DNA from: Acidobacteriota bacterium
Lineage (GTDB): Bacteria > Actinomycetota > Acidimicrobiia > Spongiisociales > UBA5794
Assembly: GCA_022562055.1 (NCBI GenBank)
Contig: JADFQA010000020.1
Location: 1-60,777, forward strand
DNA length: 60,777 nucleotides
Reading direction: 5' to 3'
In this document: piece after piece, positions 1-60,777 of the stretch
Layout of the letters: every line of letters begins with the position of its first letter
How positions within the stretch are numbered: the first letter of the stretch is position 1
Notes under the pieces: model-generated
Database searches by the model: none
Seen by the model: the letters and a program-made list of their open reading frames with translations, nothing else
Told to the model about the DNA's origin: nothing
Translations under genes and position numbers: made by a program

Positions 1-93
1 TACCAGCATACCCTCACCAAACTCAATCAACCCTGCGACTTTGACCTTGACAGCCGTCACCTTACCTCAAGCGGCAACCCGCTGTAAAGCCAA

Positions 94-948
94 TCATGCA
101 GCAGCTTCCACACGAACGTTTTGCGCTGGGTATAGGTCACCATATTCGTATATATACGTTCCTCTTACCACGCGCAAAACGTTCGCCACAGATACCCAGT
201 CGTCAAAGACTTTGACAACAGCGTCCCTTGCTACTTTTCTACCTTTAGCGACCCAACGTTCTAGCTGTTTAGCATTGGAAAAGTATCGACGTGGCTGGAG
301 CTTTCCTTGGATGCGGACAGGCCATGAAATAACATCGCCCATACTGTTTCGTAGAACAACGATGTCAGAACATCGCCGGTAGACCCATCCCTTGTTGATG
401 AATTCTCCTGGACCTAGCGCCTTTGCTCGTAGGTTAAGCTGATGCTCTCGTAAACGCTCGTACTGAGGAACAACGAGCAACCGGCCTGTAGCAGCTAGAC
501 ACGTTCTATAGTCGGTCACAGCCCGATGGCTACGACAAAGGAGAGCCGCGCTGGTCGCCACGCTGACCGGCTTGGTTGGGCCACGACTAAGCGCAGGTTG
601 CGCCAAGAATGCACGCATCTGCTTGACGCTATGGAGTGCGTCTGGGTCCACGCCGACAAGAGCTGTTTCGTCCACACAGCTTTCTTGCCGGACAGCATTC
701 CAAAGGCGACGTCTACTGTAGAGTAGAACACGTCTGCGTGTCAGACGCCAAAACACGCCATTACCACGACGTAACAAAACCCGCGCATTTGTGAGAGAGA
801 TAGAAAAGAGCCGTGCTAGTTGCCCCGCAAAAACCCGTCGGTTGTCCGACGACGACCCATTTCCAGCTAGCACAGCCCAAGCCATGATACCGCGAGCTGG
901 AAATTGCCGCCTCGTGTATAGATAGGACCATGCTGGAACAGGAATCAT
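94..948 (-). CDS. Unrecognised DNA-binding-like protein, probably of accessory origin
   Basis: A 284-residue open frame that I do not recognise. It is basic, with many Arg and Lys. Two stretches look like helix-turn-helix modules: around residues 43-75 (LARLFSISLTNARVLLRR and a following Arg-rich strand) and around residues 128-155 (ATSAALLCRSHRAVTDYR). That pattern would suit a plasmid- or phage-type DNA-binding protein, but this is inference. Its codons (CTA, TTA, AGA, TCT) and lower GC differ from the GC-rich bias of the genes after 1640, which suggests transfer. The start codon overlaps the stop of the truncated transposase upstream (TCATGA), so the two read like a fused transcript at a rearrangement junction. 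The true start could lie further downstream. That the frame is coding is likely but not certain. Confidence 0.5.
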   Translation of the reverse strand: MIPVPAWSYLYTRRQFPARGIMAWAVLAGNGSSSDNRRVFAGQLARLFSISLTNARVLLRRGNGVFWRLTRRRVLLYSRRRLWNAVRQESCVDETALVGVDPDALHSVKQMRAFLAQPALSRGPTKPVSVATSAALLCRSHRAVTDYRTCLAATGRLLVVPQYERLREHQLNLRAKALGPGEFINKGWVYRRCSDIVVLRNSMGDVISWPVRIQGKLQPRRYFSNAKQLERWVAKGRKVARDAVVKVFDDWVSVANVLRVVRGTYIYEYGDLYPAQNVRVEAAA

Positions 949-1214
949 GATGTCTTGTCCTGCTCCAACTTCTTCATCTTTGCGCGCTCAACCCCCGACA
1001 TACCAGGTGCGTCCCCAGCGTCGATCTCCGCGCCAACTACCCACCGCCGAACCGACTCGGTGCCGTACCCCAACTGGTCCGCGACCCGAACCACTGTTCC
1101 CTGAGACGTCCCCAGCTCCCTCCGCAGCTCAAAAACCAGCCGAACAGCCTGATCCTTCTCATCGCTTGTATACCGACGAGTCGTCGGCCTTCCCGGTGTG
1201 ATTTCCTTTGTCAT
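945..1214 (-). pseudogene. Truncated IS3-family transposase OrfA
   Basis: The 89-residue product carries the OrfA signature: RRYTSDEKDQAVRLVFEL, then RVADQLGYGTESVRRWV, an HTH, then the start of the leucine zipper at KMKKLEQ. In intact IS3-type OrfA proteins the zipper continues (ENRELRRAN-like) and leads to a -1 frameshift into OrfB. Here the reading breaks off after KLEQ with DKTS and a stop, and no OrfB is present on either side. The element is therefore a remnant cut at about position 960. The start chosen is the ATG at 1214; an in-frame ATG at 1223 is also possible. Upstream, GTTTGACA occurs twice 11 bp apart (1273-1280 and 1284-1291) and could belong to the old IS end. Confidence 0.75.
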
Positions 1215-1323
1215 AACCCTCATCTTTCCACACTCAAAAGCCTCCAAGAATCCCAGGGCGAACCATCCAAACGTTTGACACAGGTTTGACATGGGGTGTT
1301 TGGCACTGATTCCGGAAACGACG

Positions 1324-1356
1324 AAACCCTTGAGAACGTCAATGTCTCAAGGGTTT
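1324..1356 (-). terminator. Terminator of the initiator tRNA
   Basis: A perfect inverted repeat with 12-bp arms, AAACCCTTGAGA (1324-1335) and TCTCAAGGGTTT (1345-1356), around a 9-nt loop. It lies 8 nt past the 3' end of the tRNA on the minus strand, and the second arm ends in TTT on that strand. Position and structure fit a rho-independent terminator. Confidence 0.8.
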
Positions 1357-1363
1357 CTAGTTG

Positions 1364-1437
<74 letters not shown>

Positions 1438-1586
1438 TCGTGTGAAGGCGAGATGGTAACGGAACCGCAGGACAATCCCAAAACACGGTGCCTCGCCAGC
1501 GCGACACCTTGGATACTCAGACTGGACAACCCGCACGTGGGACGTGGAAACCCCAGTTCGTGCACCGTCACGGGGCGGTTCTTGCA

Positions 1587-1619
1587 GGTTTGTGAACGCG
1601 TACGGAACGGTTTGTGAAC
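1587..1619 (+). promoter_or_regulatory. Tandem direct repeat upstream of the lipoprotein gene, possible operator
   Basis: The 11-mer GGTTTGTGAAC occurs at 1587-1597 and again at 1609-1619, exactly 22 bp apart, i.e. on the same face of the helix. It lies about 90 bp before the lipoprotein start at 1711 and upstream of the oppositely transcribed tRNA. The spacing suits a dimeric regulator, but no cognate protein is identified. Confidence 0.35.
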
Positions 1620-1710
1620 ACTTCTCTATTCGCAACACATGGCGTTGCGCTTGTGGTTGTTTGGGCAAGAACGGTCACGCATTGGCCAGCTCAAGCAAGG
1701 AAGATCACAC

Positions 1711-2805
1711 ATGAATCAGTTCCTATCGAAACGTCGGCTTCTCGCCCTCGTGCTCGCCAGCCTGATGGTGTTCGCCGCATGTAGCGGCGGGTCCAGCGAT
1801 GCCGCTGACGAGTCGGCTGACGTCGCTGCTGAGGCACTCGCCGAGCAGGAAGACTCCACCGACGAGGCCATGGAAGACAGCGACGAAGCCATGGGGGAAG
1901 ACTCGGAAGAAGCCATGGAAGAAGAGGCCATGGAAGAAGATTCCGACGACGCCATGGAAGAAGATTCCGAGGACGTCGACGCCATGATGGCGGGCGGACC
2001 AGGTCTGCACTTTGACGTCTCAAACTTTCCAACCCTTGCAAACGGTGTCCACTATGAGGGCTGGGCCGTCATCGACGGTGCTCCAGTCTCTACCGGCAAG
2101 TTCAACGTTGTCGACGGCAAGACCGTCAGCCTCGATGGTGACGAGATCAAGGGCTTCCACATCGAGGAAGATCTCGCCGCGGCCACCACGATCATCGTGA
2201 CGATCGAACCAGAGGGTGACACAGATGCCATTCCATCTGACACTCACTTCGTTGCGGGTGACGTCGACTCAGATGGAAAGTCAGAACTCACCATCGACCA
2301 CCCTGCCGCCCTCGGCACTGACTTCTCCGATGCCACCGGACAGTTCATTCTTGCAACCCCATCGAACGGAAACGACACGGACGAGTTGTCTGGGGTTTGG
2401 TTCCTCGACCCATCGGGACCTTCGGCCTCTTTGACACTGCCCACGCTCCCCGCGGGTTGGACCTACGAGGGATGGGCTGTCATCGATGGGACACCGGTCA
2501 GCACCGGCACGTTCCTCAGCGCTGAGGGTGCCGATAGCGGCGAACCGTTCAAGGGTGAAGGCGACACACCGCCGTTCCCTGGCGAGGATTTCCTCCGCAA
2601 CGCACCAGACGGATTGACCTTCCCCACAGACCTACGTGAGCTGCCAATCGTCATCTCGGTCGAGCCCTCACCAGACGATGCACCAACACCGTTCGTGTTG
2701 AAACCCCTGGTCGGCAAAGCGCCGGGAAACGCGGCCGATCACGTTCTCTACGAGCTCGGCAACAACTCCGACGACCTACCCAAAGCAGAAATCTGGATCG
2801 GATAA
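1711..2805 (+). CDS. Secreted lipoprotein with acidic repeat and duplicated WAVIDG module
   Basis: A 364-residue secreted lipoprotein. The start at 1711 is chosen because AAGGAAG lies 9 nt upstream and the product then begins with a lipoprotein signal peptide (RRLLALVLASLMVFAAC, lipobox FAAC). Residues about 50-95 are an acidic low-complexity tract built of AMEED-type units. Two copies of one module follow, near residues 113 (YEGWAVIDGAPVSTGKF) and 251 (YEGWAVIDGTPVSTGTF). The module resembles the extracellular beta-sandwich part of RskA-like anti-sigma factors, where a similar WxVxDGxPVxxG signature occurs. There is no zinc finger or TM helix here, so an anti-sigma role is unlikely. The protein is probably surface-anchored and binding a ligand, but its function is unknown. 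A long hairpin at 2855-2893 ends the unit. Confidence 0.75.
   Translation: MNQFLSKRRLLALVLASLMVFAACSGGSSDAADESADVAAEALAEQEDSTDEAMEDSDEAMGEDSEEAMEEEAMEEDSDDAMEEDSEDVDAMMAGGPGLHFDVSNFPTLANGVHYEGWAVIDGAPVSTGKFNVVDGKTVSLDGDEIKGFHIEEDLAAATTIIVTIEPEGDTDAIPSDTHFVAGDVDSDGKSELTIDHPAALGTDFSDATGQFILATPSNGNDTDELSGVWFLDPSGPSASLTLPTLPAGWTYEGWAVIDGTPVSTGTFLSAEGADSGEPFKGEGDTPPFPGEDFLRNAPDGLTFPTDLRELPIVISVEPSPDDAPTPFVLKPLVGKAPGNAADHVLYELGNNSDDLPKAEIWIG
1867..1986 (+). repeat. Degenerate in-frame tandem repeat (AMEED units)
   Basis: Six GCCATG-starting units begin at 1867, 1888, 1912, 1927, 1951 and 1981. All spacings are multiples of three (21, 24, 15, 24, 30 nt). Each encodes a variant of AMEEDS(D/E). The tract forms the acidic linker of the lipoprotein and is a plausible site of length variation by slippage. 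Confidence 0.7.
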
Positions 2806-2854
2806 CGTCCTCATCTGATCCCAGTCGGCCCCACACCGTGGGACCGCAACAATC

Positions 2855-2893
2855 CAGTGGCCCCTCTCCCAATACACGGGAGAGGGGCCACTG
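2855..2893. terminator. Bidirectional hairpin between convergent genes
   Basis: Perfect 16-bp arms (CAGTGGCCCCTCTCCC and its complement) flank a 7-nt loop. The hairpin lies between the convergent lipoprotein gene and the UPF0182 gene. Neither side has a clear U-tract. Confidence 0.7.
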
Positions 2894-2955
2894 CTGTCAT
2901 CGAATCACAACGTCTGCCCTGAGATACTCTGCGCTATCACCGAAGCGCAAACCGC

Positions 2956-5835
2956 CTAGTTGCTTGCGGCAAGATTGGCGGCCCTTGTCACCAGATCCTC
3001 AGCAAGTTGCACAAACTCTGCGTACTTGGCGAGGTCACCGGATTTCAGCGCGGCGTTGGCATCGTCGAACGCCACTTGCGCTTGCACAATGAGGTCTGCA
3101 ACGCTGCCGTCCCCGATCGGCGTTGGCGGAGGTGTTGTCGTGGGCGTCTCGGACGGATCCACCGGCTCAACAGGCACACCGGTGTCGTCGAAGATCACCG
3201 AGATTGCCTCATCGAGAGTCTTACGCATGACAATCTGCCCATCGAACGACACAACAACCTGCTTGAGCTCGGGGATACCACCGTCGGTCCCTCCCGACGC
3301 AGAATCGGCGCGCAGATAGATCGGCTGCACATACAGCAGCGACTCGTCAATTGGTATGACCTGCATGTTGCCCTTCACCACGGTCGAACCTGTCTGGCCC
3401 CACAGGGTGAACTGCGCTGAAATCTCGGTGTTCTGGTTAATGAAGTCGCCAACCTGGCCCGGGCCGGCTTGCGAGGCATCCGCCGGCAGCGTGTACACGA
3501 TCAGATCGCCATACGAACCGGGATCCGACTTTGCGACCAGGAACGCAACCATGTTTGGACGCTCGGCCGGCGTAAATGGCTGCATCAATATGAACGACAA
3601 ATCTTCTTCGCCGGGTAGCTCCATCAGCAGGTAGTACGGCGACATGGGCCGGTCACTCGTAGTTAAGTTGAACGAGGGCTCGCGGAACACTTCTGTGGAA
3701 GAGGTCGACGGGTCACGGGCTATCTGCCACGGATCAACCAACGAGAAGAACTCCCTTGCGTCGGTGATGTGGTAGTTGAGGTACATATCTGACTGCACTC
3801 GGAACATCGCCTCGGGGTAGCGGAAGTGCTCAGCTATTCCTTCGGGCAACTCTGATGCATCTTTGAACAGGCCGGGAAAGATGCGCTGCTGGGAACGTAT
3901 CAGCGGGTCGCTCGGGTCGATCACGTAGAGGTTTATCTCTCCGCTCTCGGCGTCGACCAGCGCCTTCACCGAGTTCCGGATGTAGTTGAAGTTGTTGGAC
4001 AGGCTTGAGGACCGGCCGATGGCCGACAGGCGCCCGGTCTCGGCCCGTTCAGCGAACGGGTATTGATTGGTCGTTGTGTAGAGGTCAACAACCCACACCA
4101 GCCGGCCATCAAGCACAACAAGATAGGGGTCGTCATCGCTCGACAGGAACGGCGCAATGCGCTCGACGCGCTCGCGTACGTTGCGGATGAGCAGCAGGCG
4201 AGAGTCAGTACGGATTTGTCCAGAGATGAGTGTATCGAGGTTGAGGAACCGAGTCGCAAACGCGGCACGGCGGAAGACGCTCGACAACTGAACCCCGCCC
4301 GTACCCGAGTAGGAACCATAGACAATTCGCTCGCCGCCAATGTCGTCGGGGAAGTCAGCCTCAGGCTCATCGGTGTTGACAATCTTGTACGACGTACCTG
4401 ACTCGTCACCAAAGTAAATGCGCGGCTCATCAATGAGGAACACATCATTGGTGGTGGTCGGCGGGATGTCCTGGACAAAGAAGTCGGGTTGACCGTTTAT
4501 GGTGACCGCGTTTGCGGGTGACAGAACCGCGCCAAAACCGTGCGTGTACACAAACGTTTCGGTGACCCACCCGCTCGACGGAAGGTTTGCCTCATCAAGC
4601 TCCCGTCCCGAGATCATCACCTGCGTCAGTTCACCATCGATTACGTAGCGGTCGACGTCAACATCGGGAAGCGAGTAAAACGTGCGGATCTCTTGGAGTT
4701 TCTTGTATGTGGGCTCCAACACCGAGGGGTCCCACAGCCGGATATTGTCGATCGTCTGCGAGTTATTGGCAATACCCTCGCCCGTGAGTGCAGCGGACGC
4801 GGCGAACGGGATTACTTCGATGTCCTCAATGTCGTACGCCCGTCTTGTGAACTCGATGTTGTACTCCACGAACGGCTCTTCACGACTCACCGCCTCGGGA
4901 TCGACTCGAAAACGTTGAATGAATGCCGGGTAGATCCCGCCGATGACGATCGACGTGAACAGCCACAATGCCAGCGCAACAACCGGTAACACCCATCCCC
5001 GCAAAAAAACGTTCACTACAAGGATGAGGGCGGCAATGATCGAGATAAAGATCAACAAATTCAAGGCGGGACGTTTTGCGTGGAAATCGGTGTACGAGAC
5101 ACCAAACACTTCGCCTCGCTCAGAGTAAACGAGACTCCATTTGTCGAGGAGGTACCCAAACGCCTTGAGCAACGCAATGCCAGCAAACAAAAGTGACATG
5201 TGCATTTTGACACCCGATCCAACGGGGCGACCGGACGCCACCTGGATAGCACCGTTGAAATAGTGCAATGCCGCAACGACGATCGCAGTGACGATCAGAA
5301 GTTGGAAAATCCAACCGAATGACGCCCGATAGAATGGCAGCTCAAACACGTAGCGCGACAAGTCGTTGCCAAACACCGGGTCGTTGATCCCAAAGGATTC
5401 TGAGGAACGGAAGAACAGCCACTCACGCCAGAACGCTCCTGCGCCGAGGGCGACCATGCCGGCAAGGAACGCGGCAACCGCAAGCCTGACCTTCGCAATC
5501 CGGGGTCCGACCCACTCTTGGAAACGTTCGAGCAGCTCGGCGTCAACGTCGTCCGGGTGTGGGGGAATCGGCGGCGAGATGCGGTTGACAAGCCGCATGT
5601 TTCCCCATATCACCGCAAAAGCGACAACAAACGCGACCAACATCAACCAGAACTTTGTGAACACCAACGTCGACCAAACCGACGTCTGATTGACAGAGTC
5701 ATACCAGAGATAGTCTGTCCAAAGAACTGTAACGGCACGTAGAAGGATGATCGCGCCGAACGCGATCGCCGCGTAGAGACCGATTCTCGACTGTTTTACA
5801 CTGGGGCGGCGCACGTTGCGCGGAAACTCAATCAC
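2956..5835 (-). CDS. UPF0182 family membrane protein
   Basis: A 959-residue protein matching the UPF0182 (COG1615) family in length and layout. The N-terminal third holds about seven hydrophobic helices (IGLYAAIAFGAIILLRAVTV, FWLMLVAFVVAFAVI and others up to about residue 300). A long soluble region follows with family-type blocks such as YTHGFG and RIYFGDES. The C-terminus has a Pro/Thr linker (PSETPTTTPPPTP) and a short helical domain ending LAEDLVTRAANLAASN. It is an integral membrane protein with a large extracytoplasmic part, common in Actinobacteria. Its biochemical function is unknown. The start is GTG at 5835. It lies 9 nt downstream of the DivIVA-like gene, so the two are probably cotranscribed. 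Confidence 0.9.
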   Translation of the reverse strand: MIEFPRNVRRPSVKQSRIGLYAAIAFGAIILLRAVTVLWTDYLWYDSVNQTSVWSTLVFTKFWLMLVAFVVAFAVIWGNMRLVNRISPPIPPHPDDVDAELLERFQEWVGPRIAKVRLAVAAFLAGMVALGAGAFWREWLFFRSSESFGINDPVFGNDLSRYVFELPFYRASFGWIFQLLIVTAIVVAALHYFNGAIQVASGRPVGSGVKMHMSLLFAGIALLKAFGYLLDKWSLVYSERGEVFGVSYTDFHAKRPALNLLIFISIIAALILVVNVFLRGWVLPVVALALWLFTSIVIGGIYPAFIQRFRVDPEAVSREEPFVEYNIEFTRRAYDIEDIEVIPFAASAALTGEGIANNSQTIDNIRLWDPSVLEPTYKKLQEIRTFYSLPDVDVDRYVIDGELTQVMISGRELDEANLPSSGWVTETFVYTHGFGAVLSPANAVTINGQPDFFVQDIPPTTTNDVFLIDEPRIYFGDESGTSYKIVNTDEPEADFPDDIGGERIVYGSYSGTGGVQLSSVFRRAAFATRFLNLDTLISGQIRTDSRLLLIRNVRERVERIAPFLSSDDDPYLVVLDGRLVWVVDLYTTTNQYPFAERAETGRLSAIGRSSSLSNNFNYIRNSVKALVDAESGEINLYVIDPSDPLIRSQQRIFPGLFKDASELPEGIAEHFRYPEAMFRVQSDMYLNYHITDAREFFSLVDPWQIARDPSTSSTEVFREPSFNLTTSDRPMSPYYLLMELPGEEDLSFILMQPFTPAERPNMVAFLVAKSDPGSYGDLIVYTLPADASQAGPGQVGDFINQNTEISAQFTLWGQTGSTVVKGNMQVIPIDESLLYVQPIYLRADSASGGTDGGIPELKQVVVSFDGQIVMRKTLDEAISVIFDDTGVPVEPVDPSETPTTTPPPTPIGDGSVADLIVQAQVAFDDANAALKSGDLAKYAEFVQLAEDLVTRAANLAASN

Positions 5836-5844
5836 GGGGTCATT

Positions 5845-7779
5845 CTATTCGATTACAAGACCATCGGGGCCGAGTTCGTCCGAACCAGCGTCATACGCAG
5901 CTCGAGCAGCGGACCGCAGCCGGCGTTCAGCCTCGTCGGAACGCCACGCACGGAACACTTTGCTGGCGGCGCTTGCAACCTGGCGCCCCCCTGCACCAGA
6001 ACTGACCGCACGCTCGATAGCCGCATTGACAGCATCAAGAAGGTCATCAAGAAATTCTTTTCCGCCGGTGCCGTGTGCAGGGTCGCCGGGCTGCGATGCG
6101 GCCACGCCCTGCCGTTCAGCCTCTGCCGAATACCCGGCGATGTGCGCCTCCCTGACAAGCTGGTCAATGTCGCTGACCAGCGAACCGTCGACTTCTGTGA
6201 CTGATGGGCGCCATTGTTGATCACTTGTCCGCAGTTCCTCTAGCGCGTGGTTCTGGATAGCAACGATGTGTTTTTTAACGAGACGTAACGTGCGGTTCTC
6301 AAGCGGAAGCGTCAGTTTGACACGCTGATCGTCGCGAGACTGATCGATCACCTCGCTAATCGCGGCTTCTCTCACGACCGCAGTCTTCCGCCGCTGAACC
6401 GGCTTTGCGGCGGGCTTTCGCTTCGTCCCCGGCGCAGTTTCGACCGGGGCCCCTTCGAAGTCTTCGCCCGTAGCAACCGAGGCGGATACCGTCGTTTCCG
6501 CGGAATCTCGTAGGGCAGCAAACAGGGCGTCGATTTCTCCTGTGTCCGTCTTCTGGTCGTCGGCGTGAGAAAGGTCGGTTTGCGAATCTGACGACGACTG
6601 GGGCACATCGCTAGGAACGGGCACCGCGGATGGGGTGACAGGCGGATCAGCCACCGGTGCGTCGACCGGGGCTTCGCTCTCGGCCGAAGCTGGCTCGCTG
6701 TCTGAGCCGGCTGACTCCGAAAGTGTGACCACCTCATCCAACTCGTCGTGTTGGCCGCCAGGCGCGGAGTCGGGATCCGTGTCGGGGGGCGCGGCCGGCT
6801 CTGAATCTGCGTCCCGAATTGGTTCGTCGATCTCTACAACGGACTCGCCGCCATCGAATACTTCGCCTGACTGGTGCGTTTTGTGCAGCTCCGCGACCTC
6901 ATCGGCCATTGCCAACGCATCGACCGCCGCGTCGGGGATCTCAGAGGCCTTCAGCGGGAGAACTACCCGAACCGTGCCCTCGGCATCCGTCCACCCCTGA
7001 GACTCCGGACTCGGGATGAACTTCTGATGGGATTCGGGTTCGGAGTCCGCCAAATGCGCCGCCGCAGAAATTTCACTGATCGACTGGCGGGCAGTTTCTA
7101 GTTCAGCCATGAGTTCGGCACGTCGCTCTTCGAGCGCCCTCGCCCGCTGCTGGGCAGAGTCAGCAGCCCGCTGCGCCTCAAAGAGCAGCCCCTCGCTTTC
7201 CTTGCGGGCGGAGGTGAGCAGCTCGTCAGCGTCGCGTTGCGACTCCCGCACCACAGCATCGGCGTCCTGGCGTGCGTTACCGGTAAGACGCACCGACTCA
7301 CGCTCAGCCTCCGCACGCATGAAGAATGCATCCTCCTGGGCTGTTGCCAGCAAGGACTCGGCTTGTTCCTTGGCAGTCGCGATCATTTCATGAGAGGACT
7401 CCCACGCAGCTGCTCGTAGGGCCTCTGACGCCTTCGTAGCGTCTGCTCGTCGAATCCGGGCTTCGTCATCTGCCTCGTTTCGCCAACGAGCCGAGTCTTC
7501 AACCGCCCGTGTACGCATGTTTTCAGCCGCCGCACGGGCATCCTGGAGGATCTTCGTTACATCTTGACCGATCTTGTCGAGTTCGACACGGAGCAACTCT
7601 CCCTCCTCAATGCCGAGTTGCTGAAGGGATTGTCGAAGCCTCTCCGCATCATCTTCAATGTCGCGGATGGTCGCTATCGCGTCGCGGCGGAAACTGTCGA
7701 CCTCGTCGCGGTTGTACCCCTTGCGAGCAACCGAGAAGGATCGACCATTGAGATCATCAGCACTGGAAGTGGTAGCCAT
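5845..7779 (-). CDS. DivIVA-domain coiled-coil protein
   Basis: A 644-residue protein with an N-terminal DivIVA domain (residues about 8-45: LNGRSFSVARKGYNRDEVDSF). In this family it binds curved membrane and organises polar growth or septation. A long Ala/Glu/Arg-rich coiled coil covers residues about 45-240. A low-complexity Asp/Ser/Pro region follows (about 300-410). A conserved-looking helical C-terminus (about 450-644) contains VIDQSRDDQRVKLTLPLENRTL as its opening segment. Classical DivIVA/Wag31 proteins are about 260-400 residues, so this is an extended relative, probably a cytoskeletal scaffold and not Wag31 itself. The start ATG is at 7779, and the UPF0182 gene follows directly on the same strand. 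Confidence 0.8.
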   Translation of the reverse strand: MATTSSADDLNGRSFSVARKGYNRDEVDSFRRDAIATIRDIEDDAERLRQSLQQLGIEEGELLRVELDKIGQDVTKILQDARAAAENMRTRAVEDSARWRNEADDEARIRRADATKASEALRAAAWESSHEMIATAKEQAESLLATAQEDAFFMRAEAERESVRLTGNARQDADAVVRESQRDADELLTSARKESEGLLFEAQRAADSAQQRARALEERRAELMAELETARQSISEISAAAHLADSEPESHQKFIPSPESQGWTDAEGTVRVVLPLKASEIPDAAVDALAMADEVAELHKTHQSGEVFDGGESVVEIDEPIRDADSEPAAPPDTDPDSAPGGQHDELDEVVTLSESAGSDSEPASAESEAPVDAPVADPPVTPSAVPVPSDVPQSSSDSQTDLSHADDQKTDTGEIDALFAALRDSAETTVSASVATGEDFEGAPVETAPGTKRKPAAKPVQRRKTAVVREAAISEVIDQSRDDQRVKLTLPLENRTLRLVKKHIVAIQNHALEELRTSDQQWRPSVTEVDGSLVSDIDQLVREAHIAGYSAEAERQGVAASQPGDPAHGTGGKEFLDDLLDAVNAAIERAVSSGAGGRQVASAASKVFRAWRSDEAERRLRSAARAAYDAGSDELGPDGLVIE

Positions 7780-7821
7780 CGATCGCCAACATTACCGTCG
7801 CGCAAGCCGATCGCGTATCAC

Positions 7822-8937
7822 TCAACCCTGAAGCCCGCGCAAGAACGTGAGGGCGTCGTCGATGGTTTCGATCCGAACAACACCGATGTCGTCACCGGCC
7901 GCGTCCACGGCGTCGTCGAAGTTATTCGCCGGCACCAGAACGTACGACGCTCCAGCAGTGATTGCGCCGTACACCTTCTGCTTTATACCGCCAATGGCGC
8001 CGACATTGCCGTCCTGATCAATCATCCCGGTACCAGCTATTGCGAGGCCCGCTGTCAGGTCCTCGTCGAGAAGGCGATCCATGATCTCAAGCGCAAACAT
8101 CAAGCCCGCCGACGGTCCGCCAATGTTGTGTGTGTCGATGTCAATCTCGACCGGGAAAGCGATTCGAGCGTTGTAGTTCGAGAGCAGTACACCCACCATC
8201 CCGCGATCGAGATCTTCGACAAGGTCGCCATTGGCGTCCTCCGCACGAAACGGTCCTAGCGTTATGTTGAACATCAAGGTCTGCGGACTGGCGCTATCTG
8301 CACCCCGGACAAGTTCGACCTCGATCGTGTCTCCAGGAGCGTGGCCACCAATGAACTCGATAGCGTCGGTCGAGAACTGGATGGTCTCGCCGTTCACACC
8401 GACAATCACATCGCCCTCCTCAATCACTCCTTCCGCAGCTGAACCATCGATGACGCTGTTGATGATCGCACCGTCGCCCTCGAACGTGACCTCATAACCA
8501 AGCCGAGTGAGCGCCACAAAGATCGCGGCTTGCTTCGATTGGTCCATGAGGTCAATGTTCTGTTGACGCAGTTCCTCGGGGCTCACACCCCTCGGTCTGA
8601 TGTTCTCCCTCGGGCTGAGATCGACCTTGGGATCGATCTGAGCGCCCCAGTACTCAAGCAGGCTGATTTCCCTGAGCGATACGGTGAGGAAGTAGAGCTG
8701 ACCCTTCGATGGGCCAGCGTCGTCGGCGACCACGATGTAGTCGCCAACGTCATTGACAGGTCCGGGGGACAGGGCGTAATACTCGACAGACGTGTTCGCG
8801 GCGACGAACAGCACACCGCCAACGAGCAAGAAGAACGCAGCGAGAACGAAGGGCCACTTTCGTAGTTTCTTCTTCGGTCGCAGCGATTCGGGAACGTCTT
8901 GCCAGCGGGGATCGTCGGTATCGGTGGGTGTTGTCAT
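7822..8937 (-). CDS. Membrane-anchored PDZ and Lon-type (S16) serine protease, YlbL-like
   Basis: A 371-residue protein. A short cytoplasmic head is followed by one TM helix (WPFVLAAFFLLVGGVLFVAA). A PDZ domain lies near residues 150-220 (GVIEEGDVIVGVNGETIQF). The C-terminal Lon proteolytic domain carries the Ser/Lys dyad: Ser in GGPSAGLMFALEIMD and Lys in GAIGGIKQKVYGAITAG. There is no AAA+ domain, as usual for the YlbL family. It is predicted to act on extracytoplasmic or membrane substrates. A TTG two codons upstream (8943) is an alternative start; ATG at 8937 was preferred. Confidence 0.85.
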   Translation of the reverse strand: MTTPTDTDDPRWQDVPESLRPKKKLRKWPFVLAAFFLLVGGVLFVAANTSVEYYALSPGPVNDVGDYIVVADDAGPSKGQLYFLTVSLREISLLEYWGAQIDPKVDLSPRENIRPRGVSPEELRQQNIDLMDQSKQAAIFVALTRLGYEVTFEGDGAIINSVIDGSAAEGVIEEGDVIVGVNGETIQFSTDAIEFIGGHAPGDTIEVELVRGADSASPQTLMFNITLGPFRAEDANGDLVEDLDRGMVGVLLSNYNARIAFPVEIDIDTHNIGGPSAGLMFALEIMDRLLDEDLTAGLAIAGTGMIDQDGNVGAIGGIKQKVYGAITAGASYVLVPANNFDDAVDAAGDDIGVVRIETIDDALTFLRGLQG

Positions 8938-9065
8938 GAGCAAACCATGCTACCGGGAGTTTTTTGGTAATTGTGAGACCCTGACCAACATTACAGCCGC
9001 CCGCGGTGACATCCCGCTGACATCAATGGCTGGCCTAGGTCACGAGACTCAAGGTATCGGTCCAG

Positions 9066-9071
9066 TACACT
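9066..9071 (+). promoter_or_regulatory. -10 element of a probably leaderless transcript
   Basis: TACACT lies 6 nt before the ATG at 9078, with no Shine-Dalgarno between them. Transcription would start at or next to the A of the ATG. The same TANNNT-N6-ATG geometry recurs at 11997 and 26096. Confidence 0.5.
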
Positions 9072-9077
9072 TACGAG

Positions 9078-9902
9078 ATGTCACGCATATCTAACTCCAT
9101 CGAGCTGGCCAAGACATCGTGGTCGGTGCTCAAGGCAGACAAGGAGCTTCTCCTTCTCCCTGTCATGTCGGCTGTCGCGTCCCTGATCACGATGGCAACC
9201 TTCATCCTGCCTCTCCTTGCATCGGGCACCATCTCGGACGAGTCCTCAGATGTGAGCGCGCTGGTGTACGTGCTTTTGTTTGTGCTGTACGTGCTTCTCG
9301 CCTTCATCACCGTATTCTTCAACGCCGCGTTGATCCACGCAGCCAACGAACGCCTTGCAGGAGGCGACCCGACAATCCGCTCAGCAATAGCTGGCGCCCG
9401 AGGATCCATCGGGTTGATTTTCCAATGGGCGCTGGTCTCGGCCACGATATCGATCATTCTCCGAACACTCGAAGAACGTGCCGGGATGCTCGGCCGGATT
9501 GTCATCTCTCTGGTAGGCATGGCATGGGCAGTCGTCACCTACCTAGTCCTGCCATTACTTGTCCTTGAGGGATACAGCGTCAAAGACGCCATCTCCGAGT
9601 CGGCGACGCTATTCAAGCGCACCTGGGGAGAGAACCTATCAGCACAAGTCGGTTTCAGCCTCCTGGGATTTGTGGTTGCCATTCCTGGCATTGCGCTCAT
9701 CGTGCTGGGCGCTCTCACGGGCAGCGGAGTCTTGCTAGTTGTTCTGATCGCTCTTGGCGTCGCTTGGCTGGTGCTTGTCGCCGTCGTGTTGAGCGCCCTG
9801 GCGGTGGTTTTCCAGACGGCGCTCTACCGGTTCGCTCGCGACGGATCGGCGCCGGGTGCGTTCGATGCGAACAGCATGAACGGTGCCTTCTTTATCCGAT
9901 AG
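9078..9902 (+). CDS. DUF6159 family integral membrane protein
   Basis: A 274-residue polytopic membrane protein with about six hydrophobic segments in three pairs. The opening ISNSIELAKTSWSVLKADKELLLLPVMSAV is typical of DUF6159 proteins, a family of unknown function found in Actinobacteria and archaea. The middle loop (AANERLAGGDPTIRSAI) and LFKRTWGENL also fit that family. No catalytic motif is visible. The gene seems to be monocistronic and leaderless. It is divergent from the PDZ protease gene. Confidence 0.75.
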   Translation: MSRISNSIELAKTSWSVLKADKELLLLPVMSAVASLITMATFILPLLASGTISDESSDVSALVYVLLFVLYVLLAFITVFFNAALIHAANERLAGGDPTIRSAIAGARGSIGLIFQWALVSATISIILRTLEERAGMLGRIVISLVGMAWAVVTYLVLPLLVLEGYSVKDAISESATLFKRTWGENLSAQVGFSLLGFVVAIPGIALIVLGALTGSGVLLVVLIALGVAWLVLVAVVLSALAVVFQTALYRFARDGSAPGAFDANSMNGAFFIR

Positions 9903-10003
9903 GTAAGTATCTCATCCGGTAGGTCGCGAGATTCCGACGATACCGCACGGGCACCTCTCCACTCCGGTAATCTTCGGCAGCAAGAAACCAAGGAGTGTCC
10001 CCA

Positions 10004-10591
10004 GTGCAAACCGTTCTCCCATCAAACGTGCTTCTCGGCGCGGTCCTTCCTCGCTCGAAAGTAATCACCGCAGCTTTGGTGTTCGGTTTCGCCCTGTTCA
10101 CTGCTGCAATGGCGCAGTTGGTGATCCCCCTCGGTTTCACTCCAGTACCAATCACCGGGCAGACACTCGCGGTGCTCCTCGCCGGCGGTGTCCTCGGCGC
10201 AAAGGCCGGTGCCGCAAGCCAGCTTCTCTACGTGGGCATGGGTGCAATCGGGCTGCCGTTCTACGCCGGCCAAGCTGGCGGATGGACCGCAGCGACAGGT
10301 GCAACAGGCGGGTACCTCGTAGGTTTCGTCATTGCGGCGTGGATTGTTGGACGGCTATCCGAACGTAACCAGGATCGTTCAGTGAGCACCGCACTCGGTG
10401 CGTTCCTGCTCGGCACAGTTGTGATCTACCTGGTTGGTGTCCCCTGGCTTGCGCACTCCATTGGAGTTGATTGGAACCGCGCCGCAGAACTCGGCGCATA
10501 CCCGTTCATTGCAGGCGACCTCTTCAAGGTCACCATTGCCGGCGGGCTGCTCCCGGCTGCCTGGCGCCTGGTAGATCGCACACGAGAGTAG
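10004..10591 (+). CDS. bioY: BioY biotin transporter substrate-binding subunit
   Basis: A 195-residue S component of a biotin ECF transporter, with about six TM helices. Family features include VIPLGFTPVPITGQTLAVLLAG near residue 40, GAKAGAASQLLYVGMGAIGLPFYAG, and GPTGGYL-like GATGGYLVGF. The GTG at 10004 is chosen because AAGGAG sits 8 nt upstream; a GTG at 9995 overlaps that site. No energising BioM/BioN genes are nearby, so it must act alone or with a shared ECF module encoded elsewhere. A strong hairpin follows. Confidence 0.92.
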   Translation: MQTVLPSNVLLGAVLPRSKVITAALVFGFALFTAAMAQLVIPLGFTPVPITGQTLAVLLAGGVLGAKAGAASQLLYVGMGAIGLPFYAGQAGGWTAATGATGGYLVGFVIAAWIVGRLSERNQDRSVSTALGAFLLGTVVIYLVGVPWLAHSIGVDWNRAAELGAYPFIAGDLFKVTIAGGLLPAAWRLVDRTRE

Positions 10592-10613
10592 AACTTCACA
10601 CAATTCTCACACT

Positions 10614-10650
10614 TAGCTTCGGGCCTACCTAACAAGTAGGCCCGAAGCTA
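10614..10650 (+). terminator. Hairpin after bioY
   Basis: Perfect 15-bp arms TAGCTTCGGGCCTAC and GTAGGCCCGAAGCTA enclose a 7-nt loop, starting 22 nt after the bioY stop. It has no U-tract. Confidence 0.7.
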
Positions 10651-10679
10651 TTGATGTATCGACACAAGGGATCACCACG

Positions 10680-11087
10680 ATGCATCGAAGAGGAACCATC
10701 GCCACTGCGGCACTCATCATCGGACTAGCGGCCTGCACGCCTGCTAACACCGAACTCACGAACACCACTACCACCGCGGAGTCGGCCGCCGACACAACGC
10801 AAAGCGCAGCCGGGACAGACACCCAGACACAGGGTGCCGCGTCTGACACTTCATCATCTGCAACGACGACCTCCACAAGCGAGCCGGTAGCAGCCGACAC
10901 GACCACCGTTGCCACAACGACAGCTGCCTCGACAACAACGACAACAGCGATGGCCCCCGCCACCGTCGACCTCGATGAACTGGACGACGTCCTCGACGGC
11001 CTCGACGACCTGTTCAGCGGCCTCGACGACATCTTGAACGATCTTGACAACGCACTACAGCAAAACGAAGGAGTAATAATCCCATGA
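10680..11087 (+). CDS. Small Thr-rich lipoprotein
   Basis: A 135-residue lipoprotein. The signal peptide MHRRGTIATAALIIGLAAC ends in lipobox LAAC. About 75 residues of Thr/Ser/Ala-rich linker follow, typical of surface lipoproteins in these bacteria. The C-terminal helix is made of DL-rich heptads (LDELDDVLDGLDDLFSGLDD). The function is unknown; the amphipathic acidic helix may mediate oligomerisation or binding of the next product. The stop overlaps the start of the following gene (ATGA), which indicates translational coupling. Confidence 0.65.
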   Translation: MHRRGTIATAALIIGLAACTPANTELTNTTTTAESAADTTQSAAGTDTQTQGAASDTSSSATTTSTSEPVAADTTTVATTTAASTTTTTAMAPATVDLDELDDVLDGLDDLFSGLDDILNDLDNALQQNEGVIIP

Positions 11088-11854
11088 ACAAGAATCGAAC
11101 CATTGCAGTGATAGCGGCGTTTGCCGTCGTCCTTGCCCTCCCAGGCGCAGCTCTTGCCCAAGAGCGTGACACGGCGCCTACCGATGTTGTTCGCGAGCAG
11201 GAACGAGCTCGGGACACCGACCGACCGATCGAAGAGATCAAGGAACGGGCCGCTGAAGCAATCGCCAAGCGACAGGTCACACTCAACCGTCTGACAGAGA
11301 AAGCCATCGCGGCCCCACATCTCACCGACGAGCATGAGGCGTCGTTACTGGCGGACTACGCGGCGGCTTCCAGCGGTCTCGCCGATCTCGGCGATCGTAT
11401 CGAGGGCGCAACAACCTACGAAGAGCTTCGCTCGCTGGTGCCGTTGATCGCCACTGACTACCGGGTGTACCTGGTGATTGCCCCGAAGTCGTATCTCGTC
11501 GTCGCGGCCGATCGCATCAATGCCGCGGTGCCCCGTTTCGAAGAAGCACTCGGAAAGATCGCGGCCCATATCGCTCGCGCTGAAGAAGCCGGGTGGGACG
11601 TAGCTGAGGCAGTTCGCTACCTCGACGAGGCCGAGGCGAATCTCGCCAACGCGGCCAGGCTTGTGGCGCCTGTTGCAGGCAATGTGATCAACCTCGACGC
11701 ATCCGACTGGCCGAACCCGGCAGAAGCAACACTCAAGTCGAACCGCGAAGCCGTGCGCAATTCGCACAGCGAACTCAAGGCGGCAAAGGAAGCCGCCAAG
11801 GCTGCGGTCGAAGCACTGCGTGCCGCAGCACCGAACGACACTATCGACGGATAG
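11084..11854 (+). CDS. Secreted helical protein of unknown function
   Basis: A 256-residue protein with a Sec signal peptide (AFAVVLALPGAALAQ, predicted cleavage after ALA). It is almost entirely charged alpha-helix: IEEIKERAAEAIAKRQ, FEEALGKIAAHIARAEEAG and the C-terminal KAAKEAAKAAVEALRAAA suggest coiled coil or helical bundle. A less charged block near residues 125-150 (ATDYRVYLVIAPKSYLVVAA) could be the core. I do not recognise a named family. It is coupled to the preceding lipoprotein by an ATGA overlap, so the two may form a surface complex. Confidence 0.65.
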   Translation: MNKNRTIAVIAAFAVVLALPGAALAQERDTAPTDVVREQERARDTDRPIEEIKERAAEAIAKRQVTLNRLTEKAIAAPHLTDEHEASLLADYAAASSGLADLGDRIEGATTYEELRSLVPLIATDYRVYLVIAPKSYLVVAADRINAAVPRFEEALGKIAAHIARAEEAGWDVAEAVRYLDEAEANLANAARLVAPVAGNVINLDASDWPNPAEATLKSNREAVRNSHSELKAAKEAAKAAVEALRAAAPNDTIDG

Positions 11855-11906
11855 CAAACCCGACGGCGCTGCCACGGATGAGGTAAAGCCACCGAACTGC
11901 CTCAAA

Positions 11907-11942
11907 CGAGGAGGGCGACCCACCACAGGGTCGCCCTCCTCG
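11907..11942 (+). terminator. Hairpin after the helical secreted protein gene
   Basis: Perfect 15-bp arms CGAGGAGGGCGACCC and GGGTCGCCCTCCTCG enclose a 6-nt loop, 52 nt after the stop. It has no U-run. Confidence 0.7.
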
Positions 11943-11996
11943 CGTTCCAAACCGAGGCCGGTCGCCCGTTAGCCCAACAGGGTCCAAACCGTCAGC

Positions 11997-12002
11997 TACA
12001 GT
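11997..12002 (+). promoter_or_regulatory. -10 element of a probably leaderless transcript
   Basis: TACAGT is followed by exactly 6 nt and then the ATG of the thioesterase at 12009. There is no Shine-Dalgarno sequence between them. Confidence 0.5.
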
Positions 12003-12008
12003 TCGACA

Positions 12009-12428
12009 ATGTCCCTACAGGATCGCGCAAGAACTCTCTTTGACGGTGATCTGTTCGCCAAGACACTCGGGGTCGAGTTCATCCGCGCTGACAACGATGC
12101 CGTGGTGCTTGGCCTGACGGTGACCGCCGAACACTGCAACGTCCACGGCACGCTCCACGGCGCAGTCAGCTACGCCCTTGCCGATATCAGCTTTGCGATT
12201 GCCAGCAACCTCGCCGGCCCGGCCGCAGTGGCGGTAGATGTCCACATGGTCTACTCGGGTGCGGCATGCAAAGGGGACAAGATCGTCGCGACTTGTACGG
12301 AGCTGCGCAGAGGACGAACGCTGGCTACCTACCGGTCCGACATCATGCTCGGTGACAAACTGCTCGGTTCATTCACCGGGACCGTGTTGATCACCGGGGC
12401 TACCGATACGACCGACATGTCCAGATAG
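12009..12428 (+). CDS. paaI: PaaI-type hotdog thioesterase
   Basis: A 139-residue single hotdog-fold protein. The helix motif EHCNVHGTLHGAVSYALADISFA matches PaaI/4HBT-type acyl-CoA thioesterases, with Asn, His-Gly and the Asp of LAD as active-site landmarks. PaaI hydrolyses phenylacetyl-CoA and its hydroxylated derivatives to free trapped CoA. The gene lies about 1 kb from a long minus-strand block that encodes the lower phenylacetate pathway, which supports that reading. A general thioesterase role cannot be excluded. Confidence 0.8.
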   Translation: MSLQDRARTLFDGDLFAKTLGVEFIRADNDAVVLGLTVTAEHCNVHGTLHGAVSYALADISFAIASNLAGPAAVAVDVHMVYSGAACKGDKIVATCTELRRGRTLATYRSDIMLGDKLLGSFTGTVLITGATDTTDMSR

Positions 12429-12433
12429 TCCGT

Positions 12434-13225
12434 CTAGACGCAGAATCCACCGAGAACGCCACGCGTGCAGAGCAGCGTCCGTTCAACGCTCTTGAGTCCA
12501 TGGATGCCGTCCTCCACCTGTATGAAGATGTGGAGCCTGAAACCAAGCACCGCGTCGTCTCCCAGATCGATCACGTCAACGGTAACCTCGTGAAGGTCTC
12601 CATCGGTCAGCGCAACAGTCGTGGTCACCCTTGAAGCTGGTTCTGCCGACGCAAACGCTGCAACAACCGCGTCGATGACGGTCTGATCGGAGTCGCCACT
12701 CGGCGTTTCACCGTGGAACGCAATGACATCCGCCGTTGCGTCGTCAACCTCGCCAAGGTACCCGATGAAGGCCGCAGACACCCACCCGGTGGTGCCATCC
12801 TTGTTCATTTCATACCAGAAAGACCTGGGTAACTGGCGGGTGTTCCCAGCCGCCACGAAAGCGGCATACGTAGGAGCTGCGGTAGCAACAATCTCCTCGC
12901 CAACGCCGGGGCCGCGGCGCACGTTGAGAACGTCATCAAACTCCACACCAACCACGGCGAGCACCTTGCCGGCCGTCGGCCCAAAGTCCACGGGTGTGCC
13001 TGCCAACGTAGTTGTGGTGGGTGGAGCGGTCGTGGTCGACGGTGTCGCGGTTGTCGTCGGCAGGGTGGTCGTCGGACTCGGGCTAGCAGTTGTGGTAGAT
13101 GTCACAGTGCCGGTCGTCGACGTCGGCGGAAACGACGTTGTAGAAAAATCAGTGTCCGAGCCCGAGCATGCTGCGGCAATCAGCGCAACAGCAACAAGCG
13201 TTGCGGTCAAACGGAGTCTGTTCAT
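12434..13225 (-). CDS. SH3-domain lipoprotein
   Basis: A 263-residue lipoprotein. The ATG at 13225 gives the signal peptide MNRLRLTATLVAVALIAAAC with lipobox AAAC, and AGAGGA lies upstream. A Thr/Pro-rich spacer (about residues 25-75) precedes a bacterial SH3-like domain (VLNVRRGPGVGEEIVATAA ... TGWVSAAFIGYLG). A C-terminal domain of about 90 residues ends with LLCTRGV. SH3_3 domains often bind peptidoglycan or metal, so the protein is probably attached to the cell envelope. It is convergent with the thioesterase gene, with only 5 nt between stops. Confidence 0.75.
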   Translation of the reverse strand: MNRLRLTATLVAVALIAAACSGSDTDFSTTSFPPTSTTGTVTSTTTASPSPTTTLPTTTATPSTTTAPPTTTTLAGTPVDFGPTAGKVLAVVGVEFDDVLNVRRGPGVGEEIVATAAPTYAAFVAAGNTRQLPRSFWYEMNKDGTTGWVSAAFIGYLGEVDDATADVIAFHGETPSGDSDQTVIDAVVAAFASAEPASRVTTTVALTDGDLHEVTVDVIDLGDDAVLGFRLHIFIQVEDGIHGLKSVERTLLCTRGVLGGFCV

Positions 13226-13324
13226 GGCGGGTGTCCTCTCCCTTGTCGTCTCCCTCATGTAGACGTCAAATGACGTCGGTAGAGTTCCCGGCCGTCCGAT
13301 AAAGTGACTCCCGCTCGATCGCCG

Positions 13325-14110
13325 CTAGACGGATGTCTCTTCGCCGAGATACGCCTTGATGACCGCAGGGTCCTTCTGCACGTCGGCGGGAACCCCCGTT
13401 GCGATCGGAGTGCCGAAGTCGAGCACGAGGATTCGGTCGGCTATGTCCATGACGAGGCCCATGTCGTGTTCGACAAGGATGATGGCCGTACCAAGCTCTT
13501 GGCGGATATCGAGAATGAATCTCGCCATGTCTTCTGTCTCCTCAAGGTTCATGCCGGCCACGGGCTCGTCGAGAAGTAAAAGCTCTGGTTCCATTGCGAG
13601 GGCACGACCCATTTCGACACGCTTCTGGATGCCATACGGCAGTAACGCGACAGGGTACGCACGCCACGACTCAATCTCTAGAAGGTCGATGATCTCTTCG
13701 ACCACCGCCCGGTTGGCAAACTCCTCAGTGCGGGCCTTCTTGGTCCACAGCGCTCCCGCCAGCCAGCCGACGCTACTCCGAACATGGCGGCCAAGCAGCA
13801 GGTTGTCGAGCACGGTCATGTGGGCGAACAATTCAATGTTTTGAAACGTCCGCGCAATGCCAAGCTTCGCAATACGGTCGGGACGTTGCCCGAGAATCGA
13901 CTCTCCCTTCCAGCGGATGTCGCCCTCTTGAGGTTTGTAAACACCGTTCACGCAGTTGAACGCTGACGTCTTGCCGGCGCCGTTCGGACCGATAATGGCA
14001 AACAGTTCGCCGTGGTTAACAGCGAAGCTGACATCCGAAAGAGCTTTCACGCCCTTGAAGGCCAGGCTCACGCTCTCGAATTCGAGCAACGGAACACTCA
14101 CGACAACCAT
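13325..14110 (-). CDS. livG: Branched-chain amino acid-type ABC transporter ATPase (LivG)
   Basis: A 261-residue ATPase. Walker A is GPNGAGKT (about residue 40), Walker B is LLLLDEPVAG, and the switch His is in VEHDMGLV. The family's degenerate signature LLPYGIQKRVEMGRALA replaces LSGGQ, and the C-terminal PAVIKAYLGEE block is diagnostic of LivG. It is the last gene of a minus-strand transporter operon and overlaps livF by 13 nt. The substrate is better judged from context: adjacent CoA-ligase and paa genes point to organic acids as an alternative to amino acids. Confidence 0.92.
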   Translation of the reverse strand: MVVVSVPLLEFESVSLAFKGVKALSDVSFAVNHGELFAIIGPNGAGKTSAFNCVNGVYKPQEGDIRWKGESILGQRPDRIAKLGIARTFQNIELFAHMTVLDNLLLGRHVRSSVGWLAGALWTKKARTEEFANRAVVEEIIDLLEIESWRAYPVALLPYGIQKRVEMGRALAMEPELLLLDEPVAGMNLEETEDMARFILDIRQELGTAIILVEHDMGLVMDIADRILVLDFGTPIATGVPADVQKDPAVIKAYLGEETSV

Positions 14111-14889
14111 CTCTTTCGGCGTTTGTAGTGCTTGACGTCTCGGAACGACTTTCGTTCTCCGGAACCATGAAGCCCAAGGTAAAACTCCTTCACGTCTTCG
14201 TCCTTGAGGAGTCGCGCAGCGGGGCCATCCATAACGACCTTGCCTGTCTCCATGATGTACCCGTAGTTCGCAATCGATAGCGCCATGTTGGCGTTCTGTT
14301 CGATGAGCAGAACGCTGGTGCCGTCCTTGTTGATGTCGACGATGATGTCTCGTATCTGGGCGACGAGCATCGGGGCGAGCCCGAGGGATGGTTCGTCAAG
14401 AATGAGCAGCGAAGGGTTCGCCATCAATGCCCTACCAATGGCGAGCATCTGCTGTTCGCCACCAGAAAGGTAGCCGGCGGTGTCTTTCCGCCGTTCTTGC
14501 AGAACGGGAAACATATCCATCACGCGATCGTACGATTCCTTGACGTTTTTTTGGTCGCGGTTGGTCGTTGCCCCGGTGCGAAGATTGTCATCGACGGACA
14601 TCTCGGCGAAAACCCTCCGTCCCTCCATCACCTGCGCTATACCACCCTTGACGACACGAGACGCATCAATGCGATGAATGTCTCTGCCGTTGTACGTAAC
14701 CGAGCCTTTGGTGACCTCACCCTCGTGAAGGTCGAGTAGGCCGGTAATCGCACGCAGAGTTGTCGTTTTCCCCGCACCGTTGGCGCCCAGCAACGCGACG
14801 ATTTGCCCTTCGCGAACCTCAAGACTGAGTCCGCGGAGCACGAGAACTACATCGTTGTAAACGACTTCAAGGTTTGCAACTGTAAGCAT
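14098..14889 (-). CDS. livF: Branched-chain amino acid-type ABC transporter ATPase (LivF)
   Basis: A 263-residue ATPase. Walker A is GANGAGKTT, the signature is YLSGGEQQMLAIGRAL, Walker B is LLILDEPSLGLAP, and the H-loop position reads LLIEQNANMAL, in which Gln/Asn replace His as is usual for LivF. The LivF-type QVMEGRRVFAEMSVDDNL is also present. The C-terminus runs about 20 residues past the usual end in a basic tail (KHYKRRKRWLS) that overlaps livG. A terminator-like hairpin lies immediately upstream, so this gene and livG are probably expressed less than the substrate-binding protein. Confidence 0.92.
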   Translation of the reverse strand: MLTVANLEVVYNDVVLVLRGLSLEVREGQIVALLGANGAGKTTTLRAITGLLDLHEGEVTKGSVTYNGRDIHRIDASRVVKGGIAQVMEGRRVFAEMSVDDNLRTGATTNRDQKNVKESYDRVMDMFPVLQERRKDTAGYLSGGEQQMLAIGRALMANPSLLILDEPSLGLAPMLVAQIRDIIVDINKDGTSVLLIEQNANMALSIANYGYIMETGKVVMDGPAARLLKDEDVKEFYLGLHGSGERKSFRDVKHYKRRKRWLS

Positions 14890-14920
14890 ATTGCGGGTGG
14901 GTTCCTCACACCTCTATCGG

Positions 14921-14951
14921 GATGGGGGTGCGGCGAGGCCGCACCCCCATC
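14921..14951 (-). terminator. Intra-operon hairpin between binding protein and livF
   Basis: Arms of 14 bp (GATGGGGGTGCGGC and its complement) enclose a 3-nt loop. It starts 12 nt past the stop of the substrate-binding protein gene and about 30 nt before livF. Its position suits a partial terminator or 3' stabiliser that raises the binding protein over the ATPases. Confidence 0.7.
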
Positions 14952-14963
14952 GAATGTCTTGGA

Positions 14964-16379
14964 CTAAAGCTCGTAACAAGCCTGGTTGAAGTCGTACTGC
15001 GCGGCAGCATCTCCAACGAAGAAGTCCTTCTCAAGACGAGACCCGGTCGTGCCATCGGCCTGCGACAGCGTCTGGTCTGCACCACCGGCAGCGGTGTACA
15101 GCGCCAAGTCAGGCTTGAAGATCGCAAGCGAACGCTGAACGTAGTCGTTCGGCGTACCGGCGTAACTCTGGTCTGGAGCAGAGCCGCCGAAGGCGACTGA
15201 AGTCAGTCCGTTGGCCGCCGCAACAACTCCCTCGGGAGTGAGGTCGTAGTTAGCAATCGCCGCAGCAAGCACCTTGTGCATCGTAATGGCTTCGTTCCAA
15301 CCCGAGATGAACGAGTCAGAAGGACGACGATCTGGGAACTCCGCCGACATTGCTTCCATCATCTCGTTGTTTCCTGGGGTATCAACACCCCACGCAACGT
15401 TGTACGCCGACTGATAGTACACCGCGTCGTACAGAGGACCCACAGGCGAGTCAAGCAGCGCAGCGTTGTACGACGGACCCGGGGCCGTGAAGAAGCCGGT
15501 GTATCCAGCCTGAACAGCGCCGGCGAGGATCTCTGCACCAATCGATGGGTTGGTCGTTAGGAACGTCCAGTCCGCACCCGAGTCGACAATGCCCTGAATG
15601 ACGGACGTCTGATCCTGGCCGGGGATGACCGCAGCTTCGCCGTCGTAGACGATTTCCATACCATAGAACTCGGCGGCGATCTTCACACCTGCCGCGGCGT
15701 CCTGCCCGTAGTCACCAGGGAACGTGGCAAGAGCAATCGTCGTGCCACCCATCTCGTTGATGAAATCAAGGAGGTTCATCGCCTCAACGCAGTAGTTGGT
15801 GTTCTGCTCAAGCATCACACCGCCGTCGAACTCGGGGATCGCCCAGCCGGAGTACCAGCTCAGCGGGATGACAAGCATCGAGTCTTCCTTGTACAAGTCG
15901 AGTGTTGCAACGTTTGTCGGCGACCCGGTCGACTGACTGATCGCGACGACATCGCCACGAATCTTCTCGTACTTCTCGAGGTGCTGCTCGACGTCGTAGT
16001 TAGTGTCCTCAATTACGAGTTCCACCGTCCACCCGTCAATTCCGCCAGCGGCATTGACGTTGTCCCAATACACTTTTTGTGCGTCGGTAATGTCAATGAC
16101 TAGCGGGGCGAACAGGCCAGTCAGGTCGGCAAGCAGGCCGAGCGTGATGACTTTCGCATCAGCGTCCACGCCTCGCGCCGTGGCCATGGTGGCTGCGGGG
16201 GCGGCAGTGGTGGGAGCCGTCGTCGTTGTTGTCACGACGGGTGCTTCGCCGGCAGTAGTTGTCGTTTGGACACTGGAGGGTCCTGCCGTTGTCGTCGTCG
16301 TGGTTGCCGTGCTTCCGCAAGCAGCCGCGACCAACGCCATGGCGACTACCACCAGAACCCATGTATATCGCTTTCTCAT
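14964..16379 (-). CDS. Periplasmic-type substrate-binding lipoprotein of the Liv-like ABC transporter
   Basis: A 471-residue lipoprotein with signal MRKRYTWVLVVVAMALVAAAC. A Thr-rich spacer of about 45 residues is followed by a type I periplasmic-binding fold (Peripla_BP_6): VITLGLLADLTGLFAPLV, then INDAQ-like DAQKVYWDNVNAAGGIDGWTV and YEKIRGDVVAISQSTGSP. The C-terminal part keeps a Cys pair (NYCVEAMN, FNQACYEL). LivK relatives bind branched-chain amino acids, amides, urea or aromatic acids. The aromatic/fatty acid catabolic genes upstream in the same operon favour an acid, but the ligand is not determinable from sequence alone. Confidence 0.88.
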   Translation of the reverse strand: MRKRYTWVLVVVAMALVAAACGSTATTTTTTAGPSSVQTTTTAGEAPVVTTTTTAPTTAAPAATMATARGVDADAKVITLGLLADLTGLFAPLVIDITDAQKVYWDNVNAAGGIDGWTVELVIEDTNYDVEQHLEKYEKIRGDVVAISQSTGSPTNVATLDLYKEDSMLVIPLSWYSGWAIPEFDGGVMLEQNTNYCVEAMNLLDFINEMGGTTIALATFPGDYGQDAAAGVKIAAEFYGMEIVYDGEAAVIPGQDQTSVIQGIVDSGADWTFLTTNPSIGAEILAGAVQAGYTGFFTAPGPSYNAALLDSPVGPLYDAVYYQSAYNVAWGVDTPGNNEMMEAMSAEFPDRRPSDSFISGWNEAITMHKVLAAAIANYDLTPEGVVAAANGLTSVAFGGSAPDQSYAGTPNDYVQRSLAIFKPDLALYTAAGGADQTLSQADGTTGSRLEKDFFVGDAAAQYDFNQACYEL

Positions 16380-16462
16380 AAGTTTTCTCCTCTTCGATTT
16401 GATTTCCGTATATTCGTGAGCAACCGTGACCGATTGCTCATGACCTAATCAGCATGTTCTAG

Positions 16463-17737
16463 TCAGTATGTAAAGGGCCAGCCCTTCCAATAGTTCCTCA
16501 CTTTAATCCAGATGCCGTAAAGCCCCAGTGGCTCGACGACGAGGAACACCACGATAAGCACGCCGAACAGTACGACGTTGAGCTGAAAAATACTGAGGCC
16601 CGGCCCGTACGCGTCGAGCGAAACGATCCCGATGTAGTCGTTGGGACCGGTACGGATAAACAAGTCTCCAAGCCACGCAAAGCCGCCCTCGTCGGTGGCT
16701 TGCGTCGCCAACCAATTCGTAGTCTCTTCAACGATCCGCGGCGAAAGGACGACGAAGAACGTCCCCAGGAACACGCCGACTATCGTGCCGGCGCCACCGA
16801 TAAGAACGATTGCAACAAATTCTATGGATAGGAACAGATCCCAAGACTCGGGGATGCTCCGACCGATGACCGACGAGAGAATGGCTCCGGCGACACCCGC
16901 ATAAAACGAAGAGATCGCAAAGGCCTGCGTCTTGCCTTTAGCTTCGGCGACACCCATCACTTCGGCCGCAATGTCGCGGTCCCGGATCGCCGCCCACGAT
17001 CTACCAACCCTCGTCCTCATGAGATTCTTCGCCATCAAGGCAAATCCAACGACAAAGACCAATACGAAGAAGTACGTCTTGGACAGGCCGCTCATTTCTT
17101 CGATGTGCACCCACGGCAGCCAGTTGATCGGCGTGAGCCACCACCACAGCGGGCCATCGCTTGTGAACGAAACTACCGGATCCATTTCCCGCCAGAGAGC
17201 GAATTCGAGCTTGGGCCACGGACGACCTGTCGTCGGTCCGCCAGCGACCTTGCCAAGATTTCGCCACAAAAACAGCCCGATGAATACAAGGCCAAGCGTC
17301 ACGAATGCGAGGTATAGACCGCGCACCCGCACCGCAGTAGGCGCAATGAGAATCCCTACGAAGGCGGCACCAACGCCAGCCGCGGGGAGCCACACCCAGA
17401 TGGGAAGCCCGAGGCCCCATACCGTACGTCCCGCTTCTCCACCCAGAACCACTGCGGTGTACGCACCGACCGCCATGAAGAATGAGTGACCAAGCGATAC
17501 CTGACCCGCCACACCGATCAGCAGGTTCAATCCGAGCGCCGCTATTGCATAAATCAATGCCTTGTTGAGGAGAATCATCCAACCGGCGTCGCCGAGGAAC
17601 CCGAAGAACGGCAAAGCATTGAACGGAATCAGTATCGCTACGACTCCGAGGAGCGCTATCGACACCCGTTTCGTTGTCGTTGGGAACAGACCGACCTCAG
17701 CCTGATACTCCGTGTAGAGATTCGGTCTGCCTCTCAT
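16463..17737 (-). CDS. livM: ABC transporter permease (LivM-type)
   Basis: A 424-residue permease with about ten TM helices. The LivM signature runs ALGLNLLIGVAGQVSLGHS, then FFMAVGAYTAVVLGG, and later the EAA-like loop RSWAAIRDRDIAAEVMGV followed by ISSFYAGVAGA. The N-terminal 50 residues and a long extracytoplasmic loop near residues 180-220 make it longer than E. coli LivM-type domains. The ATG overlaps the livH stop (GTATGA), so the two permeases are translationally coupled. An 80-nt gap separates it from the binding protein gene downstream. Confidence 0.9.
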   Translation of the reverse strand: MRGRPNLYTEYQAEVGLFPTTTKRVSIALLGVVAILIPFNALPFFGFLGDAGWMILLNKALIYAIAALGLNLLIGVAGQVSLGHSFFMAVGAYTAVVLGGEAGRTVWGLGLPIWVWLPAAGVGAAFVGILIAPTAVRVRGLYLAFVTLGLVFIGLFLWRNLGKVAGGPTTGRPWPKLEFALWREMDPVVSFTSDGPLWWWLTPINWLPWVHIEEMSGLSKTYFFVLVFVVGFALMAKNLMRTRVGRSWAAIRDRDIAAEVMGVAEAKGKTQAFAISSFYAGVAGAILSSVIGRSIPESWDLFLSIEFVAIVLIGGAGTIVGVFLGTFFVVLSPRIVEETTNWLATQATDEGGFAWLGDLFIRTGPNDYIGIVSLDAYGPGLSIFQLNVVLFGVLIVVFLVVEPLGLYGIWIKVRNYWKGWPFTY

Positions 17738-18711
17738 ACGCGTCGAATCTCCTTAGTACCAAAAAGGCCGTGCGGTCTAAAGAGAAGTACCAGCATCATG
17801 AGAAGCCACGGGACGATTCCTCCGAACCCGATGCCGAGCCATGCAACACTTCCTAGATAGGATCCCGCAATAACCTCTGCCACTCCCACGAGAAGGCCGC
17901 CGATAACGGCGCCCTTCACCGAGTCAAGGCCTCCGATGATCACGACGGGAAACGCCCGGAAAGCGATGAGAGCCGTAAACGGACTCACACCCGCGCCGCG
18001 AGGTGCCAGCGATGCGAAAATTCCACCGAAAGCGGCCAATGCGGCGCCGATCGCCCAAGCAATTGCGAACACCCTGCCGACCGAAATCCCTTGAGCCATC
18101 GCGGCTTCCTGGTCGAACGCGGTAGCGCGAACGGCGACTCCCGTTCGGGTGCTGAAGAACCACGCAAGGGCGAGGCTGACGGCGATGAGCACCACAATGG
18201 TCACAACTTGGGTCTGTGCGATACGAAACACGCCGACCTCGATAACGTTGACACCCCATGGGTCTCCAAGGCCCTGGTTTGTGTTGTCGATGAAGTCGTT
18301 GGTGACCGTCCGAATGATGAGATCGAGGCCGAGAGTGATCATCGCGACCGCGAATAGCGGTTTGCCGATCATGGGGCGTATCGCAACCCGCTCGATAACG
18401 ATTCCGACGAGGGCGGTGACCACGATCGCGAGGAACGCAGCGAGCGTCCACTGCAAGGTCTGCGGGGCATCACCCATCCACCGCCCTGGGATCCGGACCA
18501 CGGTAGCGAAGTAGTACACGAAGTAGGCGCCGAGGGCCGCGATGGCGCCATGCGCAAAGTTGACGACCTGCGTGGCCTTGAAAATAATCACAAATCCGAG
18601 CGCCAGCAACGCATAGATCGCACCAAGCGCAACACCGGACCCCAATGCGTTGACGAATTTTCCGACAGACGATTGCGTCACCGCTTGGGCAACTACGACG
18701 ATGTCGATCAC
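17734..18711 (-). CDS. livH: ABC transporter permease (LivH-type)
   Basis: A 325-residue permease with about eight TM helices. LivH hallmarks are present: LGSGVALGAIYALLALGFVIIF, VNFAHGAIAALGAYF and the cytoplasmic coupling loop AVRATAFDQEAAMAQGISVGRV. The start is GTG at 18711, and its first bases overlap the stop of the acyl-CoA ligase gene (GTGA). This places ligase and transporter in one transcription unit. Confidence 0.9.
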   Translation of the reverse strand: MIDIVVVAQAVTQSSVGKFVNALGSGVALGAIYALLALGFVIIFKATQVVNFAHGAIAALGAYFVYYFATVVRIPGRWMGDAPQTLQWTLAAFLAIVVTALVGIVIERVAIRPMIGKPLFAVAMITLGLDLIIRTVTNDFIDNTNQGLGDPWGVNVIEVGVFRIAQTQVVTIVVLIAVSLALAWFFSTRTGVAVRATAFDQEAAMAQGISVGRVFAIAWAIGAALAAFGGIFASLAPRGAGVSPFTALIAFRAFPVVIIGGLDSVKGAVIGGLLVGVAEVIAGSYLGSVAWLGIGFGGIVPWLLMMLVLLFRPHGLFGTKEIRRV

Positions 18712-20582
18712 GAGTACATCGACTCCACGAGATCCGAAAACATCTCTGTCATTGCACCACGCTTGAGTTTCTGGGTGGCGGTCAACTCGCCATCCTCATG
18801 ATCGAGTTCCTTCGGGATCATGCGAAACTGCTTCACCTGTTCAGGCCGGGAGAACTTTTCATTGGATTCGTCAATAACGTGCTGGACCAACGCGATAACC
18901 TCTGGTTTCTCTGACAGGTCACGGTACGTTGTATAGGGGATCTCACGCCGCAGCGCCCAGTTGCCTACGACGTCATACTCAATTCCGATGAGAGCGGTGA
19001 TGTAGTTGCGTCCGTCACCGATCACCATGGCCTCCTTGATGTACGGCGACGCCTTCAGGGAGTTTTCGATTTCAGATGGGGAAATGTTCATACCACCCGA
19101 CGTGATGATGATGTACTTGATACGGTCGATGATCTTGAGGTGGGTGCCATCGACCCACTCGCCGACATCGCCCGTCTTGAGCCATCCGTCATCGGTGAAA
19201 GCGTCTGCAGTTGCTTCGGGCCTGTTCCAGTACCCCTTGAAGACACCATCGTGTTTTGTCTGGATCTCGCCGGTCTCTTCATCAAGCCGCAGACCAATGT
19301 CAGGGTACGGCTCACCGACGGTCCCGAGATTCACACGTCCGTGGAAGTTCAACGTCGCAACCGCGGCGTTCTCGGTCATGCCGTAGAGCTCGTACACGGG
19401 CACCCCGAAGCCCATGAAGAACTCCAAGACCTCAGGAGCAATTGCAGCGGCGCCGGACCCCGACCAACGTACTCGCCGAAGACCGATGCGCTCCTTCAAT
19501 GCCCTGAACACCAGTGGGTCGCCGATGGCGTAGGCGATCCGGCTTTTGAACGTGTGGAGGCCACCGTTATTAACGCGCTCCTTGCCAATAAACCGTGCGA
19601 GCTTCATCGACCCGACACCGATCATGCGCTTGAACAAGGTCGCATGTGACATGTTGATCAGCACGGTTGCGTGGATCTTCTCCCAAATCCGTGGGACTGC
19701 AAAGAAGAGTGTCGGTTGTACCTCGCGCAGATTGAGTTGCACGGTCTCAATAGACTCGGCGAAGTTCAGCACACACCCCGCGCCGACCATCGACCACGTC
19801 GAGAAGATTCGTTCTGCTACGTGGCACAGCGGAAGGTAGGTGAGAATCTGATCGTGGGGACCTGGGTCGATGCCGTCGGCCAACCGGTTTGGTGCCCCGA
19901 CGATTGTTGAGATCGCAAACTCAGCGTTTGCGTTTGTCAGCATGGCCCCCTTCGGTGGGCCGGTCGTGCCTGAGGTGTACACGAGAGTCATGATGTCTTC
20001 CGACTCAGCCTGAGCCATGATCGCCTCGACTGCGCCCTCGTTAGCAGCCCGGTGAGCACGGCCCCGGTCCATGAAATCGTCCCAAAACTCAAGACGATCG
20101 TCGTCGTACGAGCGGACCCCGCGAGGCTCGACGTACAAGATGTTCGTGAGGTTCGGAAACGACCCAGGCTCAGCGTCGAGAACCTTGTCGACCTGCTCCT
20201 GATCCTCAGCAAAGTGAATCGCGGCACCCGAGTCGTTCACGAGGTAAATCACTTCGGCCATCGGGTTTGTCGGATACATACCGGTCGTAATGGCACGGAT
20301 CGCAACAGTGGCGAGGTCGAGGATGATCCACTCTGGGCGGTCCTCCGAGTGGATCGAGACCACATCGCCCACCGCAACGCCCAAATCAAGCAAGCCGTGT
20401 GCAGCGGTCAGCACTTCGTCCCACAACTGATTCCACGTGCGCTCCTGCCAGATCCCGAAATCCTTGTCGCGCATCGCGACCTGGTCCGGCGAACTCGCCG
20501 CCCAGGCTCGCGCTCGTGTCGCGACCGTGTCGATGCCCGAACTCGCCTCCGGGGTCAGCGGCCGGTCCATCGTCGCAGTCAT
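18708..20582 (-). CDS. Long-chain-type acyl-CoA ligase (AMP-forming)
   Basis: A 624-residue ANL-superfamily ligase of the long-chain acyl-CoA synthetase (FadD15-like) type. The P-loop is TLVYTSGTTGPPKGAM. The A5 block is VYELYGMTEN, and the adenylate-binding block is WLKTGDVGEW. A10 is probably replaced by the family-specific TATQKLKRGAMTE near the C-terminus, which contains the catalytic Lys. It activates a carboxylic acid with ATP and CoA. It is too long and of the wrong subfamily for a PaaK phenylacetate-CoA ligase (about 430 residues). Coupling to livH suggests vectorial activation of the imported acid. Confidence 0.88.
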   Translation of the reverse strand: MTATMDRPLTPEASSGIDTVATRARAWAASSPDQVAMRDKDFGIWQERTWNQLWDEVLTAAHGLLDLGVAVGDVVSIHSEDRPEWIILDLATVAIRAITTGMYPTNPMAEVIYLVNDSGAAIHFAEDQEQVDKVLDAEPGSFPNLTNILYVEPRGVRSYDDDRLEFWDDFMDRGRAHRAANEGAVEAIMAQAESEDIMTLVYTSGTTGPPKGAMLTNANAEFAISTIVGAPNRLADGIDPGPHDQILTYLPLCHVAERIFSTWSMVGAGCVLNFAESIETVQLNLREVQPTLFFAVPRIWEKIHATVLINMSHATLFKRMIGVGSMKLARFIGKERVNNGGLHTFKSRIAYAIGDPLVFRALKERIGLRRVRWSGSGAAAIAPEVLEFFMGFGVPVYELYGMTENAAVATLNFHGRVNLGTVGEPYPDIGLRLDEETGEIQTKHDGVFKGYWNRPEATADAFTDDGWLKTGDVGEWVDGTHLKIIDRIKYIIITSGGMNISPSEIENSLKASPYIKEAMVIGDGRNYITALIGIEYDVVGNWALRREIPYTTYRDLSEKPEVIALVQHVIDESNEKFSRPEQVKQFRMIPKELDHEDGELTATQKLKRGAMTEMFSDLVESMYS

Positions 20583-20735
20583 TGGACCTCTCCATCTCGT
20601 CGTCTAGTGAACCGATAGGCGTGGTGTCCGCCGGTCGACTCCGTCTCAACCCCGTCTGTTTGGGATGCCTCTATCCCTGGGATCGCATGAACCCTAGAGA
20701 GTTGCGGTACCCGTTGTCATACCGACTTCGGCAGG

Positions 20736-22418
20736 CTACGAAAGAACGGGCTTTCTTACCCCGACAAGACGAAAGCGATTGGCCACAAATGCCGGATCTG
20801 TCAGCGATGCGTTGCCGGCCGGGTTGGCGCCGGTGACGTGAAAGTCGCTGAACGCGGCGGACTGATTTACGTACAGACCACCCGTGAGGTTGAACGCGAC
20901 CGATACCCCGGCTTCCACCGCGGCATCCACCGCCGCGTCGACAACGGAGTCGTCGGTGGCGTACACCAGCCAGGTAAGTGCACCATGCTCGATCGCGGAA
21001 CGACGAGCAAGTTCGAGCGACTGCTCGGTCGAGTCGGTCGAGATGATGTACACAACGGGTCCGAACATCTCACGCATGAACGCATCTTCGTCGGCAGCGT
21101 CGACTCCGACTACGACGGGCGTACGAACCGTAGCTCCCCCAAACGTTGGATTGATAACAGTTCTCGATTCGAGCAACACGTCTCCGCTACCGGCGGCTTC
21201 GCCAATACGCGCCTCGGTAGCGCTGCCCTTGATCGCCCCAAGAATGTCCGACGCCCTTTCGTCGTCGCTCAGCAGACCCGCGAGAGCATCGGTGTAGGCC
21301 GAAACGACGTCGTCGAAACTGACATGTTCGCCACCGACATCGATCCCGTCGCGTGGGATGTACAGGTTTTGCGGGGACGTACACATCTGCCCGGAGAAAA
21401 GTGCCGTCGAAACCGTGAGGTTGCGCATGATCCCTTTGAGATCGAGCACTGAGTCAATCACGACCGAGTTCACCCCGGACTTTTCCGTGAACACGTGGGT
21501 GTTGGGGACGTTGGTCTCCAACCAGGTGCCGAACGCTGAGCCGCCGGTGAAATCCACCAGCTTGACTCGAGGGTCAAGAACGAGGTCCTTGGCAATCGGC
21601 GCTTCGGGGGTGTCGACTGCGAGGGTCACGAGGTTCGGATCGAAACCAGCCTCTTCGAACACAGCGCGAGCTGTCTCAACGAATATCGCGAGCGGCAGAA
21701 TTGTGCCGGGGTGAGGCTTCACGATCGACGCATTGCCGGTGACAAGGCTCGCAAAGATCCCCGGATACCCGTTCCATGTCGGAAACGTTGACACCCCAAT
21801 CGTGACCTCGACTCCCTGTGGACGCAGATGCCACTCCTTGTCGACTACGAGCGGATCACGTTTTCCCTGCGGCTTCTCCCATCGCATCGATGTCGGAACC
21901 CGAGTGATCTCGCGATAGCCGTAGGCGACCGCCTCGAGCGCACGGTCCAGGGCATGTGGTGACCCGGCTTGGAACGCCATCATGAACGCCTGCCCGGTGG
22001 TGTGCATCACCGCATGCGCCATCTCGAAACTCTGTTGTGAAAGCGTGTCGAGAATCTCCAGACATACAGCCGCCCTAGTGTCAGCGCTTGCCCGTGCCCA
22101 CGTTTTCATTGCCTCTTGAGCAACGGTGATCAGGACGTCAGGATCGGGCGCCGGATAGCTCACCCCAAGCTCCATGCCATAGGGTGAGTACTCAGCAACG
22201 TCCATCATCCCGGTGGACGGCTGGTCTAGTTCAAAAGGCTTGCCGAGACGCGCCTTAAAGGCAGTCTCGCCAAGTGCGGCAGCATCCTCGCCGTAGGCGC
22301 GTGGCGACTCGGGGTAGGGACTCCAGTACTCGCGGCTGTCGATCATCTCGAGTGCTTTTGCAAGGGTCCCCTTGTGCTTTTCAACAAGCTCGTGCTGTTC
22401 GGTTGAAGTCGTCGTCAT
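20736..22418 (-). CDS. paaN: PaaN-type aldehyde dehydrogenase of phenylacetate degradation
   Basis: A 560-residue aldehyde dehydrogenase-fold protein whose length and pattern match the PaaN type without the C-terminal MaoC hydratase domain seen in PaaZ. Landmarks are the general base Glu in HVFTEKSGVNS, the nucleophile Cys in LFSGQMCTSPQNLY, the NAD-binding VDFTGGSAFGTWL, and FGPVVYIIS. Proteins of this type are assigned to oxidation of the ring-opened semialdehyde-CoA in the phenylacetate pathway. Without a hydratase domain, ring opening would need a separate hydrolase/hydratase. The gene lies 10 nt downstream of the thiolase gene, and a 153-nt gap separates it from the ligase gene. Confidence 0.82.
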   Translation of the reverse strand: MTTTSTEQHELVEKHKGTLAKALEMIDSREYWSPYPESPRAYGEDAAALGETAFKARLGKPFELDQPSTGMMDVAEYSPYGMELGVSYPAPDPDVLITVAQEAMKTWARASADTRAAVCLEILDTLSQQSFEMAHAVMHTTGQAFMMAFQAGSPHALDRALEAVAYGYREITRVPTSMRWEKPQGKRDPLVVDKEWHLRPQGVEVTIGVSTFPTWNGYPGIFASLVTGNASIVKPHPGTILPLAIFVETARAVFEEAGFDPNLVTLAVDTPEAPIAKDLVLDPRVKLVDFTGGSAFGTWLETNVPNTHVFTEKSGVNSVVIDSVLDLKGIMRNLTVSTALFSGQMCTSPQNLYIPRDGIDVGGEHVSFDDVVSAYTDALAGLLSDDERASDILGAIKGSATEARIGEAAGSGDVLLESRTVINPTFGGATVRTPVVVGVDAADEDAFMREMFGPVVYIISTDSTEQSLELARRSAIEHGALTWLVYATDDSVVDAAVDAAVEAGVSVAFNLTGGLYVNQSAAFSDFHVTGANPAGNASLTDPAFVANRFRLVGVRKPVLS

Positions 22419-22428
22419 CTTTGTCTCC

Positions 22429-23631
22429 TCATACCTTCTCCAAAACCATTGCTATCCCCTGGCCAACACCGATGCACATGGTCGCAAGACCGTATCTTTC
22501 ATCCCTTAGGTGTAGCTCTTCGACCACGGTGTTTACAAGCCGGGTGCCTGTCATCCCCAGCGGATGTCCTAGGGCTATCGCGCCCCCATTCGGATTTACA
22601 AATTCGGCGTCGTCGGGAATGCCAAGCTCGCGCAACACCGCCAACGCCTGGGCCGCGAACGCCTCGTTGAGTTCTATGACGGCCATGTCCGAAAGTTCCA
22701 ACCCTACGAGATCAAGAACTTTCCTAGTCGCAGGCACGGGTCCTATGCCCATGATTCGGGGAGGCACCCCGGCTGTAGCCATCCCCAGAATGCGTGCCCT
22801 CGGTACCAATCCGTGCCGTTGTATCCCAACGTCCGAGGCGACGATCGTCGCGGCGGCCCCGTCGTTAATTCCAGAAGCGTTGCCTGCGGTGATGGTCCCG
22901 CCCTCGAACAGAGGCCGCAACCCAGCAAGCCTCTCCGCGGTGATGCCGGGCCTGGGGTGTTCATCCTCGCTGACAAGCGTCGGGGCGCCCTTCTTGCCGG
23001 CGACTTCGACCGCAACGATTTCGCGCGCCAACCGCCCCGAGGCCGTCGCCTTAGCGGCACGTTCCTGGGAACGGAGGCTAAAAGTGTCCTGGTCTTCACG
23101 ACTGATCGCATAGTCCACAGCAACGTTTTCGGCGGTCGCCGGCATCTCATCGCGACCAAAGTGTTCAGCCAGCTTCTGGTTTACAAACCGCCACCCGATT
23201 GTGGTGTCGTACATCTCCACCGACCGTGTAAACGCCGCATCGGCCTTTGCAAGCACCTTTGGCGCCCGACTCATGGACTCGACGCCACCAGCGAGAAACA
23301 AGTGACCCTCACCAGCCTTTGCGGTGCGCGCCGCCAATCCGATTGCCTCCATCCCGGAACCACACAACCGGTTGATGGTCGAACCGGGGACGTCAGTCGA
23401 CATGCCGGACAGGAGCACCGCCATACGAGCAACGTTGCGGTTGTCCTCACCAGCCTGGTTGGCGGCGCCGATGAACACATCATCGGTTGCGTCCCAGTCG
23501 ACCGAACCGTGGCGATCCATCATGGTCTTCATGACATGAGCCAACAGGTCGTCTGGTCTAACACTCGATAGGGATCCACCGAACCTTCCGATGGGTGTCC
23601 GAACTGCCCCACAAATATACGCTTCAGTCAC
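22429..23631 (-). CDS. paaJ: 3-oxoadipyl-CoA / 3-oxo-dehydrosuberyl-CoA thiolase (PaaJ/PcaF type)
   Basis: A 400-residue thiolase. The nucleophilic Cys90 lies in INRLCGSGMEAIG. The His is in ALGHPLGMTGTRLV and the second Cys in MCIGVGQGIAMVLE. The internal block TIGWRFVNQKL followed by MPATAENVA is characteristic of 3-oxoadipyl-CoA thiolases rather than of general FadA enzymes. It would release acetyl-CoA in the last steps of phenylacetate breakdown. The start is GTG at 23631, overlapping the stop of the dehydrogenase gene (GTGA); a 16-residue upstream extension in frame is not needed. Confidence 0.88.
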   Translation of the reverse strand: MTEAYICGAVRTPIGRFGGSLSSVRPDDLLAHVMKTMMDRHGSVDWDATDDVFIGAANQAGEDNRNVARMAVLLSGMSTDVPGSTINRLCGSGMEAIGLAARTAKAGEGHLFLAGGVESMSRAPKVLAKADAAFTRSVEMYDTTIGWRFVNQKLAEHFGRDEMPATAENVAVDYAISREDQDTFSLRSQERAAKATASGRLAREIVAVEVAGKKGAPTLVSEDEHPRPGITAERLAGLRPLFEGGTITAGNASGINDGAAATIVASDVGIQRHGLVPRARILGMATAGVPPRIMGIGPVPATRKVLDLVGLELSDMAVIELNEAFAAQALAVLRELGIPDDAEFVNPNGGAIALGHPLGMTGTRLVNTVVEELHLRDERYGLATMCIGVGQGIAMVLEKV

Positions 23632-25154
23632 GGTCGTGCTCCCGCGAGGCGATCGTCTTGCGCGACTCGTCTTAACCACAGCGAGGCGCGATACCGCTCC
23701 TCACCATACGCCGCGACGAGGTTGTCGAGCACTGCAATGACCCTTGCAGCCCCGACTCGCATCGTCCACTGCAACGGACCCGACGGATAGTTGGTTCCTA
23801 GGCGCATCGCGGTATCGATCGCTTCGACTGTTGCGATGCCTTGGAGCACCGTGTCACCGGCCACCGACGCAAGGGTGGCGAGAGTCCGTGCGACGACAAG
23901 ACCTGGTGTATCCGCCACTACTGACACCCGAAACCCTGCAGCCTGGAGCGCACCGACCAGGGCTCCCAGCGACTCGGCAGAACATGTAGACGACGCCGCA
24001 ATGCACGCTCTCGAGGTGGTGTTCCAATCGTGGACCCAATCCATGACGACTGTGTTCACGGGTGCGATCCCCGCGTCAACGAGTGACGTTGCGGTCCTGC
24101 CGTCGGTGAGTCGAAGCTGGATGTCGCCAACCGAGATCACACCGTCACCAGCAACGTGGGTGACGGAGATACCCCGCATCGTCCAACGGTCGACAAGCGC
24201 TCCCAGCGCACCAGGGTCGCCGTGGATAACGACTTCGCGATCAAGACCGTGGTCCGGTGCAGTTACCGGCAGCGGCTCGGTGACATCCGGGCCGTACTCG
24301 TAAAACCCACGGCCCGTCTTACGACCGAGATGACCGGCGTCGACGAGCGATTGCTGCAAGTTAGACGGCGCAAATCGCGGGTCGCCGAACGTGCCTACAA
24401 ACACCGATTTCGACACCGCAAGACTGACATCGAGGCCGATGAGATCCAGCAGGGTGAACGGTCCCATGCGCCAGGCGCCACAGTCGGTATAGATTGCGTC
24501 GAGTGTCGCAACATCTGCGACGCCCTCGGTGAGGAGGCGAAGCGCCTCGCCGTAATACGGTCTGGCCACCCGATTCACTATGAAGCCAGGGGTCGACTTA
24601 GCGTGCACCGCGGTCTTACCCCACGCCTCAACTGTTTCAAAGACCGTCGAGGCCACACCAGGGTCGGTCTCTGCGCCGTGAACAATTTCAACCAAGCGCA
24701 TAACGGGGGCGGGGTTGAAGAAATGCATGCCGACACATCGTTCGGGCCGCTCGAGTCCTGCAGCGATTGCGGTAACTGACAGCGATGACGTGTTCGTTGC
24801 AATGATCGCATCATCGGTGACCAACTTTTCGACACGGGCCAAAACCTGCTGCTTTGTCTCGAGGTCTTCAACGATCGCCTCGATCACCAGCCCGCATCCG
24901 GCAAGATCATCGACCGAACTTGCGGTACGTAGATTTTGCTCGGTGGCGTCTGCAACCTCGCTGTCAATGCGACCGCGCTCCACGCTACGTACCAGCCGCT
25001 GCACAATCGCCTCGATTGCGTCGGCGGCAACCCCATCGCTCTCATCGAACAGAATGACGCGATGCCCGCCAGCCGCGGCCACGTGCGCAATACCTGCGCC
25101 CATCGTTCCTGCACCGATCACACCGACAACAGTATCTGGCGGCAGCACGCTCAT
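23628..25154 (-). CDS. paaH: 3-hydroxyacyl-CoA dehydrogenase (PaaH type)
   Basis: A 508-residue protein with an N-terminal Rossmann domain (VGVIGAGTMGAGIAHVAAAGG) and the catalytic-domain block MHFFNPAPVMRLVEIV. TPGFIVNRVARPYYGEAL and MGPFTLLDLIGLD follow. A second, more divergent 3HCDH C-terminal domain lies at about residues 400-500 (GTNYPSGPLQW). This two-repeat layout of about 500 residues is the PaaH/PaaC form, which oxidises 3-hydroxyadipyl-CoA with NAD. The start overlaps the paaG stop in TGATG, and the stop overlaps the thiolase start. Confidence 0.9.
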   Translation of the reverse strand: MSVLPPDTVVGVIGAGTMGAGIAHVAAAGGHRVILFDESDGVAADAIEAIVQRLVRSVERGRIDSEVADATEQNLRTASSVDDLAGCGLVIEAIVEDLETKQQVLARVEKLVTDDAIIATNTSSLSVTAIAAGLERPERCVGMHFFNPAPVMRLVEIVHGAETDPGVASTVFETVEAWGKTAVHAKSTPGFIVNRVARPYYGEALRLLTEGVADVATLDAIYTDCGAWRMGPFTLLDLIGLDVSLAVSKSVFVGTFGDPRFAPSNLQQSLVDAGHLGRKTGRGFYEYGPDVTEPLPVTAPDHGLDREVVIHGDPGALGALVDRWTMRGISVTHVAGDGVISVGDIQLRLTDGRTATSLVDAGIAPVNTVVMDWVHDWNTTSRACIAASSTCSAESLGALVGALQAAGFRVSVVADTPGLVVARTLATLASVAGDTVLQGIATVEAIDTAMRLGTNYPSGPLQWTMRVGAARVIAVLDNLVAAYGEERYRASLWLRRVAQDDRLAGARP

Positions 25155-25948
25155 CAGGATCCCGTGAAGTTCGGCGGCCGCTTGTCGAAGAAGGCTGCAA
25201 CACCCTCGCGGTAGTCGTTCGACCGGCCTAGCGCATCTTGCGTGTCGCGTTCTGCGTCAAGCTGCTGGTCGAGAGTGTGGTCGAACGAGTGAGCGAGCAG
25301 CTCCTTGAGCTTGGAGAACCCAAGTGTGGGACCCGAAGCGAGCTGTTGTGCGGTGGTGGTAACGGTTTTGGCGAGATCAGCGTCATCGACAACCGACCAG
25401 ATCAGCCCCCATTCGACGGCCTTCTCGGCCGAAAGCGGCTCTGCAAGCATTGCGAGACCCATGGCGCGGGCGGAACCTACCAGACGCGGCAACGTCCACG
25501 TGCCGCCGCTGTCGGGGACAAGGCCAATCTTCGCAAAGGCTTGGATGAACTTCGCCGAGCGTGCCGCGAACACGAGATCGCATGCCAACGCCAGGTTCGC
25601 TCCAGCGCCCGCGGCTACTCCGTTCACGGCCGCGATCACAGGCTTTGGCATTGTGGTGATGAGGCGAACGATCGGGTTGTATCGTTCGTCGAGCGACTCA
25701 AACAGGTTGGGTGGTTCGTCTTCTTCACCGGTGACGGTGCGGTCTGCAAGATCCTGACCTGCACAGAATGCCCTGCCGGCACCGGTGATCACCACACACC
25801 GGACGCTGCCGTCAGAGCCGGCTTGGCGAAGCGCATCGTGCAGGTCAACCGTCATTGCAGCGGTGAACGTGTTCAACCGATCGGGGCGGTTGAGGGTGAT
25901 TGTGAGAACGCCGCTGTTACGTTCACTGAGAATGTGGTTTTCGGTCAT
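25154..25948 (-). CDS. paaG: 1,2-epoxyphenylacetyl-CoA isomerase (PaaG)
   Basis: A 264-residue crotonase-fold enzyme. It follows E. coli PaaG closely along its length: LTITLNRPDRLNTF, VVITGAGRAFCAGQDLADR, KPVIAAVNGVAAGAGANLAL, GLVPDSGGTWTLPRLVG with the catalytic Asp, and the C-terminal DYREGVAAFFDKRPPNFTG. PaaG converts the ring epoxide to the oxepin and also acts as a Delta3,Delta2-enoyl-CoA isomerase. It is the first gene of the minus-strand block. The epoxidase genes paaABCDE and paaK are not in this window. Confidence 0.9.
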   Translation of the reverse strand: MTENHILSERNSGVLTITLNRPDRLNTFTAAMTVDLHDALRQAGSDGSVRCVVITGAGRAFCAGQDLADRTVTGEEDEPPNLFESLDERYNPIVRLITTMPKPVIAAVNGVAAGAGANLALACDLVFAARSAKFIQAFAKIGLVPDSGGTWTLPRLVGSARAMGLAMLAEPLSAEKAVEWGLIWSVVDDADLAKTVTTTAQQLASGPTLGFSKLKELLAHSFDHTLDQQLDAERDTQDALGRSNDYREGVAAFFDKRPPNFTGS

Positions 25949-25975
25949 TCGATCAACTCCGACTCGGTCGACACG

Positions 25976-25981
25976 ATTTTA
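25976..25981 (-). promoter_or_regulatory. Candidate -10 of the paa/liv operon
   Basis: TAAAAT on the minus strand starts 33 nt upstream of the paaG ATG. GTCACA lies 18 nt further upstream and could serve as a weak -35. This lies in the only sizeable intergenic region before the operon. Confidence 0.35.
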
Positions 25982-26095
25982 CGCCGCCGCACGCCGGATT
26001 GTGACCCACCGCGCCAGAAATGTCTATCGGCCGACCTTGAGACGGAACCATCACCAACCACACTCCGTCATAGGCCACCCGATGTTGGCGACAGG

Positions 26096-26101
26096 TAGCC
26101 T
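26096..26101 (+). promoter_or_regulatory. -10 element of a probably leaderless transcript
   Basis: TAGCCT is followed by exactly 6 nt and the ATG of the HEAT-repeat gene at 26108, with no ribosome binding site between them. Confidence 0.45.
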
Positions 26102-26107
26102 TGTGCC

Positions 26108-26737
26108 ATGGCGAACCTCCGTAAACAGCTCGTTGCGCTGATAGACAACCCACAGGCGTTCCTCAACCATGACAGCCCAGAGCTGAGAAGACTCGCCGTC
26201 TCACACCTAGCCGGAACGACGTCAATCGACGACGTCGACACCTTCTGCGAAATGTTGGTCAATGACCCCGACGCGCGGGTACGAAGCGAAGCTGCTGAGA
26301 GCATTGGCCTCTCCGGGCTGGACCGCACCGAAAGTCTGCTGGCAGCTTTGGACGATACCGACGAGACCGTCGTCGAGGCGGTCGTGACGGGCCTCGGCGA
26401 ATTGGAAGACGAGCGTTCTGTACCTTCGCTTATCGACCTCGCATACACTGGATCAACCAAGATGATCAGGGAGGCAGCGGTCGCTGCGCTGGGCGCCGTC
26501 GGACACGCCGATGCGTTGCCTGTGCTCATGGATCTTGTCGTCTCGGGTCCGCCGCAGGTACGGCGCAGGTGCGTTGTTGCGCTCACCGTGTTCGACGGCG
26601 ACGAGGTCGAAGCCGCATTGCGCGCCGCGGCTAAGGACAACAATCCAATGGTCCGCGAAGCTGCCGAAATGGTGGTCGGAAGGCCCGCACCGCAATGGGA
26701 ACCAATCGACATCTCACCCAGCAGTGAGAACTCCTAG
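26108..26737 (+). CDS. HEAT-repeat protein
   Basis: A 209-residue soluble protein composed of about five HEAT-type helical repeats: SPELRRLAVSHLAG, DARVRSEAAESIGLSG, DETVVEAVVTGLGEL, TKMIREAAVAALGAVG, PPQVRRRCVVALTVFD and NPMVREAAEMVVGR. Such repeats form a solenoid used for protein binding, for example in phycobilin lyase-like or adaptor proteins. There is no catalytic motif, signal or TM helix. It is convergent with moaE and divergent from paaG, so no operon partner helps to define its role. Confidence 0.8.
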   Translation: MANLRKQLVALIDNPQAFLNHDSPELRRLAVSHLAGTTSIDDVDTFCEMLVNDPDARVRSEAAESIGLSGLDRTESLLAALDDTDETVVEAVVTGLGELEDERSVPSLIDLAYTGSTKMIREAAVAALGAVGHADALPVLMDLVVSGPPQVRRRCVVALTVFDGDEVEAALRAAAKDNNPMVREAAEMVVGRPAPQWEPIDISPSSENS

Positions 26738-26743
26738 AGGTCA

Positions 26744-27187
26744 TCAGTGATCGGCGTGGTCTTCGCGTACCCATTCCGCTCCACCTGGCCAATGTTCCTT
26801 CTTCCAAATCGGGGCGCGACGTTTCAGCTCGTCGATGACGTAGCGTGCGGCTTCGAAAGATTCGGCACGGTGCGCTGACGAGACAGCAACAGCGACCGAC
26901 ACCTCTCGCACGCGCAATTCACCGAGCCGATGTGCAGCACAAATGCGCAGAATGTCCCACCGCTTGGTGGCTTCAACGAGAATCTCAGCGATCTTGTCTT
27001 CGACCACACCGGTGTACGCCTCGTACTCGAGATGGCTGACATCGGCTTTTCCGGGAGCATGGTTCCTCACGGTGCCAGAGAAAAGAACCGACGCTCCTGC
27101 CCGGTCGTCTTGGACCTCCTCAAGCATCGCCTGGAGATCGATCACATCGTTGCTCACCGCAACGTTTTGCGCTGAAATGGGGTCCAT
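26744..27187 (-). CDS. moaE: Molybdopterin synthase catalytic subunit MoaE
   Basis: A 147-residue protein with the MoaE core: ASVLFSGTVRNHAPGKADVSHLEYEAY, ICAAHRLGELRVREVSVAVAVSSAHR and ELKRRAPIWKKEHWPGGAEWV. The Lys of IWKKEHW is the usual active-site Lys. It transfers sulfur from MoaD thiocarboxylate to precursor Z to make molybdopterin. ATG at 27187 is preferred because GAGGA lies 8 nt upstream; a TTG 7 codons earlier is less likely. MoaD is not adjacent. A molybdoenzyme large subunit at the right edge of the window is a possible client. Confidence 0.93.
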   Translation of the reverse strand: MDPISAQNVAVSNDVIDLQAMLEEVQDDRAGASVLFSGTVRNHAPGKADVSHLEYEAYTGVVEDKIAEILVEATKRWDILRICAAHRLGELRVREVSVAVAVSSAHRAESFEAARYVIDELKRRAPIWKKEHWPGGAEWVREDHADH

Positions 27188-27203
27188 AGCTCTAATCCTC
27201 GGA

Positions 27204-27209
27204 TACAAT
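27204..27209 (+). promoter_or_regulatory. Candidate -10 of the HtrA operon
   Basis: TACAAT ends 10 nt before the ATG at 27220, giving a 5' leader of only a few bases, although an AGGTGGG stretch also precedes the start. Confidence 0.35.
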
Positions 27210-27219
27210 CAGGTGGGTT

Positions 27220-28827
27220 ATGAACAATACTTCTGATCCCGACGACACGACAGACGATACCCACGCAGCCGAAGCGCACACTGGGGATCAAGATGTCTCC
27301 CGTCTTCTCCCCGATGAACTCGGTGGTCAGGCTGCAGGGCCGCTTGACCCGGACCCGAAAACCTCGGAGGCCTCACTCCCACAAGATCGCCGCTTTGCGG
27401 AGCCAGCGGATTCAGACCCACCGCTTCCGCGGTCTCAGACGCCCCTGCCGGCAAACCTCGATCCCACATCGCCGCTCGGTAGCGTGCTGTTCGAGGAGGG
27501 AATCGCGCAACGCAGCATCGAATCGGACCGCGACGACGACATCGGCTCGCACTCTCTGCTCCCGGGTGTCTTTGGAGCGATTTCGCTCAGCCTACCATCG
27601 GATGACTCACCGGCGACTTCCACCGATCCGGTTTTTGCTCCTCGCGAGCCAGTTCCGGGAAGCGATCCTCGAACCACCTCTGCGCACGATGCTCGGTCGA
27701 CAAGACGCGACCCTCCGTCGCGCATAGCGCTGCTCGGCCTTACGCTGGTGGCGTCGATCTTGGGCGCCACTCTCATGCTTGGCGGTATTTGGGCTTTCGG
27801 CGGCTTTGACGATCCCACACCAGCGGTCGTAACGACTACATCTCAGACGCCAACGGCGTCAGCGTCTCCACTGCTCATCGCGACACCATCCTCCGGCCCA
27901 GCAGTAGAATCAGACCCTGTACGAGTCGGCAACAGGGTTGTGCCGTCAATCGTCCGGATAGAAGTAGGAACGATCGTTGACGGGTTCCTTGACCCCTTTG
28001 CATCCGGGTCGGGTGTCGTCATTTCAAGCGATGGATTCATCGTGACTAACAACCACGTCGTGAGAAATGCTCAAGACGTCCAGGTCATCTTCGACGATGG
28101 ACGGACCTTCAATGCAACGATCATCGGAACGGACCCGATCACGGACCTTGCGGTGTTGCGAATCGACGCAACTGGATTGACACCCATCCAGATCGGCCTG
28201 ACAAGCGAGCTTTCCATCGGCTCTGAAGCGATTGTTATCGGCAGTCCGCTGCGGTTGTCGGGTGGGCCGTCGCTGACGGTCGGTGTGATCTCGGCTTTTG
28301 ATCGCCAGGTCAATACCGAATCGAGCACACTCTTTGGCATGCTGCAGACTGATGCGGCGATCAACCCGGGGTCGTCAGGTGGAGCGCTTGTCAATGGCGA
28401 CGGCCAACTGATCGGGATCGTGACGGCAATTGCTGTCAGTAATGCGGGACCAGAAGGCATCGGATTTGCCACACCGGTTGAAGTCGTCGTTCGTATAACG
28501 AACGAAATCCGCCAAACCGGAGATGTCCGCCATGCGTTTCTCGGCATCAGCGGGATCAGCGAACTCAGCGAACAGGCCGACGGTTCGGTGCTCCCCATCG
28601 GGGCACGCGTAGCCGAGTTGGTCGCCGGTGGTGCGGCCGAGCTTGCCGGCGTCGAAGTCAGCGACATCATCATCTCGGTTGACGGCACGCCTCGCTCGAC
28701 CATGGACGCCCTCATCAGCGGGCTACGCTTGTATGTGGTTGGTGACGAAATCAATCTCGTGGTCCTCAGAGACGGCGAAGAGCTGAGCATCTCAGTGACA
28801 TTGGGAGAGCGACCGGACGACTCGTGA
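27220..28827 (+). CDS. HtrA/DegP-type membrane-anchored serine protease
   Basis: A 535-residue protein. Residues 1-165 are a disordered, Asp/Pro-rich cytoplasmic region. One TM helix follows (about 169-192, ALLGLTLVASILGATLMLGG), then a Thr/Ser-rich linker. The trypsin-like domain has catalytic His279 (VTNNHVV), Asp309 (ITDLAVLR) and Ser386 (NPGSSGGAL). A PDZ domain lies at about 440-530. This is the usual actinobacterial HtrA layout with the protease outside the membrane, where it removes damaged envelope proteins. Its stop overlaps the GTG start of the next gene (GTGA), so the pair is coupled. In mycobacteria htrA belongs to the sigE locus; here it is 4.6 kb from a similar sigma cluster. 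Confidence 0.9.
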   Translation: MNNTSDPDDTTDDTHAAEAHTGDQDVSRLLPDELGGQAAGPLDPDPKTSEASLPQDRRFAEPADSDPPLPRSQTPLPANLDPTSPLGSVLFEEGIAQRSIESDRDDDIGSHSLLPGVFGAISLSLPSDDSPATSTDPVFAPREPVPGSDPRTTSAHDARSTRRDPPSRIALLGLTLVASILGATLMLGGIWAFGGFDDPTPAVVTTTSQTPTASASPLLIATPSSGPAVESDPVRVGNRVVPSIVRIEVGTIVDGFLDPFASGSGVVISSDGFIVTNNHVVRNAQDVQVIFDDGRTFNATIIGTDPITDLAVLRIDATGLTPIQIGLTSELSIGSEAIVIGSPLRLSGGPSLTVGVISAFDRQVNTESSTLFGMLQTDAAINPGSSGGALVNGDGQLIGIVTAIAVSNAGPEGIGFATPVEVVVRITNEIRQTGDVRHAFLGISGISELSEQADGSVLPIGARVAELVAGGAAELAGVEVSDIIISVDGTPRSTMDALISGLRLYVVGDEINLVVLRDGEELSISVTLGERPDDS

Positions 28828-29909
28828 GCGACAGCATATTCGACAAGCTATTCGAACTTTTCCAGTCATCGGGTCCGGTGAACTGGAAGCTCGGCGGCGA
28901 GGTAATGCGAAGTATTGTCGGTGACCCTGACCCGATCGAGCCGCGCGTCACCGAGGAGTACCTCGACCTCGCCGGTGCGGCCGAACTCAAGATTCAAGGT
29001 ACCGGGCTGCTTTCTTCTGTCTCGTCCGATCGCATCCAGCCCGTAGACCGCAAGACCTGGGCCGAGCTCAACGAGCGCTCGTTTGAATGGTTCATCCTCC
29101 CCCTTGCGAACCAAATGACGGCCATGGGGGATGGGCCGATGAGCGGCCTCATGGGTTCGCTTGCACCTGCCCTGGCGGGCATGCAATCGGGCACCATGGT
29201 TGGATTCATGTCGCATCGAGTTCTCGGACAATTCGACACCGGGCTCCCGGCACTCGGGCAACAGAACGCGATCCTCGTGATCCCAGCAATCGAAAGCTTC
29301 GCAACCGACAACGGGCTGGACGCCCACGATGTCCGTTTTTGGGCGGCGCTTCGCGCCGTTGCCTACCGATCGCTGCTCAACCGCCCGGGTATTGAAGATC
29401 TCATTGCAGAAATAGTGGTTGCGTTCTTGGAAACCGTTGAGTTCGACATGTCGCGACTCACTGGCGGAACCTCGGACGCCGGCTCCATGGATCTCGAAAG
29501 CCTCCTCTCGGGCGACGGGGGGATCGGTCAACTCCTCAACGCCTCCCATGACGCGCAGAAGCTGAAGAAAGTCCAAGGACTACTCGCAACTCTCGAAGGT
29601 TTCGTTGACGTGGTTGTCGAGGCGGCGGCATCCGACATGCTCAGATCACTTGATGACATCGTCGCCGCCCACACCGCGAGACGCGCCGAGCCGGGACAGG
29701 CCGACGACGGCGTCGGTGCGATCATCGGTCTCCGCTTCGACCGCAATCTCGCTAGTGACGCGAGCCATCTAGTCCGCGAGCTTGTTGACAAGTGGGGCGT
29801 AGAGTCACTCAACCAGCTTTGGTCTTCGGCTGAGACGGTTCCAACCGCCGATGAACTCACCGACCCTGTGGGGTGGGTGGCGCGCAACTACCTTCCCGAC
29901 CTCGACTAG
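28824..29909 (+). CDS. DUF2342-like protein with degenerate zinc-peptidase motif
   Basis: A 361-residue protein with the domain organisation of the actinobacterial DUF2342 zinc-dependent metalloprotease family: an N-terminal helical region, FILPLANQMTAMG, GMQSGTMVGFMSHRVLGQFD, and a C-terminal ATLEGFVDVVVEAA. In typical members the metal-binding helix reads HExxH. The corresponding helix here is FWAALRAVAYRSLLNRPG, in which both His and the Glu are missing. Zinc-dependent catalysis is therefore not expected. It could be a scaffold or pseudoprotease. Coupling to the HtrA gene by a GTGA overlap suggests a joint role in envelope protein quality control. The start is GTG at 28824. Confidence 0.75.
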   Translation: MSDSIFDKLFELFQSSGPVNWKLGGEVMRSIVGDPDPIEPRVTEEYLDLAGAAELKIQGTGLLSSVSSDRIQPVDRKTWAELNERSFEWFILPLANQMTAMGDGPMSGLMGSLAPALAGMQSGTMVGFMSHRVLGQFDTGLPALGQQNAILVIPAIESFATDNGLDAHDVRFWAALRAVAYRSLLNRPGIEDLIAEIVVAFLETVEFDMSRLTGGTSDAGSMDLESLLSGDGGIGQLLNASHDAQKLKKVQGLLATLEGFVDVVVEAAASDMLRSLDDIVAAHTARRAEPGQADDGVGAIIGLRFDRNLASDASHLVRELVDKWGVESLNQLWSSAETVPTADELTDPVGWVARNYLPDLD

Positions 29910-30054
29910 GGAACCGTCAGAAGATCGACTCCCTGCGGGTTCGCCGAACGAAACGAGTGTGGGGCAGACAGGTGCACAGACACTCCGGTTTTCAGCTTCA
30001 GGACTCCGGAGTACCATTCGTGGGACATTCCCCTAACCGAGAGAGGCGCGATCC

Positions 30055-30513
30055 ATGGCGACAACAGTTGGTGCAGCCGCACCCTCCTTCACCCTCACCG
30101 CTCCAGACAAGTCTGAGGTAAGGCTCAGCGACTTCAGAGGCAAGAACACACTTGTCGTCTTCATTCCGTTTGCGTTCTCGGGTATCTGTACCGGCGAGCT
30201 CTGCACCATTCGTGACAGCCTCGCGGCCCTCAACGATCTCGACACACAAGTCGTCGTGATTACGTGCGACTCGTTTTTCACCAACGGCGCCTGGAGCGAG
30301 AAGAACGAGTTCACGTTCCCTGTCCTTTCTGACTACTGGCCACACGGAGTGGTCAGCAAAGAGTACGGGGTGTTCAACGAAGACGCCGGCGTTGCAAACC
30401 GGTACACATTCATTCTTGATGCTGACGGGATCGTCCGCGAGATCGTAAACACTGACTCGCTCGGCGAACGACGCGAGTTCGCTCTCTACACTGAGGCCCT
30501 CGCCAAGCTCTAA
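30055..30513 (+). CDS. AhpE-type peroxiredoxin
   Basis: A 152-residue thioredoxin-fold peroxidase. The peroxidatic Cys is in the block PFAFSGICTGELC, the AhpE/BCP-like P-x3-S/T-x2-C pattern; a second Cys lies three residues on, and another in VITCDSF. It reduces hydroperoxides, probably recycled by mycothiol/mycoredoxin or thioredoxin in this phylum. GAGAGGCG lies upstream of the ATG, and TACCAT (30011-30016) may be the -10. It is probably a single-gene unit; the palindromic element at 30533 starts 19 nt after the stop. Confidence 0.88.
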   Translation: MATTVGAAAPSFTLTAPDKSEVRLSDFRGKNTLVVFIPFAFSGICTGELCTIRDSLAALNDLDTQVVVITCDSFFTNGAWSEKNEFTFPVLSDYWPHGVVSKEYGVFNEDAGVANRYTFILDADGIVREIVNTDSLGERREFALYTEALAKL

Positions 30514-30532
30514 GCACGTCAACACGCGCCTT

Positions 30533-30578
30533 CCGCACGATTGGCGTCCAACTCGGCAAGCGCGGGATTGGACGCCAA
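30533..30578. repeat. Palindromic repeat element, related to the one in purH
   Basis: The core arms are TTGGCGTCCAA (30541-30551) and TTGGACGCCAA (30568-30578), separated by 16 nt. The flank CCGCACGATTGG (30533-30544) and the segment GATTGGACGCCA (30566-30577) both recur exactly in the purH palindrome (47992-48003 and 47998-48009). Shared 12-mers together with the same palindromic design suggest one repeat family. It could also act as the peroxiredoxin gene terminator, but has no U-tract. Confidence 0.6.
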
Positions 30579-30661
30579 GTTCGCGACGGGGTGGTCCATC
30601 CTGCGCTTTCCTGGGCACGCCGGGCCGACAAAGCTAGCCTTGACCACGGAAAGGACCCTGA

Positions 30662-31855
30662 ATGGATTTCGGATTTAGCGAACGCTGCGAGGGATTCCGC
30701 GAGGAGTTGCTTGCGTTCATGGACGACCACGTGTATGGGGCTGAGAAGGCGAACTTCGCCGAGATGGCGGCGGAAGATCCGTACTCGGGGACTTCTGTCG
30801 TTTCGGCCATCAAAGAGAAGGCTAAAACGCAAGGACTATGGAACCTCTTCCTCCCCGACGACAAGTGGGGTCCAGGCCTCTCGAACGTCGACTACGCACC
30901 ACTTGCCGAGATCATGGGGCGATCAATCGAGATCGCACCTGAAGCGACAAACTGCGCTGCGCCCGACACCGGCAATATGGAGGTCTTGACCCATTTTGGC
31001 ACCGAGGCACAGCAGCAGGAATGGCTGATGCCCCTGCTCGCTGGTGAGATTCGGTCAGCCTTTTCAATGACCGAGCCAAGGGTCGCGAGCAGCGATCCGC
31101 GCAACCTTGAAACCACGATCGTTGCCGACGGCGACGACTTCGTCGTCAACGGGCTCAAGTGGTGGATCACCGGCGCCGCGGCAACGGATTGCAAAATCTC
31201 GATCGTGATGGGAGTCACGAACGTAGACGCACCACCAAAACAGCGTTACTCAATGATCCTCGTCCCGATGGACGCAGATGGCATGAAGATCGAGCGCACC
31301 ATGCCGGTGTTCGGTTTCGCAGAACGAGGCGGCCACTGCGAGATTTCCTACAACAACGTCCGGGTCTCCAAGACGAACATCATCGGCGAGCCCGGGACGG
31401 GCTATCAGATCGCCCAGGCCCGACTCGGCCCCGGGAGAATCCACCACTGCATGCGCGTTATCGGGGTTGCGGAGCGGGCGTTAGACATGATGAAGGAGCG
31501 TGTGAAATCACGGACCGCGTTCGGCGGGCCGCTGTCCGAAAACGCGGTCATCCAAGAATGGATTGCAGAGTCGCGGATGCGGATCGACCAGGCTCGTCTC
31601 CTTGTCATGCGCGCGGCGTGGAGAATCGACACGATGGGCAACCGGTCGGCACGGGTCGACGTGTCCGCTATCAAAGTCGTGGCCCCGAACGCGGCGCTTT
31701 GGGTCATCGACAAGGCAATTCAGGCACACGGGGGTGCCGGCATCGGCGACGACTTCGGACTGTCGCGTATGTACGCGTTTGCTCGCGCGCTGCGTATCGC
31801 CGACGGCCCCGACGAAGTACACCGAATGGTTGTCGCACGCAGCGAACTTCGATAG
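30662..31855 (+). CDS. Acyl-CoA dehydrogenase
   Basis: A 397-residue FAD-dependent acyl-CoA dehydrogenase. Landmarks: AFSMTEPRVASSDPRN at the FAD/substrate loop, FVVNGLKWWITGAA, GPGRIHHCMRVIGVAERALDMM, RTAFGGPLSENAVIQEWIAESRM and the C-terminal IQAHGGAGIGDDFGLSRMYAFARALRIADGPDEVH. The usual catalytic Glu position before GPDEVH needs alignment to confirm. Its length and the long N-terminal helix resemble the ACAD10/11-like or FadE-type subgroup acting on longer or branched substrates. GGAAAGGA precedes the ATG. It probably feeds the beta-oxidation genes seen elsewhere in the window. Confidence 0.88.
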   Translation: MDFGFSERCEGFREELLAFMDDHVYGAEKANFAEMAAEDPYSGTSVVSAIKEKAKTQGLWNLFLPDDKWGPGLSNVDYAPLAEIMGRSIEIAPEATNCAAPDTGNMEVLTHFGTEAQQQEWLMPLLAGEIRSAFSMTEPRVASSDPRNLETTIVADGDDFVVNGLKWWITGAAATDCKISIVMGVTNVDAPPKQRYSMILVPMDADGMKIERTMPVFGFAERGGHCEISYNNVRVSKTNIIGEPGTGYQIAQARLGPGRIHHCMRVIGVAERALDMMKERVKSRTAFGGPLSENAVIQEWIAESRMRIDQARLLVMRAAWRIDTMGNRSARVDVSAIKVVAPNAALWVIDKAIQAHGGAGIGDDFGLSRMYAFARALRIADGPDEVHRMVVARSELR

Positions 31856-31885
31856 CGATTGGCTTTTGGCCGCAGCCGGGTAGGG

Positions 31886-32812
31886 TCAACCGAAGATTCT
31901 GCGCCACCAGCGCGAAAGCATGTTGCGATATGTTGGCCGGGGCAGCTCCGCAAGCACAGCCTCTAAGTGGTCCGGCGGCAAGTCGCCCACCAGAACATAG
32001 GTTGATCCGCCTGACACCCACGAAACTGAAACCGCGGTCGGTGTTGCAGAGCGACTGTATCTCGCCAATCCGATCTCAACCTCGCTAGCACCCTGAAACT
32101 CGCTCAGGGCAACGTCTCCGTCGAGTTCGAACACGGAAAACGAAAATAATCCATCGGTGTAAAACACCTGCTGGGCACCGCCGACAGCCTCGTAGACATC
32201 GGCAATCGCATAACCGGCAGCGGTTTCGGGCAGCGCGTTCGAGTCAAGCGTTGCGGCCATCACAACATCGTATGCGCCGGCACCTACGAGTTCCTCGTAG
32301 AGACGCATGTTCGAACGGCCAAACGACACCATCGTCGAAGACCGGAATAAGTTCCCATCACCATCGAAAATCCTTGTGGAAAGCGGGGCCCCGGTTGCCT
32401 TGTCGTACTGGATGGTGCAACGCAGCAAGTCGCCTTCGCGCACCTCAATGACCTGAGTAGCGCGGCCCAACATTGAATCTCCTGCCAACGACCGGATCTG
32501 GTAGCGATCCGACAGCGCCACCGTCGACCATCCGGCAAGAGCCACACCACCACCGTCAGCGCGTGTCACCGACCCTTCGCCGACTACAAGCCAGGATCCG
32601 CCAGCCGACACGAACTCCATGGTGCCAATGTGCTCGATCTCGTAAATACCGGCAGACGCCACGCCATCCCAAGTGCTAACAACAATTCGAACACCGCTGT
32701 AAACCGCCGCATCGGCCCGATCGCCGTACTCCTGATCGTCGGCAACCGAGGGCGAAACGATCGAGATCGAGAGGAGACCAACAGCAAGAGCCAGACCAAC
32801 CTGACGAAACAT
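31886..32812 (-). CDS. MucB/RseB-like sigma-factor regulatory protein
   Basis: A 308-residue exported protein with signal MFRQVGLALAVGLLSISIVSPSVA. The body resembles the MucB/RseB LolA-like domain: YSGVRIVVSTWDGVAS, CTIQYDKATGAPLSTRIFDGDGNLFRSS, and a C-terminal domain FSVFELDGDVALSEFQGA ... TAVSVSWVSGGSTYVLVGDLP. RseB protects the anti-sigma factor from cleavage and senses lipids or mislocalised proteins. The ATG at 32812 overlaps the anti-sigma stop as TGATG, which fits a sigma/anti-sigma/co-regulator operon. The product sits outside the membrane, where it would bind the anti-sigma periplasmic tail. Confidence 0.8.
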   Translation of the reverse strand: MFRQVGLALAVGLLSISIVSPSVADDQEYGDRADAAVYSGVRIVVSTWDGVASAGIYEIEHIGTMEFVSAGGSWLVVGEGSVTRADGGGVALAGWSTVALSDRYQIRSLAGDSMLGRATQVIEVREGDLLRCTIQYDKATGAPLSTRIFDGDGNLFRSSTMVSFGRSNMRLYEELVGAGAYDVVMAATLDSNALPETAAGYAIADVYEAVGGAQQVFYTDGLFSFSVFELDGDVALSEFQGASEVEIGLARYSRSATPTAVSVSWVSGGSTYVLVGDLPPDHLEAVLAELPRPTYRNMLSRWWRRIFG

Positions 32813-33435
32813 CACGGACTGCTCACCGAAACGAATGTTGCTCCTGATGGGAGCAGCGAAAGCGGCGACTGTACGGAGTCTCGGGCGCCGTGCTGCACAA
32901 GGAATGAATCGAGATTTACCGTAGGTCCCTGCGGAGAAGACGTTGAGAATGATACGAAAGCTACGAACGCCGCCGCAGCAGCGCCTGCCGCCAGCCATGA
33001 CATTCGACGCCGCGAGATCGGAACTACAACACCGACATCGCCGTCCGTCGCCTGATGCAACACGGGATCAAGGCGAGGGAGAGCCCTGATCGCGATGCGG
33101 GCGCCGTCCATCTCGTACAGCTCGTTGCGACATTCAGCACAAAGCACCATGTGGGCGAACACAACCGGCTGCTCAGCAGTCGGAAGTTCGCCATCGAGAT
33201 ACGCGGACAATTCCGCCTTGTAGTGAATGTCGGGGAGGGCACGGTCAGGGACTTCGAGTCGCGGCATGGTACGCAACATCGTCCGAGCCTCACGAAGCTC
33301 ATGGAATTCAGCAATGCAGTCAAGGCAGGTATCGAGGTGTGACACCACTGCCTCAAGCTCGTTGTTGGAAAGTTCGGCATCGAGGTACGCCGAGAGCAAC
33401 TCGCCCACGGTGCAAGCGTGCACTACATCGGCCAT
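32812..33435 (-). CDS. Anti-sigma factor with two zinc-finger (ZAS) domains
   Basis: A 207-residue single-pass membrane protein. Two zf-HC2/ZAS modules occur in tandem: the first ends HLDTCLDC (about residue 33), the second HMVLCAEC (about residue 95), each with the H-x3-C-x2-C zinc pattern and each preceded by an LSAYLDxEL helix. A TM helix (MSWLAAGAAAAAFVAFVSF) lies near residue 145, followed by a short outside tail. It would sequester the ECF sigma factor encoded just upstream, with which it overlaps by 13 nt. Most ZAS anti-sigma factors have one zinc finger; the duplication here is unusual. Confidence 0.88.
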   Translation of the reverse strand: MADVVHACTVGELLSAYLDAELSNNELEAVVSHLDTCLDCIAEFHELREARTMLRTMPRLEVPDRALPDIHYKAELSAYLDGELPTAEQPVVFAHMVLCAECRNELYEMDGARIAIRALPRLDPVLHQATDGDVGVVVPISRRRMSWLAAGAAAAAFVAFVSFSTSSPQGPTVNLDSFLVQHGARDSVQSPLSLLPSGATFVSVSSP

Positions 33436-33932
33436 GTCAGCAGCCCTCGCAACATCTTGCGGCCGCGGTGGATGCGGCTGCGGACGGTACCGACGGGGAT
33501 GTCAACCGCGTCAGAAATCTCGTCATAAGACAGACCGACAACGTCGCACAGAACGACACACTCCCTGAAGTCCATGGGGAGTTTGAGGAGTGCTGATTGC
33601 ACGTCCTCTGACAGGCGGACCGACGAAAGAACTTCGTCGGGTGATGGGCTGGAAACACCGATACCCCGGTCGTCATCTCGCAAGGGGATTGTAGGCCGGC
33701 GTTTCTGTTTGCGGATATTGTCGAGAAAGACGTTACGGGTGATACGCCAGAGCCAACCCTCAAACGATCCAGGGGTGTATCGCTCGAGGCCTGTGCGGAC
33801 GCGGAGAAGGACCTCTTGGACGAGGTCCGCCGAGTCATCGGGGTTGCCGGTGAGCCGGTACGCATAGTTGTAGATCTTCCGCCCATAGCGACGCGCTACG
33901 TCTTCCCAGTTGGGTACGAGTTCTTCAGCCAT
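33423..33932 (-). CDS. ECF RNA polymerase sigma factor (SigE/RpoE-like)
   Basis: A 169-residue ECF sigma factor. Region 2: YNYAYRLTGNPDDSADLVQEVLLRV, with FEGWLWRITRNVFLDNIRKQKRR as 2.3-2.4. Region 4: LPMDFRECVVLCDVVGLSYDEISDAVDIPVGTVRSRIHRGRKML. It directs transcription of an envelope stress regulon, most likely including itself: a GGAAC-N17-CGTT promoter lies directly upstream. The gene order sigma, anti-sigma, RseB-like with tatA on the other side resembles the mycobacterial sigE-rseA-htrA-tatB region. Confidence 0.93.
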   Translation of the reverse strand: MAEELVPNWEDVARRYGRKIYNYAYRLTGNPDDSADLVQEVLLRVRTGLERYTPGSFEGWLWRITRNVFLDNIRKQKRRPTIPLRDDDRGIGVSSPSPDEVLSSVRLSEDVQSALLKLPMDFRECVVLCDVVGLSYDEISDAVDIPVGTVRSRIHRGRKMLRGLLTWPM

Positions 33933-33957
33933 GTCTTCCCCGATTCTCCACCTAGCT

Positions 33958-33983
33958 AACGCTGATGGGTTCGGTTCGGTTCC
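33958..33983 (-). promoter_or_regulatory. ECF-type promoter of the sigma operon (autoregulation)
   Basis: On the minus strand GGAAC (33979-33983) is separated by 17 nt from CGTT (33958-33961). This matches the -35/-10 consensus used by SigE/SigH/RpoE-type sigma factors. The predicted start point is about 20 nt before the sigma ATG at 33932. Confidence 0.65.
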
Positions 33984-34032
33984 CGGGCGGGACTGTTCGG
34001 TCGCTGGTCAAGGAATAGCGCCCTTCGGCGGT

Positions 34033-34200
34033 CTACTCCTTCTCAGCAGGCTCCTCTTCAGCGCCTTCCTCAAGTCCCTTTTTGAACTCAGAGGCGGAAG
34101 CGCCGAGTGACCGTGCGAGCTTTGGCAGCTTGGTTGCACCGAACAGAACCACGACGATCAGAAGGATCCAGATGAAGTCGCTACCGGCGAGGTTACTCAT
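34033..34200 (-). CDS. tatA: Twin-arginine translocase subunit TatA
   Basis: A 55-residue protein: one N-terminal TM helix (DFIWILLIVVVLFGATKLP) and then the amphipathic helix LARSLGASASEFKKGLEEG and an acidic tail. The FGxxKLP hinge and the EFKKGL block are diagnostic of TatA/TatE. TatA oligomers form the conduit for folded Tat substrates; one such substrate, the Rieske protein at 59973, is in this window. AAGGAG lies 9-10 nt before the ATG. The gene is too small to appear among the longer open frames, and it lies 100 nt upstream of the sigma gene on the same strand. Confidence 0.92.
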   Translation of the reverse strand: MSNLAGSDFIWILLIVVVLFGATKLPKLARSLGASASEFKKGLEEGAEEEPAEKE

Positions 34201-34254
34201 TATCGATTTTCTCCTTGGCAGTCATGGACGATTCTACCCCCACGTGGGGTTTGT

Positions 34255-35172
34255 TCAACCATCGGCAGCAAAAGCAAACGAATCAACGAACGCTTGTAAG
34301 CGTTCGCGCGGAATATAGCGAACCGTGTAGGCACGTTTTTCCCTCGCATAAATATCGAACGGTCCGTATTTGTCGGTGATGAGCAAGCCTCGATCTGACC
34401 CGGACCGCTGAAAATCTATTGTAAACGTCATCATCTCTGACGATTGCAGTTCAGGATGGCCACCCTCGATATGGCGAACAACCGCTACATATGTCGAAAC
34501 ACCGTCCTTGAAGGCAACAAAAGAAGAATCTCCCGAAGCGCGAATGTGGTACCCGCCAATCTGGAAGAGTCCTTGGGCTAGGGCACCGATCGACACAGTC
34601 GCCGGATCGATACTTTGAAGCCGAAGACCTGCGTCGACGCGTTCCGAGAACCTAAGCATCTCGCCGAGCGGAGTGATGCCGTCCTCGCCCGAACGGTCCT
34701 TCAATCTGGGGGCAAGGTCCATTTCGGATTGCGTTAGGCCGCGGAACGGGTCGCCCTTCGCTGTCGTGTGCGCCAACGCAACGTCGCGCAGGTCGGGAAT
34801 CTCTTCGGGGTCCGTGACGTCCACGGCACCGACGTCGACACGCGCCCCGTTGCATATACCAAAAACGCGCACCGTCTCCACTCCGCCGAGCGGAAGACCG
34901 TTACGACGTTTCTCATGCAGGACTCGCAATGCCTCCTCAAACATGAGGTCTCTGAGCACGTTGGCAACCGGCCCATCGGGCACTGGGGCATCGAAAACGA
35001 CAATCGCCTCACGGACGGAAGACGTGAACTCGATGACATCGAGCGCAAGACGCCCTCGGGCCCCGCCGAGAGTTCTATCGGCGCGCTCCGACGACGAACC
35101 CGGCTTTGCAGGCCTTGTCCATGCAATCGCTACGACTAAGGCCCTGATGCCCGCAACTATCCACCCAGCCAT
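34255..35172 (-). CDS. Conserved-looking hypothetical protein with N-terminal hydrophobic segment
   Basis: A 305-residue protein that I do not recognise. A short hydrophobic N-terminus (MAGWIVAGIRALVVAIAWT) could be a TM anchor. The remainder is soluble, with alternating strands: LALDVIEFTSSVREAIVVFDAP, VETVRVFGICNGARVDVGAVDV and a C-terminal block DKYGPFDIYAREKRAYTVRYIPRERL. No catalytic motif is evident. ATG at 35172 is preferred over GTG at 35178 because GCGAGG lies 7 nt upstream. Its position between whiB and tatA, on the same strand, hints at an envelope or redox function, but this is weak. Confidence 0.55.
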   Translation of the reverse strand: MAGWIVAGIRALVVAIAWTRPAKPGSSSERADRTLGGARGRLALDVIEFTSSVREAIVVFDAPVPDGPVANVLRDLMFEEALRVLHEKRRNGLPLGGVETVRVFGICNGARVDVGAVDVTDPEEIPDLRDVALAHTTAKGDPFRGLTQSEMDLAPRLKDRSGEDGITPLGEMLRFSERVDAGLRLQSIDPATVSIGALAQGLFQIGGYHIRASGDSSFVAFKDGVSTYVAVVRHIEGGHPELQSSEMMTFTIDFQRSGSDRGLLITDKYGPFDIYAREKRAYTVRYIPRERLQAFVDSFAFAADG

Positions 35173-35295
35173 GTCCACACCTCGCTCCGTATGACAACAA
35201 CGGTAGCGCGCAATGGAGAAGCGTCCGTTGCTCGGTGACGCAATTCACTACGTTGTACACGGCAACGCCCAGGTGCGCTGGCTTCGGCTCTGCTG

Positions 35296-35577
35296 CTACC
35301 CCGCCTTGCGGGCTTCTGCTGCCACCGCTCGCTGTCTACGAATCTTGCGCCGTTCACGCTCAGAGAGAGCTCCCCAAATCCCGAACTTCTCAGAACTGGT
35401 GATTGCAAACTCAAGGCAATCGACACGTACCGAGCACTCCCGGCAGATGGTCTTGGCTTTCCTCGTGGATGCACCACGTTCGGGGAAGAAGAGATCCGGA
35501 TCGGCACCGCGGCAATTCGCAAGGTCTTGCCATCCGTAGTCGGACCCCTTTATGGCTTCAATCAACTCGGTGAACAC
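35296..35577 (-). CDS. WhiB-family Fe-S transcriptional regulator
   Basis: A 93-residue WhiB-like protein. Four cluster-binding Cys are present: NCRGADPDLFFPERG, then AKTICRECSVRVDCLEFA (C-x2-C-x5-C). The turn GIWGALSERERRKIRR is followed by a basic DNA-contacting tail. Wbl proteins bind a 4Fe-4S cluster and often work with the principal sigma factor. GTG at 35577 is preferred because AGGGGAG lies 5 nt upstream. The length, Cys layout and simple tail resemble WhiB1/WhiB2-like members, but subgroup assignment needs a tree. A 46-bp AT-rich dyad lies just upstream. Confidence 0.93.
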   Translation of the reverse strand: MFTELIEAIKGSDYGWQDLANCRGADPDLFFPERGASTRKAKTICRECSVRVDCLEFAITSSEKFGIWGALSERERRKIRRQRAVAAEARKAG

Positions 35578-35895
35578 ACTCACTCCCCTACACACACATG
35601 AATAACACCATGATAATTACGTATGAGTAATTATTATGGTGTTATTCTGGCAACTCTCCGCGCGAATGTCAACCGTGAAATTCGGTGGTAGGTGAGTAAA
35701 TTGGGGCTTTGCGCTCTGAGTGCGAGAGCGATCGGCCACGCTCCGCGCGAATCGACCGGCACCGTACTGGCGGCATCGGTCGTGGGTATGGCAGTACCGA
35801 GACCGTTGCATGTCCTCTACCATTGCCTGAGTCGATTGCTCGCAGCGCGACTGCAAGACGGCCATACTGTGATCGCTACACCGAAGGAGCATTAC
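35578..35895. other. Intergenic region between whiB and sdhC
   Basis: These 318 nt separate two divergent genes. They hold the whiB ribosome site (AGGGGAG), a (TG)n-like tract, the AT-rich dyad at 35601-35646 and the sdhC ribosome site (AAGGAG at 35884-35889). The frame of sdhC stays open upstream to 35692, but the residues there look non-coding. CATACT (35866-35871) could be an sdh -10. I see no additional gene. Confidence 0.5.
35601..35646. promoter_or_regulatory. AT-rich 20-bp dyad over the whiB promoter region
   Basis: Two 20-nt arms (35601-35620 and 35627-35646) are reverse complements except for one position that can form G-U, with a 6-nt loop. They run AATAACACCAT...TAATTAC and back. 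It is strikingly AT-rich in a GC-rich genome, begins 24 nt upstream of the whiB start and contains TATCAT/TAATTAT -10-like hexamers. An operator is more likely than a terminator, since no gene ends here. Confidence 0.6.
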
Positions 35896-36633
35896 GTGCA
35901 GGACTCACAGCTTCGCGGATCAAAATCCGTGAAGTCACGACGCAAACGACCGTTTGTTGTCGAGTTTTATGGATCCGATGTTGGGAAGAAGTGGGCAATG
36001 GCGCTCAGCGGCGTGATGCTGCTCGGATTCCTCGTCGCCCACCTTCTCGGGAACCTCAAAGTCTTTCTGGGGTCTGCTGACATCAACCTGTATGGGGAGG
36101 CACTGCGCGATCTCGGTGGCGACCTCGTCCCGGGTCAGTCGGTCTTGTGGGCCATGCGAGGCGGTTTGCTCCTCGCCTACGGCGTCCATGTCCACGCAGC
36201 ATTGTCACTCTGGCGCAGAAACAGGAAGGCCCGGGGTGAGGTCGACTACGAATCTAGAAGCGACTACCTCGCCGCTACGTATGCAAGCCGATTTATGGCA
36301 TACACCGGCAGCACGGTTTTCCTATTCGTGCTCTTCCATCTCGCCGACTTCACGTTCGGAGGCGTCAACCCTGATTTCCGCTACGGCGACATCTACTCGA
36401 ACATGATTGCAACCTTCGAGCGGGTTCCGGTCGTCATTATCTACATCGTTGCGATCCTGGCTCTCGGAGTACACATATGGCACGGCACATGGAGTCTCTT
36501 CCAGAGCATCGGCGTGAACAGCCCGAGATTCAACCGCTGGCGCAGATTGCTCGCTTACGGCCTCACCGGTTTCATCGTGATCGGAAACATCAGCATGCCC
36601 CTGGCCGTCCAATTTGGCATCATCAAGATTTAG
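35896..36633 (+). CDS. sdhC: Succinate dehydrogenase cytochrome b558 subunit
   Basis: A 245-residue membrane subunit with five TM helices and several His residues as heme ligands (VAHLLGNL, GVHVHAALSL, LFHLADFTF, VHIWHGTW). This matches the single-polypeptide b558 family (B-type, usually diheme and menaquinone-linked) rather than the separate SdhC/SdhD pair. It anchors SdhAB and passes electrons between succinate and quinone. GTG at 35896 is chosen because AAGGAG lies 6 nt upstream. It is the first gene of sdhCAB, with 9 nt to sdhA. Confidence 0.92.
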   Translation: MQDSQLRGSKSVKSRRKRPFVVEFYGSDVGKKWAMALSGVMLLGFLVAHLLGNLKVFLGSADINLYGEALRDLGGDLVPGQSVLWAMRGGLLLAYGVHVHAALSLWRRNRKARGEVDYESRSDYLAATYASRFMAYTGSTVFLFVLFHLADFTFGGVNPDFRYGDIYSNMIATFERVPVVIIYIVAILALGVHIWHGTWSLFQSIGVNSPRFNRWRRLLAYGLTGFIVIGNISMPLAVQFGIIKI

Positions 36634-36642
36634 GGACCGCAT

Positions 36643-38562
36643 ATGACAATTCTCGACTCAAAGGTTCCTGACGGGCCGATCCAGGACAAATGGAACGACC
36701 ACAAGTTCTCGATTCGATTGGTAAACCCGTCTAACAAACGCAAGTACTCCATCATTGTCATAGGGTCTGGCCTCGCAGGCGCATCTGCTGCCGCGACACT
36801 GGCGGAACTTGGTTACAGCGTGAAGGTCATCACCTATCACGACTCTCCGCGCCGTGCTCACTCGATCGCGGCGCAGGGCGGGATTAACGCCGCAAAGAAC
36901 TATCACAGCGACGGTGACAGTGTGTACCGGCTGTTCTACGACACCGTCAAAGGTGGCGACTTCAGATCCAGAGAAGCGAACGTGTACCGACTTGCAGAGG
37001 TGTCGAACAACATCATCGACCAGGCGACTGCGCAGGGAGTCCCGTTCGCTCGCGAATACGGTGGCCTCCTCGACAACCGGTCGTTTGGTGGCGCCCAGGT
37101 ATCCCGCACGTTCTATGCCCGCGGGCAAACGGGACAGCAGCTCCTCCTTGGCGCCTATCAGGCGCTGTCTAAGGAAATCGCCAAAGGTTCGGTAGAGCTT
37201 CTCAGCCGAACGGAGTTGCTCGAAGTTGTCGTCCACGACGGTAGGGCCGCAGGAGTAGTAGTTCGCGATCTGGTGACCGGTGAAATTGCAGCTCATACCG
37301 CTCACGCCGTCGTGCTTGCGACCGGCGGGTATTCAAATGTGTATTTTCTATCGACCAACGCAATGGCATGCAACACCACGGCGATCTGGCGAGCGCATCG
37401 CAAGGGAGCGTTCTTCGCAAACCCCTGCTACACGCAGATCCACCCGACCTGTATCCCTCAGGCAGCCGACCACCAGTCCAAGCTGACATTGATGTCAGAG
37501 TCGTTGCGCAACGACGGCCGCATTTGGGTCCCCAAGAAAGCCGGCGACAACAGGGCCGCCGCCGACATTGCGGAAGACGAGCGGGATTACTACCTCGAAC
37601 GCATCTACCCGGCGTTTGGCAACCTGGTGCCGCGCGACGTTGCGTCGCGCAACGCTAAGACCCAAGTCGACACGGGCCACGGAATCGGTCCGCTGAACAA
37701 CGGTGTCTACCTCGACTTCAAGCACGCCATCGAACGTCTCGGAGAAGACACCATCAGAGAACGCTACGGCAACCTGTTTGAGATGTACGAGCGGATCACC
37801 GACGACGACCCGTACAAGACACCCATGAGGATTTACCCGGCACCGCACTACACCATGGGTGGCATATGGGTCGACTACAACCTGATGACGACAGTCCCCG
37901 GTCTCTATGCGATCGGGGAAGCGAACTTCTCCGACCACGGCGCAAACCGGCTCGGGGCGTCAGCTCTAATGCAGGGTCTTGCGGACGGGTACTTTGTCCT
38001 TCCGTACACGATCGGCGACTACCTCGCGGACTTCCTCGGCGTCGACCCGCTGCCCACCGACCACTCAGCATTCAAGACTGCCATTGCGGACGTGACCGAT
38101 CGGACAAAAAAGTTTCTCGCCACAACGGGCAGCCGTTCGGTTGATTGGTTCCACCGTGAACTCGGCAAGATCATGCTCGAACATTGCGGAATGGCCCGCT
38201 CGCGGCAGGGGCTAGAGACCGCCATTCGGGAGATTCCACACCTGCGAGAAGAGTTCGAAAGGGATGTGAAGGTCCTCGGGACGAACGAATCGTTCAACCA
38301 ATCATTGGAGCGGGCTGGTCGAGTCGCTGACTTCTTCGACCTTGCTGAGCTGATGTGTCGCGATGCCCTCGATCGGGAAGAGTCGTGCGGTGGCCACTTT
38401 CGGGTCGAGCACAAGACTACAGACGGCGAGGCACTGCGCGACGACGAAGCGTTCTCCCATGTGTCAGCATGGGCATGGAATGGTCGCGGAAACACCCACA
38501 CAAAACACAAAGAAGAACTCACGTTCGAAAACGTGAAGTTGGCGACAAGGAGCTACAAGTAA
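36643..38562 (+). CDS. sdhA: Succinate dehydrogenase/fumarate reductase flavoprotein subunit
   Basis: A 639-residue flavoprotein. The dinucleotide-binding motif is [21 protein letters not shown]. The FAD-linking His block is [18 protein letters not shown]. The capping and active-site segments include [21 protein letters not shown], the His/Arg pair in [16 protein letters not shown], and [21 protein letters not shown]. The long form with the [13 protein letters not shown] block belongs to the B-type SdhA that pairs with b558 SdhC. It oxidises succinate to fumarate on the cytoplasmic side. Its TAA stop overlaps the sdhB ATG. Confidence 0.95.
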
Positions 38563-39323
38563 TGGATCTCACTCTCAGCGTGTGGCGCCAGAGTGGACCC
38601 AACGCCAAGGGAGGCTTCGTGACCTACGAAGCCAAGGACATCCCCGAAGAAGCGTCGTTCCTTGAAATGCTCGACATTGTCAACGAAGGTCTCAACGCCC
38701 GCGACGAGGAGCCGATTGCGTTCGACCACGACTGCCGTGAGGGCATCTGCGGGATATGCGGCGTCATGATCAACGGACTCGCACACGGACCGCAAACCGG
38801 CACAGCTACCTGCCAACTCCACATGCGTAAGTTCAAAAGTGGCGACACCATAGTGATCGAGCCGTGGCGGGCAAAAGGGTTCCCTGTCGTCCGAGACCTC
38901 GTGGTAGACCGATCAGCGTTCGACCGGATCATCGAGGCGGGTGGATACATCAGCGTGGCGACGGGGTCAGCCCCCGACGCCAACCTGATACCTGTGCCAA
39001 AAGCAGCGTCCGACGCATCAATGGACGCAGCCGCGTGCATCGGATGCGGTGCATGTGTGGCAGCATGCCCGAACTCTGCCGCCCAACTATTCACGTCTGC
39101 AAAGATCGCCCACCTCAACCTCCTCCCCCAGGGTCAGGCCGAACGGTTCAGCCGGGTCGCGAACATGGTCGATGAGATGGAGCTTTGGTTTGGGGGGTGC
39201 TCAAACCATGGAGAATGCGAGGCAGCGTGCCCGAAAAGCATCAGCATCGACTTTATTGCGCTGATGAACAAGGACTACATCAAGGCAAAGTTCAAGCAGG
39301 CGCGCCTCGCCGGCCAACGCTGA
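38562..39323 (+). CDS. sdhB: Succinate dehydrogenase iron-sulfur subunit
   Basis: A 253-residue Fe-S protein. The 2Fe-2S ligands lie in [16 protein letters not shown] and the Cys of TATCQLHM. The 4Fe-4S/3Fe-4S domain has [14 protein letters not shown] and [17 protein letters not shown]. It transfers electrons from SdhA flavin to SdhC heme/quinone. The ATG at 38562 overlaps the sdhA stop (TAATG); an upstream in-frame extension to 38355 lies inside sdhA and is not real. Confidence 0.95.
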
Positions 39324-39434
39324 CCACCGTAGGTACGCGAGCCTCGCTCGGGTACCAGCCACGCCGACAACTCGGATGCTGCGTCGGACGACCGCCTAGA
39401 CTTGACGGAGACAGCCAACAACGAAGGAGACGGT

Positions 39435-39824
39435 GTGGCCGTTCAGTTCCTTAGTGAAGAGTTCATGACCCAAGCAAGCGAGCGCCTCAACGCCAGCTCC
39501 GACTTCTTGGAGTCGATCGGCGGAATCTCGCTCGATGTGCAGTTCGTCGTCACCGACGCCCCCGAGGATGCAACCATCAACTACATCCTCGCCATTGCAG
39601 ACGCGAAGGCCTCACTGAGCCGCGGTAACACGGAAGACTTCGATGCATCCATCACAAGCTCTTACGAGACCGCATCGGAGATTTCGCGTGGCAAGTTGGA
39701 CACGCAAATGGCCTTCATGACCGGCAAGATCAAGATCGGCGGCAACCCTGCAAAGCTCATCATGCACCAGAACGTCTTCAGAGAGTTCGGTAACGCTCTG
39801 AAGTCGATGGAGATCAGCTACTGA
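39435..39824 (+). CDS. SCP2 sterol-binding domain protein
   Basis: A 129-residue stand-alone SCP2 domain: INYILAIADAKASLSRGNTEDFDASITSSYETASEI, then the C-terminal FMTGKIKIGGNPAKLIMHQNVF, the typical SCP2 lipid-binding signature. These small proteins bind acyl-CoA, sterol or other lipids in a hydrophobic tunnel. GTG at 39435 is chosen with GAAGGAG 5 nt upstream. TAGACT near 39395 may be the -10. The 284 nt after it, up to the next gene, hold only a short palindrome GCTGATCAGC at its stop and no recognisable gene. Confidence 0.85.
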   Translation: MAVQFLSEEFMTQASERLNASSDFLESIGGISLDVQFVVTDAPEDATINYILAIADAKASLSRGNTEDFDASITSSYETASEISRGKLDTQMAFMTGKIKIGGNPAKLIMHQNVFREFGNALKSMEISY

Positions 39825-40108
39825 GCTGATCAGCAGGGTAAACGCACGGTCTGCAGAACAGGTCCACAGCTTCCGTGAAACGCTGGAAGGGGCAAGCGCG
39901 ACTCTGTCTGATCGACCCTGCTCAGCGCCAAGAACAGTCCTGACACCGATGTTTCGCAGTCGGAACAATTTCAAACAAAGCTCATGCCTGACAAGAACGA
40001 CAGATACGATTTGTTCGGCGGGGCGCTTGACACAGTGATGCCTTCGTAGACGCGGATCGGCGCGGCTGAGGGCAAGTCTCTACAATGGTCCTGCTGGAGG
40101 TAGCAACG

Positions 40109-40996
40109 TTGAACAAGAAAATCTTCAAAGCCTTGCCCATCATCGGATCGATCCTGGTCATCCAATCCGTGTTCTGGGAGTACGCACGGATGAAGCCCGA
40201 CTATGGATTCTTCGTAGAGCCATGGTCGCTCAAAGGGACCGCGACAAACTACGCGGCGGTCTTTGCGTCGATCGGGGTGGCTTTGCTGGTCGCGTCAGTT
40301 GTGGTGCGGTCCAAAGTGTCCGAACGCTCGACCGTGAGTCCCGCAATCTCGGCCGGTATCGGGATAACAGCCGTGGTGATCACCGCCGCCTTTGCAGACA
40401 GCAGCAAGACGATCGGCATCAGCGGACTTGGTGCGATCATCGTCTCGATGGTCCTCGCGCGGGCCATCGTCCGTCTCGTTGCGCGCTACACAACGTTGCT
40501 CGGCGACAGTACAGAGAGACCCACCGGCGCACAGGTGTGGATCCAGCGTGCGATCGTCACCGTGGGCTTCCTCGTCGTCTTTCTCGCATTTAGGGCAGCA
40601 AACCTTCAACTCTCGCCGGTAAGGTTCGTTGCCGTCGTCGCGACTATCATCGTCGCCATTTCGGTTATCAAAGACCCAGTCGAACTAGCTTCGAACCGAA
40701 CGCTCATCCTCGCGTCTCTTATGGCTCTTGCTGTGCTTGCTGCGTCGGCTGGGGGTATCCGCTCAAATCTCATCTCCGAGCAGGTTCTTGCCGGTGGTAT
40801 TGCCGCCAAGTACAAAGACGCCCAGGCGACCGGCGGTTACCTGTTTGCGGTCGGGGGCGCGGCGCTGGTCCTGATGGGCTCCATATCGATGTGGGCGCAA
40901 CGCAGAGACCTGATAGTGAACAACCGTAGGATCAAGAAACAACGCGAAGCCGCCGAAAAATCGAAACGAGAACTTGAGGCCGCGCTCGCGCGCTGA
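40109..40996 (+). CDS. Multi-pass membrane protein of unknown function
   Basis: A 295-residue membrane protein with about eight hydrophobic helices (FKALPIIGSILVIQSVFW, YAAVFASIGVALLVASVVV, GIGITAVVITAAFA and others). A charged coiled-coil tail (RRIKKQREAAEKSKRELEAAL) would project into the cytoplasm. I recognise no family. The start is taken as TTG at 40109, since GGAGGT sits 7 nt upstream; the ATG at 40085 has no ribosome site. It is convergent with the malate dehydrogenase gene. Confidence 0.65.
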   Translation: MNKKIFKALPIIGSILVIQSVFWEYARMKPDYGFFVEPWSLKGTATNYAAVFASIGVALLVASVVVRSKVSERSTVSPAISAGIGITAVVITAAFADSSKTIGISGLGAIIVSMVLARAIVRLVARYTTLLGDSTERPTGAQVWIQRAIVTVGFLVVFLAFRAANLQLSPVRFVAVVATIIVAISVIKDPVELASNRTLILASLMALAVLAASAGGIRSNLISEQVLAGGIAAKYKDAQATGGYLFAVGGAALVLMGSISMWAQRRDLIVNNRRIKKQREAAEKSKRELEAALAR

Positions 40997-41039
40997 GACC
41001 GTCGACCAACCCTACGTCAACCGGGCATCAAGAGTTCGA

Positions 41040-41981
41040 CTACTCCTCGGACCGTATCTGATCGAGATCGTTCATCTTCTCGCTCACCGCAACGGCCGCC
41101 TCACGGAGTCCCTCAAGCTCAACCGATGTCAACGGGCTCTCTACTACCTGCGACACGCCGTCGGCACCGAGCTTTGCAATCACACCGAGATAGACATCTG
41201 AGATGCCGTACTCACCCGCCATCCAGGCACACACTGGCATCTCGGTGCCCGCATCTGTCACGATTGCTCGAACCATTGCGGCAGCCGCCGCCGAAGGTGC
41301 GTAGTACGCAGAGCCGGTTTTGAGGAGGCCCACGATTTCAGCGCCTCCGTTGCGGGTCCGATCAACGATCTGATCGATCGTGTCCGCATCGAGAACCTCG
41401 GTGATCGGTTTGCCGGCGATCCGGCAGAGGGACGGCACGGGCACCATCGTCGCACCATGCGAGCCGAGAGTCACAGCTTCTATCGCGAGGATGTCGGTGT
41501 CGCTCGCCTCGGCGAGGAAATGAGCGAACCGGGCGCTATCGAGCATCCCTGCCTGACCCAGCACACGATTCTTTGGGAAACCAGCGACGTCAGCACACAG
41601 TGTGGTCATTTGGTCGAGAGGGTTGGTCACAACCACGATGACCGCATCCGGAGAATGCTCTGCTATCTGCTCGGTCACTTGGGTGACGATCCCAGCGTTG
41701 ACCTCGAGCAGGTCCATGCGAGACATGCCCGGCTTGCGAGGGAGACCAGCCGTGATGACCACAACGTCCGAACCTGCGGTGTCGACATATTCGTTCGTGC
41801 CTGTAACCATGGTGCGATACCGCTCAACCGAGCGGCTCTGGTTCATGTCAAGCGCCAGACCTTGCGGCAATCCATCAACGATGTCGATCATCACAACTTC
41901 GTCGACGATGTCAGCCTGGGCGATCCGTTGGACTGTTGTCGAACCGTACTTGCCGGCACCTACGACCGTGACCTTGCTCAT
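41040..41981 (-). CDS. mdh: Malate dehydrogenase (LDH-like)
   Basis: A 313-residue NAD-dependent malate dehydrogenase of the LDH-like type. The N-terminal Rossmann motif is VTVVGAGKYGSTTVQRIA, and the NAD-selecting Asp follows strand 2 (VVMIDIVDG). The substrate loop is AGLPRKPGMSRMDLL with the MDH-type Arg pair, VVTNPLDQMT follows, and the catalytic His is in TLGSHGATMVP. It oxidises malate to oxaloacetate in the TCA cycle. AAGGAGGAATCG precedes the ATG at 41981. Other TCA genes (sdh, icd, suc) are nearby, but each is in a separate unit. Confidence 0.93.
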   Translation of the reverse strand: MSKVTVVGAGKYGSTTVQRIAQADIVDEVVMIDIVDGLPQGLALDMNQSRSVERYRTMVTGTNEYVDTAGSDVVVITAGLPRKPGMSRMDLLEVNAGIVTQVTEQIAEHSPDAVIVVVTNPLDQMTTLCADVAGFPKNRVLGQAGMLDSARFAHFLAEASDTDILAIEAVTLGSHGATMVPVPSLCRIAGKPITEVLDADTIDQIVDRTRNGGAEIVGLLKTGSAYYAPSAAAAAMVRAIVTDAGTEMPVCAWMAGEYGISDVYLGVIAKLGADGVSQVVESPLTSVELEGLREAAVAVSEKMNDLDQIRSEE

Positions 41982-42100
41982 CGATTCCTCCTTGCAACAG
42001 GTTGGGAAGCCCCCTTCACGTCGGGACCAGCGTAGTGCTTCGACCACCACTGCCTACTGCCGGGCAACCGATGAGTTCGAAGACATGGTTCAATGGTGTC

Positions 42101-43165
42101 ATGCGTCGTCTCGGTCTCATCATTGTCGCGCCCGCTCTGCTGCTTGCATCGTGCGCCGTAGGGGTACCGAGCGACGCAAACGACGTCCGCTTCACCCCTG
42201 AACGGCCACTGCAGATCGACTGGGTGCGAACCGTTGCTGGTTACGAAATCTCCGGTTCGGGTCGACAAATCGACCTTGGCGAACTCTCCCTGTTGCAAGA
42301 AGCGTTCGAACTCATGCCGGCGCCGGTGCTCGAACTGGCGCAACCCGACGCGCTGTTCCGCATCCCGCGCGGCGAACAGGTGTCCTCGCTGGCGTCGGCA
42401 TTCACCAAGGGAAGCGATATCTACATCACCGACCATACGTTTGAGGTCGCCCAGACGCCGCTGATCATGAAATCGATTCTTGCGCACGAGCTGGTCCACG
42501 TCGCCCAATTCCAGGCGCTGGTACTTGAACTGGAGGCCTCGGGAGAAATCGCGACCGATGATGCGATGGAAGGATCAGCCTTGGTGCGAGATTTCGCAGA
42601 GACTGTCGGTTGGCATGCGGATGACAGTGGCGACACAGTTGTCTGGACGCTCAGCACTACGCGAGGGACTACCGAGTACGGCCGCAGCAGCCCCGTTGAA
42701 GACATGGCCGACTCGCTAGCCATGATCGTCACCGGCGCCGAGGACACGATTTCGGCGTCGCGGGTCGCCTGGATCACCAATTGGCTCGACACGAACCTTG
42801 CCACACTTGATCGCGGCGGTCTCTGGGTCCCCGAGACGGGCGAACGCGTCACATCCGAGGTCGATCTATTCAATGCAAATCTTGTTCAAACAAACGGCAT
42901 TGTTGACCCGGTCCCCACGTACTACGCGTGGGACAACGACGGATCGCCGATCGAGCGTTTGACCAATCTTGTCCGGCAGCGTCTCGGGACGTACGGTTGG
43001 GCGGGCACACTTACTCCGATCGAAGACCCGTCAGTGCCGCGGGTCGGTGGTGTATTTTCCATCGGCGCGAGGACGATGTGGGTCGAGGTGTGGGACTTCC
43101 CGCATGGTCAGCACGTCACCGGTGGACCCGATGGCCCGCTTGTCGCATACGTCGTCAGCCGGTAG
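42101..43165 (+). CDS. Lipoprotein with HELVH motif, DUF4157-like putative metallopeptidase
   Basis: A 354-residue lipoprotein with signal MRRLGLIIVAPALLLASC. A central region, residues about 95-140, reads SDIYITDHTFEVAQTPLIMKSILAHELVHVAQFQAL. The HELVHVAQ motif preceded by an ITDHTF-type strand is the pattern of DUF4157-like zincin domains. A downstream Glu (DDAMEGSALVRDFAE) could be the third ligand. The C-terminal half is Trp-rich with no named motif. It probably acts outside the membrane as a Zn peptidase or remodelled zincin; activity is unproven. Its stop abuts the stop of pyrE. Confidence 0.7.
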   Translation: MRRLGLIIVAPALLLASCAVGVPSDANDVRFTPERPLQIDWVRTVAGYEISGSGRQIDLGELSLLQEAFELMPAPVLELAQPDALFRIPRGEQVSSLASAFTKGSDIYITDHTFEVAQTPLIMKSILAHELVHVAQFQALVLELEASGEIATDDAMEGSALVRDFAETVGWHADDSGDTVVWTLSTTRGTTEYGRSSPVEDMADSLAMIVTGAEDTISASRVAWITNWLDTNLATLDRGGLWVPETGERVTSEVDLFNANLVQTNGIVDPVPTYYAWDNDGSPIERLTNLVRQRLGTYGWAGTLTPIEDPSVPRVGGVFSIGARTMWVEVWDFPHGQHVTGGPDGPLVAYVVSR

Positions 43166-43741
43166 TCACTGAGCGGTGATCGGCTCGATACCGAGCTCGC
43201 GCCAAGTGGTGATTGCTAGCAGCTCGACTCCGGCTTCGGCGAAAGCCGGATGTGCAGCGGTGCCCCGATCCACGAGTGTGGCCGCATGCGTCACGGTCGC
43301 GCCTGTCTTGCGGACGTGCCCGAGCGCCTTGAGCAGCGATCCTCCGGTCGAGCAAATGTCCTCGACTAGCAACACCGAGTCACCCGTACCGATGCGGGCG
43401 CCTTCTATCAGCCGAGCCGAACCGCGACCCTTGCGTTCCTTGCGCACTATGAACCAGCGTTTCGATCCGATGAGAGCCACACCGACTGCAAGATGGTCGG
43501 CTCCTAGTGTTGGTCCGCCAACGTGGTCAAAGTGGCATCCCGCCGATTCGGCCATCTCGATGATCGCTCGGCATGCAATATCGAGATCAACGGGGTCGGA
43601 GAGTCCGTATTTGCCATCGATGAACAGCGTGGACATTTTCCCGGACGCGAGTTCAATCGGCTCGTCGAAATGCTCCACTGCTTTATCAGCGAGCATCGCG
43701 GCAGCTTGGCGCTGCCACGGTCCGGGAGTGTCAGCCGCCAT
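43166..43741 (-). CDS. pyrE: Orotate phosphoribosyltransferase
   Basis: A 191-residue PRTase. The PRPP-binding motif is VLLVEDICSTGGSLLKAL. The N-terminal hood has LASGKMSTLFIDGKYGLSDP, and GGPTLGADHLAVGVAL follows. The flexible catalytic loop reads VRKERKGRGSARLIEG; typical enzymes have K-x-HG at this point, and here Arg replaces the His. It converts orotate plus PRPP to OMP in pyrimidine synthesis. The chain is short but normal for the actinobacterial form. It lies 4 nt downstream of icd on the same strand, so the two are likely cotranscribed. Confidence 0.88.
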   Translation of the reverse strand: MAADTPGPWQRQAAAMLADKAVEHFDEPIELASGKMSTLFIDGKYGLSDPVDLDIACRAIIEMAESAGCHFDHVGGPTLGADHLAVGVALIGSKRWFIVRKERKGRGSARLIEGARIGTGDSVLLVEDICSTGGSLLKALGHVRKTGATVTHAATLVDRGTAAHPAFAEAGVELLAITTWRELGIEPITAQ

Positions 43742-43745
43742 CTTG

Positions 43746-44948
<1,203 letters not shown>

Positions 44949-44979
44949 ATGCATTCTCCTGGATGATCTGTGAAGTGGG

Positions 44980-44985
44980 ATTATA
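44980..44985 (-). promoter_or_regulatory. Consensus -10 of icd-pyrE
   Basis: A perfect TATAAT on the minus strand, 31 nt before the icd ATG, gives a leader of about 25 nt that contains the ribosome site. No clear -35 hexamer is seen. Confidence 0.55.
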
Positions 44986-45079
44986 AAAAGAGTAGTACGA
45001 CGCCGTACGCACCCAGTCTCGCCTCACAGATGACTGGCTGCGGTCCCACACAGGTCACAGAACCAGGAAGCTCGCGGTC

Positions 45080-45085
45080 TACCCT
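45080..45085 (+). promoter_or_regulatory. -10 element of a probably leaderless transcript
   Basis: TACCCT lies 7 nt before the ATG at 45093, with no ribosome site. Confidence 0.4.
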
Positions 45086-45092
45086 TTGGGAC

Positions 45093-46145
45093 ATGTACGA
45101 ATCCCTCGTGTTGGCCAGACTGAAATTCCAACTTGTGGCGCCGATGGTCACCGGCAACGGCGTTGTCAAGGGACGCGACATCGTGCTTGTTGGAGTTGAA
45201 CGAGACAACACCATCGGTTGGGGTGAGGCAGCCCCCTTCCCCGGCTATTCGCAAGAGACCGTCGACGACGTGTGGCTTGCTCTAGGAAAGAACGCGGATC
45301 TGATCCTTAAGGGATCCCTCCCAGAAATGCCGGCAACGGCGAAGGCAGCGCTCGACCAGGCCCGCTGGGATCTGGCCGCTCGTCTCGCAAACGAGCCGCT
45401 GTGGAGCGCGATAGGAGGGCTCGCCAAACCGATCGCGTGTCGCGTAGCAGTTTCCGGTAAGACAATTCCCGATCTACTTGCACAAGTGCAACATGCCGTC
45501 GACAACGACATCCCGGCGGTGAAGGTAAAGGTCATGCCAGGACGAGACGTCGCGTTCGTCGAGGCGGTTGTCGCCAAGTTCCCAGAACTCAGCGTCGCGG
45601 TCGATGCAAACGAGTCGTTCGACCATACCGCACAAGATGTCTTCAACGGATTCGAGGCGTTGAACCTCGATTTCATCGAGCAGCCGCTTCACCGCGATGA
45701 CCTGCGCGGCCATGCGCGGCTGGCAGCAAGGATTGACACGCCGATCGCCCTCGACGAGTCGTTGCATTCGGACGGGATGCTGAGGAAGGCAATCGACATG
45801 GCGGCTGCTGATCTCCTCACTGTCAAACCGGGGATAATCGGCATATCGGGAGTGCTCGAAGCCAAACGACTTGTGGACAACACCCACATGAAGATTCGCC
45901 TCTCCGGGCTCGTCGAGTCGAGTGTTGGACGCGCTTCGACCATCGCACTTGCCACATTGGATGGCATGGGACCCTCCGATCTGGCGCCAACATCTTTCTA
46001 TTTAAGGGGTGACAGCTGCGCACCGCCGTGGGACTCTGAGAACGGCTCCATCGACCCCAGACCGGATCCGGGCATCGGTGTCGTCGTAGACATCGCGGAG
46101 CTAGAGGACGTTGCAGTGGCGTGGGGTAGGTTTACGAAGTTGTAG
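45093..46145 (+). CDS. menC: o-Succinylbenzoate synthase-like enolase-superfamily enzyme (MenC)
   Basis: A 350-residue enolase-superfamily enzyme. The catalytic residues are all visible: Lys in AVKVKVMPG (KxK), Asp in VAVDANESF, Glu in DFIEQPLHRDDL, Asp in IALDESL and Lys in LLTVKPGIIG. GWGEAAPFPGYSQET in the capping domain is typical of MenC and of the N-succinylamino acid racemase group. It probably dehydrates SHCHC to o-succinylbenzoate for menaquinone, which fits the b558-type SdhC. A racemase or dipeptide epimerase function is the alternative. ATG at 45093 is preferred. Confidence 0.8.
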   Translation: MYESLVLARLKFQLVAPMVTGNGVVKGRDIVLVGVERDNTIGWGEAAPFPGYSQETVDDVWLALGKNADLILKGSLPEMPATAKAALDQARWDLAARLANEPLWSAIGGLAKPIACRVAVSGKTIPDLLAQVQHAVDNDIPAVKVKVMPGRDVAFVEAVVAKFPELSVAVDANESFDHTAQDVFNGFEALNLDFIEQPLHRDDLRGHARLAARIDTPIALDESLHSDGMLRKAIDMAAADLLTVKPGIIGISGVLEAKRLVDNTHMKIRLSGLVESSVGRASTIALATLDGMGPSDLAPTSFYLRGDSCAPPWDSENGSIDPRPDPGIGVVVDIAELEDVAVAWGRFTKL

Positions 46146-46155
46146 CCGTACCCGG

Positions 46156-47016
46156 CTACGCGTCTCCGAAAGCCTTTTCGGCGGCCTCAACGGTGTTTGC
46201 CAACAGCGAGGCGATTGTCATCGGGCCGACACCGCCGGGCACGGGAGTAACACCACCGGCCACCTGCGACACACCCTCAAAGTCGATATCGCCGACAAGC
46301 TTGTCGTTGACCCTGTTGGTGCCCACGTCGATCACGACCGCACCCGGCTTGACGTGCTCACGTCTCAGAAGGTTCGGGACACCGGCTGCTACCACAATGA
46401 TGTCGGCCTCCAGCGTGACCGCTGCCAGGTCGGGGGTTCGCGAGTGCGCCTGAACGACAGTGCAGTCCACCCCTTTTGTGCCGAGCATGATCGCCATCGA
46501 GCGCCCCACCAGGAACGATCGTCCGATGACAACAGCTCGTTGCCCTGTCGTTTGAATTTTGTAGTGCTTGAGGATTCGTAGGATGCCAACCGGTGTTGCA
46601 GGCCTGGGTCCCGGGCGATCGAGAACAAGAAGTCCGAGGTTGTAGGGATGTAGGCCGTCAGCATCCTTTGTAGGATCCACGGCCGCAACGGCGGCGTTTC
46701 CATCGAGACCACTGGGCAATGGTAACTGCACGATCATCCCGTCGACCCGATCATCGGCATTGAGGGCGTGGACCGCCGCGATCACGTCAGCTTGTGAGAC
46801 GTCAGACGGGAGGTTCACGTCCACCGAAATCATCCCGGCTTTGTCGGCGGCACGATGTTTGTTTCGCACGTAAATGTGTGACGCCGGGTCGTCACCCACA
46901 AGCACGGTCGCCAAACCGACGTTCTTGCCTCGCGCCTTGAGGGCTGCGACGCGTTCGGCCACCTCGGCCCGCACCACGACCGCAACGTCACGCCCCGAGA
47001 GTATCTGTGCGCTCAA
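46156..47016 (-). CDS. folD: Methylenetetrahydrofolate dehydrogenase/cyclohydrolase
   Basis: A 286-residue bifunctional enzyme. Catalytic Tyr/Lys are in SHIYVRNKHRAADKAGM. VDGMIVQLPLPSGLD and DADGLHPYN follow. The nucleotide-binding block is VVIGRSFLVGRSMAIMLG, with the C-terminal GGVTPVPGGVGPMTIASLLANT. It interconverts methylene- and formyl-tetrahydrofolate and supplies 10-formyl-THF to the PurN and PurH enzymes encoded just upstream. TTG is the start codon at 47016, overlapping the purH stop (TTGA). Confidence 0.95.
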   Translation of the reverse strand: MSAQILSGRDVAVVVRAEVAERVAALKARGKNVGLATVLVGDDPASHIYVRNKHRAADKAGMISVDVNLPSDVSQADVIAAVHALNADDRVDGMIVQLPLPSGLDGNAAVAAVDPTKDADGLHPYNLGLLVLDRPGPRPATPVGILRILKHYKIQTTGQRAVVIGRSFLVGRSMAIMLGTKGVDCTVVQAHSRTPDLAAVTLEADIIVVAAGVPNLLRREHVKPGAVVIDVGTNRVNDKLVGDIDFEGVSQVAGGVTPVPGGVGPMTIASLLANTVEAAEKAFGDA

Positions 47017-48620
47017 TGTCGAAAGTGCCTTTGGTTTGTGAAAACGAGAGAAACGCCGCGCTCGTTTGCCGCGGCAATAACCTCATGGTCGCGTTTTGAG
47101 CCGCCGGGTTCAACCACCGCGATAATGCCGGCGTCGGCTAGAACATCGAGACCGTCTCGGAACGGGAAAAACGCGTCGCTTGCGGCCACAGTCCCGATGG
47201 CTCGGTCGCCGGCTTTGACGATCGCCCGCTCGGCAGCGCCGACACGACTTTGGTCGCCCGCCCCGACACCGACCGCAGCCATGTCGCTGACAATCACGAT
47301 GGCGTTCGATTTGGTGTGTGCCGAGACGGTCCAGGCAAAACGCAGCGCTTCCATCTCGGTGGGGGTTGGCTTGCGCTCGGAAACGACTTGCCAGTGCTCC
47401 GGCAGCACACCGCCGGCGGTGGCGACCTTGTCGCGAACCTGTACCAGCACGCCACCCTCGATGCGGCGCAGGTCGAAGTCGTTCGAAGCGGGTAAAGGCG
47501 CCGTCACCACTCGCAGGTTCTTCTTGGCCGAAAGTACCGACGCGGCAGCTTCGCTCATGGCTGGCGCGATGACAACTTCAACAAATTTCGATACCAGCTT
47601 GTTTGCTGTGGCCTCGTCGAGTTCCACGTTGCATGCAACGATGCTCCCAAAAGCTGACACCGGGTCGCATGCCCACGCGGCATCCAGGGCGGCGGTCAGA
47701 GTCGCGCCCTCGGCCGCTCCGCATGCGTTCATGTGTTTCATCACCACGACGCCGGGCGCGGACAGGTCGGCAACGAGTCGCCAGGCAGCGTCAGTGTCGG
47801 CGTAGTTATTGAAGGACATTGCCTTGCCTTGGTGAATGACCGCGTCCTTCCACCAGCCGGAAGTGCCGCGTTCTGAGTAGATCGCGGCCGACTGATGCGG
47901 GTTTTCGCCGTAACGCAGAACGTCGACCCGGTCCAAAACCAGCGATATCTCCGCCGGCATTCCCCGTTCTGGCGTCCAATCGTGCGGTATCCCGCACGAT
48001 TGGACGCCAGAACGGGAGTTGGGGGCGCCAGAGTTGAACCAATGCGCAATTGCGGCGTCATATGCGGCCGTGTGGGCGAACGCCTTACGGGCGAGATCCT
48101 GGCGTTCCTCAAGTGTCGTCCCGCCAGCCTCGATGGCCGCCGCAATGCCGTCGTAATCTTGCGGGTCGGTAACCACCACGACATCAGCGTGGTTTTTTGC
48201 GGCGGCTCGAACCATCGTCGGCCCGCCAACGTCGATCTTCTCGATGATGTCATCCGGAGTGGCGTCAGGATCAGCAACGGTCGCCTCGAACGGGTAAAGA
48301 TTGCACACAACAAGATCAATCGGCGTTATCCCACGCTCCGCCAAATCGTCAACGTGCGCCTGCACCGAACGGTTCGCCAATATCGCACCATGGATTGTTG
48401 GATGGAGCGTCTTCACCCGGCCGCCGAGCATCTCGGCGGCACCGGTGACATCAGCAACGTCGACTACCACCAGACCAGCGTCTCGGAGGTGTCTTGCCGT
48501 CCCGCCCGACGATACGATCTCAACACCTGATGCAGCGAGCCGGCGTGCGAACTCGACGAGTCCGTCCTTGTCATAGACAGAGATGAGGGCCTGGCGAATG
48601 GGTTTTCTTGTCATCTTCAT
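47013..48620 (-). CDS. purH: Bifunctional purine enzyme PurH with a palindrome-encoded linker insertion
   Basis: A 535-residue protein. The IMP cyclohydrolase domain (about 1-195) has ISVYDKDGL, EIVSSGGTARHL and GGRVKTLHPTIHGAIL. The AICAR formyltransferase domain has LRYGENPHQSAAIY, VVVMKHMNACGAAEG with the catalytic Lys-His, and SDAFFPFRDGLD. It performs the last two steps of IMP synthesis using 10-formyl-THF. Residues about 202-220 (SRSGVQSCGIPHDWTPERG) are encoded by a 54-bp perfect palindrome and have no counterpart in the PurH proteins I know. They sit between the two domains, where an insertion is most tolerable. The frame stays open. Start ATG 48620 or 48614. Confidence 0.93.
   Translation of the reverse strand: MKMTRKPIRQALISVYDKDGLVEFARRLAASGVEIVSSGGTARHLRDAGLVVVDVADVTGAAEMLGGRVKTLHPTIHGAILANRSVQAHVDDLAERGITPIDLVVCNLYPFEATVADPDATPDDIIEKIDVGGPTMVRAAAKNHADVVVVTDPQDYDGIAAAIEAGGTTLEERQDLARKAFAHTAAYDAAIAHWFNSGAPNSRSGVQSCGIPHDWTPERGMPAEISLVLDRVDVLRYGENPHQSAAIYSERGTSGWWKDAVIHQGKAMSFNNYADTDAAWRLVADLSAPGVVVMKHMNACGAAEGATLTAALDAAWACDPVSAFGSIVACNVELDEATANKLVSKFVEVVIAPAMSEAAASVLSAKKNLRVVTAPLPASNDFDLRRIEGGVLVQVRDKVATAGGVLPEHWQVVSERKPTPTEMEALRFAWTVSAHTKSNAIVIVSDMAAVGVGAGDQSRVGAAERAIVKAGDRAIGTVAASDAFFPFRDGLDVLADAGIIAVVEPGGSKRDHEVIAAANERGVSLVFTNQRHFRH
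47963..48016. repeat. Perfect 54-bp palindrome inside purH
   Basis: Arms of 25 bp (47963-47987 and 47992-48016) are exact reverse complements around a 4-nt loop TATC. The length is 54 bp, i.e. 18 codons, so the purH frame is preserved. The element shares CCGCACGATTGG and GATTGGACGCCA with the intergenic palindrome at 30533-30578. A repeat family able to insert in genes, as the Rickettsia palindromic elements do, is the simplest explanation. Confidence 0.75.
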
Positions 48621-48630
48621 TCCAAAATCA

Positions 48631-49233
48631 CTATGTGTCCCAGATTACGTTTCTGCCATCAACACGCAACTGGCCCTTTCCAAAGGCGTCGACCACAAGT
48701 GGCAGCACCTGATGTTCGACCGCCTGAATCCGCTTGTGAAGCGTCGCAACGGTATCTCCGGGCCGGACCGCGACAGACTCCTGCAGGATGATGGGACCGT
48801 GGTCTACCTCCTCGTCGACAAAGTGCACCGTTACACCGGTGACGCGAACGCCGTGTTGAATCGCCTGCCCGACAGCATTGGGCCCCGGGAACGCGGGCAG
48901 CAGCGCCGGATGAACGTTGATGATTGCGTGCGGATACCGCTCCATGGCGACCGGGGCGAGGATCCGCATGAACCCTGCGAGGACGAGTCCGGCAACGCTG
49001 TGCTCATGCGCCACGTCACAGACAACCGAGGTGAAAGCAGAGCGGTCGGGGAAGTCTGACCAAGACACGACGACGTTGGCAATACCTGCGGCGGTGGCGC
49101 GATCGAGGGCTTGGACCCCAGGACGATCGGCGATGACGACGGCGATCTCAGCTCCGAAGTCGCCTCCGGCGGAAGCATCGATGAGGGCCTGGAGATTCGA
49201 CCCGCTCCCAGAAACCAGAACAGCCAAACGCAT
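48631..49233 (-). CDS. purN: Phosphoribosylglycinamide formyltransferase
   Basis: A 200-residue enzyme. LAVLVSGSGSNLQALIDA binds phosphate. GFMRILAPVAMERYPHAIINVHPALLPAFPG carries the catalytic Asn-x-His, and GVTVHFVDEEVDHGPIILQESVAV has the Asp. It uses 10-formyl-THF to formylate GAR in purine synthesis. ATG at 49233 is chosen by analogy to family N-termini; GTG at 49257 with AGGG 8 nt upstream is an alternative. The further open frame up to 49623 is not family-like. It lies 10 nt upstream of purH, so purN-purH-folD form one operon. Confidence 0.93.
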   Translation of the reverse strand: MRLAVLVSGSGSNLQALIDASAGGDFGAEIAVVIADRPGVQALDRATAAGIANVVVSWSDFPDRSAFTSVVCDVAHEHSVAGLVLAGFMRILAPVAMERYPHAIINVHPALLPAFPGPNAVGQAIQHGVRVTGVTVHFVDEEVDHGPIILQESVAVRPGDTVATLHKRIQAVEHQVLPLVVDAFGKGQLRVDGRNVIWDT

Positions 49234-49486
49234 CCGTTCTGTGGTATCTGAAATCACGATGATTACCCTAGAGACCGCTCGTCGCCGGTGCGAAACGCCC
49301 CGTCGGCACAGAGAAACCTGCGCCATTGTGTCGTATAAGAGGCGTATTACCCCGGGTTGAATACCCGAGTTCGACCCGCAAGCGAACCTCCGAGTCATTG
49401 ATAACATGCGACTCGGTGATCCCGGTACGCGCTGAGCCGCGATGCGGTCGAAGCAACAATGACCCAGAGCGAAGTTGGAGGCTTTT

Positions 49487-50104
49487 ATGAGAGTGGACTT
49501 TTGGTTGGACCCGGTGTGTCCGTGGTGTTGGATGACGTCGCGCTGGATTATCGATGTCGCCCCACACCGAGACCTGGACGTCCACTGGCGGTCGATCAGC
49601 CTGAAAATAAAGAATGCGGACACCCCCGATCAACCCTTCGCCGGGTTGTATGAAAGCAGCCATCGTTTGCTGAGGGTGATGGAGGTGGTCCGCGACGCCG
49701 AAGGTGACGCGGCGGTCGGCGACCTATACGCAGAGTACGGGAGGCGCATCCACGTCGGTCAGGATTTGGAGTTCGACCCTGCAGAAGCGCTCGACGCAGT
49801 CAATCTGAACCGGAGTTTCGCGTCAGCGGCAGATGACGACAGTTGGGACGAAGCGATATCAACGAGCACGGCAGAAGGGCTTTCGCTAACCGGCGAGGAT
49901 GTCGGCACGCCAATCATTGGGTTTGACGACATGGACGGCAATCCGGTTGGCATCTTCGGGCCGGTGATTTCGCGCAACCTCGATCTCGACGTATCGTTGA
50001 GGCTGTGGGACGGGGTCTACGCCGCTGCAACAATTCCGGGGTTCTGGGAGCTCAAGCGAACACGAACCGAGCGCCCCGAGGTCGGCTTCCGCCCACCGAA
50101 ATAG
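49487..50104 (+). CDS. DsbA-family oxidoreductase, Rv2466c-like (mycothiol-linked)
   Basis: A 205-residue thioredoxin-fold protein with active site DFWLDPVCPWCWMTSRWI (CPWC). Rv2466c-type features follow: the helical insertion HRLLRVMEVVRDAEGDAAVGDLYAEYGRRIH and the cis-Pro segment EDVGTPIIGFDD, then IFGPVISR. Rv2466c is a mycothiol-dependent reductase that responds to oxidative stress. GGAGG lies 5 nt before the ATG at 49487. It precedes two iron-sulfur genes on the same strand and may share a redox role with them. Confidence 0.88.
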   Translation: MRVDFWLDPVCPWCWMTSRWIIDVAPHRDLDVHWRSISLKIKNADTPDQPFAGLYESSHRLLRVMEVVRDAEGDAAVGDLYAEYGRRIHVGQDLEFDPAEALDAVNLNRSFASAADDDSWDEAISTSTAEGLSLTGEDVGTPIIGFDDMDGNPVGIFGPVISRNLDLDVSLRLWDGVYAAATIPGFWELKRTRTERPEVGFRPPK

Positions 50105-50236
50105 GGCGGCCACCGGTCCAGGCCGCCACTTCGCTTCGTCGCAAGTTTTTGCCGCAGCGAGTCACGCGAAGGCTGCCCCTCTATGCACCCGGGACCGCCT
50201 ACACTCCGACGCAAGCGCAAGAAAGGCAGAACACAC

Positions 50237-50471
50237 ATGAGCGATTCCGACGATCAAGCAGTGGTGACGGTGACACCTATGAACCCCGCCCCGTCGTCGT
50301 TGTTCTTCTCGTTGTTCCATAACTGACATGATTACCTCTCAATCGAGGTGACCGGTCATCAGGGGGACCCTCACACTCTGCCGCTGCGGACAGAGTGGCA
50401 ATAAGCCGTTCTGCGACGGCACTCACTCCAAAGTCGGATTCGAGTCCGAGGGCCTTCACCCCACGAGCTGA
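50237..50471 (+). pseudogene. Frameshifted CDGSH iron-sulfur protein gene
   Basis: The CDGSH motif is intact: [22 protein letters not shown] ends a frame closed by TGA at 50469-50471. That frame has no ATG, GTG or TTG between an upstream TGA (about 50348) and the motif. A different frame starts at ATG 50237 (MSDSDDQAVVTVTP, GAAAGG upstream), hits TGA at 50324-50326, and then continues with [17 protein letters not shown] right up to the motif. A family-like product would need at least two frame changes, the last one near the CACACTCT dinucleotide run at 50372-50379. Either a decaying gene or base errors explain this. CDGSH proteins carry a 2Fe-2S cluster. Confidence 0.7.
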
Positions 50472-50514
50472 CTGTGGCGGTGTAGGTGGATCGATAGACG
50501 AACGAGAGGGAGAC

Positions 50515-50787
50515 GTGTCGATCGGTACCCGTGACTACAAGAATGATGACATTACGATTCATTGGGACACAAGTCTTTGCTCCCATGCCGCCGAATGCAT
50601 AGCATGCGCACCCACCGTTTTCGACCCGCAGGCGCGACCGTGGGTGAACGTTGATGGGGCATCAGCCGATGTCATTCAACAAGCAATCGACCGCTACCCT
50701 TCGGGTGCATTGAGCTACACCCGACACGACCGATCAGATTCAATCGAGGAAGTAATGACGCCGCACGTGCTCACCGCGCCGACTTGA
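50515..50787 (+). CDS. Small 4Fe-4S mono-cluster protein (Fer4_19/YjdI type)
   Basis: A 90-residue protein: ITIHWDTSLCSHAAECIACAPTVFDPQARPWVNVDG, then a C-terminal IDRYPSGALSYTRH. This is the divergent mono-cluster ferredoxin family (Fer4_19), in which three N-terminal Cys and the C-terminal CPSGAL Cys usually bind the cluster. Here the last position is Tyr (YPSGAL instead of CPSGAL), so the fourth ligand may be missing or supplied by the Cys of CSHAAECIAC. Such domains are often fused to or adjacent to CDGSH domains, as here. GTG at 50515 follows GAGAGG at 5 nt. Confidence 0.75.
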   Translation: MSIGTRDYKNDDITIHWDTSLCSHAAECIACAPTVFDPQARPWVNVDGASADVIQQAIDRYPSGALSYTRHDRSDSIEEVMTPHVLTAPT

Positions 50788-50892
50788 TGCACTGACTCGG
50801 CGCCGGGAATCAACCGGTCGTTTCACACACCCGTTGGCCGTGCGAAGACTGCAGCCGCGGCCTTCACCACAGCCCACCGCAGGTGGCGTGTG

Positions 50893-51819
50893 TTACCGGT
50901 TCATGGCCTCAAGCATTGCGGCGCCCATGTCGGTCGGCGTCGGCGCAACGACCACGCCGGCGGCTTCCATGGCCGAGATCTTGTCCGCAGCAGTGCCCTT
51001 GCCCCCCGAAATGATCGCACCGGCGTGACCCATGCGTTTACCTGGAGGGGCAGTTATGCCTGCGATAAGCCCAGCGACCGGCTTGGTCATGTTCGCCGTG
51101 ATCCAGTCGCATGCTTCTTCCTCTGCGGTGCCGCCTATCTCACCGATGATGATGACACCCTCGGTTTGCGGGTCGTCGTTGAACAGGGCGAGACAATCGA
51201 CAAAGTTGGTGCCGTTGACGGGGTCACCGCCGATGCCGATAGCTGTCGACTGGCCGAGGCCGTTGTTAGTGAGTTGGAACACTGCTTCGTACGTCAGGGT
51301 GCCCGACCGAGACACGACGCCGATCTTGCCCGGCGTGTGGATGTAGCCGGGCATGATGCCAATCTTGCACTGTTGCGGCGTGATGACACCCGGACAGTTG
51401 GGACCGACGAGACGTGCACCCGTGTCGGCGAGGAAGTACTTTGTGTTGACCATGTCGGCGACCGGGATACCTTCGGTGATACAGATCACGACTTCAATTC
51501 CGGCAGCACCGGCTTCCATGATCGCGTCGGCCGCAAACGGCGGCGGCACGTACACGACGGACACCGTCGCACCGGTCGCCGCGACGGCCTCGACAACGGT
51601 ACGGAAGATTGGAAGCTCTGCTTCGTAGGTGTCGGGACGACCCTGGACACCGGAGTGGTCGGTCTCACCCGCAAAGCTCTCGACCTGGCCGGCACGCGAC
51701 GGATGTACGGCCCCCACCATTTGCGTGCCGTAGGCGATTGCCTTGTCCGTGTGGAATCGACCAGTCTTCCCGATGCCTTGGACGAGGACCTTGGTGTCCT
51801 TTGAGACGAGAATGCTCAT
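50893..51819 (-). CDS. sucD: Succinyl-CoA synthetase alpha subunit
   Basis: A 308-residue subunit. The CoA-binding Rossmann part has [21 protein letters not shown] and [29 protein letters not shown] and [13 protein letters not shown] are typical. The phosphorylated catalytic His lies in [19 protein letters not shown]. With SucC it makes ATP or GTP from succinyl-CoA. Its ATG overlaps the sucC stop (ATGA). Confidence 0.95.
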
Positions 51820-53039
51820 CGTGTCAACTCCACAATTTTTTCGGCGCCATCTTTCATGTCGGATGCGCTCACGACGTTGAGCCCGGACTCGTCAATGATC
51901 TGCTTGCCAAGTTCCACATTCGTCCCTTCAAGTCTGACGACAAGGGGAACTTGAAGACCGATTTCCTTAACCGCAGCCACAATCCCTTCTGCGATCGTGT
52001 CGCACTTCATGATCCCCCCGAAGATGTTCACGAAAATGCCCTTGACGTTCGGGTCACTTGTGATGATCTTGAACGCGGCCGTTACCCGCTCTGCGGTTGC
52101 GCCGCCGCCCACATCGAGGAAGTTGGCGGGTTCACCGCCGGTTGACTTGATGATGTCCATCGTCGCCATTGCCAGGCCCGCACCGTTCACCATACAGCCG
52201 ATCGACCCGTCAAGTTTTATGAATGAAAGGTCGTGCTCGCTAGCTTCCATCTCAGCAGGGTCTTCCTCAGATACGTCTCGCATCTCCAGCACGTCGGGGT
52301 GCCGATACAGTGCGTTCGATTCGAAACTCATCTTGCCGTCCAGTGCCATCACGTGACCGTCGGTCGTGACAACGAGCGGGTTGATTTCGATCATGTCGGT
52401 ATCGAGTTCGATTGCTGCGTCGCACAGCATGTGCATAAACTTCACGCCGTTCTTAAACGCCGACCCCTCAAGACCGAGCCCGTACGCAATGGTGCGCGCC
52501 TGAAACGGGAGCAGTCCCATTGCAGGGGTGATCTCTTCTTTGAGGATCTTCTCCGGCGTGTTCGCGGCAACTTCCTCAATCTCAGTTCCGCCTTCGGTGG
52601 ATACCATGAGAATGTTGCGCGACGTTGACCGATCAAGCACCACCGAGACGTATAACTCGGTGGCTATGTCGATGCCTTGTTCAATGTAGAGTCGGTTGAC
52701 CTTCTTGCCACCCGGACCGGTTTGGATGGTGACGAGCGTTGATCCCAGCATCTTCTCGGCGAGTTCACCGACCTTCGCCTCTGTCGCCTCGATGCCACCC
52801 TTGATGCCGTCGAGCACCACGGTGACTCCGCCGAGATCTTCATGCTCCTTGAAACAGCCCTTGCCGCGTCCGCCGGCATGGATCTGTGACTTCACAACAA
52901 CAACTGGGTTCCCGGACTCTGCGACGAGTCCCCGCACGGCCGCCACAGCGTCCTCGACGTTGGTCACCATGACCCCGGATGGGACCATGATCCCGCGGGC
53001 TTTCATCAGCTCCTTTGCTTGGTATTCGTGAATCTTCAA
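51816..53039 (-). CDS. sucC: Succinyl-CoA synthetase beta subunit
   Basis: A 407-residue ATP-grasp protein. [20 protein letters not shown] opens the chain. [16 protein letters not shown] is the nucleotide-binding Lys/Gly block, [24 protein letters not shown] holds metal ligands, and [21 protein letters not shown] with [19 protein letters not shown] completes the CoA-side domain. It works with SucD in the TCA cycle. It lies 42 nt downstream of the B12-binding protein gene, suggesting that methylmalonyl-CoA entry and succinyl-CoA use are co-expressed. Confidence 0.95.
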
Positions 53040-53081
53040 AGAGCCTCCTCGGCTTTATGGTTCGACACAACGCAAGTGTGT

Positions 53082-53477
53082 CTAGTCGTCGCTGGAAAGG
53101 TTGGCATGCACCCAGTTGGCAATCTCGCTGAGCGATGTACCTTGCGTGAAAATCTCCGCCAACCCGGCACGTTTCAGAATCTCGATGTCCGGTTTTGGTA
53201 TGACCCCACCGCCAAACACCACAATGTCGTCTATGCCTCGATCACGCAGGACTTCAATGACCCGCGGAAATAGGGTGAGGTGGGCACCGGAGAGCGCTGA
53301 CAAACCAATGCCGTCGACGTCTTCCTGGATTGCTGTTTCGACGATTTGCTCGGGGGTCTGGTGGAGCCCCGAGTAAATCACCTCGCACCCAGCGTCTCGA
53401 AGTGCGCGAGCGACGACTTTGGCACCTCGATCGTGGCCGTCAAGACCCGGTTTTGCGATGAGGATGCGAGCTGGCAT
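53082..53477 (-). CDS. B12-binding subunit of methylmalonyl-CoA mutase type
   Basis: A 131-residue stand-alone cobalamin-binding domain. The base-off B12 motif D-x-H-x2-G is in [19 protein letters not shown], followed by [20 protein letters not shown] and [13 protein letters not shown], which contact the nucleotide tail. This is the small subunit or C-terminal domain type of methylmalonyl-CoA or related acyl-CoA mutases. The large catalytic subunit is not in the window. Linkage to sucCD fits formation of succinyl-CoA from methylmalonyl-CoA. Confidence 0.9.
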
Positions 53478-53533
53478 GCCATGAGATTAGCCCCTTGAGT
53501 ACTAAGCAAAGGGTTCCGGGTACGACGCGGCCG

Positions 53534-55738
53534 TCAAACCTTTTCGAGCGGCGCCCAGGCGAGTAGTAGACGCTTTGTGCCGTTGGTCTCGAATATGACG
53601 TACGCCTCGGCGGAGTCCCCGGAGCCGCGCACTTCGCGGACGATGCCGGGACCCCACTGCTTGTGGCGGACGCGGTCCCCCGCCGCTATTTCGTCTGACG
53701 AAAGCGCACCTTCGTTCGGCACAAGTGCACGTCTTCCCCCGCTAGGTAAAGCCTCGATTGTCGATCGACGACGAGCTCGTCTTGCCTCTTCGAGGAGATG
53801 AGATGGGATCTCGGACAAAAACCGACTGCGTGAGTTGTAGTTGTTGACACCGAACAGGTTTCTGCTCGACGCACCTGTGAGATAAAGCCGCTTGCGCGCA
53901 CGGGTTATGCCGACGTAACACAGCCGGCGCTCCTCCTCGAGCTCTGCCGGGTCGCCAAGCGCTCGCATGTGGGGGAACACACCGTCCTCCATTCCACTGA
54001 TGAAGACAACGTCAAACTCGAGACCTTTGGCGTTGTGCAGAGTCATCAACGTCACGGTGTCCGAGGTGTCCATTGAATCGACGTCGGTTACAAGAGCAAT
54101 TGTCTCCAAGAACATCTCGAGCTTGCGCGGCCCGTCGAGTTCGTTCCAGTCAATGTCGCCGAGCGACGCAGGTCCGGTCTCCTCAAACTCAGCAGCCGCA
54201 GCAACCAGCTCGCGCAGATTCTCCTCGCGTCCCAGCGCCTCAATACCATGCTCGGCGCGAATCGAGTCGAGGTACCCGGTGTCGTTGATAACAGCCTCGA
54301 ACGCCGCTTTGGGCCCCATCGCCGACATCTCGGAGAGCTGGCCCATCAATGTCACGAACTCTGCAATGGATCCCTTTGCCCGAGCCGAAAGACGATCTAT
54401 CTCGGCCGAAAGGCCAAGCGCCTCCCAAAAGCTTATGCCGCGCTCTTGCGCGAAACGATCAATATGAGCAATCGAAGTGTCCCCAATTGCACGTTTCGGT
54501 ACGTTGATGATCCGCTTCAGAGCCACCTGGTCATCAGGGTTCACGATCGCCCGCACATAGGCAAGGGCGTCCTTCACCTCGCGCCTGTCGTAATACTTGA
54601 GGCCACCAACCACCTGGTATGGCACTCGATACCTGGCGAACGTCTCCTCAATGACTCGAGATTGTGCGTTGGTGCGGTAGAACACCGTGATCTCAGACAG
54701 GGGTGTCGTGTCTTGGAGGGCGCCGATGGTCTCGGAAATGAACGCAGCTTCGTCGCGTTCGTCTTCACCTTCAAACGTGACGATTCGTTTCCCCGAACCG
54801 ATCTCGGTCCAGAGCCTCTTTGGGTTACGGCCGCCGTTGTTAGAAATGACTGCGTTGGCTGCCTCGAGAATGGTCTGTGTCGAACGGTAGTTCTGTTCGA
54901 GCAAGATGATGCGTGCGTCCCGATAGTCCTTCTCGAACTCGTTGATATTGCGGATGTCTGCACCGCGAAACGCGTAGATCGACTGGTCAGAGTCACCCAC
55001 GACACAGATGTTTTTGTGCTGCTCGGTCAGTAGCTTCACCATCATGTACTGCGCATAGTTGGTGTCTTGGTACTCGTCGACGAGGACGTATTGGAACCGA
55101 TCTTGATACTTCTTCAGCACCTCTGGGAAGGCTGTGAAGAGTTCGACGGTAAGCATCAAGAGATCGTCGAAGTCCATTGCAGAAGCCTCGATCAACCGCT
55201 GCTGATACAGCCGGTACACGTCGGCAACCTGCTCATGAAAGAACCCGCTGTCCTGGTTAGAGAACGTCTCGTAGTCGATCATCTCGTTTTTCGCCGAGCT
55301 AATTGTCGCCAGAATGTTTCGGCGTGGGAACCGTTTCGAGTCCATGTCAAGGTCTCTGATGCAGAACTTGATGAGACGCAAAGAGTCGGCTGTGTCGTAA
55401 ATCGAGAACGCCGATCGGTACCCGAGATTGTGTGCGTCGGCTCGCAAAATCCGGGCGCACGAACTGTGGAAGGTCGACACCCACATTCGGTTGGCTATGG
55501 GACCGACGAGTTCCCCAACACGACCCTTCATTTCGGAGGCGGCCTTGTTGGTGAAGGTGATAGCGAGGATCGAGTACGGAGACACGCCAAGGTCGCGAAT
55601 CAAATACGCAATGCGGCGCGTGAGAACTCGTGTCTTGCCCGATCCCGCACCGGCAACGACGAGCACAGGGCCTTCGGTGGCGGCAACGGCCTCGCGTTGC
55701 GACGGGTTGAGATCAAGAAGGAGAGGTGACTCGGTCAT
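53534..55738 (-). CDS. pcrA: UvrD/PcrA-type DNA helicase
   Basis: A 734-residue superfamily 1A helicase. The Q motif and motif I are LNPSQREAVAATEGPVLVVAGAGSGKTRVL. Ia is ILAITFTNKAASEMKGRV, II is VLVDEYQDTN, III is VVGDSDQSIYAFRGA, IV is ILLEQNYRSTQTI, V is VTLMTLHNAKGLEFDVVFI and VI is RLCYVGITRARKRLYL. A C-terminal Tudor-like tail (DRVRHKQWGPGIVREV) binds RNA polymerase in PcrA proteins. It acts in repair and in removal of RecA or stalled polymerase. ATG at 55738 is preferred; an upstream in-frame ATG at 55768 is possible. Confidence 0.93.
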   Translation of the reverse strand: MTESPLLLDLNPSQREAVAATEGPVLVVAGAGSGKTRVLTRRIAYLIRDLGVSPYSILAITFTNKAASEMKGRVGELVGPIANRMWVSTFHSSCARILRADAHNLGYRSAFSIYDTADSLRLIKFCIRDLDMDSKRFPRRNILATISSAKNEMIDYETFSNQDSGFFHEQVADVYRLYQQRLIEASAMDFDDLLMLTVELFTAFPEVLKKYQDRFQYVLVDEYQDTNYAQYMMVKLLTEQHKNICVVGDSDQSIYAFRGADIRNINEFEKDYRDARIILLEQNYRSTQTILEAANAVISNNGGRNPKRLWTEIGSGKRIVTFEGEDERDEAAFISETIGALQDTTPLSEITVFYRTNAQSRVIEETFARYRVPYQVVGGLKYYDRREVKDALAYVRAIVNPDDQVALKRIINVPKRAIGDTSIAHIDRFAQERGISFWEALGLSAEIDRLSARAKGSIAEFVTLMGQLSEMSAMGPKAAFEAVINDTGYLDSIRAEHGIEALGREENLRELVAAAAEFEETGPASLGDIDWNELDGPRKLEMFLETIALVTDVDSMDTSDTVTLMTLHNAKGLEFDVVFISGMEDGVFPHMRALGDPAELEEERRLCYVGITRARKRLYLTGASSRNLFGVNNYNSRSRFLSEIPSHLLEEARRARRRSTIEALPSGGRRALVPNEGALSSDEIAAGDRVRHKQWGPGIVREVRGSGDSAEAYVIFETNGTKRLLLAWAPLEKV

Positions 55739-55892
55739 CCACACAAGTATACGGCGTTGACACCCCACGGTTACAGGCGTGTCATTCGTTTTCGGAACGT
55801 CGACTCTAGGCGGCGATCAAGGGGAGATGATTTGCAATGCCCGCCACATCTTGCGTCCGTAACAGCAAAGATTTGGGCCGAATGCCCGATGG

Positions 55893-56885
55893 CTACATCG
55901 TGCTCAACGCTGACAAGTTCGAACGAGCTTCGCGAGAAGCAATCGATTGGAACGTTTGCGCGGCGTCGACAACCCCCGAGGCAGCAGGGACGAGAGTCCG
56001 CAGTGTACGGACAGCGTGGTCCGAAAACGCGCGTGGCGTGATGGACGCCAATACCAAAACACCGAGTAGCGTACCGCGCGCCCGCAACGGCACCGCATAC
56101 ACCGACTCGATCTGCTCGCCCTCAGCGCCTCGCTCTGATGTCTGTCCTAGTTCGGTGAGCCGAATGCTGCCCTCGGAGTGTTCGTTGCCTGAGAACCTGG
56201 CAACTTCTTGCGTCACGATCTGCGTAAACCGTGACAGGCCATCTTGGCCAACCTTGTCATTCGCCAGATAGTGCGCGCGACGATCTCGCACCATCACAAC
56301 AGCACCCATGTCGAACGCGACGACGTGCCCAATTGCCTCGAGCATCCGTTTGAGCATTACCTGTAATTGCACCGGTTCCATTGCAATCTCAGTCACCGAA
56401 GTCACCACAGTCATCTCGAATAGCTTTCGATCGAGCATGTCGCATACTCGGGTCAGTACGTCAGTGGCCCCCAATGACGGAGACTTCTGGGTGACCCGCT
56501 CGCTTGTCAGATCGCTCAGTGCGCGTGTGGCGAGCGCCGAATTTATTGCGGAAACAAGACCGGAACCGAGAGCGTCCTTTGTGATAAAACCATCCGCACC
56601 GGAACTGCGCCCCCAGTATCGATCTTCCACGGAGTCCAACGCCGTCAGTATGAGGACCGGAATATGTGCGGTGTACGGGTCCTCCTTCAACAGGCGGCAG
56701 GCGACATAGCCCGTGAGTCGAGGCATCTTGACATCAAGCAGAATCAAGTCGGGAGGGTCCTCGTACGCGCTGGTGATTGCCTCGATGCCGTCGGCGGCGG
56801 TTGTCACCGCGAAACCTTCTGCCTCCAGAAGTTTAGAGACAGCCGCACGAAGAACAGGCGAATCGTCGGCCACGAGGATGCGCAT
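55893..56885 (-). CDS. Response regulator with C-terminal GAF-like domain
   Basis: A 330-residue protein. The receiver domain (1-120) has acidic pair DD (VADDSP), the phospho-acceptor Asp51 in LILLDVKMPRLTGYVA, the Thr switch in LILTALDS, and Lys in GFITKDAL. The C-terminal region (about 150-320) looks like a GAF domain: FEMTVVTSVTEIAM, MGAVVMVRDRRAHYLAND and VYAVPLRARGTLLGVLVLAS. There is no DNA-binding or GGDEF/EAL output. It probably signals by protein interaction. The ATG overlaps the stop of the hybrid kinase gene (TAATG), so the pair is a coupled two-component unit. Confidence 0.85.
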   Translation of the reverse strand: MRILVADDSPVLRAAVSKLLEAEGFAVTTAADGIEAITSAYEDPPDLILLDVKMPRLTGYVACRLLKEDPYTAHIPVLILTALDSVEDRYWGRSSGADGFITKDALGSGLVSAINSALATRALSDLTSERVTQKSPSLGATDVLTRVCDMLDRKLFEMTVVTSVTEIAMEPVQLQVMLKRMLEAIGHVVAFDMGAVVMVRDRRAHYLANDKVGQDGLSRFTQIVTQEVARFSGNEHSEGSIRLTELGQTSERGAEGEQIESVYAVPLRARGTLLGVLVLASITPRAFSDHAVRTLRTLVPAASGVVDAAQTFQSIASREARSNLSALSTM

Positions 56886-59191
56886 TACACGTCCCTCCCT
56901 GCAAGCAACCGAGAAAGCGCGTCGGCGAGAGCACCTTCACGGAAGTCAGCCTTGTCCAAGAACACGTCGACACCAGCGGCACGCGCTCTGCCTTGGTCTT
57001 CGTCGGTAGCAACGCCGGACAGCATGATGATTGGAAGCTCAGCGAACCGAGCGCGAACCTCGTCGACGAGGGCAACACCGTCCGCATCAGGCATAGAGAA
57101 ATCTACAACCAGAGCATCGGCACCGGTCGCGTCGAGCTTCTCGATAGCCTCAGCGGCGCTCGAAGCTACATCGGTTGTGTACCCGACCGACGCCAACGCC
57201 CCCGATACCACCGCCCGGGCGCCCTGGGAGTCGTCAACAACGAGAATCCGGCCTCCTCTGGCAGGTTCACCCGGGCCGTTGATTGCACGGTCAATGAGCT
57301 TCACGGCGTCGAGCAACAAAACGACATCACCACCGCCGAGCAACGCTGCGCCGGTGATGTGAGATGGTCCAGCCACGATTGGTCCGAGCTCTTTTGCCAC
57401 CACCTCGGTTACGTCGACCAAGGTGTCAACGACAAAAGCGACCGTACCCGAAGCCGCCGTCACCACTATGAGCTGTTGACCAGGACCACCGATGCTCTCC
57501 GCTCCGACAACGGTCGCGAGATCGACCACCGGAAGATCAGCCTGTTTCCAGTGAATTGTTTCTGGGTCGGTACCTTTGAGCACAACCTCTGCGAGCGGCA
57601 ACGCATCGTCGACCGTCGCTTCGGGAATACCCCACATCTGGTCACCCGTGCGCACAATCATGACGCGCTGCAACGCACGGGATGTTGGCACCACCAAAGA
57701 AATCCCGGTGCCTTCGCCTTTTTTCGACTCAAGGGTGACCCGGCCGTAGAGATCTTCGGCGGCCGACGCGACACGGTGCAGGCCCTCTCCGCGGCCACCC
57801 ATCTCACTAACGTCGATCGTCGAAAACCCAGGAGAAAAGAGAACTGAGGACAGAACCTTGGTGTCCACCGCCCGGCCGGCACGATATAGGCCGGCATCGA
57901 CGGCGACTTTTCGAACTGACTCCCAATCGACCCCTGCACCATCATCAGCCACCAACAGTTCGAGGCGGTGGTCTTTGACGAGGGCGTGCACCACAACCTT
58001 TCCGGTGGGAGGTTTACCGACCGCCTCGCGGTCTGCAGGAGACTCAATGCCATGGAGGACCGCATTGACGACCATCTGACGAATCGGGTCCGCAATACGT
58101 TCGCGCACCTGCCTGTCAATAACTATGCCTGGATCAGCGTCGATCTCGAACGCCACATCCTTGCCAACCTTTTTTGAGAGGTACCGAACGAGTTGAGGAA
58201 GGTTTGCGGTGATTTCGCTAAGCGGCACCGATGCGAGGGCAAGGGCGTCGGCCTCAAGACCGACTGCGGCGCGATCAAGACTGGCGAGAGCCTCTACCAT
58301 CGATGACGGAATCGCGCTGCTCGAATGGGCGGCCGCCTCACTGAAGACTGCTTGAAGGCTCAGCCGAATCGCGGCAACATTGTTGATCATCCGGTACAAC
58401 GCGCCAGCGTTGACATTTACCGCCTGCTCCGTCGCCCATGTGTTCAACGCTCCAAGAAGGCCACCGAGATCCTCAGGGTCCGCATAGCGGAGAAGTTCAG
58501 ATGCCCCGGTGTGGGTGGCCAAGATAGATCCGTCGCGCTCGGTCGCAGGCGTCTCGGGCTCGCTCTCGGTGAGCGAAACGCCGGCCATAACCTGATCGAG
58601 CATGTCGAGAACATCCTGGGCTGCCGCTGCGGAGGGCGGAGTCTCACCGATATCAACGTCCGTGTGATCTTCCGCTGGGACGTCGTCCTCTGGTTCGGAA
58701 AGCTCCCAATCGACTGCCCTTTCGACAGCGTTCAGCTTCTTCCAAATACCGAATGTGCCGATTTTCGGATCGGCGCCGGCAGCTGGGGACAACTCGTCGG
58801 TCAACGTTTTGAGAAGTTGACCGAGCTCCTCGTTTCCATCACGAGTGCCGTGTTGTATCTCACGCCACAGCTTTTCGAGTATCTCGCCGGCACGAGCGAC
58901 CGCCGTGTACCCCATGACCCGACCGGTGCCCTTGATTGTGTGAGCTTCACGGACCATCTCCCCCGAAATATGATCGGTTAGTGTTCCCGCGATCATCGCG
59001 TCGCTGCCTGCGACAAGGCGCGCCGAACGATCCTCGACCTCGCCGAGGAACATTTCTATCAGCTCAGGATCAGCCGCCCAGCTCAAAGGAGTCTGTCTTT
59101 CTTGTGGAGTACGCACCGTCTCTATCGTCGCGCAAAGCTCCACTCTTAAGGCTTCCCTCCCGTGCGGACAGAGCATACGTTGCGCGAGCAC
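56885..59191 (-). CDS. CheA-like hybrid histidine kinase (Hpt-HATPase-CheW-REC)
   Basis: A 768-residue kinase. The Hpt domain has His84 in MVREAHTIKGTGRVMG. A dimerisation/linker part follows (about 190-340). The HATPase has an N box around Asn376 (NAVLHGIESPADREA), G1 DDGAG (416-420) and G2 GRGEGLHRV (466-474). A CheW-like domain spans about 505-640. A receiver domain at about 648-768 has Asp697 (LVVDFSMPDADG) and Lys747. The layout matches FrzE/ChpA-type CheA hybrids. No chemoreceptor, CheR/B or flagellar gene is nearby, so input and output may not be classical chemotaxis. The start is uncertain: GTG 59191, ATG 59176 and GTG 59116 are all in frame ahead of the Hpt domain. Confidence 0.85.
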   Translation of the reverse strand: MLAQRMLCPHGREALRVELCATIETVRTPQERQTPLSWAADPELIEMFLGEVEDRSARLVAGSDAMIAGTLTDHISGEMVREAHTIKGTGRVMGYTAVARAGEILEKLWREIQHGTRDGNEELGQLLKTLTDELSPAAGADPKIGTFGIWKKLNAVERAVDWELSEPEDDVPAEDHTDVDIGETPPSAAAAQDVLDMLDQVMAGVSLTESEPETPATERDGSILATHTGASELLRYADPEDLGGLLGALNTWATEQAVNVNAGALYRMINNVAAIRLSLQAVFSEAAAHSSSAIPSSMVEALASLDRAAVGLEADALALASVPLSEITANLPQLVRYLSKKVGKDVAFEIDADPGIVIDRQVRERIADPIRQMVVNAVLHGIESPADREAVGKPPTGKVVVHALVKDHRLELLVADDGAGVDWESVRKVAVDAGLYRAGRAVDTKVLSSVLFSPGFSTIDVSEMGGRGEGLHRVASAAEDLYGRVTLESKKGEGTGISLVVPTSRALQRVMIVRTGDQMWGIPEATVDDALPLAEVVLKGTDPETIHWKQADLPVVDLATVVGAESIGGPGQQLIVVTAASGTVAFVVDTLVDVTEVVAKELGPIVAGPSHITGAALLGGGDVVLLLDAVKLIDRAINGPGEPARGGRILVVDDSQGARAVVSGALASVGYTTDVASSAAEAIEKLDATGADALVVDFSMPDADGVALVDEVRARFAELPIIMLSGVATDEDQGRARAAGVDVFLDKADFREGALADALSRLLAGRDV

Positions 59192-59303
59192 GATATTGCG
59201 CCGCGGCTTCCGTTCACAACTTCACAGGCGGTACTGAGAATTGCACCGAGAACGGCCGCACTGGCACCAAAGGCATCTGAACCAGCACGCTAAGAGCAAC
59301 CAG

Positions 59304-59792
59304 CTACTCGCTCAGAAATCTCAAATACGCAACGACATCAGTCAGGTCCCTATCAGTCAGCGCTGGGTTGCCACCCTTCGCCGGCATCGGGATGCCTGTC
59401 GTGTTCTCAGGGTCATCCGAGCTGCGACCTTGAGCAATGAACGAGACCAGGCTTGCATCTGAAATGGTGTCGACGAAGTCTGATCCAACAAGGGGCTTTC
59501 CGAGGCCTGGAATACCTACAGCATCCCGGGCGTGACAGACCGCACATGTCGAGCTGTATACCGCTTCACCGTTGGCGACGTCTCCGCCGGAAGATCCACC
59601 GGTGGCCACCGCAGTGGTCGACGTTTCCGGCACAACCTCTTCGACCGACGGAGGCGCTCCGGTGCTTGACAGCCCGGCTGCGGCCGGATCGCCGCCCGAG
59701 TTCACGATCACCGTAAGCGCAACTAACGCGACTATAATGACGGCAGTGACGCCGCTCAGGACGCCTACTGCTACCCACCCGGACTTGAACAT
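59304..59792 (-). CDS. Membrane-anchored monoheme cytochrome c
   Basis: A 162-residue protein. An N-terminal TM anchor (WVAVGVLSGVTAVIIVALVALTVIV) is followed by a Ser/Thr/Gly-rich linker and a small class I cytochrome c domain. Heme attachment is YSSTCAVCHARDAVG, the axial Met is in TGIPMPAKGG, and the C-terminal helix is DLTDVVAYLRFL. It faces the outside of the membrane. It is divergent from the Rieske/molybdopterin oxidoreductase genes and is a natural electron acceptor for them. ATG at 59792 has GGAGGT 4 nt upstream; a longer frame to 59933 would remove the anchor from the N-terminus. Confidence 0.88.
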   Translation of the reverse strand: MFKSGWVAVGVLSGVTAVIIVALVALTVIVNSGGDPAAAGLSSTGAPPSVEEVVPETSTTAVATGGSSGGDVANGEAVYSSTCAVCHARDAVGIPGLGKPLVGSDFVDTISDASLVSFIAQGRSSDDPENTTGIPMPAKGGNPALTDRDLTDVVAYLRFLSE

Positions 59793-59855
59793 CTGCACCT
59801 CCGAATCAGTTTGCTCGAGGACCACCGCGCTATTTTCAGAGCCGAGAATGCGCTG

Positions 59856-59870
59856 TATGCTAGCTGCATA
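59856..59870. promoter_or_regulatory. Inverted repeat in the cytochrome c / aio divergent promoter region
   Basis: TATGC (59856-59860) and GCATA (59866-59870) flank 5 nt within the 180-bp divergent intergenic region. TAGCAT on the minus strand overlaps it and could be a -10 for the cytochrome gene. A shared operator is possible but the repeat is short. Confidence 0.3.
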
Positions 59871-59972
59871 ATCCCAGAAGACAGCACATGAGACCGACAC
59901 GCTAGTGCCGTTCGGCCCTAGCCCCTCGATCACAGAAACCGTACTGTCGCGACGAAACGGAGAGGATACGCC

Positions 59973-60608
59973 TTGGGTTTGACGCGTCGAGAGTTCTTTT
60001 TTGCCGGCATGGCCGGAGGGGCGGTTGTGGCGATCGGAGTGTTGGTCCCCATGTCGATTGCAGCACTAGACGACACGGAAACCCAGCCACCCCCGCCAGC
60101 GCCACCCCCCGGAACCACGCCGGAACAGACCCCCTCTACCACAACGACGTTGGCTCCCAGCGAGGGGGCTAGCGCGGCGCTCGTCGGCTTCTTCCCCAGC
60201 CTGTCCGTCGCCAATCTCGCGGATCTCGAGGTTGGCATACCTATCACATTTGACTACCCACAGGTTGGCCAGTCAAACATCCTGGTGAAAATGGGTGAAC
60301 CGGTGATAGGTGGCGTGGGACCAGACGAAGACATCGTTGCTTTTAGCCGGCTATGCACTCACATGGGGTGCACAGTGCCGACATACCAGCATGAGTACCG
60401 AGTGCTCGGACCTTGCCCGTGCCACTTCACAACCTTCGACCTTATCCACGGTGGCATCGTGGTAATGGGTCAAGCGACACAAAACCTGCCGCAGGTGCTC
60501 CTAAGCGTCGACGACGCCGGGGACGTGGCGGCCGACGGAGTCTTCCGCCTCGTCTACGGGTATGCCAACACGCTGGAAGGATCCAATTTTGTAGGAGAGT
60601 CCGTATGA
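59973..60608 (+). CDS. aioB: Tat-exported Rieske iron-sulfur subunit, arsenite oxidase small subunit-like
   Basis: A 211-residue protein. The twin-arginine signal TRREFFFAGMAGGAVVAIGVLV starts the chain. A Pro/Thr linker is followed by a Rieske domain: the cluster ligands are in CTHMGC and CPCHFTTFD, with the extra Cys pair for the stabilising disulfide. GGIVVMGQATQNLPQVLLSVDD and LVYGYANTL resemble AioB C-termini. TTG at 59973 with GGAGAGGA 7 nt upstream is the best start. AioB carries electrons from the Mo site to a cytochrome. The homologous iodate reductase subunit IdrB is the main alternative. The stop overlaps the next ATG. Confidence 0.8.
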   Translation: MGLTRREFFFAGMAGGAVVAIGVLVPMSIAALDDTETQPPPPAPPPGTTPEQTPSTTTTLAPSEGASAALVGFFPSLSVANLADLEVGIPITFDYPQVGQSNILVKMGEPVIGGVGPDEDIVAFSRLCTHMGCTVPTYQHEYRVLGPCPCHFTTFDLIHGGIVVMGQATQNLPQVLLSVDDAGDVAADGVFRLVYGYANTLEGSNFVGESV

Positions 60609-60777
60609 ACACCGCACTACCGTCACTTGTCCCGATCCCGCCGGCCGACGCTGAAATCAAACAGATCTGCTGCGAGTATTGCCCCGTGGCCTGCGGGTAC
60701 AAGGTCCTGATGTGGCCCGTCGGCACCCAGGGAGGCACCGCGGCAGCTGACAACGCGCTTAGCGTAGATCTGCCAAC
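60605..60777 (+). CDS. aioA: Molybdopterin oxidoreductase large subunit, arsenite oxidase-like (partial)
   Basis: Only the first 57 codons lie in the window. The segment IPPADAEIKQICCEYCPVACGYKVLMWP has the C-x2-C-x3-C motif of the 3Fe-4S cluster seen in AioA. It continues with GGTAAADNALSVDLP, closely following AioA N-termini (PPKDAQ...CHFCIVGCGYHVYKWP in characterised enzymes). It would oxidise arsenite at a Mo-bis-MGD centre outside the membrane, exported with the Tat-signalled partner. IdrA iodate reductases share this start, so the full sequence is needed. AGGAGA precedes the ATG, which overlaps the aioB stop (ATGA). Confidence 0.75.
   Translation, partial: MNTALPSLVPIPPADAEIKQICCEYCPVACGYKVLMWPVGTQGGTAAADNALSVDLP

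Follow-up and report, generated by a model that had tools for sequence, protein, structure and literature searches.

We conclude, with a probability of about 0.8, that the stretch at positions 30533-30578 of the window (the 60,777 nucleotides of DNA analysed as a whole) represents a decayed member of a dispersed palindromic repeat family, REP-like and non-autonomous, whose copies are about 46-54 bp long and are used as landing pads by IS30-family elements. The repeat occurs in many copies whose two arms change together, orthologous sites differ in the presence and in the sequence of a copy, copies lie mostly at the 3' ends of genes and sometimes in frame within them, and IS30-family elements are inserted in it at a fixed position.

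Results

The diverged copy spans 30533-30586 (no strand assigned), aligns to positions 3-44 of our covariance model and forms an imperfect extended stem. It lies in the intergenic gap at 30514-30661, with a peroxiredoxin (AhpC/TSA) gene upstream (30055-30513, plus strand) and an acyl-CoA dehydrogenase gene downstream (30662-31855, plus strand), both named by Pfam. The inverted 11-bp cores that the initial annotation had described after the peroxiredoxin gene are present as TTGGCGTCCAA at 30541-30551 and TTGGACGCCAA at 30568-30578, separated by a spacer of 16 nt; the core starts 27 nt past the peroxiredoxin stop codon and ends 83 nt ahead of the acyl-CoA dehydrogenase gene. The annotation had further reported two exact 12-mers in common with a palindrome in purH and had judged them unlikely to be chance matches. 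These are CCGCACGATTGG (30533-30544) and GATTGGACGCCA (30566-30577), and each occurs three times in the window, once in the diverged copy and twice in the purH palindrome, against expectations of 0.02 and 0.04, respectively. In addition, the pair TGGCGTCCAA-N6..36-TTGGACGCCA is found twice in the window, at the diverged copy and at purH, and in none of 100 shuffles, which upholds that judgement. In the source genome of the window (G000; 2.93 Mb in 83 contigs) the paired 10-mers TGGCGTCCAA/TTGGACGCCA occur seven times and their reversed control does not occur at all. A random frequency of the 12-mers outside any palindromic context, which would have spoken against the initial annotation, was not observed. 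The proposal that this stretch is a second, diverged copy of the purH palindrome is borne out, and the family is genome-wide and palindromic.

Both strands of the diverged copy fold, with z scores of -3.3 and -4.5. Within the window the covariance model matches it with E values of 0.0083 on the minus strand and 0.026 on the plus strand, compared with 1.8e-19 for the purH copy, and all other matches in the window have E values of 0.05 or worse. Because its E values are only of this order, the model alone would have missed the diverged copy in a genome-wide search. Its minus-strand alignment fits the model layout apart from a centre that is 4 nt shorter and two non-standard pairs. Taken together, the stretch is apparently a real but decayed member of a palindromic repeat family.

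The consensus of this family reads TTCT(T/G)GCGT, followed by a variable self-complementary interior and ACGC(C/A)AGAA, and is usually 46 bp long, with a range of about 46-54 bp. In the three genomes of the genus (G000-G002; all genomes used here are drafts) TTCTGGCGTCC is mostly found in inverted pairs 43-49 bp long. The earlier suggestion of a variable architecture therefore stands in part: some copies do measure 43-49 bp and the diverged copy, with its shorter centre, is an outlier, but most copies examined are 46 bp. Pairing was assessed in 27 aligned copies, hand-picked from the pattern searches in the genus, the taxonomic family and the class; as many of them had been retrieved by their exact outer arms, the test is a fair one for the interior alone. 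In this alignment 94.0% of 567 cells are paired, 14 of 21 pairs show double changes and 123 cells have changed on both sides, and each of these three values was reached in 0 of 500 shuffles. Eight cells of the alignment have changed on one side and 34 are unpaired. A larger set of 42 46-mers from the genus has perfect 21-bp arms in 17 cases and pairs positions 18-19 in all 42. On the presumed RNA strand, G-U and A-C mismatches number 5 and 6, which is no excess of G-U in a test too small to decide the matter. An RNA helix would be expected to show more wobble than these 46-mers do, and we infer that the symmetry of the arms is maintained at the level of DNA.

Outside the 46-mer, pairing at the two adjoining positions exceeds that in every shuffle, while farther out both flanks have a weak, mirrored C-rich/G-rich consensus with no excess of pairing. 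Target-site duplications, as sought for a MITE, did not exceed shuffles at the palindrome ends in 60 flank pairs (offsets 0-7, lengths 2-9). At one site of the source genome (C25:35726-35792) an extra left half-arm lies 21 nt upstream of a 46-mer, which gives the impression that another element inserted into or next to an earlier one.

The intact copy of the window is the 54-bp palindrome in purH (47963-48016, no strand assigned; supported by the model match and by folding), which has 25-bp arms and a 4-nt loop. It sits within an in-frame insertion of 20 residues in the purH gene (47013-48620, minus strand). The insertion is missing in G001, G002 and six other readable relatives (two of the 11 PurH translations were out of frame and were set aside) and is located at the junction of the two enzyme domains, which we take to be the inter-domain linker of PurH. 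A degenerate second arm (GGGCGCCAGAG) lies beside the palindrome at 48013-48033 and creates a larger inverted pair of 67 nt; the net insertion of 60 bp may contain more than one element. Other copies also fall within genes. A citrate-synthase-like gene carries an in-frame copy in both G001 and G002, and Pfam named three ORFs at copies, which encode this citrate-synthase-like protein, an aconitase C-terminal protein and an aldehyde dehydrogenase. Three copies of the source genome, at C14:26819, C30:8138 and C34:236, have a second type of interior (TGACACGGCACC... and related sequences). They are 49 bp long, a length that does not suggest an IS30 footprint, and the C14 copy falls within the 3' part of the aldehyde dehydrogenase ORF.

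Within the source genome, ATTGGACGCCA occurs 15 times against once for the reversed control and TTGGACGCCA has 23 matches (control, 4), seven of them unpaired; across four genomes TTCTGGCGTCC occurs 104 times against 6 for the reversed control. Of the 50 genomes from the taxonomic family, 19 contain pairs of TGGCGTCC and one contains pairs of the control pattern. Across the class, 37 of 395 genomes have a related form, TTCTTGCGT...ACGCAAGAA, against none of the 395 for its control, and this exact-arm pattern had no match in 109 sampled genomes from other classes of the phylum. One copy of the source genome (C6:28696) is a hybrid between the two forms. In this sample the repeat family is restricted to one class of little-known Actinomycetota, presumably the Acidimicrobiia. 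Twelve viral contigs match the TTCTTGCGT pattern and none matches the TTCTGGCGTCC pattern; since only 10-17 of 18-26 positions pair in these twelve, and nine of the pairing positions are fixed by the pattern, the matches look like chance and we rejected them as virus-borne copies. A literature search returned no description of this repeat family, which does not prove that it is unpublished; the table of REP counts in the RepRanger paper (PMC12306157) holds one Acidimicrobium genome.

The covariance model, built on the 27 aligned copies, detects the repeat in 33 of the 50 genomes from the taxonomic family. Counting both strands, positive genomes have 2 to 116 matches, corresponding to up to about 58 copies per genome; the high counts are lower bounds, because only 124-150 candidates were scored per genome, and strict filters drop weak matches. 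Copy number differs sharply between congeners. For example, in genus g12 the model has no match in G070 (84% complete) versus 108 in G013, and in genus g5 none in G006 (95% complete) versus 34 in G023 (both strands counted in each case). Within genera, copy number ranges from 0 to about 50 in these draft genomes, some of which are incomplete.

Differences of this kind are also seen at individual sites. Upstream of the peroxiredoxin gene a copy is present in G001 and G002 and there is none in G000; downstream of the gene, G000 has the diverged copy, and G001 and G002 have another hairpin (identified by eye). One orthologous gap with conserved flanks contains different perfect palindromes in G001 and G002, with 10 of 24 interior bases alike. 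Two rearrangement breakpoints in the G001/G002 comparison coincide with copies. At G001 C265:2338-4422 two copies bound a segment of 2 kb that holds two predicted genes, where G002 carries just one copy; elsewhere, the homology between the two genomes ends at the copy. The right part of this segment resembles DNA next to a further copy, which lies at the end of contig C89 of G002. Several orthologous sites of G001 and G002 retain a copy of the same type, and a host function would therefore explain these as well. Taken together, the differences in copy presence, interiors and counts within genera and the breakpoints speak for dispersal and recombination of the repeat over a fixed host signal, and some host use would still be compatible with them.

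The position of the copies relative to genes was determined for 63 copies of G000, G001 and G002, with gene contexts taken from our own caller based on ORFs and codon use and not from annotation; the set includes the diverged copy after the peroxiredoxin gene and three IS30-interrupted sites, and omits, for example, G002 C5, C104, C137 and C140 and nearly all TTCTTGCGT-type copies. Seven copies lie within predicted genes and 56 outside. Among the latter, a gene 3' end is no more than 60 nt away in 37 cases, 12 copies have only 5' ends at that distance and 7 have neither, so that the family is REP-like in the broad sense of many dispersed palindromes that are largely extragenic and often close to a 3' end. 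Moreover, the gene pairs that flank a copy are convergent in 23 of 47 cases, compared with 8 of the window's 49 gene pairs (p = 0.0009).

This placement favours a reading in which the palindromes are host gene-end hairpins, acting as two-way transcription ends or as protectors of mRNA 3' ends, that are kept by selection and are not mobile DNA; the other hairpin that fills the slot after the peroxiredoxin gene in G001 and G002 and the copies retained at several G001/G002 sites argue in the same direction. However, the T-run of a canonical intrinsic terminator is rare, with TTTT within 15 nt of the hairpin in just 1 of 47 gene-end strands, and the mismatches of the small test described above show no excess of G-U over A-C. 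The in-frame copies in purH and in the citrate-synthase-like gene, and the lack of any match in some congeneric drafts, likewise speak against a gene-end signal, and we consider this reading possible but doubtful. A putative host use of the dispersed repeat, as a two-way transcription end or as an mRNA 3' hairpin, would be secondary. An Rfam search of 11 loci gave no RNA family match to the repeat, and only a tRNA scored above the gathering threshold.

The initial annotation had pointed to a REP-type (RAYT) transposase as the enzyme to look for, which found no support: the Pfam domain Y1_Tnp (PF01797) was detected in none of the three genus drafts and in 1 of 60 relatives, with 5 of 14 control genomes positive, and a RAYT was set aside as mobiliser on this result for the genus. 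A transposon flanked by the arms of the repeat was not encountered among the TTCTGGCGTCC sites of four genomes in a non-exhaustive search, and the genes between or near copies at ten loci, judged by eye from their first 90 residues, appear ordinary, none of them transposase-like. The transposase that is seen with the repeat belongs to the IS30 family (NF033563, E 9.9e-85) and lies inside the palindromes, the repeat serving as its target. The assignment to this family is in keeping with an IS30-type transposase, imperfect 31-bp inverted ends beginning GGTGGTC and a short duplication.

A search with this transposase gave five matches in the genus. The three closest (73-100% identity; G000 C15, G000 C12 and G001 C170) are all inside a family palindrome and at the same position in the 46-mer, with 3-bp duplications TGC, TGC and CGC. 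When the flanks of these sites are rejoined without one copy of the duplication, they yield 46-mers with 23, 23 and 22 of 23 pairs. The other two matches (G000 C65 and C70; 50-54% identity) are outside this repeat, and that on C65 is in an unrelated short palindrome. We examined 19 IS30 loci for a link to a palindrome. The element in G038 has 10-bp arms of the TCTTGCGTGA kind beyond its ends, that in G013 a partial inverted repeat beginning CGTCTG, that in G031 a TTCTTGCGT arm solely to its left and that in G019 palindromic flanks of different sequence; the remaining loci of the 19 gave no clear link.

In addition, three solo 49-mers of the source genome (on C10, C35 and C29) differ from an occupied IS30 site by two, two and one mismatches, and the 49-mer on C10 is the exact reverse complement of that on C35, a different contig. 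As judged from sequence, the three look like footprints of IS30 excision in which both copies of the duplication were kept. At G000 C9:32036 an apparent IS30 right end is followed by half a palindrome, and the G002 counterpart has an intact palindrome; this site may be what an IS30 insertion followed by a deletion has left behind.

Since the three closest IS30 copies sit within the family palindrome, one could suppose that the palindromes derive from an IS30-family element, as miniature versions of it or as its leftover ends, and are moved by its transposase. We consider this very unlikely: the insertion sequence has its own inverted repeat, which lies inside the palindrome and is unlike the palindrome's arms, and no IS30 match at 1e-20 was obtained in G002, which contains about 57 copies, although drafts lose repeats. 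Presence of IS30 also does not correlate with that of the palindrome (IS30 is present in 11 of the 23 genomes that have palindromes and in 6 of the 14 that lack them, p = 1), a result that likewise rules against IS30 as the mobiliser of the repeat.

Discussion

Our preferred reading remains that of a dispersed, non-autonomous repeat that serves as an IS30 landing pad. New copies would most likely arise through transposition or copying by an enzyme acting in trans, and a folded DNA stage, such as a hairpin or a cruciform, may keep both arms alike. Gene 3' ends and convergent gaps would be the places where copies do least harm. IS30-family elements insert into the repeat at one fixed position with a 3-bp duplication. 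What counts against this explanation is that there is no excess of duplications at the palindrome ends, that no arm-flanked transposase was seen, that several G001/G002 sites retain a copy of one type and that the model supports the diverged copy weakly. More tentatively, we picture a family devoid of a transposase of its own, in which the arms evolve in concert at the level of DNA, a new sequence type appearing on one arm and then being copied to the other, entire interiors are swapped at orthologous sites, sites serve repeatedly as IS30 pads and 3-bp excision footprints spread with the repeat, as the identical 49-mer in opposite orientation on C10 and C35 may suggest; we hold this picture to be conceivable rather than probable. 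As for the stretch after the peroxiredoxin gene, its position 83 nt ahead of a start codon and its 11-bp dyad with a 16-nt spacer are laid out like an operator, but it is most improbable that it serves a regulator of the acyl-CoA dehydrogenase or the peroxiredoxin gene and resembles the purH palindrome by accident, given the same 10-mer pair at six other places of the genome and at none for the reversed control, the two exact 12-mers in common with the purH palindrome and the retention of the family's GC steps around the centre.

The family resembles several known repeats and differs from each. Like the GTAG-type REPs associated with RAYTs, it consists of dispersed palindromes that are mostly downstream of genes, between unidirectional and convergent genes, and occasionally in genes (PMC3733652), and REPs are also targets of insertion sequences (PMC1525189). 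In contrast to GTAG-type REPs, the copies described here are near-perfect palindromes of about 46-54 bp with a 4-nt loop, no RAYT was found in the genus, and neither end of the 27 aligned copies has an unpaired GTAG tag, the palindromes being symmetric over their full length. The CGTC REPs (Neisseria dRS3, Rickettsia RPE-4/6) share with our family the lack of a dedicated transposase and the presence of some copies in genes (PMC3733652), and CGTC is present in the arm of the genus variant. However, CGTC REPs are defined by an unpaired CGTC tag at one end, an 8-9-bp stem that begins with A-T pairs and a CCA tail (PMC3733652), whereas here CGTC is paired within a 21-bp stem and is missing from the TTCTTGCGTA and TTCTTGCGTG variants; the consulted passages of that paper do not mention Actinobacteria. 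The Rickettsia palindromic elements offer a parallel to the in-frame palindromic insertion in an enzyme gene, but they are about 150 bp long and noted for in-frame gene insertion (PMC10969869), whereas 56 of our 63 copies are extragenic. With no RAYT found, no GTAG tag and a CGTC that is paired and not universal, the family is REP-like in placement but stands apart from REPs by its structure, by the transposase that is missing and by having IS30 as its partner.

The IS30 insertions invite a similar comparison. IS30 inserts into near-palindromic hot spots and beside its own ends (PMC9333248); in our case a dispersed repeat family acts as the hot spot, and the duplication measures 3 bp and not 2. 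The five REP-targeting families named in PMC1525189 are IS3, IS110, IS4, IS256 and IS5, and a table of that paper gives 2/13 and 2/6 for IS1655, which is an IS30-family element (PMC3898611). Our family extends the list of insertion sequences that target dispersed palindromes by an IS30-family case. For bacterial palindromic repeats that lack a REP transposase, no means of spreading has been established, and this family provides a clean comparison of congeners with none and with about 50 copies, together with a swapped interior, in-frame insertions and an insertion point marked by an insertion sequence. With it one could address whether a DNA copying process or selection on a hairpin is what maintains the likeness of the arms.

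Finally, the window contains two further repeats: an AT-rich 21-bp hairpin at 35600-35647 (GAATAACACCATGATAATTAC / GTAATTATTATGGTGTTATTC) and, at 1848-1973, imperfect tandem repeats of 15-24 nt (GCCATGGAAGAAGA...).
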